Shown here: positions 1-36,060 of the stretch, piece by piece | How the letters are laid out: each line of letters begins with the position of its first letter | Position numbering within the stretch: the first letter of the stretch is position 1 | Origin: Candidatus Uhrbacteria bacterium RIFOXYB12_FULL_58_10 | GTDB taxonomy: Bacteria > Patescibacteriota > Patescibacteriia > UBA9934 > GWF2-40-263 | Reading direction: 5' to 3' | Assembly: GCA_001791645.1 (NCBI GenBank) | Contig: MGFA01000010.1 | Location: 1 to 36,060, forward strand | DNA length: 36,060 nt | Position numbers and translations under genes: made by a program | The notes under the pieces: generated by a model | Databases searched by the model: none | Seen by the model: the letters and a program-made list of their open reading frames with translations, nothing else | Told to the model about the DNA's origin: nothing

Positions 1-29
1 CTCAAATTTCACCTCAACTTTGGTCGCCA

Positions 30-58
30 ACCATATCATAAAAATGTGATTTTGTCAA
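30..58 (-). promoter_or_regulatory. Sigma70-type promoter driving a gene beyond the left edge (TTGACA-N17-TATGGT)
   Basis: Minus strand TTGACA (58-53), 17-nt spacer, TATGGT (35-30). Confidence 0.65.
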
Positions 59-76
59 TCGTTTGGCTGAAAAGTC

Positions 77-113
77 GAAAAAAGAAAAAACCGGCTTCCA
101 CTGGGGAAACCGG
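77..113 (-). terminator. Rho-independent terminator of the 123..2375 gene
   Basis: Minus strand CCGGTTTCC-CCAGT-GGAAGCCGG followed by TTTTTTCTTTTTT. Confidence 0.8.
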
Positions 114-122
114 CAGATTGGC

Positions 123-2375
123 CTACTTGCAGGCCTCCTGCTCGGCGCGGGCGCGGGCGGAGAGCTTGGAGCAGTCCACGCCACGCTTCGTCACCGGCGC
201 GGCGGGCTTGGTGCTCGCGGCGGCTGGGGACACCGCGCTCACCGTCGCCTTTGGGGCCGGGTCCGCGGGCTTGGCCTCAGGCTTCTTCGCCGGCTCGTCG
301 GGAGCTGCGGCGGCCTCCATGACCTCCTTCATCTCGGCCTTCTCGCCTTCCTGGGCGAAATACAGTGCCTCGATGGAGGAGTACTCCTGGGGACCTTCAT
401 CGAGGAACCGGCCGAACAAGTGCTTTCGCACCGCGTAGCCGACTCCCGACGCGCAGCCACCGATCTCCTTCTCGACGTACCCGGGCAGGTCGATGTCCGT
501 CCCCTTCGGAACGCACACTTCCCCCACCGTGGCCGACTGAGCCCCAACCGCGCCGAGGATGTCCTCGACCCGGAACGCGCCGCCCGAGGGCGTGGCGATA
601 TACTTGACCTTGATCGTCTTTTCCTCTGTCTCGCCATCTTTGCCGCCCGGCTTCGGGACCTGCACCGTGATTTCCTGCTCCACCACGGCCACCTGGAAGG
701 CGATGTTCCCGTCCACGTACTGCTTGTACGCGAGCGGGCCGATGCCGATGACCGCGAGGGCCGCCGACACCGTGGCGAGCGTGCGGATGTTCCCGAGCGA
801 CAGCTTCTCGAGGAGATGGTGGATCTCCTCGCTGTCGTGTCCCCACCGCGCGCCGATGCGGTCGTACGCGATGAGCGCCAGGGCGATCACGGGGATCGTC
901 ACAAGGCGCACCAGGAATGTCGGGAAGCCGAACAGGATGCCCATGTCAGCGATAAGCATCGCTGTAACTCCAAGGCCGAACAAGTACGCGGTGATGTTCC
1001 GCGCGCTGTTGGCGAGCGACGGGCTGCCGTGCTCGTCGGCGTGCGGGTGGAAGATCCCGCCGAACACCCTGACGAGCCCCGCGACCGAGTACCACGGGAG
1101 CAGCCACAGCAGCGCCAGGATGGACCCGGCGAGCGTGAGCCCGACGTTCCAGTGCTGGTTCTGCCACCACCCGAATACGCCCGCGCCGTAGATGCCGACG
1201 ATCGGCACCGCGACGATGAAGTACGCGACCGGGATGCCGATCGCGAAGGCCGCGGCGGCCCAGGCGGCCAGTCCGCCGTGCTTGAGCGCGCGCTTCACGG
1301 CCTCGATGGCGCCGTGCGTGGCTTCGCGGGCCTTGTTGCCCGTGCCAAGTTCCGCTCCGCCCGGACCGTCGAACCACGCGCGCAGAAGCTTGGCGTCCGC
1401 GTTCTTGATCTCGAAGCACTGGTGCACTCCAGACTTCCTGGTGTCCACGAGTCGTGGGTCGATATCGTGGCAGACGATTGCGAGGGCATCGAAGTCGCCC
1501 TTGGCCGCGAGATCCTCGGAAAGGTCGATGAAGAGCCGGCCTTCGCGGTCGGTGCCGCTGTCCCTGCGGGCGGCGGCCACGAGCACGCGGCACATCTTCT
1601 CATCGGCGCGTACGCGAGCCCAGAAGCTCTGGGCCTTCGGCTGCGCCGCGCCATTGAGCCTCAGGCACTCCGGGCACACGTGCGGCTCGCCGTTGCCGGC
1701 CAGCGCGTCGAAGTCCCCCACCTGATAAGGGATGAGAGCTCCGGGGACGCGCGTGGTCTGCCGCGGCTGGCCGCGCTGCTGCTGGTTGCCACCCGTGGTC
1801 TGGGTGGTATCCGGATGCAGGAGGTCCCACCCACTGGTCATCTGCTGCCAGTGGGAACAGGCCTGCGGTCGGCCCTTGGCGTCGACGTCCATGCTCCCGT
1901 CCGCCGCGAGGCGGGCGAGGTGGACGACGCCAAGCGCGTCGCGAAACGCGTTGCCGAAGCGCCGAGCGACCTGCGCGCCGAGCGCGTCGATCTTCTGCTC
2001 GCGGTTCGGGTCGGACGCCGCGATGACGCCCTTCCCCACGCCGGCGAGGAAGTCGCCAAGGAACACCTGCGCCATCACGCGGGTCCCGGGGTCGAGACCG
2101 GGCATCAGTGCCGTTACCTTCCGCGCGATTGCCGCGGCGACGCCATGGTTCATGGCGTTGAGCCCGTGTTTTCCCCACCTGGAGTCAAGCCGCTTCAGCA
2201 GCTCGGTGAAGAACCGGATGCCCTTCACGTTCTCCGCGGTGATCTCCTTGACCACATCTTCGAGTGTCTCGCCAGCGACCGTCAGGCCGAGTGAGTGTGC
2301 CTTCGCGGCGTCGCCGTCCACGACGACGGAGATCAGGTCCCTTTCCGAAGGACCAGCGGCGGTTCGAGTTGCCAT
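123..2375 (-). CDS. Hypothetical multi-pass membrane protein with Ala/Pro-rich C-terminal tail
   Basis: ORF open over its length; start at MATRTAAGPSERD with GGAGAGGAATCC-ATG; several hydrophobic segments (AAAFAIGIPVAYFIVAVPIVGIYGAGVF, LTLAGSILALLWLLPWYSVAGLV, ITAYLFGLGVTAMLIADMGILFGF); own promoter and terminator. Confidence 0.8.
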   Translation of the reverse strand: MATRTAAGPSERDLISVVVDGDAAKAHSLGLTVAGETLEDVVKEITAENVKGIRFFTELLKRLDSRWGKHGLNAMNHGVAAAIARKVTALMPGLDPGTRVMAQVFLGDFLAGVGKGVIAASDPNREQKIDALGAQVARRFGNAFRDALGVVHLARLAADGSMDVDAKGRPQACSHWQQMTSGWDLLHPDTTQTTGGNQQQRGQPRQTTRVPGALIPYQVGDFDALAGNGEPHVCPECLRLNGAAQPKAQSFWARVRADEKMCRVLVAAARRDSGTDREGRLFIDLSEDLAAKGDFDALAIVCHDIDPRLVDTRKSGVHQCFEIKNADAKLLRAWFDGPGGAELGTGNKAREATHGAIEAVKRALKHGGLAAWAAAAFAIGIPVAYFIVAVPIVGIYGAGVFGWWQNQHWNVGLTLAGSILALLWLLPWYSVAGLVRVFGGIFHPHADEHGSPSLANSARNITAYLFGLGVTAMLIADMGILFGFPTFLVRLVTIPVIALALIAYDRIGARWGHDSEEIHHLLEKLSLGNIRTLATVSAALAVIGIGPLAYKQYVDGNIAFQVAVVEQEITVQVPKPGGKDGETEEKTIKVKYIATPSGGAFRVEDILGAVGAQSATVGEVCVPKGTDIDLPGYVEKEIGGCASGVGYAVRKHLFGRFLDEGPQEYSSIEALYFAQEGEKAEMKEVMEAAAAPDEPAKKPEAKPADPAPKATVSAVSPAAASTKPAAPVTKRGVDCSKLSARARAEQEACK

Positions 2376-2385
2376 GGATTCCTCT

Positions 2386-2521
2386 CCGTGTGCGGCACGA
2401 GGCCGCGGTGATATTTCTGAAAAGACCGAATGCCTGCGCTCCCGTTTCCCCGAACCATTCCGGAGACAACGAAAAACGCAAGCAAGATGTCTCCCATTTG
2501 AAGCCCGAAGGCCGCACACGG
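2386..2521 (-). promoter_or_regulatory. Structured 5' leader RNA closed by a perfect 11-bp helix
   Basis: CCGTGTGCGGC (2521-2511 on minus) pairs with GCCGCACACGG (2396-2386); internal GGAGACA/TGTCTCC helix; lies between promoter and SD. Confidence 0.5.
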
Positions 2522-2530
2522 AAGAGCGTA

Positions 2531-2559
2531 TGATTACCACAAAAAAGCCGAAATGTCAA
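2531..2559 (-). promoter_or_regulatory. Sigma70-type promoter TTGACA-N17-TAATCA
   Basis: Minus strand -35 at 2559-2554, -10 at 2536-2531. Confidence 0.55.
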
Positions 2560-2593
2560 TCATCTCAGACATTCCGGCCCAAACCGTTTCATT

Positions 2594-3733
2594 TTAGCGA
2601 AGGGAAAGCGTTTCGGGTGCCAACCCGTCCCGAATGGCGTTGGTAACCTGGGTCCGATCCCCGGTGCGGCCCACCATGGTCGCGCCCACCACCTTTCCAG
2701 CGCGCACGAACAGCTGCGTGACACCGCCGGCCGCGCGACTGCCAACTATGCGGATCTCATCCGCGAACGCGCGATCCGTGTCTCCGACCCCGATGATATC
2801 GAGCCCCGCGAGGTTGGTGGCATACGCCGAGACATTGCGAAATTCCTCCGGCTTCCCTGCCATGTTGCGCGCCGCGACGCGGCCCTGCATCACCGCCGAC
2901 GGCCAGTTGCCCGCCATGAGCGTTCGTCCGACCACAAGGTCCTCGAACTCCGTCACGTCGCCCGCCGCGTACACGTCGCCAGCGCTCGTCTCGAGCCGCG
3001 CGCTCGTGACCACGCCCTTGTTCACCGCAATCCCCGCGTCGCGTATCCATGCGAGGTCCGGCTCAACGCCCACCCCGACGCCGACCACGTCCGCGTCCGT
3101 CGCTCCGACCGATTCCAACGTTTCGCTCCCGGGCCGGACGTCCGCGCCCACGGCGCGCAAATGGTCGCTCACGAGCTCGCCGCTGTCCGCGTCCAAAATC
3201 CGATGGAACATCCACGGCCCGCGAAACGCCGCGACCGTTGGCATGTGATGATACAAAAAGACATCGAGCAGTTCGCACGCGATGAAGCTTCCGCCGTACA
3301 CGATTCCCCGCCCGCCGGCCCGCGACCGCATCAGCGAAATCAGGTGCTCCGTGTCGCCGAGCGAATGGAAGTAACACACGTTCTCCCCCTCGTATGGAAG
3401 CGTGCGCGCCTCGCCTCCGGTCGCGAGAAGCAGCTTGTCATACGGCAGCTCGCGCCCATTCGAGAGCGCGACGTGCCTGTTCGTAACGTCTATCGCGTCG
3501 CAGCGCGTCCCGGGCATCCATTCAATGTTCTTTTCCGCGTACCACGTTTCCTTTTTCAAAAAAAGCTTCTCGCGAGGCACAAGCCCCTTGGCGTAGTGCG
3601 GCAGCAGGACGCGAGAATAAATGATCTCGTGGTCCTCGCCGACAAGCGTGATCTCGGCATCGGCGTCGAGCTTGCGCAACTCCTCGGCCGCGGTTGTCCC
3701 GGCGATCCCGCCGCCGATGACGACGTGCCTCAT
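2594..3733 (-). CDS. FAD-dependent NAD(P)-type oxidoreductase (ferredoxin/rubredoxin reductase-like)
   Basis: MRHVVIGGGIAGTTAAEEL dinucleotide-binding motif; DKLLLATGG; VYAAGDVTEF FAD motif. Confidence 0.85.
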   Translation of the reverse strand: MRHVVIGGGIAGTTAAEELRKLDADAEITLVGEDHEIIYSRVLLPHYAKGLVPREKLFLKKETWYAEKNIEWMPGTRCDAIDVTNRHVALSNGRELPYDKLLLATGGEARTLPYEGENVCYFHSLGDTEHLISLMRSRAGGRGIVYGGSFIACELLDVFLYHHMPTVAAFRGPWMFHRILDADSGELVSDHLRAVGADVRPGSETLESVGATDADVVGVGVGVEPDLAWIRDAGIAVNKGVVTSARLETSAGDVYAAGDVTEFEDLVVGRTLMAGNWPSAVMQGRVAARNMAGKPEEFRNVSAYATNLAGLDIIGVGDTDRAFADEIRIVGSRAAGGVTQLFVRAGKVVGATMVGRTGDRTQVTNAIRDGLAPETLSLR

Positions 3734-3996
3734 ACGTCCGGAAAGAGCTGCGCTCCCTCCTCGTCGTAAATGAAAATCGCGAGCGTCGGGCACGACTGGG
3801 CTGCCATGATGATATTTTCCTTTTCTTCTTCCGTCACCTCCATCGTGCGCTCGTACGTCCGAGGGGTCGGCTCCGTGCCGTGATCGAGAACGTATGCCTT
3901 GTTCTCGTCGTTGAGCTGAAAGGTTTCCGGGGCGATGGTCACGCATGACGCCGCGCCAATGCAAAGATCGGGATCGACTTTGATCGTCAGTTTCAT
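3730..3996 (-). CDS. Ferredoxin (short Fe-S type)
   Basis: MKLTIKVDPDLCIGAASCVTIAPETFQL...AAQSCPTLAIFIYD; CxxxxxC...C(P) pattern; 4-nt overlap with the reductase gene. Confidence 0.85.
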   Translation of the reverse strand: MKLTIKVDPDLCIGAASCVTIAPETFQLNDENKAYVLDHGTEPTPRTYERTMEVTEEEKENIIMAAQSCPTLAIFIYDEEGAQLFPDV

Positions 3997-3997
3997 A

Positions 3998-4222
3998 TTA
4001 TTCCTCGATGAATTCAACCACAGTGTACTCCGAACAGTGCTCCGCGACGAGGTCTGCCAGCCCTTCCTTGTACGAGGCCGAGCAGCCGCATCCACCGCAA
4101 AATCCCTCGAGGCGGAACACGATCTTCGGCGCGTCACTTGATGCGACGCCGACGGAGCGGTTGGCCGAATCAAGCACGGGCTTGAGCGATGCGAGCTGAT
4201 CGAGCAAATCTTGATAGGCCAT
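3998..4222 (-). CDS. NifU C-terminal domain-like Fe-S scaffold
   Basis: 74 aa with GFCGGCGCSAS (CxxC of the NifU-C type); sits in the Fe-S operon. Confidence 0.7.
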   Translation of the reverse strand: MAYQDLLDQLASLKPVLDSANRSVGVASSDAPKIVFRLEGFCGGCGCSASYKEGLADLVAEHCSEYTVVEFIEE

Positions 4223-4223
4223 A

Positions 4224-4901
4224 TTAGGCGCCGAAATATTTTTCCTTATAAAATCGGATGAGCTCTTCTACCGCTGGCAGCACGCCCGGATTGCCCGTGC
4301 CGACCTTGGTCTTTGCCTGCACGGCCTCGAGGGTGAGCGCACCGTCGAGCACGGCCTCCTCGATGTCGTGGTCGGTCACCTTCGAAACCGGGTCGATGAC
4401 GCGGGAGGCTTCCACCACGATCTTGTCGACCTGTCCCGTGCGGCGGTAAAAGTCGTTGATCGCGTCGCGCAGCGCCTTGTCGCACAGCACCGAGCAGTGG
4501 AACTTGCGCGCTGGCAGGCCGCCAAGCCTGTCCATGATGTCCTGCGGGCGGATCTTGCGCGCCTCCTCGAGCGTCATGCCGCCGTTTTCCGTCACCATTT
4601 CGGACGCCATCGACGTGGACGCGATCGCGCTGCCGCACCCGAACGTCTTCCAACGGAACTCCCGGATACGCTCGGTTTTCAGGTCTACCTTCATCCAGAC
4701 GCGCAGCTCGTCGCCGCACGCCGGCGAACCGACCTTTCCGACCGCGTTATATTGCGCCGGGTCCGCGTCCTCCATCATGAAGTTGCGCGGATGGAAAAAA
4801 TGGTCCTTAACCGTGTCCGTGTAAAACCAAGACTTGCCGCCGTCCTTGGTGGTGACGTCGCCCTGGGTTCCCGCGACCGGCGTTTGCTTGTGATCAGACA
4901 T
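4224..4901 (-). CDS. IscU/NifU N-terminal-like iron-sulfur cluster scaffold
   Basis: HFFHPRN...GKVGSPACGDELRVWMKVD...FGCGSAIASTSMASEM...HCSVLCDKALRDAI; 8-nt overlap with nifS. Confidence 0.9.
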   Translation of the reverse strand: MSDHKQTPVAGTQGDVTTKDGGKSWFYTDTVKDHFFHPRNFMMEDADPAQYNAVGKVGSPACGDELRVWMKVDLKTERIREFRWKTFGCGSAIASTSMASEMVTENGGMTLEEARKIRPQDIMDRLGGLPARKFHCSVLCDKALRDAINDFYRRTGQVDKIVVEASRVIDPVSKVTDHDIEEAVLDGALTLEAVQAKTKVGTGNPGVLPAVEELIRFYKEKYFGA

Positions 4902-6093
4902 AGTATTTCGGATCCACGCGCACCGGGCTGATGGCGCGCAGTTTCTCAACGAGGGGAGGAAGGACGTCGAGCACGTACTCCACGTCCTGCGCGCGCGTGG
5001 CGTGGCCGAGAGAAAAGCGAATGGATCCGTGCGCGACCTCGTATGGCAGACCGAGCGACAGGATGACATGCGACGGATCAAGGGTCGTAGACGTGCAGGC
5101 GGACCCCGTGGACGCGTAAATGCCGGCGGCGTCGAGATATAGAATAAGCGCCTCGCCCTCGATGTCCACGAAAGAAACGTTCACGTTGTTTGGAAGACGC
5201 TTGGTCGCGTGGCCGTTCAGGCGCACCTTCGGCACGCGCTGGCGGATTCCCTCGATCAATCGGTCACGCAACGCCGTGAGCCGTTCCGACTCGCGAACGC
5301 GATTTTCCTGCACGAGCTCGAGCGCCTTCGCCATGCCGATAATCCCGGCGACGTTCTCGGTTCCAGGCCTGAGGCCCCGTTCCTGCGAACCGCCAAACTG
5401 GAGCGGTTGGAGCTTGATGCCTCGACGAACGTACAGAGCACCGATTCCCTTGGGGCCATACATCTTGCCCCCGTTCAACGTCATCAAATCCACGTGAAGT
5501 TTCTCCACGTCGAGATCAAGAAAGCCCGTGGCCTGGCACGCGTCGGTGTGAAAAACGGGAAACGCCTTCTTTTCCGCGGCACGATACTTTTGAATCGCGT
5601 TCCCGATCTCCCCGATAGGCTGAATCGTACCGATTTCGTTGTTCGCGTACATGACCGAGATAAGAATCGTATCCGGGCGAATCGCGGACATCACCTGGTC
5701 GGTCGTAATCAGGCCGTCGTGATCCGGCACAAGATATGCCACCTCGAACCCCTCCTTTTTTTCCAAATGCATCGCGGCCTCCAGCACCGCATGATGCTCA
5801 AACGCGGCCACCACGAGATGTTTCCCGGTTCCGGCATTTGCCCGACAGAATCCGAGCACCGCGAGATTGTCCGATTCCGTACCGCCGGATGTGAACAGGA
5901 TTTCATCCGCGCGCACGTGCAGCACCTTCGCCATACGCTCGCGCGCGTTATCGAGCGCGTCCTTGGCCTCCTTCCCAACCGAATGAAAGCTCGACGGATT
6001 GCCGCACGCGTGGCCGAGATACGGCAACATGGCCTCGAGGACGCGAGGGTCGAGCGGCGTGGTCGCGGCATGGTCAAGGTAAACATGTTCCAC
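4894..6093 (-). CDS. nifS: Cysteine desulfurase
   Basis: MEHVYLDHAATTPLDPRVLEAM; HTDACQATG; NGGKMYGPKGIGALYVRRG; GSACTS. Confidence 0.95.
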   Translation of the reverse strand: MEHVYLDHAATTPLDPRVLEAMLPYLGHACGNPSSFHSVGKEAKDALDNARERMAKVLHVRADEILFTSGGTESDNLAVLGFCRANAGTGKHLVVAAFEHHAVLEAAMHLEKKEGFEVAYLVPDHDGLITTDQVMSAIRPDTILISVMYANNEIGTIQPIGEIGNAIQKYRAAEKKAFPVFHTDACQATGFLDLDVEKLHVDLMTLNGGKMYGPKGIGALYVRRGIKLQPLQFGGSQERGLRPGTENVAGIIGMAKALELVQENRVRESERLTALRDRLIEGIRQRVPKVRLNGHATKRLPNNVNVSFVDIEGEALILYLDAAGIYASTGSACTSTTLDPSHVILSLGLPYEVAHGSIRFSLGHATRAQDVEYVLDVLPPLVEKLRAISPVRVDPKYYV

Positions 6094-6102
6094 AGTGGAG
6101 GG

Positions 6103-6131
6103 AATCTACCAGCAAATCGATCTCCTGACAA
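6103..6131 (-). promoter_or_regulatory. Promoter TTGTCA-N17-TAGATT for the Fe-S operon
   Basis: Minus strand -35 6131-6126, -10 6108-6103, immediately upstream of nifS. Confidence 0.5.
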
Positions 6132-6143
6132 GCCTCGTGCCTC

Positions 6144-6169
6144 AAAAAAAAGAGGCCTGCCGCGCAGGC
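6144..6169 (-). terminator. Rho-independent terminator of the VIT1-like gene
   Basis: Minus strand GCCTGC-GCG-GCAGGC-CTCTTTTTTTT. Confidence 0.8.
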
Positions 6170-6187
6170 ATCCCGGCTCTCTCTGGC

Positions 6188-6748
6188 CTACATTCCCGGA
6201 ACGACTCCATAATAGGCTCCGACCAGGCGGCCGATGACAAACCCGATCGCGGCCGCGCTGAGCGAAATGACCGCCATCTGCGCGCCACCGCGCCAAGGAG
6301 AACGTTTCGAAAACGAAGCCGACCACGCGCCAAGCGCGAACAGACAAAACGCGGTAAGAATAATGGACGGCGCGTAGGCATTTCTGATCGGGAGAAAAAA
6401 ATATGGGGCAAGCGGGACGAATCCGCCAAGCACGTAGAAAACCCCCATGACCGCCGCGGACCGAATGAGATGCGTGTGCGCTCCAGTCGCCGCGACCTTC
6501 CCTTCTTCGCGAAGCACCTCGCGCTCGGCCTCCGTCGCGGACTTGTTCGATAGATAGCTTCCCGCGGCCATGGAAACGGCCTCCACGGCCACGATCACGA
6601 GGCCGGACATGATGACGATATACGTGCTATCCGCGCCGGCCGCGATGCCGGTTACCGCGCCAAGCGTAGACACGAAGCTGTCCTCGAGCCCGAATACGAT
6701 CTCCCGCATGCTTTCCGCGACCTCTCGACGCCATTTGCTCCCATTCAT
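6188..6748 (-). CDS. VIT1/CCC1-family transporter
   Basis: REIVFGLEDSFVSTLGAVTGIAAG and VEAVSMAAGSYLSNKSATEAEREV, characteristic of VIT1/CCC1 proteins. Confidence 0.85.
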   Translation of the reverse strand: MNGSKWRREVAESMREIVFGLEDSFVSTLGAVTGIAAGADSTYIVIMSGLVIVAVEAVSMAAGSYLSNKSATEAEREVLREEGKVAATGAHTHLIRSAAVMGVFYVLGGFVPLAPYFFLPIRNAYAPSIILTAFCLFALGAWSASFSKRSPWRGGAQMAVISLSAAAIGFVIGRLVGAYYGVVPGM

Positions 6749-6805
6749 ATGCGAATAGTATATACTAAGCGAGAAACGAGGATAAGTATTGAGAACATTA
6801 AGGAT

Positions 6806-7246
6806 ATGCAACTCCCGCAGGAATTCCAGGCGTTCGAACGCCCCACGCTCATCGTCGTCACGGACAACGTGCAGGCGAAACTCTACCGCGCCCTCGGCCA
6901 CGAGGTCTCGCTCGTCCACACCATCTCAACGAAGGCGGACGTGCTCGAAGGCGAGCGCGTCGAAATCATGACCGGTTCCGGTGACGTGCGCTCAGGGGAA
7001 CCGGAGGATGATCGCAAGGAGTGGTCGCGCGAAAAGTTGTACGACCAGTTGAGCGAGGAGCTTATGCGCCGGCTCAAGGCCGGAGAATTCGAATCGCTGG
7101 CCGTTTGCGTTCCCGAGGAGCACATGAACGAACTGAAGGAATCGCTTCACGTAGACCTTTTGAAAATCGCGGACGCGTGGGTCAGAAAGAACCTCGCCAA
7201 TGACGACCTTCTCGACATCGTGATCCACGTGCAGGAATCGGAATAA
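6806..7246 (+). CDS. Host-attachment / baeRF-like protein
   Basis: RPTLIVVTDNVQAKLYRALGHEVSLVHTI...VCVPEEHMNELKESLHVDLLKIADAWVRKNLANDD. Confidence 0.5.
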   Translation: MQLPQEFQAFERPTLIVVTDNVQAKLYRALGHEVSLVHTISTKADVLEGERVEIMTGSGDVRSGEPEDDRKEWSREKLYDQLSEELMRRLKAGEFESLAVCVPEEHMNELKESLHVDLLKIADAWVRKNLANDDLLDIVIHVQESE

Positions 7247-7257
7247 CCAACGAGCGT

Positions 7258-8397
7258 ATGTCCAAACCAATTCTTGTCATGATGGGAGGCGCGTCCGCGG
7301 AGCATGAGGTGTCCGTGGTCACCGGGCTTCAGGCACTCGAACGGCTTGATCGGTCGGCCTATGTGCCGCACGTAATCTTCGTCGCAAAATCCGGCGAGCC
7401 GTTCCTTCTTCCCGGCCTGAGGGACCGTACCGGATTTTCCCGTGCGCGGCGCGTGCCAGTTTCATTCGGCCTCGACGGGCGAGGAGGGTTCGTTCGCACC
7501 GCGGGATGGCTAGGAAAAATAATCCGCCCGTACGCCGCGCTGCTTGCCTTCCACGGCGGGCTCGGGGAAAGCGGGCCCGCGCAGGGACTGCTCGAATCCG
7601 TCGAAATCCCATTCACGTCGGCGTCTGTCGAAGGATCCGTTGTCGCCATGAACAAGCAGCTGACCAAGCTCGTGGCCAGGGACGCCGGAATACCGACGGT
7701 GCCGGGCGTTTCCCTGTTCGCGGAGGACATCCGCGCGAACGTCTCGGCGGCCGCGGAACACGCGCTGGCCTCCCTTTCCCTTCCCGTCATCGTCAAACCG
7801 TCCCATTTTGGTTCGTCCATCGGTATCCACGTCGCAAAGACGCGCGTCGAGCTTGAAAAACACCTGATGGAAGCGTCATTTATGGACTCGGAGGCCATCG
7901 TCGAAAGTTACTTGGATCCGCGGACGGAACTGAACTGCGCGGTAAGGCGTGTCAACGGCAAGGTGCAGGCGAGCGAGATCGAACGACCGATGTCACGGGA
8001 TGAGATCCTGAGCTTCGCGGACAAATACCAGCGAGGAGGAAAGAAGACGGGCGGCAGCATGGCCTCGCTCGACCGCGAGTTGCCGGCGAAGATTAACCCT
8101 GCCACGCGTGAGGCCATCCAGGCAATGGCCAAACGCGCGTTTCTCGCATGCCGCTGCAAGGGGATGGTCCGCATCGACTTCATCCTTGACCGAAATGGCG
8201 ACGCCTATCTCAACGAGGTCAATCCGATTCCCGGATCGCTCGCGTTCTACCTGTGGGAAGCGACCGGCGTCAGTTACACGGAACAACTGACCGCGCTCAT
8301 CGAACAGGCCGTCCGTGACGCGGACGGCCTGCGGGAAAAACGACTCGATTACGCGTCGGATATCATCGAAAAATTTGCCGCGACCGGACGTCAATAG
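7258..8397 (+). CDS. ddl: D-alanine--D-alanine ligase
   Basis: MSKPILVMMGGASAEHEVSVVTG; VIVKPSHFGSSIGI; LNEVNPIPGSLAFYLWEA. Confidence 0.95.
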   Translation: MSKPILVMMGGASAEHEVSVVTGLQALERLDRSAYVPHVIFVAKSGEPFLLPGLRDRTGFSRARRVPVSFGLDGRGGFVRTAGWLGKIIRPYAALLAFHGGLGESGPAQGLLESVEIPFTSASVEGSVVAMNKQLTKLVARDAGIPTVPGVSLFAEDIRANVSAAAEHALASLSLPVIVKPSHFGSSIGIHVAKTRVELEKHLMEASFMDSEAIVESYLDPRTELNCAVRRVNGKVQASEIERPMSRDEILSFADKYQRGGKKTGGSMASLDRELPAKINPATREAIQAMAKRAFLACRCKGMVRIDFILDRNGDAYLNEVNPIPGSLAFYLWEATGVSYTEQLTALIEQAVRDADGLREKRLDYASDIIEKFAATGRQ

Positions 8398-9758
8398 TAC
8401 AAGTCGTGCAGTTCCGGTTGGAGCAAAAGCACCCATTCGGACGGCGGGAACGACCCATGGGCCATCGCCAAGAACGCGGCGAGGTCTGCGACGACCCTGT
8501 GCGGGCCGGAGCCAATTCCCGCCTTGATTTCCCGCGCGAACAGGCTGTGCAAGACGACCGTATAATCCGCCTGCCCACGCAGCATGGTTCCGAGCAGGCG
8601 GTTTTTGTCGCGCTCGTGAGGACCGAGCTCCGGAATTCCGGCGGTGACGACGAGCAACTTCTTCCCGGTCGAGCTGGCAAGCGACCGTCCGGCCCTTATT
8701 CCAGCCCGAGCCGTCATGAAGCTGACATTGTACGAGTCGTCGATCGCGTCATAGCCATAAAGCGCGGCATGGCGCTGGCGACGTTCCGGCGGCTCAAGCT
8801 TCGCACACGAATCCAGAACGAACCGTTCCGGGACGCCGACCAGGTTCGCGACCGCGAGGGCAAGACGGAGGTTCGCGACCGAGGAGTCGGAAAGGTGTTT
8901 CGTCGCGACAAGAACCGACCGATAGGCAGGCGCACAGCCGACAAGTCGAACCGTCCGTCCGCCCGGGTCTGGACGCCCGAGCCTGGAATACGTTTCTTCG
9001 TCGAAAACCACCGTGGCCGTCGGCTTGCTGCCGAAAATAGTTTCGCGAAGCGCGCTCGCGAGCCGGTCCACGGAGCCGAACCGCTCCAGGTGCTGGTCGC
9101 CGACGTTCGTGATCACCGCGATGTCCGGTGGCGCGATCTTGCAGCTGCGAGCGATTTCCCCGACCTGGTACGCGTCCATCTCCACGACGAGAAGCTCGGT
9201 GGAAGGCCGAAGGTCTTTTAGAATCCATGCGGCGATTCCACGAGGAGTATTGATGGTGCCAGGAACCATCTGCGTCGGAAGCACGTGCCGGGCAAGATCG
9301 TAGACAAACTGCTTCGTCGTGGTCTTGCCGTAGCTTCCCGCGACCGCGACGACGCGCATTTCCTTCCTCGATGCGACCACGGACGCGGCCCTTCGCATGG
9401 CCCGCAGCGCCGCGACGTGGTGGACGGGCCACAGCGCCCACGTTCCTGCGGCCACGAACGCGTGACCGAACGTGCAAAGGACTCCGATCAGGCCGACGCG
9501 GACGACAAGCGGCAGCGCGGACGTCGCGACAACTACGGCCGCGAGGACCCAAAGAAAGAGTGACGCGGCAAAGATTGTCTTCGCACGCTGGGTGTACCGC
9601 AGTTGCTGCCGGCGGGCGACGTTCCGGCGAAAGAAAAAGCGCGGGAGCCACTTTGCGAGACGCCCCACGCGGTATTCTTCCAGCTGCAGGATATACAGCG
9701 CGTCCCAAAACGGGACGATCGCGTTAGCGATCCTGCGCAAACGTTCGGACAATGCCAT
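8391..9758 (-). CDS. MurF-like Mur ligase with N-terminal transmembrane segments
   Basis: VAVAGSYGKTTTKQF P-loop; NTPRGIAAWIL; ITNVGDQHLERFGS; DDSYNVS. Confidence 0.85.
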   Translation of the reverse strand: MALSERLRRIANAIVPFWDALYILQLEEYRVGRLAKWLPRFFFRRNVARRQQLRYTQRAKTIFAASLFLWVLAAVVVATSALPLVVRVGLIGVLCTFGHAFVAAGTWALWPVHHVAALRAMRRAASVVASRKEMRVVAVAGSYGKTTTKQFVYDLARHVLPTQMVPGTINTPRGIAAWILKDLRPSTELLVVEMDAYQVGEIARSCKIAPPDIAVITNVGDQHLERFGSVDRLASALRETIFGSKPTATVVFDEETYSRLGRPDPGGRTVRLVGCAPAYRSVLVATKHLSDSSVANLRLALAVANLVGVPERFVLDSCAKLEPPERRQRHAALYGYDAIDDSYNVSFMTARAGIRAGRSLASSTGKKLLVVTAGIPELGPHERDKNRLLGTMLRGQADYTVVLHSLFAREIKAGIGSGPHRVVADLAAFLAMAHGSFPPSEWVLLLQPELHDLYY

Positions 9759-10395
9759 AAAAATAATATGGGGCGTCGAGATGCGCGTTGTGCCCCGCGC
9801 GCTCGATGACCTTGAGTTCGCTTCCCGGGATCCGCACGCACGTTTCCTCGGCCACCGCGAGCGGAACTTCCGCGTCGTCGCTTCCCCACACGAGAAGCGT
9901 CGGAACCGCGATGCGAGCCAGCCGCTCCGTCTGGTCGAACCCGACGACACGGCGAAACACGTCTCCGAGCCCAGCGGCTTCCGCGTCACGAAGATCGGGG
10001 GTTCGGAGCCCGGAAGAAACGACGCGGCGGATCGGGCGCAGGAACCGGGCAAGCGCGTTGCGGAGCCGGACGGAATGCAAAGGGCGGTATACGCACGGTG
10101 CACCATAGAGCACTAGCCGCGAAAGCCAGGCGGGACGATCGGCGGCAAGACAGGCCGCGATGCGCCCGCCAAACGAGTGGCCGAGCAACACGACATCCGT
10201 CCAGCCGCTTGATTCGATCCGCGCGCGAACCCAGGCAGCATACTCAGGAACTCCCCAAGCATCCGTTGGCCTTGGCTCCGAACCGAAACCCGGGAGGTCG
10301 AAGCACTCGACCTCCCCTTCCGAAAACGTATTCATAAATGGATGCCAGGACGCTGAATTCTGTCCCCACCCATGGAGCACAACGATTTTTTTCAT
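9724..10395 (-). CDS. Alpha/beta hydrolase
   Basis: MKKIVVLHGWGQNSASW; LLGHSFGGRIA nucleophile elbow; AGHNAHLD. Confidence 0.9.
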   Translation of the reverse strand: MKKIVVLHGWGQNSASWHPFMNTFSEGEVECFDLPGFGSEPRPTDAWGVPEYAAWVRARIESSGWTDVVLLGHSFGGRIAACLAADRPAWLSRLVLYGAPCVYRPLHSVRLRNALARFLRPIRRVVSSGLRTPDLRDAEAAGLGDVFRRVVGFDQTERLARIAVPTLLVWGSDDAEVPLAVAEETCVRIPGSELKVIERAGHNAHLDAPYYFYGIVRTFAQDR

Positions 10396-10403
10396 GCGTT
10401 CGG

Positions 10404-12191
10404 TTACACGTACCCGCCTGCCTGGATTTCCCAAAACTTCTTGTAAAGGTTGTCCCGGCGGATCAGTTCGGAGTGCACTCCTTGGTCGACCACGCGCCCC
10501 TTGTCCATCACCAGGATATTGTCCGCGTCCATCACCGTGGAAAGCCGATGCGCGATCACGATGGTGGTTCGGTTCCTCATGACCTCGCGAAGCGCCCGCT
10601 GCAAGTCGTGCTCGGTCTTGGAATCAAGCGCGCTGGTCGCCTCATCCAACACCAAAATCGGCGGATTGGCAAGAAGCACGCGGGCGAGCGCGATGCGTTG
10701 CTTCTGTCCTCCGGAAAGTTTTACGCCGCGCTCTCCGACGACGGTATCGTATCCCTTTGGAAGCTTCGCGATGAATTCGTGCGCCTGCGCCCGCTTTGCG
10801 GCTTCCACCACTTCCTCTCGCGTCGCGTTCGGCTTTGCGAACCGAAGATTATACAAGACGGTTTCGTGAAACAGCAGATTTTCTTGCATCACGAACCCAA
10901 CTTGCGGCCGCAACGTGGAAAGCGTCATGTCTCGCAGGTCAATGCCGTCGAAACGAACCGATCCTTTCGTCGGATCTGCAAATCGGACGAGTAACTTTGC
11001 GAGCGTGGACTTCCCGGCCCCGGATTCGCCGACCACCGCGAAGGTCTTTCCCGCGGGGACCTTCACGCTGATCCCGCGCAACACCGGCTTGTCCGCGTCC
11101 GCGTATGAAAACCAAACGCCATCGAACTCCACGTCGCCGCGCATCGCGGGAGCGGAATTCGCTTCCGGCAGGTCGCGCACCTCCGGTACCTCCTCGAACA
11201 TGCTTGCGAGGCGCCCAAGCCGGCCCAGCGCCGTTGCCATGCTCGGCAACGATCCAACCATGCTCGAAACCGCGCCGTACATTGCTCCCGTAAAACCGAG
11301 AAACGTGACCAACGTACCAAGAGACGTCTCGCCCGACAGCACGAGACGCGTTCCCACGAGAAACACGAGCAAACGTCCAAAAATATATACGCTGCCAATT
11401 CCAGCGTCGAACACGGCCCATTGGACGTTCAGACGAACTTGCTCCGCGATCAATTTCTTGAAGATCGCGGAGAAGCGAACAAGAATGCGATTCTCCGCCC
11501 CGACTCCCTGCACGCTCGCAACGTTCGCGAACGTATCCCCGACAATCCCGGTCGTCTCCTCCCATTTTTCATTCATCGTTTCCTGCTTTCGAAGGGAGAG
11601 GTTCAGATTCCACGCCCCAAGCGCTACGTCGATGGGAATGATGGCCAACGCGGCCAACGCGAGACGCCAGTCCAAATACGCGCCGACGCCGACGACTACC
11701 ACGAAAATGGCCCCGGACTGCAGGAACGTGCGGAAGCCCTCCACAAGCAATCTCCAAATCGCATCACGACCGTTTGTCATTCGCTGCAACAAAGCTCCCG
11801 CGCGTTCGTCCGCGAAGCGGCGCGTGGAAAAGGTCAGGAACTTCCGAAACGACCGCTCGGTCAGTTCGCGCTCGGCATTATTTCCCACGTACCACGATAT
11901 CCAAGAATATGCGGCCAGAATACCGGTACTAACGACAACCACGCCTGCCCAGGCAAAAAGAAACGGAGCGATGCGACCAAATCCGTCGGCCGCATTGACA
12001 CCTTCGGAAACAGAGAAAATGACCAAGTCCACGATACGTCCATAGACATACGGCTCGATGACAGCAAGCACGGCAATCAAAAACGCCAATGCGGCAAGCG
12101 AAACAAAAAACGGCCAGCGCGGAACCAACATCGGCGCGAGCATTGACCAAATAAGCCGAAAACTGATCGGGTATTTCTTTTCGTCCGTCAT
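10404..12191 (-). CDS. ABC transporter, fused permease and ATPase
   Basis: FAVVGESGAGKSTLAKLL Walker A; VKLSGGQKQRIALARVLLANPPILVLDEATSALD. Confidence 0.95.
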   Translation of the reverse strand: MTDEKKYPISFRLIWSMLAPMLVPRWPFFVSLAALAFLIAVLAVIEPYVYGRIVDLVIFSVSEGVNAADGFGRIAPFLFAWAGVVVVSTGILAAYSWISWYVGNNAERELTERSFRKFLTFSTRRFADERAGALLQRMTNGRDAIWRLLVEGFRTFLQSGAIFVVVVGVGAYLDWRLALAALAIIPIDVALGAWNLNLSLRKQETMNEKWEETTGIVGDTFANVASVQGVGAENRILVRFSAIFKKLIAEQVRLNVQWAVFDAGIGSVYIFGRLLVFLVGTRLVLSGETSLGTLVTFLGFTGAMYGAVSSMVGSLPSMATALGRLGRLASMFEEVPEVRDLPEANSAPAMRGDVEFDGVWFSYADADKPVLRGISVKVPAGKTFAVVGESGAGKSTLAKLLVRFADPTKGSVRFDGIDLRDMTLSTLRPQVGFVMQENLLFHETVLYNLRFAKPNATREEVVEAAKRAQAHEFIAKLPKGYDTVVGERGVKLSGGQKQRIALARVLLANPPILVLDEATSALDSKTEHDLQRALREVMRNRTTIVIAHRLSTVMDADNILVMDKGRVVDQGVHSELIRRDNLYKKFWEIQAGGYV

Positions 12192-12209
12192 GCACTGACA
12201 GTATAGCAA

Positions 12210-12233
12210 AGAGACACCCCAATTGGGATGTCT
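12210..12233 (-). terminator. Terminator downstream of tRNA-Cys
   Basis: GAGACATCCCAATTGGGGTGTCTC-TTT on minus strand. Confidence 0.6.
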
Positions 12234-12236
12234 CTT

Positions 12237-12311
12237 TGGAGGCCACGGCCGGGATCGAACCGGCTCATCGAGGTTTTGCAGACCCCTGTGTTCCCACTTC
12301 ACCACGTGGCC
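12237..12311 (-). tRNA. tRNA-Cys(GCA), CCA encoded
   Basis: GGCCACG/CGTGGCC acceptor; anticodon loop CTGCAAA; T-arm CCGGTTCGATCCCGG; U73 discriminator; TCCA 3' end. Confidence 0.95.
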
Positions 12312-12339
12312 GCGCGGCGAGGAGAATGTACCAGAGGTT

Positions 12340-12885
12340 TTAGAACACTTCAATAGTCGCGAACTTGAGACCGAACGACTTGGCATCGGAATACTCGCGC
12401 ATCCAGATGTCAACGTGCCTGTCATACCGCTTGTTCATACGATCGACGACCGTAAACACCCGATTCCCGTACAAATCCGGAATGCGAATTTTTGTCCCCA
12501 TGGGAAGGAAGTTCGTGGCAATCACGTCTTCCTCGTCGTGCGCGCACAGGTCGAATCCGCGCGCGGCGATGCACGGCGTATTGTCCGTTTGCGCGAGGTC
12601 TGAGGTGTAAGCCGTGATAGGCACGGTAAGAAGATGGCGCGGTTCGGCGTCCTTCGCGGCTGGAAGCTCTCCGTACGGAAGCGTCTCGTTTTGCATCGCG
12701 CCGATCAAGAGCGCGACCGTGGCGTCGTCCGGATACCGCGGGCCCGTGTCCATATCGGCGTACGCGCTGTTCAAAAAGAATGCGTTGGCAATCACGAGGC
12801 CGGACACGACGCCAATCGCAATATCCTTCGCGTTCTTTCTCAGAAGCGGAAGGATTTTCCACGCCATCGACGACATCTGTTCCAT
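12340..12885 (-). CDS. 3D-domain (RlpA-like double-psi beta barrel) protein with N-terminal membrane anchor
   Basis: TVPITAYTSDLAQTD...ATNFLPMGTKIRIPDLYGNRVFTVVDRMNKRYDRHVDIWM; AGGAGG upstream of ATG 12885. Confidence 0.75.
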   Translation of the reverse strand: MEQMSSMAWKILPLLRKNAKDIAIGVVSGLVIANAFFLNSAYADMDTGPRYPDDATVALLIGAMQNETLPYGELPAAKDAEPRHLLTVPITAYTSDLAQTDNTPCIAARGFDLCAHDEEDVIATNFLPMGTKIRIPDLYGNRVFTVVDRMNKRYDRHVDIWMREYSDAKSFGLKFATIEVF

Positions 12886-13008
12886 ACCCGAGGGTTCCTC
12901 CTGCCGTTTCCCCTTGCGTATGAAACGATACCGAACAAAAATGCTTCCTGTCGGAAGCGGCGCCAGCTTACCACTCAAACGAGCCTTCGTCAATCACAGT
13001 TACGCACA

Positions 13009-13055
13009 GAAAAAAATCGCCCGGCCAGACGGCGGATGAGCGAGGCGATTCGCAA
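13009..13055 (-). terminator. Probable terminator after glmS
   Basis: AATCGCC...GGCGATT followed by TTTTTTC on minus strand. Confidence 0.5.
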
Positions 13056-13075
13056 TGAACTCCGATCATTGCAGA

Positions 13076-14908
13076 TTATTCAACAGTCACGCTTTTTGCG
13101 AGGTTCCGCGGCATATCCGGATCGAATCCGCGAAGCACGGCCGCATGGTACGCGAACAGTTGAAGCGGAACGGCCATAAGAACCGGGACAAGCATTTCAA
13201 GCGTCTTTGGAAGATAAAGAACGTCGTCGGCAAGCCGTGACATCTCATTGTTCCCCTCCGTCGTGATCGCGATCACCTTTCCACGACGCGCGCGAATCTC
13301 CTCCACGTTCGATTTTGTCTTCTCATACACGGAATCCACCGGACACAGAACCATGGATGGGAAACCCTCGTCGATGAGCGCGATTGGCCCGTGCTTCATC
13401 TCGCCCGCGGCATATCCCTCGGCATGAACGTAGCTCAGCTCCTTGAGCTTCAGCGCACCCTCGAATGCCGCGGGCGCGCAGTACTTGCGACCCATATACA
13501 GAAAATCCTCGGCCCAAGCGTAACGCTGCGCCACTGCGCGGTACTCGTTGGTCCGCTCAAGCAAGGACGTGACGAGCTCTGGCAAGCGGACGAGCTCTTT
13601 TGCGATGCGCTTCCCCGTGGAAAGCGACATCTGCCGCTGACGACCAAAGAAAAGGGTGAGTAGCGCGAACACGGTCACCTGCGAAAGATATGCCTTCGTG
13701 GACGCGACCCCGATTTCGGGACCCGCGTGGCTATACACTCCAGCATCCGTTTCCCGGGCGATCGTGGAACCGACCGCGTTCACGATTCCGAGCGTGAGCG
13801 CGCCCTTCATCTTTGCCTCCCGAATCGCCGCGAGCGTATCCGCGGTCTCCCCCGATTGGGAAACGGCGATCACGGCGGTGCGACTCGTGATGATGGGCTT
13901 GCGATATCGGAACTCGCTCGCGAGTTCCACCTCAACGGGAATCCCCGCATATTCCTCGAGCATGTATTCGCCGACCTGGGCCGCGTAATACGCACTTCCG
14001 CATCCGACCACGATCAAACGGTCGATTTCCCGGGCTTGGTCGGCCACGTCGCGTAGCCCGCCGAGCACGGCATTGCCGTTTTTCGCGTTGAGTCTTCCGC
14101 GCATGGTGTTGCGCAACACCTCGGGTTGCTCGGACATTTCCTTCATCATGAAGTGGGGATACCCATTTTTTTGCGCGGCCTCGGCCGTCCACTCCAAATC
14201 CTCCGGCTCCTTCGCGATCGGAAGGTTATCAAGCGACGAGATCTGGTATCCGTCGAGGCCGAGCACGGCCATTTCTCCGTCGTCAAGAAAAATCACGCGC
14301 CGCGTATGGCCGATGATCGCGTTCGCGTCGGAGGCAACGAAAAGTTCCCCTCCGCCGACGCCGATGACGATTGGACTTCCAAGCCGCGCAACCACGACGC
14401 GCCCGGGTTCCTCGGCACGCACGACCGCGATGCCATACGTTCCTCGTACCCTGCGAACCGCCGACCGCACCGCATCCGCAAGCGTGGTGCCGGGATACTT
14501 GAGCAAATGCTCAATGAGATGCACCAGCGCTTCCGTGTCCGTTTCCGACCGAAATGCGTGGCCAGCGGACTCAAGCTGTTCCTTAAGCTCACGGTAATTC
14601 TCAATAATCCCGTTATGCACGAGCGCGATGTTCCCCCGACAATCCGTGTGAGGATGCGCGTTCGCCTCGCTCGGGACACCGTGCGTGGCCCAGCGCGTGT
14701 GCGCGATTCCCATGAAGCCGATCATCTTCTCCCCAAAGAGCCTGTCATCGAGCGATTGGATTTTTCCGACGGATCTCACGATCCGAAGTGATTCACCCAC
14801 AATGGCGACACCCGCGGAGTCATATCCGCGATACTCCAAACGGCGCAGCCCATTCATGAGAATGGGCAGGGCGGCCTTCTTTCCAACATACCCGACGATT
14901 CCGCACAT
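13076..14908 (-). CDS. glmS: Glutamine--fructose-6-phosphate aminotransferase
   Basis: MCGIVGYVGKKAALP; HTRWATHGVPSEANAHPH; SIS motifs SQSGETADT; C-terminal LAKSVTVE. Confidence 0.97.
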   Translation of the reverse strand: MCGIVGYVGKKAALPILMNGLRRLEYRGYDSAGVAIVGESLRIVRSVGKIQSLDDRLFGEKMIGFMGIAHTRWATHGVPSEANAHPHTDCRGNIALVHNGIIENYRELKEQLESAGHAFRSETDTEALVHLIEHLLKYPGTTLADAVRSAVRRVRGTYGIAVVRAEEPGRVVVARLGSPIVIGVGGGELFVASDANAIIGHTRRVIFLDDGEMAVLGLDGYQISSLDNLPIAKEPEDLEWTAEAAQKNGYPHFMMKEMSEQPEVLRNTMRGRLNAKNGNAVLGGLRDVADQAREIDRLIVVGCGSAYYAAQVGEYMLEEYAGIPVEVELASEFRYRKPIITSRTAVIAVSQSGETADTLAAIREAKMKGALTLGIVNAVGSTIARETDAGVYSHAGPEIGVASTKAYLSQVTVFALLTLFFGRQRQMSLSTGKRIAKELVRLPELVTSLLERTNEYRAVAQRYAWAEDFLYMGRKYCAPAAFEGALKLKELSYVHAEGYAAGEMKHGPIALIDEGFPSMVLCPVDSVYEKTKSNVEEIRARRGKVIAITTEGNNEMSRLADDVLYLPKTLEMLVPVLMAVPLQLFAYHAAVLRGFDPDMPRNLAKSVTVE

Positions 14909-15107
14909 ATGGGTCTTCCTTTTCGCGTGAATGATAGACACACACCACTATCAAACATAACATTTTTTTTATCAAAAAATATTCGTCAATATTCTTGGGG
15001 TTAATAATTAATCACTGTACACAGCGAAACCTGTAAAATTTTTTCGTCCAAATGGTGCCGTCACCTTTTCACATATGGCAGTTTCCGATAGCATGGGAGA
15101 CATCCAT

Positions 15108-18086
15108 ATGCCTGAATACAAAATGCACGGTTGGAAAAAACGCAGTGGCACGAAGCATATTATCCGAAACCTGCTTACGCGACACAACGCGAAAAATCTC
15201 GTTCTTGCCGGAATCTTACTCGTGATCGTGGGATCGCTCGGCGCGCTCGGGACGTTCGCGTATTATTCGCGCAACCTTCCGGACCCGTCGCAGCTCACCG
15301 AACGTTCGATTTCTCAAACGACGAAGATTTACGATCGCACCGGCGAACACCTCCTTTACGAGGTATACGGCGAAGAAAATCGCACGCTCGTAAAAATACA
15401 GGAAGGCTTTTGCAAGGATGATCCAGCCCTCATGACGGATCCGAGCGGAATCCCGCTCCATATGCTTCAGGCCACGATCACGGCCGAAGACCGTGCCTTC
15501 TGCGAGCACGGCGGCTTCAGCGTAAAGGGATTGCTCCGCGCGGCCATCTTTCTCGGCCAACGCGGAGGCGGATCCACTCTCACCCAACAGCTCGTAAAAA
15601 ATGCCATTCTCTCGAACGAACGGCATTTGAGCCGAAAAATAAAAGAACTGATCATCTCGATCGAACTGGAACGCCGTTACTCCAAAGACGAAATCCTGCA
15701 GATTTACTTCAACGAGATCCCATACGGATCAACGTATTACGGGATCGAGGCAGCGGCGCAAAATTACTACGGCGTTCACGTCGACGAGCTAACGCTTGCG
15801 CAAATGGCCACGCTCGCGGCTATTCCACAGCTCCCCACGTACTATGCAAACAATCCGGACGACTTGGAGGGACGCCGGGATTGGATTCTCGACGGCATGG
15901 CGGAACAGGGATTTGTCTCCCCGTCGGAGGCAGACGCGGCAAAGGGCGAGGATTCCTCGATCGCGGTCAAAATTTCAAAGATCGAGGCGCCGCACTTTGT
16001 GTTTTATGTGAAGGAACAACTGGAAGAGCTGTACGGCCAATACCAGGCAGAAAACGGCGGGCTCAAGGTCATCACGTCGCTTGATTACGACCTGCAAAAA
16101 ATCGCCGAGGAAGAGGTGCTTTCCGGCGTGGACGCGCGCGGGCCGTCATATGACTTCACGAATGGCGCGCTGCTTGCCATGAACCCGAAAAACGGACAGG
16201 TGCTGGCCATGGTCGGATCCAAGGATTACTTCGATGAAGATATCGACGGACAGGTAAACGTGACGCTTAGGCCTCGCCAGCCCGGATCGAGCTTCAAGCC
16301 GATCGTATATACCGCCGGATTCTCGAAAGGATACACGCCGAATACCATCCTGTGGGACGTAAACACAGAGTTCCCGAGCGGAACTGGAACTTACGCCCCA
16401 AAGGACTATGACCTTGGCGAACGAGGCCCGTTGCGCGTGCGCAACGCCCTGCAAGGATCGCTCAACCTCCCGGCCATAGAAATGACATACCTGGTTGGCG
16501 TAGAAAATTTGCTCTCGTTCGCAGAAAATCTTGGATACACCACGTTCGCGGACCGGTCGCGATTCGGACTTTCGGTCGGCATTGGAGCGGGCGAAGTGAA
16601 AATGATCGAGCACGCGACCGCGTTCGCAACGCTTGCCAACGACGGCGTGCGCCACGAGCCGGTTTCCATCCTAAAAATCGAAGGCCCGGATGGAACCACC
16701 CTGCAGGAATGGAAGGAGAACTCCGGAGAAAAGGTATTGGACCAGAACGTCGCGCGCATGACGTCGAACGTGCTCTCGGACAACGCCGCGCGCGCGTACG
16801 TGTTCGGCGAATCGAGCTATCTGCAGCTCGGTGGCCGTCCGGTCGCGGCGAAAACGGGAACAACCAATGACTTCTACGACGCCTGGACCATGGGATACAC
16901 CCCTTCGCTCGTTACCGCCGTCTGGGTCGGCAATAACCAGTACGTGCCAATGCGACGCGGAGCTGACGGGTCAGTCGTCGCGGCTCCCATTTGGAACGCG
17001 TTCATGCGGCGTGCGCTCGAAGGAACACCCGTCGAGTCGTTCACGTCCCCTGAAATCCCAACTACGGGAAAATCCATTCTCGACGGGATCATGCCTGGTA
17101 CGACGGTAACCATTGACAAGGCCTCGGGGAAACTCGCGACCGAATACACGCCGTCTTCTTACCGGGAGGAACGAACCTACGCCGAATACCACTCGGTCCT
17201 GCAGTACGTCGACCGCAATGACCCGCTCGGCCCAATGCCGGAAAATCCGGCCAACGATCCGTATTATGAACCGTGGGAAAAGGCAATCTCAAACTGGATC
17301 GGGCGTCGCGAGGCCGAGACCGGGATCCAAATCGAACGAACTGCTCCGCCGACGGAATACGATGACGTCCATGTCCCGGAAAACTTCCCGTCCGTCACGA
17401 TTCGCACCCCGGACGACGGCGTCGAACTTTCTGACCGCGACCTGACCGTCGAGGCGGACGCTAATTCGCGACGTGGAATCGAACGGGTGGAATTCTATTT
17501 GGACGGCTATTTCCTCGCGGCGGACACAAGCGAGTCGTGGCGCGTTTCCACCACGATCCCGAACACGGTCAGTCGCGGATATCACACGTTCAAGGCCGTT
17601 GCCTATGATGACGTCGGAAATACAGGTTCGGACGCGATCGGCATTCATGTGAATTCCGAGGCCGCGGCATCCGCGTTCGAAATGATTGACCCGAGGAGCG
17701 GCCAAACGATCGAACGGACCGATAGCGACTACACGGTCGTGGTCACGCTTGAGCATCCGACCGACTACGCCTCCGTTACCCTGCACGTGCAAGGCGTCGG
17801 ACAGGGCGCAAAAACGCTAGTCGAGACAAAGTTCGATCCGTCATCACCGTACGTCACGTTCACCTGGCCACTGCCAGACGATGGGGACTGGGCATTGTCC
17901 GCGACCGCAGTCCCAAGCAACGACGGCGAACGCCTCGAAACCGCCGGCATCATCGTGCACGTCTCAACGCCGGCAAGTACGACAGAGCCCATGCTCATTC
18001 CCGTTGTCTCCGAAACAAATTCGGCAGACGCTCCGACGACAGATGTGACGCCTTTGCCGGCGCTCGACCCATTCGCGACAATCTAA
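15108..18086 (+). CDS. Class A penicillin-binding protein (PBP1A-like) with Ig-like C-terminal domains
   Basis: Transglycosylase ITAEDRAFCEHGG...GGSTLTQQLVKNAIL; transpeptidase RQPGSSFKPIVYTAG, AKTGTTNDFYDAWTMGYTP. Confidence 0.95.
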   Translation: MPEYKMHGWKKRSGTKHIIRNLLTRHNAKNLVLAGILLVIVGSLGALGTFAYYSRNLPDPSQLTERSISQTTKIYDRTGEHLLYEVYGEENRTLVKIQEGFCKDDPALMTDPSGIPLHMLQATITAEDRAFCEHGGFSVKGLLRAAIFLGQRGGGSTLTQQLVKNAILSNERHLSRKIKELIISIELERRYSKDEILQIYFNEIPYGSTYYGIEAAAQNYYGVHVDELTLAQMATLAAIPQLPTYYANNPDDLEGRRDWILDGMAEQGFVSPSEADAAKGEDSSIAVKISKIEAPHFVFYVKEQLEELYGQYQAENGGLKVITSLDYDLQKIAEEEVLSGVDARGPSYDFTNGALLAMNPKNGQVLAMVGSKDYFDEDIDGQVNVTLRPRQPGSSFKPIVYTAGFSKGYTPNTILWDVNTEFPSGTGTYAPKDYDLGERGPLRVRNALQGSLNLPAIEMTYLVGVENLLSFAENLGYTTFADRSRFGLSVGIGAGEVKMIEHATAFATLANDGVRHEPVSILKIEGPDGTTLQEWKENSGEKVLDQNVARMTSNVLSDNAARAYVFGESSYLQLGGRPVAAKTGTTNDFYDAWTMGYTPSLVTAVWVGNNQYVPMRRGADGSVVAAPIWNAFMRRALEGTPVESFTSPEIPTTGKSILDGIMPGTTVTIDKASGKLATEYTPSSYREERTYAEYHSVLQYVDRNDPLGPMPENPANDPYYEPWEKAISNWIGRREAETGIQIERTAPPTEYDDVHVPENFPSVTIRTPDDGVELSDRDLTVEADANSRRGIERVEFYLDGYFLAADTSESWRVSTTIPNTVSRGYHTFKAVAYDDVGNTGSDAIGIHVNSEAAASAFEMIDPRSGQTIERTDSDYTVVVTLEHPTDYASVTLHVQGVGQGAKTLVETKFDPSSPYVTFTWPLPDDGDWALSATAVPSNDGERLETAGIIVHVSTPASTTEPMLIPVVSETNSADAPTTDVTPLPALDPFATI

Positions 18087-18093
18087 AAACAAA

Positions 18094-18126
18094 AAAACGG
18101 CAGCCTATGAAATCGCTGCCGTTTTT
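18094..18126. terminator. Bidirectional terminator between the PBP and UPF0462 genes
   Basis: AAAAAAACGGCAGC...GCTGCCGTTTTTATT. Confidence 0.85.
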
Positions 18127-18127
18127 A

Positions 18128-18679
18128 TTATCTCGAAAACGTGACGCTCGAAAAAACGTCCGGTTGGTGAAAATCCGGCTCTGCGCCGGGAACCGCGCTC
18201 CAGGCCAAATGTTGGCCTCCAACGAGAACGAACGCATTGGCTCGCACGATCTTCTTCGGAAGTACGTCCCAAGGCAGCTGTATGACGCTCTGCCACGTCC
18301 CGGGGGTCGCACTGGCGTTCCGATGGACAAACTCCCGTCCGAGCCAGTCATTCGAGCGATGACGCACGCCGTCAAACGACAGTACAAGGTAATGGCCTCC
18401 AGGCCCGAGCTCAACTTCCGTGTATGTCCCATCCTCTCCCACGAAAAACAGCTCAATCGCGTCGAATTCCCACGAGCCGTCCACCCGGGTATCGCGCGGA
18501 GCGTCCGGAACGTGACGGTCGTCACGCAGCGGCGCGTGCACGCGCACCTCAAGCCCGTTTTGTTTTTCCATGACCCATGCCTCGGCATGCATCGACTCGT
18601 CCCCGCACGGGTTCCCGTTCCACAAATGGTCGATCTTTATGTAGAGCGTGTCCGGTTCCCTTGGAATGACATGAGACAT
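18128..18679 (-). CDS. UPF0462 (C4orf33-like) family protein, possibly CBM9-like fold
   Basis: IKIDHLWNG...FDAIELFFVGEDGTYTEVELGPGGHYLVLSFDG...IQLPWDVLP...ANAFVL...EPDFHQPDVFSSVTF resembles remembered C4orf33 sequence (EVELCPHGQHLVLLLSG, LPWSYFP, KPDFHCLEYFKSF). Confidence 0.65.
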   Translation of the reverse strand: MSHVIPREPDTLYIKIDHLWNGNPCGDESMHAEAWVMEKQNGLEVRVHAPLRDDRHVPDAPRDTRVDGSWEFDAIELFFVGEDGTYTEVELGPGGHYLVLSFDGVRHRSNDWLGREFVHRNASATPGTWQSVIQLPWDVLPKKIVRANAFVLVGGQHLAWSAVPGAEPDFHQPDVFSSVTFSR

Positions 18680-18699
18680 AAGAGTGTCCGTGCGATGAA

Positions 18700-19833
18700 T
18701 TATTGCCGAATCGGCATGATGAGATACAGATGGTTATCCAATCCGTCCGGGATAACGACGCATGGATTCCCCACGTCGATCATTTTAAACACGACGCGTT
18801 CGGATGACATGGAATTCAGACCGTCGAGCAGATAACGATAGTTGAGCGTCACTGAATTCGGCTTTCCCGTGATATCCGCCCCGCATGCGGTCGTATTTTC
18901 GCCGCGCGTGGCATCCACGGCCGCAAGCGACGCCTGCTTCGTAACAGGATCGAACCCAAACACGACATCAAACAATCCCGACTTCGAAAAAAGACTCGCC
19001 GTCTTCACCGCCTTGATAAGATCTTCGCGGTCCAGCATGGCCTGCGTGTCAAAGTCCTTTGGAATAATCTGCCCGTAATCGGGATAATTCCCCTCGATCA
19101 TTCGCGAGATCAGTTCCACCGGCCCATACGTGAAGGCTGCCTGCGAGTCCGAAACGGACAACTCGATGGACGGAGGACTTTCCACGTCGTCACGAAAGAC
19201 GGACAAGATGCGGTTTACCTCAAGGAGAGTCTTAGCCGGAATAATGACCGAGTTTTCTTCTTCGATCGGGGACACGAGCGGGATTGTTCGCTCGGCAAGC
19301 CGATAGGAATCCGTGGCCGCGAGCGTCAGACGCCCCTCGCCGTTTCCAACCGTGAAGCGCATGAGTACCCCGGTTAGTTCCGGACGGGACTCGTTCGTTG
19401 CCACGGCAAACACAACCTGTGAGAGAGCCTCCCTGAAATCATTCGCCGGAATCTTATACGTTTTCGTCCCCTGAACGCGAGGGACCAAGGGAAACTCCGT
19501 GGCCGCCAACGCGTTCATTTTCGTTTTTTGGCTTCCGCAGGAAACTCGAACGTAATCCGCGTTCCCCTCGATGACAATCGCGTCGTTCGGCAACAATGAG
19601 ACATAGTCGTAAAACAACTTGGATGGAACGGTCGTTTCGCCGGTTTCTTCCAATTTCCCTCGCACGAGGCAACTGACTGCCATTTCCAAGTTCGTCGTCG
19701 TAAAACGAATCGTTCCACTCTCCGCCTTGATCAAAACGTTTTGAAGAATTGGCAAGTTAACGTTCTTGCCCGTGAGATGGCTTACGATCGATAGCCCTTG
19801 ATGAAGGTTGTCCCTCGTACAGGTCAGCTTCAT
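18700..19833 (-). CDS. dnaN: DNA polymerase III beta subunit (sliding clamp)
   Basis: MKLTCTRDNLHQGLSIVSHLTGKNVNLPILQNVLI; C-terminal LDNHLYLIMPIRQ. Confidence 0.97.
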   Translation of the reverse strand: MKLTCTRDNLHQGLSIVSHLTGKNVNLPILQNVLIKAESGTIRFTTTNLEMAVSCLVRGKLEETGETTVPSKLFYDYVSLLPNDAIVIEGNADYVRVSCGSQKTKMNALAATEFPLVPRVQGTKTYKIPANDFREALSQVVFAVATNESRPELTGVLMRFTVGNGEGRLTLAATDSYRLAERTIPLVSPIEEENSVIIPAKTLLEVNRILSVFRDDVESPPSIELSVSDSQAAFTYGPVELISRMIEGNYPDYGQIIPKDFDTQAMLDREDLIKAVKTASLFSKSGLFDVVFGFDPVTKQASLAAVDATRGENTTACGADITGKPNSVTLNYRYLLDGLNSMSSERVVFKMIDVGNPCVVIPDGLDNHLYLIMPIRQ

Positions 19834-20116
19834 ACCGTCATCATTATTATTAGAGACGTTTTAAATATATTCTAGTAACGACAGTAGGGAGGTGGATGAA
19901 GTGGATAAGGTTGGGATTATGAGTTAACCCAGCCTATATTTCCACGTTCACGATGTGGAGTAACGGTTTGCTACTTCCTGGAAGACAAGTGGATGGAAGC
20001 AGTGGTTGGGGTGAACACAAGATGTGTGCAGGTGTTATCCGTCGCTCGACCACAGGGTTATCCGGCACATTCTGCGGAGTCTTTCCACATGGGTTCGCAT
20101 GTGGAAAGAACTGTGG
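19834..20116. other. dnaA-dnaN intergenic region, oriC candidate
   Basis: TTATCCACT (minus, 19908-19900); degenerate TTATCCGTC (20035) and TTATCCGGC (20058); AT-rich TTTTAAATATATTCTAG near dnaN. Confidence 0.6.
20081..20108. repeat. Perfect 11-bp inverted repeat CTTTCCACATG-GGTTCG-CATGTGGAAAG
   Basis: Direct reading. Confidence 0.95.
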
Positions 20117-21526
20117 TTAAAGTGCGTACAACCGTTGTTTGATGAGTTCCAGGTCATGCTGGAGCTTTTCGTCCTCGCTTACGATTCCACAGATTTTATC
20201 GTAGGCGTGCATAGCCGTCGTGTGGTCTCTCCCGCCGATTTCCAACCCGATGGACGGATAGCTGGACTTCATCTCCTCGCGCATGAGGTACATGACGATT
20301 TGCCGTGGGAAGGCCAGGCGTTTTTCACGGCTCTTGCCGAGCAGGTCCTCGATCTGCAGGTCGAAATAACCGGCGACCGTGTGGATAAGCTGCCGCGCGG
20401 TGATTGATTTGCGCGCGGAGGCGGGTTGGAATGAGGAAAGGATCGGTCGGACGGAATCCACGGAGGGGATCATGTTCTTGAACTGGTGGAATGCGATAAT
20501 TTTGTTGAGCGCGCCTTCCAGTTCACGGACGTTGCTTTGCACGACGGTCGCGACATGATGGAGAATTTCCCTGTCGAGCGGAAATGACTTCTCCCGGCAT
20601 TTGGTATCGAGAATGGCGACGCGCGTCTCAAAGTCCGGACTTCCGACGTCCGCGAGCATTCCTTGCTCAAGGCGTGAGATTAGGCGATTTTCAAGGCCCA
20701 GAATCGCCTTTGGCGGCCGATCGGAAGAGATGACGATTTGCTTGTTTGTTTGATGGAGCTGGTTGAACGTGTGGAAGAACTCCTCCTGCGTCTGTTCCTT
20801 GCTCGTAATGAACTGAATGTCGTCGATGAGGAGAACGTCTACGGTTCGATAGCGATTTTTAAAATCTTTTGCTTGGCCGCTTCGTACCGCGTTGATGAAA
20901 TCATTGGTGAAACGCTCGCTTGTGACGTACAGGACCTTGGACGGCGGGTTCTTTCGAACAATCTCGTTGCCTATGGCTTGCAGCAGATGCGTTTTTCCAA
21001 GGCCGACGCCGCCATAGATGAACAATGGGTTGTAAACGCCGCCCGGTTGGGATACGACGGCCTGTGCAGCCGCGTGGGCGAGTTCGTTTTGTTTGCCGAC
21101 AATGAAGTTTTCAAAGGTATACTTGGCGTTGATTGAAAACTCGCCGAAGTTTTGTGTTGTGCTGTCCGGTTGTTGGCGATAGCTCGTGACGGGCTGAGTC
21201 TCGCGCGGAGCCTCTTCGCTTATCGATACGATGACCGGCTCATTGCGCTCATGGATGGGTTGTGACGTTCCCGAGGATCGTGCTTCAACCTTGTAGCAGA
21301 TTGCCTTCACGGTGTTGTTGGTGTGCGATTGCAGGCATTGGTAAATTTCCTTATGATATTTTTTTTCAAGCCATGCCTTTGTAAACATGTTAGGCACGCC
21401 GATAAATAGTTGCCCGTTGTCGAAGGAGACGATAAAGGTGTTTTTAAACCAGGTGGTAAAGTTCACCTTGCTGAGTGAGAGTTCCAGCTCGCCAAGAACC
21501 GCCTGCCACAGTTCGTTGGTATTCAT
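20117..21526 (-). CDS. dnaA: Chromosomal replication initiator DnaA
   Basis: NPLFIYGGVGLGKTHLLQAIGNE Walker A; LLIDDIQFI; domain IV IGLEIGGRDHTTAMHAYDKI. Confidence 0.98.
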   Translation of the reverse strand: MNTNELWQAVLGELELSLSKVNFTTWFKNTFIVSFDNGQLFIGVPNMFTKAWLEKKYHKEIYQCLQSHTNNTVKAICYKVEARSSGTSQPIHERNEPVIVSISEEAPRETQPVTSYRQQPDSTTQNFGEFSINAKYTFENFIVGKQNELAHAAAQAVVSQPGGVYNPLFIYGGVGLGKTHLLQAIGNEIVRKNPPSKVLYVTSERFTNDFINAVRSGQAKDFKNRYRTVDVLLIDDIQFITSKEQTQEEFFHTFNQLHQTNKQIVISSDRPPKAILGLENRLISRLEQGMLADVGSPDFETRVAILDTKCREKSFPLDREILHHVATVVQSNVRELEGALNKIIAFHQFKNMIPSVDSVRPILSSFQPASARKSITARQLIHTVAGYFDLQIEDLLGKSREKRLAFPRQIVMYLMREEMKSSYPSIGLEIGGRDHTTAMHAYDKICGIVSEDEKLQHDLELIKQRLYAL

Positions 21527-21579
21527 AGTGCGTGTGTCTCATCGACGATTTAGAAGCGACGCTCGTCATCTTAAATCAT

Positions 21580-21588
21580 TTATCCACA
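21580..21588 (+). promoter_or_regulatory. Consensus DnaA box TTATCCACA
   Basis: Exact match upstream of dnaA. Confidence 0.8.
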
Positions 21589-21764
21589 TGTGGGCAAGTG
21601 TACAGACGGTGGAAAGGATCTGTGCAGAAGGTGTGGGTATGGTTGATAAATTGGGGACGGTATGATAGGGTTGTCTCGGAATGACAGTTGGGTGCTGGTC
21701 AATTGATCAGATACTCAAAAATCATCTGTATATCTGTAAAAATAGTAATCAGTGACAATTCTCT

Positions 21765-21917
21765 ATGCCGAAGCGAACGCACCAACCAAAAAAGGCCCGT
21801 CGTGCGAAGGTACATGGGTTTCGTTCTAGAATGAGCACCAAGGCTGGACAGAACGTTCTCAAGCGACGTCGGGCCAAAGGCCGAAAGCATGTGAGTGTTC
21901 AGGCGAAGAAGAAGTAA
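21765..21917 (+). CDS. rpmH: 50S ribosomal protein L34
   Basis: [50 protein letters not shown]; below the ORF-track length cutoff. Confidence 0.97.
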
Positions 21918-21938
21918 GAGAAAGCCTGCTTCTCCGCT

Positions 21939-22277
21939 ATGTTACCCAGTCCGAATCGATTGCGTCTCGATAAAGACATCAAAGCGCTCTTTGCCAAAGG
22001 CAAGGGCGTGTTTGATGTCTGGGTGGGATTCAAGTTTCGAAAAAACGACCTCAACGTCACGAGATTCGCGGTCGTCGTCGGGACCAAAGTTTCAAAGAGT
22101 GCCGTGGTTCGAAATCGGTTGCGTCGGCAGGTTCGGGAAGCGATCCGTACCCGTTTGTCCGATATCAGGCCTGGCTATGACATTATGGTACTCGTAAAAA
22201 AAGAGGCGATGGGGGCATCGTTCCAGGAGCTGGAGAAGCATGTGGTCTCCGGATTGAAAAAAGCGAATATTTTATGA
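21939..22277 (+). CDS. rnpA: Ribonuclease P protein component
   Basis: VVVGTKVSKSAVVRNRLRRQVREAIR. Confidence 0.95.
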   Translation: MLPSPNRLRLDKDIKALFAKGKGVFDVWVGFKFRKNDLNVTRFAVVVGTKVSKSAVVRNRLRRQVREAIRTRLSDIRPGYDIMVLVKKEAMGASFQELEKHVVSGLKKANIL

Positions 22278-22516
22278 GTCTTTCAAAGATCATCGTGCTT
22301 TGGACAATTCGGATTTATCAAAGCACCATTTCGTTTGACCATGGTTGGCCAAAGCGGTTTTACCCGAATGGGTATTGTCGTTTCTATCCGTCATGCTCCC
22401 AGTATGGCTACGAAAGCGTAGACAAGCACGGTGTCCTCATAGGAGGGATAAGAACGGTTTGGCGGATTCTCCGGTGCAATCCATTTTCGAAGGGTGGGCA
22501 TGATCCAGTCATTTAA
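22274..22516 (+). CDS. yidD: Membrane protein insertion efficiency factor YidD
   Basis: RIYQSTIS...CRFYPSCSQYGYESVDKHGVLIGG...RCNPFSKGGHDPV. Confidence 0.95.
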   Translation: MSLSKIIVLWTIRIYQSTISFDHGWPKRFYPNGYCRFYPSCSQYGYESVDKHGVLIGGIRTVWRILRCNPFSKGGHDPVI

Positions 22517-22544
22517 AAAACACCCGTTGCCGGGTGTTTTTTAA
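22514..22544. terminator. Bidirectional terminator
   Basis: TTAAAAAACACCCG-TTG-CCGGGTGTTTTTTAA. Confidence 0.9.
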
Positions 22545-22546
22545 GA

Positions 22547-22603
22547 CTATTCCTTTGGACAGGTGCATGGATCGCTGCCGCACGCGACGCATGTTTCATT
22601 CAT
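22547..22603 (-). CDS. Candidate 18-aa cysteine-motif microprotein MNETCVACGSDPCTCPKE
   Basis: ATG overlaps the DUF167 stop (ATGA); ends just before the terminator; CxxC...CxC. Confidence 0.5.
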   Translation of the reverse strand: MNETCVACGSDPCTCPKE

Positions 22604-22821
22604 ACATCTATAGATAGCTGTTTGACGCGAGTCGTTGCACCGCGAACGAGGCGGACGCATGATTTTGAGACGTTATAGTGTTCCGCGACAAGACCGATAA
22701 TTGCCTCATTTGCCTTCCCCCGTTCGGGAGGGGCCGTGACCGACGCTTTCGCCGTATTTTCATCGAGCCAAACGATCTCATTTTTTCGTGCGCCTGGTTT
22801 TGCGTGTATGGTCACGATCAT
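22600..22821 (-). CDS. DUF167/YggU-family protein
   Basis: MIVTIHAKPGARKNEIVWL...VTAPPERGKANEAIIGLVAEHYNVSKSCVRLVRGATTRVKQL. Confidence 0.9.
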   Translation of the reverse strand: MIVTIHAKPGARKNEIVWLDENTAKASVTAPPERGKANEAIIGLVAEHYNVSKSCVRLVRGATTRVKQLSIDV

Positions 22822-22825
22822 AGTG

Positions 22826-23629
22826 TTAGCGGGAGGCCGACCTTTTTGTAATGGCAACGATATGCTTATGAATTGCTGCGTTCGTCGCGACAAGGTCCTC
22901 GCTTTTTATCGTCCAGTGCTTCCCGCAATAATTCGATACCTTGCCGCCCGCTTCCTCGACAAGGAGCATTCCCGCGACCGTATCCCATGGCTTATTCCCC
23001 GTTAAAATGGTTGCGTCCGCCCTTCCGCATGCCACGCCGGCGAGCATATGGGCCGCGGACCCAAGTCGCCGAAAATAGGGCGTCTTTCGTTCGAGGGCAT
23101 AAATGATCCGTCCGTGGCGCAGGCGGTCATGGTCGCGATATCCGCGTCCTGCGAACAGCATTGCTCCGCGCGTGACGTCGCGTTCGGATACGCGGATCGG
23201 CTTGCCGTTGAGCCTTGCTCCCTTCCCGCGATCCGCCGTGAACAGTTCGTCGTGCAGCGGGTCATAAATGACACCGAGCATCGGGATTCCATTCTGGACT
23301 CGCGCGATCACGACCGCGAATAGTGGGATGTGATTGATGAAATTTGATGTTCCGTCGAGCGGGTCAATGATCCAGGTGAATCCGGCGCCGGCAATATTGG
23401 GAGCTTCCAATCCCTTTGATTCCTCACTTAAGATACCGTCATTCGGGAAGGCGCGGCTGATTTTTTGGATGATCGCGTCGTTGCTCGCGAGATCCACGAT
23501 CGAAACCGGCTCCCGGAATTTTTTATAATGGACATCCAGGGATTCCGCGGAGCCCTCGTAGGCCGCCATCAGAATTTTTCCGGCTTCGCGTGCCGCAAAA
23601 ATAGCAGTTTTTAATGGAGAACTGGCCAT
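22826..23629 (-). CDS. Inositol monophosphatase family protein
   Basis: LSEESKG; TWIIDPLDGTSNFINHIPLFAVVIA; PWDTVAGMLLVEEAGGKV. Confidence 0.93.
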   Translation of the reverse strand: MASSPLKTAIFAAREAGKILMAAYEGSAESLDVHYKKFREPVSIVDLASNDAIIQKISRAFPNDGILSEESKGLEAPNIAGAGFTWIIDPLDGTSNFINHIPLFAVVIARVQNGIPMLGVIYDPLHDELFTADRGKGARLNGKPIRVSERDVTRGAMLFAGRGYRDHDRLRHGRIIYALERKTPYFRRLGSAAHMLAGVACGRADATILTGNKPWDTVAGMLLVEEAGGKVSNYCGKHWTIKSEDLVATNAAIHKHIVAITKRSASR

Positions 23630-23630
23630 A

Positions 23631-24464
23631 TTATGATCGAAATTTTTTTAAAATGGCCATGTCTTTTTTTACGCCATCGTCCAACGGCGTCTCGAGAATC
23701 AGATCTAGTTCGCTCAAATTTTTATAGGCGACGATCGCCTGAAATCCCTTGATGCCAATATGGCCTTTCCCCAGGTGCTCGTGACGGTCCTTGCGTCCAT
23801 TGAACTCCACCTTTGAATCGTTGCAGTGCGACGCGATGAGTTTATTTATTCCGATAATCTTGTCGAAGCGCTTGAACGTGACGTCCACGGTCTCTGGCGT
23901 GCGCAGGTCATAGCCCGATGCGAACGCGTGTTGGGTGTCGAAGCAGACGCCGATCTCATCTCCGCGTTCCGTCCCGCCGATAAACGTCGCGATCTCCTCG
24001 AACGAATCCCCCATGACCATGCCCGCGCCCGCAGAAATCTCGATGAGCAACTGACACGATCCGTCATAACCGTCCATGATTCGATTGAGCCCGTCAATCA
24101 CCATCTTAACGCCCGCATCCTGCCCGACGTCCTTCGCGGAACCGGGATGAAACATGACCGCGCGGCATCCAAGCTTCGAGCCGCGTTCCAATTCCCCGCG
24201 AATCACGTCCACGGAACCCTGGCTAATGCGTCTTTCTTTGCTGGCAAGATTGATGAAGTAGGGAGCATGGATATAGGCGCGTTCGATCGCGTGTTCGCGC
24301 ATCGCCGCCTTGAATTTTGAGACGACCTCATCGGTGATCGGCGATGGCTTTCCTCCTTGCGGAGGGCGCGAAAACATCTGAAGGACCTCGCACCCAAGCG
24401 CACCCGCGTTTTTCGGGGCGTTCCAAACTCCTCCTGCCGCAGATACGTGCGCTCCAAATTTCAT
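23631..24464 (-). CDS. nfo: Deoxyribonuclease IV (AP endonuclease)
   Basis: MKFGAHVSAAGGVWNAPKNAGALGCEVLQMFSRPP; FHPGSAKD; CFDTQHAFASGYDL; ETPLDDG; start may be 24482. Confidence 0.93.
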   Translation of the reverse strand: MKFGAHVSAAGGVWNAPKNAGALGCEVLQMFSRPPQGGKPSPITDEVVSKFKAAMREHAIERAYIHAPYFINLASKERRISQGSVDVIRGELERGSKLGCRAVMFHPGSAKDVGQDAGVKMVIDGLNRIMDGYDGSCQLLIEISAGAGMVMGDSFEEIATFIGGTERGDEIGVCFDTQHAFASGYDLRTPETVDVTFKRFDKIIGINKLIASHCNDSKVEFNGRKDRHEHLGKGHIGIKGFQAIVAYKNLSELDLILETPLDDGVKKDMAILKKFRS

Positions 24465-24507
24465 ATGGGGCAACCGGTCCATCGTATGCTTGCGCGAGAA
24501 AATATGC

Positions 24508-24531
24508 AAAAAAGAGCGCCACGCGGCGCTC
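24508..24531 (-). terminator. Terminator of tig
   Basis: GAGCGCC-GCGT-GGCGCTC-TTTTTT on minus strand. Confidence 0.85.
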
Positions 24532-24594
24532 GTCAGCCTATTTATATTTTGGACCGCCTCGATGCCCATCATCTCGACATCGGGTCTCCGGCCG

Positions 24595-25884
24595 CTATTT
24601 CACCATGGCCTCGCGCAGCTTCTCGATCGCCTTGCGGTTCTTGAGCGTGTACTCGACGTACCCGCGGTATTCAGGGTCGTAGATGCGGTCGCGGGCTTCC
24701 TTGTCCTCGTAGCGCTCTGCGATCTGGTCGAGCGATTCTTCCACCTCGGCGTCCGTGATCTCCACGTTTTCATTCTTGACGATCTCCCGCAGGATGAGAG
24801 CGACCTTGATGCGGGTGAGCGCCTGGGGCGTGAATTCGAGCTTGAGTTCCGCGACCGTCTTCTTGATTGACTTCATGTATTCCGGGAATTCCATCCCCTG
24901 CTCCGCTGCTCCTCGCTCGAGCTCGTGGATCATTTTATTGATCTCCTCATTGAGCAAGAGGTCCGGGATGTCGTCGAAGCGGGATTCCTTCGCGAGCGTC
25001 TCGAGGATTTCGCGTTCCTGACGGCTCTTTTCCTCAAGTTCCTTTTCCCCTTGAATATTCTTTTTAAGCAGATCCTTGAGCGTGGCCATGTCCGTTTGGC
25101 CGAGCGCCGAGGCAAACGCATCGTCGAGTTCCGGATGTTCGAGGTTGTAAATTTCCTTCATGGCGACCTCGAACTCAACCGCGCTTCCCGCGAGCATTTT
25201 GCTAGTGTGTTCCTCTGGGAATGTCAGGGTAAAGGATTTTTCCTCTCCCTCCCTCATGCCGACGAGTTGTTCTTTGAAACCAGGCACGTAGTAGGACTCG
25301 GTGAGATAGATCACGTGGTTCGGCGATTGCCCGCCCTCCACTGGCACCCCCGCCTTCTTCATGTTCATGGACACCACGACCTTGTCCGCTTCGGTCGCGA
25401 CCGCGCCGGAAGCGCCGCGCGTTTCTTTGGTTTGCATGCGCTGCAAGTCGGTGAGCGCGAGCTCAATGTCCTTGTTTGTGGCGTCGTGTGGCTTTTTCCC
25501 GACGGTCAGCGCGTGCCAGTCCGCGAGCTTGGAAATCTTCGGCATGAGCGCGACCTCGGCCGTATACACGATGTCGTTGCCCGGCGCGAGCTTTTCAACG
25601 TCGATCTTCGGGCTGCCGACCGTTTCGATTTCATTCGAGGTCACGGCGTCCACGAACGTCTTGCGCACGATCGCCTCGAGCGCCTCCTCGTAGATTTTTT
25701 GTTCTCCGACGCGCGCCTTGACAACCTCAAAGCCGGCTTTTCCAGGACGAAATCCAGGGATGGACGTTTCTTCGCTCATGCGAAGAGCCGCGGCCTCGAG
25801 GAACGGAATCGCGTCATCGTGTGGGACGGTGACGCGGATTTTTAGCGAATTTTTTGGGAGTTGTTCGAATTGTACGTTTACCAT
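24595..25884 (-). CDS. tig: Trigger factor
   Basis: EETSIPGFRPGKAGFEVVKARVGEQKIYEEALE; PGFKEQLVGMREGEEKSFTLTFPEEH. Confidence 0.95.
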   Translation of the reverse strand: MVNVQFEQLPKNSLKIRVTVPHDDAIPFLEAAALRMSEETSIPGFRPGKAGFEVVKARVGEQKIYEEALEAIVRKTFVDAVTSNEIETVGSPKIDVEKLAPGNDIVYTAEVALMPKISKLADWHALTVGKKPHDATNKDIELALTDLQRMQTKETRGASGAVATEADKVVVSMNMKKAGVPVEGGQSPNHVIYLTESYYVPGFKEQLVGMREGEEKSFTLTFPEEHTSKMLAGSAVEFEVAMKEIYNLEHPELDDAFASALGQTDMATLKDLLKKNIQGEKELEEKSRQEREILETLAKESRFDDIPDLLLNEEINKMIHELERGAAEQGMEFPEYMKSIKKTVAELKLEFTPQALTRIKVALILREIVKNENVEITDAEVEESLDQIAERYEDKEARDRIYDPEYRGYVEYTLKNRKAIEKLREAMVK

Positions 25885-25893
25885 AATGGGGCG

Positions 25894-25922
25894 AGTGTAC
25901 GAAAAATGAGGGTATCCGTCAA
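25894..25922 (-). promoter_or_regulatory. Promoter TTGACG-N17-TACACT of tig
   Basis: Minus strand -35 25922-25917, -10 25899-25894. Confidence 0.5.
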
Positions 25923-25949
25923 CCCTGCGATCGTTTGTATAAAGAAAGA

Positions 25950-25972
25950 GCCGATCCGTGTGACGGATCGGC
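25950..25972 (-). terminator. Probable terminator of the GHKL ATPase gene
   Basis: GCCGATCCGT-CAC-ACGGATCGGC then TCTTTCTTTAT on minus strand. Confidence 0.6.
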
Positions 25973-25994
25973 AGCTGCGGTTCTCGCTCCCAGG

Positions 25995-28049
25995 TCAGGA
26001 AGCCTGGGGTCGCGAGATGTGTGCGTAGATCACCCCGGACTCCTGGACCATCTCCTCGACGGAAAGGCCGTGCGAAACGTGATCCACCACGCGCATGGCG
26101 ATCTGCCAGAGCGCGCTTTCAGCCCGCACGACATCCGCCTTTCCATCGAAGAGGGGGTGATCGAGGTTCAGGGTGATCGTGGACGCCTCCTCGCCCGGGG
26201 TCAGGTAGGAAACCTGTCGAAGGGCTTCATGATACCCGCTGTACATGCTGGCCGCCAGCATGTACCGACGTCCGTCGTACACGAACTCGAGGTCGAGCGG
26301 GGACCGTTGCTTGGGACGATCCCGAAGCCCTCGCTCGATCGACACCTTGGCCCACGCGTGGAAGTTCCCCGGATTGTTCCGGTCGAACGCCTCGATTTCC
26401 ACGAACCCTTCCGTGCAACCGGACGCCACGGACGCCCTGTGCGTGCCGTCATGCTCCAGGCGCACGTCGTGCGGTGCCCCGTCACTCTGTTTCTTGGCGA
26501 CTTGGATGACGATGTCTCCCGAGGTGCGGCGCAGCGCGCGCTCGTCGATGGACACGACCACGCGGTCGTTCGTGTCCATCCGGTAGATCGGCTTCGAGAA
26601 TGCGAATGGGATCTCGGGGACGATCCGTACCTTCACCTCGTAGAGCACCTGCGTGGCATCGGCCACGTTCCGCGCCACGAGCGTATAATCGTCGCCGCAG
26701 GCGGTACCAGCGGTGTACGTGCCCTTGGGCCCGCGCTTGGGCGTCATGGTTCCGCCGGAGTCCGAGTCATCCCAGACGACCCGAGTATCGTGATCCGCCT
26801 TGATCTCGATTTCGTATTGGTCGCCGCGCTCGAGCATGATGCTCGTACGGCGTTTGGTGACGCTCACGTGTCTGGTCGGACCGCCCATTGGGATGACGCC
26901 GGTCGCGGACTGGATGACTCCCGCGATGCCGCTCAGGAAGCTGGCGACGTCGCTCGTGACCGTGGGGCGCTCGTTCTTGAGTGCCTCCTGCACGCCTGGG
27001 AGCATTCGCTCGATGAGCGTGACCAGAGCGCCCTCGACGAGCTCCTCGTCTTCGCCTACGTCCGCGTCGAACGCCTCCGAGCTCGTTGACCGGTGGTCAT
27101 TGAGTCCGGTGACCTCGATGTAGCCCGAGAGACGCGGGTCCCAGAACTGGTCGAGCGGCGCGAGCAGCGTGCGGTAGCGCGTGTTGCGGCGCACCAGGCG
27201 GACGAACTCCTGCCAGGTGACGTAGGTACCGAGCGCGCCGATTCGCAGCGCGTCGATGCCGGCTTGACGGTTGGCCACCACGGCCACGTCCCAGGACATG
27301 TCGCCCACGCCCGGCACGCCAAGGGATTCCCCGATGATCGGTTCGCCCTCGATCCTGCGGGCGGCCAGGCGGTGAGACACGTTCTTTTCGTCCGTCACCG
27401 TGATGAAACGGTCGACGTTCGGGGCCAGGCACTCGGCCAGCTCAGCGATGAGCCTTGCAGGAGAGCGATCCTCACGCGTACTCACCATGGGCTTTTTTTT
27501 GTAGGTCTGGCCGTTGTCTGCGCCGAGACCGTGCAGGATGATCCTGGTTCCGGTCGCGCGAACGGGATGGTTTCCCGGCTTCGTGACGACTTCCCACGCG
27601 TCCGTATTCCCGACGCCGGTTCCGAACAGCCATTCCAGGAGCTTTTCTACCGTGACCTTGACGCGGTACAGCGTTCCGGGTTCCGGAACGGTTTCGATGG
27701 TCACGTACCTGCAGTGCCAGATCCAGGACTTGGATCCGGAACCCTTTTGGCCGCGCATCCCGCCCAGCTCGCGCGCGGCCGAGCGGCCGAGCGAGGTGAG
27801 GTAGCGGCGACCCTTCGCGTCCGCGCCGCGGCCCTGGTCCGTCACCTCGACGTTGATTTCGTCTCCGTCGTTCACGTATCGAACGGAGATTTCTGGCGAC
27901 GATCCGTTCACTCGCCAGTCGAGCCCGTTGGAGATGAGCTCCGCGATGGATCGAGGGAAGGAAAGGAAGGAACGAAGGATCTGGAACAGGACGTCGGGGT
28001 CAACGCCCGAACGAACGGCCTCGCGGCCGGAAGTGCTACTAGATTTCAC
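25995..28049 (-). CDS. GHKL (HSP90/MORC-type) ATPase with C-terminal Ig-like region
   Basis: SIAELISNGLDW (N box), VEVTDQGRGAD (G1), GMRGQKGSGSKS (G2); GTG start overlaps the upstream TGA (GTGA) with GAGGAGG SD; not the 29318 start of the raw ORF. Confidence 0.75.
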   Translation of the reverse strand: MKSSSTSGREAVRSGVDPDVLFQILRSFLSFPRSIAELISNGLDWRVNGSSPEISVRYVNDGDEINVEVTDQGRGADAKGRRYLTSLGRSAARELGGMRGQKGSGSKSWIWHCRYVTIETVPEPGTLYRVKVTVEKLLEWLFGTGVGNTDAWEVVTKPGNHPVRATGTRIILHGLGADNGQTYKKKPMVSTREDRSPARLIAELAECLAPNVDRFITVTDEKNVSHRLAARRIEGEPIIGESLGVPGVGDMSWDVAVVANRQAGIDALRIGALGTYVTWQEFVRLVRRNTRYRTLLAPLDQFWDPRLSGYIEVTGLNDHRSTSSEAFDADVGEDEELVEGALVTLIERMLPGVQEALKNERPTVTSDVASFLSGIAGVIQSATGVIPMGGPTRHVSVTKRRTSIMLERGDQYEIEIKADHDTRVVWDDSDSGGTMTPKRGPKGTYTAGTACGDDYTLVARNVADATQVLYEVKVRIVPEIPFAFSKPIYRMDTNDRVVVSIDERALRRTSGDIVIQVAKKQSDGAPHDVRLEHDGTHRASVASGCTEGFVEIEAFDRNNPGNFHAWAKVSIERGLRDRPKQRSPLDLEFVYDGRRYMLAASMYSGYHEALRQVSYLTPGEEASTITLNLDHPLFDGKADVVRAESALWQIAMRVVDHVSHGLSVEEMVQESGVIYAHISRPQAS

Positions 28050-29485
28050 CTGGTCCTCCTCGCGCGCTGGTTGCGCGCCATGTCGATGTTGGATTTGATG
28101 ATCTGGAAGGCCGCACCGGGACTTTCGTACTTCAGCAGTCCGAACAGGAGGAGCACGGCTTCCTCGAGATCGGGCTTGAGACCGAGGTCGCGCCGCGCAG
28201 CTTGTTTGAGTCCGCCAAGCGCGATGAGCAGCCGGCGGAATGCGGCGAACGCTTCGCGAACGCGTTTTATTTGGTTTGGATCCGGATGTTCTCCGGAGAG
28301 ATCCGGAAATCCGGATGCGCCCAGGCAGTGCTCCAGCCCGTCGATGGTTTCGCCGATGACCATGGGTCGCGAGGAAACTACCGGCGCGGGTTCGGGAGCG
28401 ACTTCGCGTCCGGTCGCGACTGGCGCGAGCTCGTCGAGGAAGGCGCGCAGATGCGACGCGCCCTTTTTGAGCGACCGGAGCAGCTCGAGCAGCTCGGCGG
28501 TTTCCGCGTTCTGTTGTTCCGTCGGTTCGTCGGCCCGTTCCCTTGCGTGGGTCTGCTTCGCGACGGCCGGCAGTTCCGGTTCGTGTTCCGCCTCGGGTTC
28601 CGGTTCGGACGCGATTGCCTCGGTCTTTGGCGTCACCGTCCAGGTCGTCTCGAACTCCGGCCGCATGCGGTCGAAGGCATCGACGAGGTCCGTACGATGA
28701 AGCCGTAGGAAGGAATGCGCGAGCGTCAGGACCGTTTCCATTGGCAGCTTGTTTTTGGTCGGGTCCCACTTGCGCAGGCGGTCCACGGTCGGCTGGTTCA
28801 GTCCGAACACGCTTTGTTTGTCGCTCGCGGCCCTTCGGTCCCCGAGTTCCGCGAAAAGCGTATCGAGCATCTCCCTGAACGATCGGAAGACGAACAGGTC
28901 CTCCGTCGTCATGTCGAACATGTTGCGGGCGATGAGCGCAAGGAAGCAGTCCTCCTGGCACGCGGCCTCGATGAGACCGCGAGTGAGCCCGATGACGAGT
29001 CGAACGAGCTCCTCGCCGCTTGGCAGGAACGATCCTCGGATCCACGGCGACATCCGGTTGTCCGGCACGCCGATCTGGCGCGTGAGGCAGTGGCGGCTGC
29101 CGCTGTACTTTTCCGTCCATGCTACGGCCATTTGTACAAGCTCGCTTCGCGTGACGCCCTGGTCGAAGCGCATGCTGTCGGCGAGTTCCGGATGCCGGCG
29201 AATCGCTTCTCGCTTTGCCTCGAGCACGATCACTTGTTCGAGGTCGATTCCGGTAAGGGACTCGAACTTTCTGGCACGCGCGGTGAACAGCTCGCCGGCA
29301 GGCTCGTCGCCGAGCCATGCGTCGATGTTCTGGATCGCGCCGAACAATTCGTTATTCTGGAGGTACCTCGCGGCCTCGTGCGTACTTACCCCATTGGCGT
29401 CGATCCATGCGCGAAGCACATTGCCGAGCGAGGTTTCCCGCCCGTAGGCAAACGCCTTGTCAAGCAGTTTCCATGATCGGCTCAT
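28046..29485 (-). CDS. Hypothetical protein with several HTH-like segments (putative regulator)
   Basis: LTRQIGVPDNRMSPWIRGSFLPSGEELVRLVIGL and VFGLNQPTVDRLRKWDPTKNKLPMETVLTLAHSFL look XRE-like; Glu/Pro-rich linker. Confidence 0.7.
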   Translation of the reverse strand: MSRSWKLLDKAFAYGRETSLGNVLRAWIDANGVSTHEAARYLQNNELFGAIQNIDAWLGDEPAGELFTARARKFESLTGIDLEQVIVLEAKREAIRRHPELADSMRFDQGVTRSELVQMAVAWTEKYSGSRHCLTRQIGVPDNRMSPWIRGSFLPSGEELVRLVIGLTRGLIEAACQEDCFLALIARNMFDMTTEDLFVFRSFREMLDTLFAELGDRRAASDKQSVFGLNQPTVDRLRKWDPTKNKLPMETVLTLAHSFLRLHRTDLVDAFDRMRPEFETTWTVTPKTEAIASEPEPEAEHEPELPAVAKQTHARERADEPTEQQNAETAELLELLRSLKKGASHLRAFLDELAPVATGREVAPEPAPVVSSRPMVIGETIDGLEHCLGASGFPDLSGEHPDPNQIKRVREAFAAFRRLLIALGGLKQAARRDLGLKPDLEEAVLLLFGLLKYESPGAAFQIIKSNIDMARNQRARRTR

Positions 29486-29562
29486 AGGCCCTCCAAAGTC
29501 TGTTTTTTCGATTGGGAAGCATCATTCCGGCCCGTCATACGTTGGACGGCCAGAAGGGGATG

Positions 29563-29591
29563 ATCCTAACAAGGCAGTGAAGCGGTGTCAA
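29563..29591 (-). promoter_or_regulatory. Promoter TTGACA-N17-TAGGAT of the HTH/GHKL operon
   Basis: Minus strand -35 29591-29586, -10 29568-29563. Confidence 0.65.
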
Positions 29592-29599
29592 GGAAATAA

Positions 29600-29628
29600 T
29601 TGACATTTGTCGCACAGACACGTAGGGT
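29600..29628 (+). promoter_or_regulatory. Promoter TTGACA-N17-TAGGGT of the divergent gene
   Basis: -35 29600-29605, -10 29623-29628. Confidence 0.6.
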
Positions 29629-29633
29629 CGGAT

Positions 29634-29651
29634 CTTCGGAAATTTCCGAAG
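29634..29651. repeat. 18-bp perfect palindrome CTTCGGAAATTTCCGAAG at the predicted TSS
   Basis: Direct reading; operator or 5' stem-loop candidate. Confidence 0.9.
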
Positions 29652-29663
29652 AAGGAGTTCGTG

Positions 29664-30695
29664 ATGCCGAAGGAGGAACAAGTGATGAACGACCAAACCG
29701 TGCGGCTCGCACAACGAAACGCATGTGCGGCCCTGGCATTGGCGCGGACTTACATCGCCGGCACACGCCGGCCGATTCCGCACGAAGAGTGCGTCCGGAT
29801 CGTGGCGCCGTACGGCACGCAGCCCAACCTGGTGCTGCACCTACTCGAGCGAGAAGGAGTTCTCCCAAGCGACAGCGCGCGGGGGAAGAACCGCGCTCGC
29901 ATCGTCGACCTCGACAGGGGGGTCACGGCCATGGTCAACAAGGTCGTTGTGCGCTTTTGGCCGGATCCGGAGCCGGCGGCGGAAGAGGCGCTCGTACGTC
30001 TCGCGAAGGTTCCAGCCGCGTCGCGGCCCAAGCCGTCGGAGGCCATGCCTGCGGAGCCCTTGGCCACGGAGGTCGTCCCGCGTGTCCGTCGAGCGCGCGC
30101 TCCCAGGGAAGAGCAGGCTCAGAAGCTCTGCGCGCTCCTGATCGAACGCATTGGCGACGCGGAGTTCTCCGTCGCGGACGTGGAACGCGTCTCGGGCCTT
30201 CCGAACAGTACGACCAACGGCTACCTTCGGCGGCTGGTCGCCACCGGCGGCGTCGAGCTCCTGAACGAGGGAGTGGCAAAGAGGGGGACGAAGGGCCGGT
30301 ACCGCGTGCGCATCGCGCCCGCCGCCGCGCCGACCGAGGAACTTTCGGCCCCGGCTTCGGAACCTGCCCAGCAGTCTGTGATCAGGTCGCGCGGGGAGAT
30401 CGAGTCTGGAGTTCGCACGAAGCGCGAGATGCTCGGCCAGATGGATGAGCGAAAGCGGAGATTCGCCGAGCTGGTCTCGCAGGAGCCCGAACGTCGGAGG
30501 AAAGTCGAGGAGGCCCGCCAAATCCTTGCGGAGGCGGAGGCTGTGCTCGCAAGGACCGTCGCCGAGCTAGATGGGCTCGGGGATCGCACGAGCAACGAGC
30601 TGGATGCGGAACGTCTGCGCCAGGACATTGCCGGCGACGAGTACCTTCTCGAAGGCTACGAAGACATTGTCGCGCGCCTGGTCGCGCACCACTGA
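29664..30695 (+). CDS. Hypothetical protein with winged-helix-like segment and C-terminal coiled coil
   Basis: AAGGAG SD then ATG 29664 (MPKEEQVMNDQT); FSVADVERVSGLPNSTTNGYLRRLVATGGVELLNEG; charged heptad-like C-terminus; alternative start 29685. Confidence 0.75.
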   Translation: MPKEEQVMNDQTVRLAQRNACAALALARTYIAGTRRPIPHEECVRIVAPYGTQPNLVLHLLEREGVLPSDSARGKNRARIVDLDRGVTAMVNKVVVRFWPDPEPAAEEALVRLAKVPAASRPKPSEAMPAEPLATEVVPRVRRARAPREEQAQKLCALLIERIGDAEFSVADVERVSGLPNSTTNGYLRRLVATGGVELLNEGVAKRGTKGRYRVRIAPAAAPTEELSAPASEPAQQSVIRSRGEIESGVRTKREMLGQMDERKRRFAELVSQEPERRRKVEEARQILAEAEAVLARTVAELDGLGDRTSNELDAERLRQDIAGDEYLLEGYEDIVARLVAHH

Positions 30696-30716
30696 TCCCA
30701 CCTCGGGATCTTTTTT
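30694..30716 (+). terminator. Terminator of the 29664..30695 gene
   Basis: GATCCC-ACCTC-GGGATC-TTTTTTT. Confidence 0.85.
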
Positions 30717-30719
30717 TCA

Positions 30720-30750
30720 TAAAAAACCCCGACCAGGCGGTCAGGGGGTG
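30720..30750 (-). terminator. Terminator of the 30741..32402 gene
   Basis: Minus strand ACCCCCTGACC-GCCT-GGTCGGGGT-TTTTTAT. Confidence 0.8.
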
Positions 30751-32402
30751 TTGGATGCGGCCGCTGCCGCGGTTCTTTTTTCTTCCGCGGCCCTTGCGAG
30801 GCGTTGGCGCGTCTCGCGCTGCTGCTCATTCACGATGCGCCGTCCTTCGGCAACGGCGTCCGTGACGCGCGCGATGTCCTCGCGCGCCGAGAGAACGCGC
30901 TCCGCGAGCGTGATCCCATCCTCCGTGAGAACCCACACCCAGCTGCGTCTCCATTGGACCTTTGTGAACGCATTTGGGTGCAGCTCCCGCAGGGCGGTGT
31001 TCGCGCGTTCCTCGTCGCGCTCCTCGATGAGGCCGCCGTGCCGGAGCATGCGGGCGACCGTCTTTGGGGCGCGGCCGGGCGAGCGAGTCGAACGGACCAG
31101 CCCGAACGCGATGAGCATCAGGTCCGCGAGTTCCTGTTCCCCTACGCGGTCAAGTCGGTCGAGTGACTCCACGGCCTTCGGGAGCGAGGCGAGGATCTGT
31201 CCGACCTCGCGCGAAAAACTGATCGGCTCGATGGACACGAGGGCCTTGTGCCCGTCTATTTCCTCGAGCGAGCGCCTGCACGAATCCTCGGCCGCGGCGA
31301 TCGTCGCCTCGAACGGCTCGGGATCCAGTTCGAACAGCTGGCAGGCCGCGCGAACGTTCCCGAGCTTTCGGCGAACGTCCAAGACGTGATTCCTGCCGCG
31401 AATCCACGTCGCGTGCATGGAGTGGATCCCCTGCTCCGCCGCGACACGCCGCTCGCTCGCCTCGTCGAGCTCCTTCTTGTCCGCGAGAATTCGCTGGACC
31501 GCAGCGCGAAACGCTGTTCGCGTTGAGGCGCTTGCCTCAGGCTTCGCGGCCTGATGGAGGAGAACCGCGAGGCTGAGACGCGGCCATTCGGATTGACACC
31601 GCTCAATGCGGTCGCGGTGCGCGGTAAGCGCCTGGCGGTAGGCGGTGCCAGCGGCAAGCGCCTGTTGCTCCAGGTCGCGGGACACGTCCGTGAGCCCGAG
31701 CGATGTTGCGCTCAGCGCCGCGATCACGCGTCGCAGATGCGGTGCGATCGCCATTTGTCCTAGGGCCTCGTCGGTATCCGCCGGCGGTGCCTGGGCGGGC
31801 AGCCTGGCGCGGATCCTTTCCGCGGCGGCTCGGAGCGACTCGCCGCGCTCGACATGCTGTGCGAGCGCGTAGTCGGGGTCGCCAAGCGCCATGGCAAGCA
31901 TGACCGTGCTGTCGAACGAGTGCGCGATGAGGACGCGCAGGTCCGGATCCGGATCCGGCATTTCGCCGCTTGCGCGACTCTCTTCCTCGACGACGAGTTC
32001 CGCCGCGGCGATGAGATCCGCGAACGGATCGTCTTCCGCCTCCGGCGTTCCCGGGTCTGCCGGGGCTGGCGCTGGATCCGGTCCGTGGTCGAGCAACGGG
32101 ACCACCGGTCGAGCCCAATCGGCAAGACCGAGTGCGAACGGCACTTCATCGGCCCCAGTCTTGTCCGCGTCGTCGACGTCGGGCTCAAGAGTCCGGCCAC
32201 CGTCCGATTCCGTTTCCGGAACCGAGTGGAATTCGGCAGGCGGCTGCCAGGTCCCAGGCGCGTAGTCGCACGCGTCGCCGGTAGGTATGGCTTCGATCAG
32301 CGTGGCCAGGGACCGTTCGGTTTTTGCCGGAGTCGGTACGGGACCGAACCTTTCAACGAGTAGCTCCTTCCTTTTGCGTCTTCTGTCAGTCTTCGTGGAC
32401 AT
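30741..32402 (-). CDS. Hypothetical coiled-coil protein with C-terminal winged-helix-like region
   Basis: ATG (MSTKTDRRRKRKELL) with AGGGGAAGTG upstream; acidic Pro-rich N-terminus; C-terminal RAPKTVARMLRHGGLIEER...WVLTEDGITLAERVL. Confidence 0.75.
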   Translation of the reverse strand: MSTKTDRRRKRKELLVERFGPVPTPAKTERSLATLIEAIPTGDACDYAPGTWQPPAEFHSVPETESDGGRTLEPDVDDADKTGADEVPFALGLADWARPVVPLLDHGPDPAPAPADPGTPEAEDDPFADLIAAAELVVEEESRASGEMPDPDPDLRVLIAHSFDSTVMLAMALGDPDYALAQHVERGESLRAAAERIRARLPAQAPPADTDEALGQMAIAPHLRRVIAALSATSLGLTDVSRDLEQQALAAGTAYRQALTAHRDRIERCQSEWPRLSLAVLLHQAAKPEASASTRTAFRAAVQRILADKKELDEASERRVAAEQGIHSMHATWIRGRNHVLDVRRKLGNVRAACQLFELDPEPFEATIAAAEDSCRRSLEEIDGHKALVSIEPISFSREVGQILASLPKAVESLDRLDRVGEQELADLMLIAFGLVRSTRSPGRAPKTVARMLRHGGLIEERDEERANTALRELHPNAFTKVQWRRSWVWVLTEDGITLAERVLSAREDIARVTDAVAEGRRIVNEQQRETRQRLARAAEEKRTAAAAASNTP

Positions 32403-32464
32403 CACTTCCCCTGGTAAGGCGTTTCGGCGAATGACCGCTTTTAGGCGGCAAAAGCCGGCAGATG

Positions 32465-32493
32465 AACGTACCGGAAAATCTTGCGATCGTCAA
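32465..32493 (-). promoter_or_regulatory. Promoter TTGACG-N17-TACGTT
   Basis: Minus strand -35 32493-32488, -10 32470-32465. Confidence 0.5.
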
Positions 32494-32504
32494 GACGCAC
32501 ATAA

Positions 32505-32527
32505 GAAAAAAGATCCCGCGCGGGATC
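32505..32527 (-). terminator. Terminator overlapping the stop codon of the 250-aa gene
   Basis: GATCCC-GCGC-GGGATC-TTTTTTCTT on minus strand. Confidence 0.75.
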
Positions 32528-33278
32528 AGGCGGAGCGTGCCGCCATCAGGCTTGCAAGGTCGTTCCGCTCGACGGTTCCTGGCCGGTAGAGCAGGAATTT
32601 GACGCTGTTCGTTCTCATGAGCTCATTCTCCAGCAGGGCAATCAGGTCGTCGACGCGCGCGGGCGTAAACGCCCGCGCCATCCAGAAGACTTCGTCGCGA
32701 GTGATGTTCCGCCGTGTCGTCGCGCATGCGACGCGGAGGCACTTGCACAGCGGGACCTCTCCCCGCGAGTCCGCCCAAAGGTCGATGCCGAGCAGAAGCA
32801 CGTCTCCGCGGTTGAGCGCGCGTCGGATTTCCGGAGGAACGTGCGACGCGTGGAACGTCAGGTGCCCGATGAGCCCGCGGACGAATTCCTGTCGCTGGTA
32901 CGCGTCAGTGCTCGGCGTCCTCATGGCAAGGCCCCGCGTCAGCTTGTAGATCTCGACCGCGTCGTTGAACGGAATCCCGGCGTTTTCGCAGGCGATGACG
33001 AGCTCGGTGGTCGCGGAACCGGTATCGTCCACGACGCCGATTGCGAACAGCGCGCTGACGGCATATTCGGTGTGGTTACTTCGCGGTCGCCTGTCGTGTT
33101 CCGCGCGTACCATCCTTCCCGCCACGCGCTCAATGGTTTCAAGCCACGCGCGGTCGGATTTGTGGACGAACGTCATGACGGTTTGTTGCCAACCCGAGTC
33201 GAATCCGTCGGCACATCTCGGGCATATCTCACGAAGTGCCCGAGTGATGGCATTTTCGGTTGCGGTGGATTCGGGCAT
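32526..33278 (-). CDS. Hypothetical protein (250 aa)
   Basis: MPESTATENAITRALREICPRCADGF; GGAGG SD; own promoter and terminator; no family recognised. Confidence 0.75.
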   Translation of the reverse strand: MPESTATENAITRALREICPRCADGFDSGWQQTVMTFVHKSDRAWLETIERVAGRMVRAEHDRRPRSNHTEYAVSALFAIGVVDDTGSATTELVIACENAGIPFNDAVEIYKLTRGLAMRTPSTDAYQRQEFVRGLIGHLTFHASHVPPEIRRALNRGDVLLLGIDLWADSRGEVPLCKCLRVACATTRRNITRDEVFWMARAFTPARVDDLIALLENELMRTNSVKFLLYRPGTVERNDLASLMAARSA

Positions 33279-33316
33279 GTCTGACCTCCGGGGTTTCGGC
33301 GGATCGCCGAGGGAAA

Positions 33317-33345
33317 TTCATATCAGACATTCGTGCAACGGTCAA
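33317..33345 (-). promoter_or_regulatory. Promoter TTGACC-N17-TATGAA
   Basis: Minus strand -35 33345-33340, -10 33322-33317. Confidence 0.55.
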
Positions 33346-33374
33346 CGAGCGGAAGAACAAACGATGACATTTCC

Positions 33375-33403
33375 TTGACGAAATCATTTGAAATTGCTAG
33401 GTT
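33375..33403 (+). promoter_or_regulatory. Promoter TTGACG-N17-TAGGTT with extended -10 (TGC)
   Basis: -35 33375-33380, -10 33398-33403. Confidence 0.6.
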
Positions 33404-33435
33404 TTTCCCTCACGGTTCACGTGAGCGGAGAACAA

Positions 33436-34440
33436 ATGCACAGCCACGACAACCCACCGAAAAATAAGGTGCGGGACGCGTGGATGGACTTTCTTCCCGC
33501 GTCCTTTGACATCGATCGCGCGCCGGTAGGCCTCTACCTGCCAGGCGCGGAGAACCTTGAGCTTGACCACTATGCCAGGAAGGGTATCGCGCCCAGGCAG
33601 CTCATTGGGTGCGAACGTGACGTTGCCATCCTTCCGGAAGTGGTTCGAAACGCACGTGGAATTCGCGTCATCGCCGGCGCGCCTGCCGCGGCCGCGCCGA
33701 TTCTCATGAGGGAGCGCATCGCGCCGATCCGGTTCGCCAATCTCGACTTCGAGGGAGGATACGAGACGCACGTGAGGGACATCCTTGCTGCATTGCGTCT
33801 GACCGCTCCTTGTTGTGACGACTCGTCCGATTTGGCCGTGACGAGCTATGCGGCGCGAGGGCATTCCCTGCGCGACGGCTCGTTGCATGCGTCCAAGTTC
33901 CGCTCGACGCTCGATGACCACGAGATGGTTTACACCCAGCTGCGCATGATGGAACGACGCTACGAGATCGCGGCGACCATGCTTGCGAACCCGTACGCCA
34001 GGCCGTACTCGCACTTGCGCCGCGAGCTCGGATTCATGTGGTGGATGGTCATGGGGCTCGGTCTCATGGACATTGGTCGACACGGATACGGCGCGTTCGA
34101 CACGAAGTTCCTGAGCGCACGTATTTCTCCGGGCATCGACGCAATCGAGCTTCGGCTGAATGGCAACGGCCATGGCGAGGGACTCCGGCTGGTACGCGAG
34201 CCCATGCTCGCGATGGCAATGGAGGAACGCACAACGATCCTTTGGCCGACCGCGTTTCGGCACATCCTCTACTACTCTCCGAGCGGCCAGCCCATGCAGG
34301 CATGGTTTCTGAAGTACTGGCGCATTGAGGGTGGGAGGTACTCACTGCGCGATCTGTGCCGGCAGGTATGGGACCTGGCGGTTCGGACGCCACTGACGTT
34401 CATCTCTGCTGACGGGATGGACGTGACGATCAACAACTGA
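33436..34440 (+). CDS. Hypothetical protein, possible SAM-methyltransferase-like N-terminal Rossmann domain
   Basis: LYLPGAENLELDHYARKGIAPRQLIGCERDVAILPEVVRNARGIRVIAGA...IRFANLDFEGG; start 33436 lies downstream of the promoter with GCGGAG SD. Confidence 0.7.
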   Translation: MHSHDNPPKNKVRDAWMDFLPASFDIDRAPVGLYLPGAENLELDHYARKGIAPRQLIGCERDVAILPEVVRNARGIRVIAGAPAAAAPILMRERIAPIRFANLDFEGGYETHVRDILAALRLTAPCCDDSSDLAVTSYAARGHSLRDGSLHASKFRSTLDDHEMVYTQLRMMERRYEIAATMLANPYARPYSHLRRELGFMWWMVMGLGLMDIGRHGYGAFDTKFLSARISPGIDAIELRLNGNGHGEGLRLVREPMLAMAMEERTTILWPTAFRHILYYSPSGQPMQAWFLKYWRIEGGRYSLRDLCRQVWDLAVRTPLTFISADGMDVTINN

Positions 34441-34454
34441 CACGAGGTAGAACG

Positions 34455-35066
34455 ATGACCGACGTCCTTTCACAGCTGCAGCAGGACGCCGAGCGCACGC
34501 TCGCGCTCGTGCGGGAGCTCGCACTTCTGCGCGCGTACGCCGCCTCGCACGGGTACTCCACCGTCGATGTGATCAGTGTCCCCGCACTCAAGACGCGCGA
34601 AGCCTCGGATGAGGACAAGGCCATTGTGGGCGCGCGACGCGACGCGGTGTCCGAGCTCTTCTGGCTCCACCACGCGCGTGACGCGGCGTGCGTGGAAACC
34701 GGGCTCACTCCCTGGCAGGTGGCGGCCATCCTGTCGTTGCGCACCCGCGCAATCAACAGGAATGGGATTTCGCCGTCCGCGGCAGAGGCTCCGGCTCCCG
34801 CGGGATGGGAGACGCGGTTTTGGCCCGCGTCCATCCCCGCGCCGTCTGGAATCGACGGGGCGGTTCCGCCTTCCAGGGGTGGTGTCGAACGTCAGCCTGA
34901 TGAGAACGATCGCAACGTCGTGTGCGCCGCCCGCCGGGCCGTCGCCCTGGATGACGTCGAAGGCTGGAACAAGTTTCGGACGGCCTACGGCGCCCACCGG
35001 CGCCTCACCACCCAGCAGATCGCCGGTATCGTCGCGGTCGCGCGCCGTACCGGGAAGCTCTCCTAG
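34455..35066 (+). CDS. Hypothetical protein with internal duplication (203 aa)
   Basis: Follows the 350-aa-ORF gene by 14 nt; repeated DE(D/N)...ARR.AV...LT..Q(V/I)A.I motif. Confidence 0.7.
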   Translation: MTDVLSQLQQDAERTLALVRELALLRAYAASHGYSTVDVISVPALKTREASDEDKAIVGARRDAVSELFWLHHARDAACVETGLTPWQVAAILSLRTRAINRNGISPSAAEAPAPAGWETRFWPASIPAPSGIDGAVPPSRGGVERQPDENDRNVVCAARRAVALDDVEGWNKFRTAYGAHRRLTTQQIAGIVAVARRTGKLS

Positions 35067-35092
35067 TCGTCGGACTTCCCGACGGCTTTTTT
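35066..35092 (+). terminator. Terminator of the 33436-35066 operon
   Basis: CGTCGG-ACTTC-CCGACG-GCTTTTTT. Confidence 0.8.
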
Positions 35093-35100
35093 CTTTGCTC

Positions 35101-35126
35101 AAAAAAAGTCCCGAGCAAGTCGGAAC
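35101..35126 (-). terminator. Terminator of the GNAT gene
   Basis: Minus strand GTTCCGA-CTTGC-TCGGGAC-TTTTTTT. Confidence 0.8.
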
Positions 35127-35641
35127 TAGAGGAGTGCGCAAAAGTCGATTTCCGCGGGCTGGCCAAGACGCCACCACGTTTGCTCGGTGACGCGGACGAA
35201 GCATCGCGACTCGCGCTGGCGACAGGCCGAAACGTTGTCGTCGCTGCCCGTCTTCGCGAACGGGCAGCAGCAGGTCTCCCGCCACACGGACGCGGGAAGC
35301 GCTCGAAACGGCACGCACCGCATGCCCACGCGGATGCCGATGCGCAGCGACGCCGGGTTGGTGGTGGTGGCGAGGATGTTGCGTTCCGGGTGGTCGCGGA
35401 ACAGGTCGCGGTAGAGCTCCGCGGACAGGTCGTGCCCGCGGTGCGAGCGCGCGACCCACACCGTGCCAAGCTCATACCATCCGTCGGCCAGGTGCCAGAG
35501 CGTGGCGTGGGCGATTGGGTGCCCGTCGTGGAATCGGAGCGCGGTGAGCCCGTCCTCGCGCTGGGCGAGCAGGGCGTCCGGGTTCTTTCTGAGGAGCGCG
35601 GGTTCCTCCTGCGTTGCCTGTGACACGATGTCTGCCCACAT
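35126..35641 (-). CDS. GNAT-family N-acetyltransferase
   Basis: GWYELGTVWVARSHRGHDLSAELYRDLFRDHPERNILATTTNPASLRIGIRVGM; GGAG SD before ATG 35641. Confidence 0.75.
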   Translation of the reverse strand: MWADIVSQATQEEPALLRKNPDALLAQREDGLTALRFHDGHPIAHATLWHLADGWYELGTVWVARSHRGHDLSAELYRDLFRDHPERNILATTTNPASLRIGIRVGMRCVPFRALPASVWRETCCCPFAKTGSDDNVSACRQRESRCFVRVTEQTWWRLGQPAEIDFCALL

Positions 35642-35680
35642 GCGGGGACTCCGGGAAACGGGGTTTAGGTGATCGCAACG

Positions 35681-35706
35681 AAAAGCCGCCAGGAAACCCT
35701 GGCGGC
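35681..35706 (-). terminator. Intrinsic terminator inside the GNAT gene leader (attenuator candidate)
   Basis: Minus strand GCCGCCAGG-GTTT-CCTGGCGGC-TTTT. Confidence 0.65.
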
Positions 35707-35795
35707 CCTCGCGTCGGCATGACGTTCGAAAGCTAGCCAAGGCGTTGGGCCTTGGCCTTCTTCCCGTTCGTCATTGGCGCGACGTGTTGCATACC
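35707..35795 (-). ncRNA. Structured leader / small RNA candidate upstream of the GNAT gene
   Basis: Minus strand nested helices CGTCG/CGACG (35784-35780 with 35716-35712), ATGACG/CGTCAT (35774-35769 with 35724-35719), hairpin GCCAAGGC-CCAAC-GCCTTGGC (35756-35736). Confidence 0.45.
35733..35792 (-). CDS. Candidate 19-aa leader peptide MQHVAPMTNGKKAKAQRLG
   Basis: ATG within about 3 nt of the predicted TSS (possibly leaderless). Confidence 0.3.
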   Translation of the reverse strand: MQHVAPMTNGKKAKAQRLG

Positions 35796-35800
35796 AAACA

Positions 35801-35829
35801 AATCTACAATCACACCCGAACCCTGTCAA
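35801..35829 (-). promoter_or_regulatory. Promoter TTGACA-N17-TAGATT
   Basis: Minus strand -35 35829-35824, -10 35806-35801. Confidence 0.65.
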
Positions 35830-35845
35830 ACGCGCGGTTGATGAT

Positions 35846-35869
35846 AAAAAAACCCGTCGAGTGGACGGG
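35846..35869 (-). terminator. Terminator of the partial gene at the right edge
   Basis: Minus strand CCCGTC-CACTC-GACGGG-TTTTTTT. Confidence 0.85.
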
Positions 35870-35891
35870 CCTGCGTGGGTTTGGTCGCGCT

Positions 35892-36060
35892 CAGCAGTCG
35901 AAGAGCTGCGCGACCAGATTGATCTCTTCGACGCGACGCGGGCGTTGCATACGCAGCTTATTGAAGAACGCCGAGTCGACGAGACCGTGGTTCGTGAGGA
36001 TCTCGCCCGCCGCCGCCGCCACGTGCGCCAGAGACGCCCCCTCTCCAGGCATGAGGCCAG
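35892..36060 (-). CDS. Partial CDS (C-terminus), hypothetical protein
   Basis: Minus strand frame open to the window end: ...MPGEGASLAHVAAAAGEILTNHGLVDSAFFNKLRMQRPRRVEEINLVAQLFDC*; terminator follows. Confidence 0.55.

Follow-up and report, generated by a model that had tools for sequence, protein, structure and literature searches.

In the window analysed here, a 36,060-nt stretch of the genome of Candidatus Uhrbacteria bacterium RIFOXYB12_FULL_58_10, a membrane-protein gene is preceded by a structured 5' leader that is apparently a conserved and so far unrecorded cis-regulatory RNA; no earlier report of the element was found in the open-licence literature. Candidatus Uhrbacteria are ultra-small bacteria, and how Patescibacteria regulate their genes is, to our knowledge, poorly understood. 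The leader combines an end-to-end helix (P1), a 5'-terminal hairpin (H5) and a hairpin just upstream of the Shine-Dalgarno sequence (SD) (H3), and comparison of homologous leaders tips the balance, if not by much, towards a bistable cis-acting RNA that would control translation of the membrane protein. A leader with two exclusive, separately supported folds offers a concrete, testable regulatory element for Patescibacteria, and, given the strand-swap evidence, its mechanism can be checked with a few compensatory mutants.

Layout of the leader in the window

The 156-nt minus strand folds at -69.4 kcal/mol (z -4.3), a value equalled by none of 200 shuffles, and the pairs of P1 have ensemble probabilities of 0.99-1.0. 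An earlier note on this DNA had described an 11-bp helix, and CCGTGTGCGGC (2521-2511, minus) is indeed perfectly complementary to GCCGCACACGG (2396-2386), the closing helix adjoining the SD. Its view of a multi-helix structured 5' leader is likewise borne out, by the z-score of the fold and by pairing that is kept in homologues. The interior was drawn differently there: GGAGAC (about 2494-2489), assigned to a GGAGACA/TGTCTCC helix, pairs instead with GGTCTTTT (2427-2420), in homologues too, while TGTCTCC (2468-2462) and the GGAATG helix lie within an insertion hairpin that homologues lack, and the three-way-junction layout is unsupported. Beyond what that note described, the 5' strand has a second partner just downstream (in H5), with support at least equal to that of the first, and the SD-proximal strand also has a second partner (in H3). 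The inner parts recurring across homologues are H5, P3, a G-poor linker and H3 (Table 1).

Table 1. Features of the leader and of its surroundings in the window
Feature	Position	Strand	Remarks
Upstream block	2594..6745	-	Pyr_redox_2 oxidoreductase, ferredoxin, small protein, NifU_N, cysteine desulfurase, VIT1
Promoter	2530..2559	-	TTGACA 2559-2554 and TAATCA/AATCAT about 2536-2530; 17-18 nt spacing; consensus match
5e, CUCUUCC	2520..2526	-	predicted first transcribed bases; partner e (H5), or partly the SD side, extending P1
Strand a, GUGUGCGGC	2511..2519	-	P1 5' strand and part of the H5 5' arm
Strand b, GGGCUUC	2500..2506	-	partner of a within H5
H5, 5'-terminal hairpin	2490..2525	-	-16.8 kcal/mol in the first 48 nt of the window leader
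Strand e, GGGAGAC	2489..2495	-	H5 3' arm or P3 5' strand
Insertion hairpin within P3	about 2431..2484	-	window-specific
P3 3' strand, GGUCUUUUC	2419..2427	-	partner 2495-2489
Linker, CAGAAAUAUCACC	2407..2419	-	G-poor
H3 hairpin, GCGGC-CUCGU-GCCGC	2392..2406	-	strands c and d; incompatible with the top of P1
Strand d, GCCGCACAC	2388..2396	-	P1 3' strand; H3 uses the same strand
Shine-Dalgarno, GGAGAGG	2381..2387	-	start codon ATG at 2375
Membrane-protein gene	123..2375	-	750 aa; N-terminal half soluble; hydrophobic segments from about residue 377; C735, C749

The position of the promoter places the predicted +1 near 2526-2522, so that transcription would begin at about the first base of the end-to-end helix. 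A -35/-10 pair can be selected upstream of all 31 homologous leaders, with a 17-nt spacer in 30 and 18 nt in the window, although its occurrence is partly built in by the scoring rule (-35 with at least 5/6 matches to TTGACA, spacer of 16-18, best -10). The -35 box is TTGACA in 29 leaders and TTGACT in two, and the -10 boxes scatter around TATAAT, that of the window being AATCAT. In most leaders the implied +1 lies within a few bases of a conserved UUCUUC/CUCUUC, a segment that differs in the g2 leaders L123 and L130. A second promoter-like site (TTGACA-17-TATGGT, 58-30, minus) is found in the window 3' of the membrane-protein gene.

An Rfam search over 2360-2570 at gathering and relaxed thresholds gave nothing near a gathering score, and the sole gathering match in the whole window is a tRNA gene (12311-12240, minus). 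By eye, in alignment A5 and the leaders, the best-conserved bases are mainly those of the helix strands, with no unpaired aptamer-like core seen, and a GCC-AAAC sequence in H5 is present in some genera only.

Distribution among related genomes

In the window's family (13 genera of Ca. Uhrbacteria), 31 of the 43 genomes carry the element, giving 31 leaders, always as one copy per genome and always in front of a member of a single gene family. When 97 related genomes were searched with the protein, homologues turned up in the genus, with the same leader in their upstream regions; the set was extended to the family by a 5' pattern search and then by two covariance models, and two more leaders were found by inspecting the DNA that follows the neighbouring oxidoreductase gene. 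Each candidate was read together with its promoter and start codon to reach the final 31. As P1 is nearly palindromic, several raw model matches represent the same locus on the opposite strand; candidates L096 and L097 were set aside by eye. In 30 genomes of three sister families no convincing element was found, and in a sample of 383 genomes from the class, which took in known members of the family, the sole match outside the family (L118) sits by inspection in an MltG-like reading frame and was rejected as protein-coding. Only a few candidates per genome were scored in both of these broader searches, so that absence outside the family is not proven.

The layout varies within the family. In three of the 31 leaders (L108, L114 and L050, genus g4) the P1 5' strand GUGUGCGGC has moved to a place 3' of both H5 and an extra hairpin, and only H5 is kept at the 5' end. 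Reduced forms consist of H5 only (G036, G042, G033), of a different hairpin (G013) or of H3 only (G003); in the last (L005/L120) the promoter and gene are the same, the P1 5' strand and H5 are lost, and the GCGGC/GCCGC hairpin is kept. H5-only leaders with the same gene behind them are L121 and L124 (g12) and L127 (g4). A translated leader, that is, an N-terminal extension of the gene, was rejected, with an in-frame stop in 17 of the 31 leaders and lengths in all three classes modulo 3. An upstream ORF of 24 codons in the leader L006, with its stop overlapping the start codon (ATGA), is not conserved.

The homologous proteins, of about 670-830 aa, have a soluble N-terminal half and several hydrophobic segments, and their C-terminal Cys pair is nearly invariant in 24 sequences. 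Pfam revealed no family in common for the window protein and 23 homologues, and the phage records searched gave no match. The membrane protein is a divergent, fast-evolving one that is probably tightly controlled. The order of the upstream block is largely kept at homologous loci, and this neighbourhood suggests a link of the membrane protein to iron or redox. At L098-L113, about 4 kb 3' of the leader, the opposite strand encodes small membrane proteins with two helices, which by eye are TrbC/VirB2-type pilin-like.

Two exclusive folds and access to the Shine-Dalgarno sequence

The helices were assessed by comparing the pairing of each sequence with its own partner and with partners drawn from other sequences. 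For P1 in fixed windows (first 32 : last 42 nt), own partners pair better with z -6.0 and p 0.0002 (31 leaders), and p 0.003 when one leader per genus is used, so that the pairing whose absence from homologues the earlier note would have counted against its helix is conserved. For H5 (nt 1-22 : 23-50) the values are z -8.3 and p 0.0002 in a slightly different set (32 leaders against 31 for P1; 12 genera), and H5 is the most strongly supported helix across homologues. Both effects are gone with reversed windows (z +1.5 and +1.4) and with shuffled 3' windows (mean z -0.2). The majority of leaders came from P1-containing models, which biases the set in favour of P1; in the ten leaders found without a P1 model, via protein homology, 5' pattern or gene order, P1 still gives z -3.1 (p 0.004) and H5 z -2.7 (p 0.005).

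Hand-marked strands, which weigh less because they were chosen with the pairs known and lean towards pairing, gave z -6.2 for a:d, -8.1 for c:d, -4.7 for a:b and -6.4 for 5e:e, while the controls a:c and 5e:d gave no own-partner signal. Among the same hand-marked segments, no covariation is seen between the CU-rich 5e and the SD (p 0.98), and this pairing could be generic CU/GA complementarity. In the columns of alignment A5, 92% of cells are paired for P1 and 95% for H3 despite their common strand d, and leaders lacking the top P1 pair a9:d1 mostly keep the H3 pair c5:d1. Moreover, all three strands change in concert, as in L021 (a GCAGC, c GCAGC, d GCUGC), L130 (a GCGGGA, c GCGGG, d UCCCGC) and L123 (a GCGGAUC, c GCGGA, d GAUCCGC).

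H5 and P1 are mutually exclusive at their common 5' strand, as are H3 and upper P1 at their common 3' strand, d. Forcing H3 costs 0-8.5 kcal/mol relative to the P1 fold in most leaders, and in L037, L044 and L046 the forced H3 fold is the one of lower energy. In nearly all leaders the first ~45 nt fold into a single long hairpin, at -12 to -22 kcal/mol (the weakest, L053, at -8.4 kcal/mol in the first 48 nt), and H5 should therefore form first during transcription. Lower P1, the inner H5 stem, P3 and H3 could also form together in the modelled structures, and in such a mixed form the SD is predicted to remain paired in many leaders.

The modelled unpaired probability of the best purine SD 5-mer has a median of 0.12 and a mean of 0.21 over the 31 leaders, and is 0.04 in the window leader at 37 °C. 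The leaders lie below 25 neighbouring control genes (median 0.40; Mann-Whitney p 8e-4), an approximate comparison in that the folded stretch took in a fixed 100 nt upstream for the controls but ran from the predicted +1 for the leaders. Counting against a switch, the SD is more than 0.5 unpaired in six leaders (L003, L050, L108, L114, L123, L130), and forcing H3 still leaves it paired in many leaders, that of the window among them, since H3 and the lower part of P1 are compatible.

Explanations and known systems

As the closing helix of a conserved leader can reach the SD, translational control, which the earlier note had proposed, is probable. The reading we favour by a little, a bistable leader, would work as follows. 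In an ON state, the first ~45 nt would form H5 (5e:e and a:b) while being made, and d would pair with c in H3, so that the end-to-end helix is absent; in an OFF state, strand a would leave H5 and pair with d in P1, P3 would form, and the SD would be held beside or inside the closing helix. The trigger might be a ligand, a protein, the ribosome or simply slow refolding. The exclusive helices are backed by the homologous sequences; that both states occur and set translation, and which of them is ON and which OFF, we infer from these pairings. The effect on the SD is modelled, with H3 alone leaving it paired in many leaders, and the H5-only leaders L121, L124 and L127 and the H3-only G003 count against a switch. 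The temperature response also suggested in the earlier note is unlikely: P1 melting on warming to free the SD would suit an SD at the base of the closing helix, but the modelled mean SD unpaired probability rises just from 0.15 at 15 °C to 0.34 at 70 °C, and an RNA thermometer is very improbable.

A static leader, in which H5 would shield the 5' end from decay, the hairpin-linker-hairpin arrangement would serve as a ribosome standby site and P1 would be secondary, is unlikely, yet the most credible of the other readings. It accords with H5 being the best-supported helix and persisting without P1 and H3 (L121, L124, L127), with a linker of just 2% G (23 leaders; hand-marked segments) and with structured standby sites being an established mechanism (PMC3936740), but not with the own-partner specificity of P1 across genera, and SD occlusion above that of control genes is unneeded by a purely static open leader. 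Autoregulation, with the soluble N-terminal half of the membrane protein, or another protein, holding one state, seems rather doubtful: one copy per genome before one gene family only is as found in autoregulatory leaders, and the conserved features are mostly helices, but Pfam finds no known domain in the protein and an AlphaFold2 model from four sequences is unusable (pLDDT 37). We regard as slightly more doubtful still a new Patescibacteria riboswitch class that would sense iron, redox state or an Fe-S-related metabolite and set the level of the membrane protein, encoded beside a VIT1 transporter and the Fe-S assembly block. Transcription attenuation, with H5 and a U-rich tract forming an intrinsic terminator or pause site, is improbable. 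At least five U in the 8 nt after H5 are found in 15 of 23 leaders, and H5 reaches -15 to -22 kcal/mol in most; the tract is absent, however, in eight of the 23, including the window (4 U) and its relative L032, and is thus not in all members. As strand d is made only once RNA polymerase has passed H5, P1 cannot act as an antiterminator, and attenuation as a P1-driven switch fails.

Compared with known systems, the favoured bistable leader most resembles translational riboswitches, in that a common strand has two partners and one fold would occlude the SD, and in its place at the mRNA 5' end directly before the start codon; like riboswitches, it is a conserved structured 5' UTR RNA with covariation support. 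Unlike them, it has no Rfam match and no aptamer-like conserved unpaired core was seen; it belongs to one gene family in one bacterial family, and it starts at the predicted +1. With structured ribosome standby sites (PMC3936740) it shares hairpins and, ahead of the SD, an unpaired linker poor in G, but its two ends, 5' and 3', pair with one another as well, with own-partner specificity. The yjdF motif, an orphan riboswitch candidate tied to one gene of unknown function (PMC4793209), differs in host group and gene, its sequences having been compared here through the Rfam search only, and is alike in accompanying essentially a single gene of unknown function.
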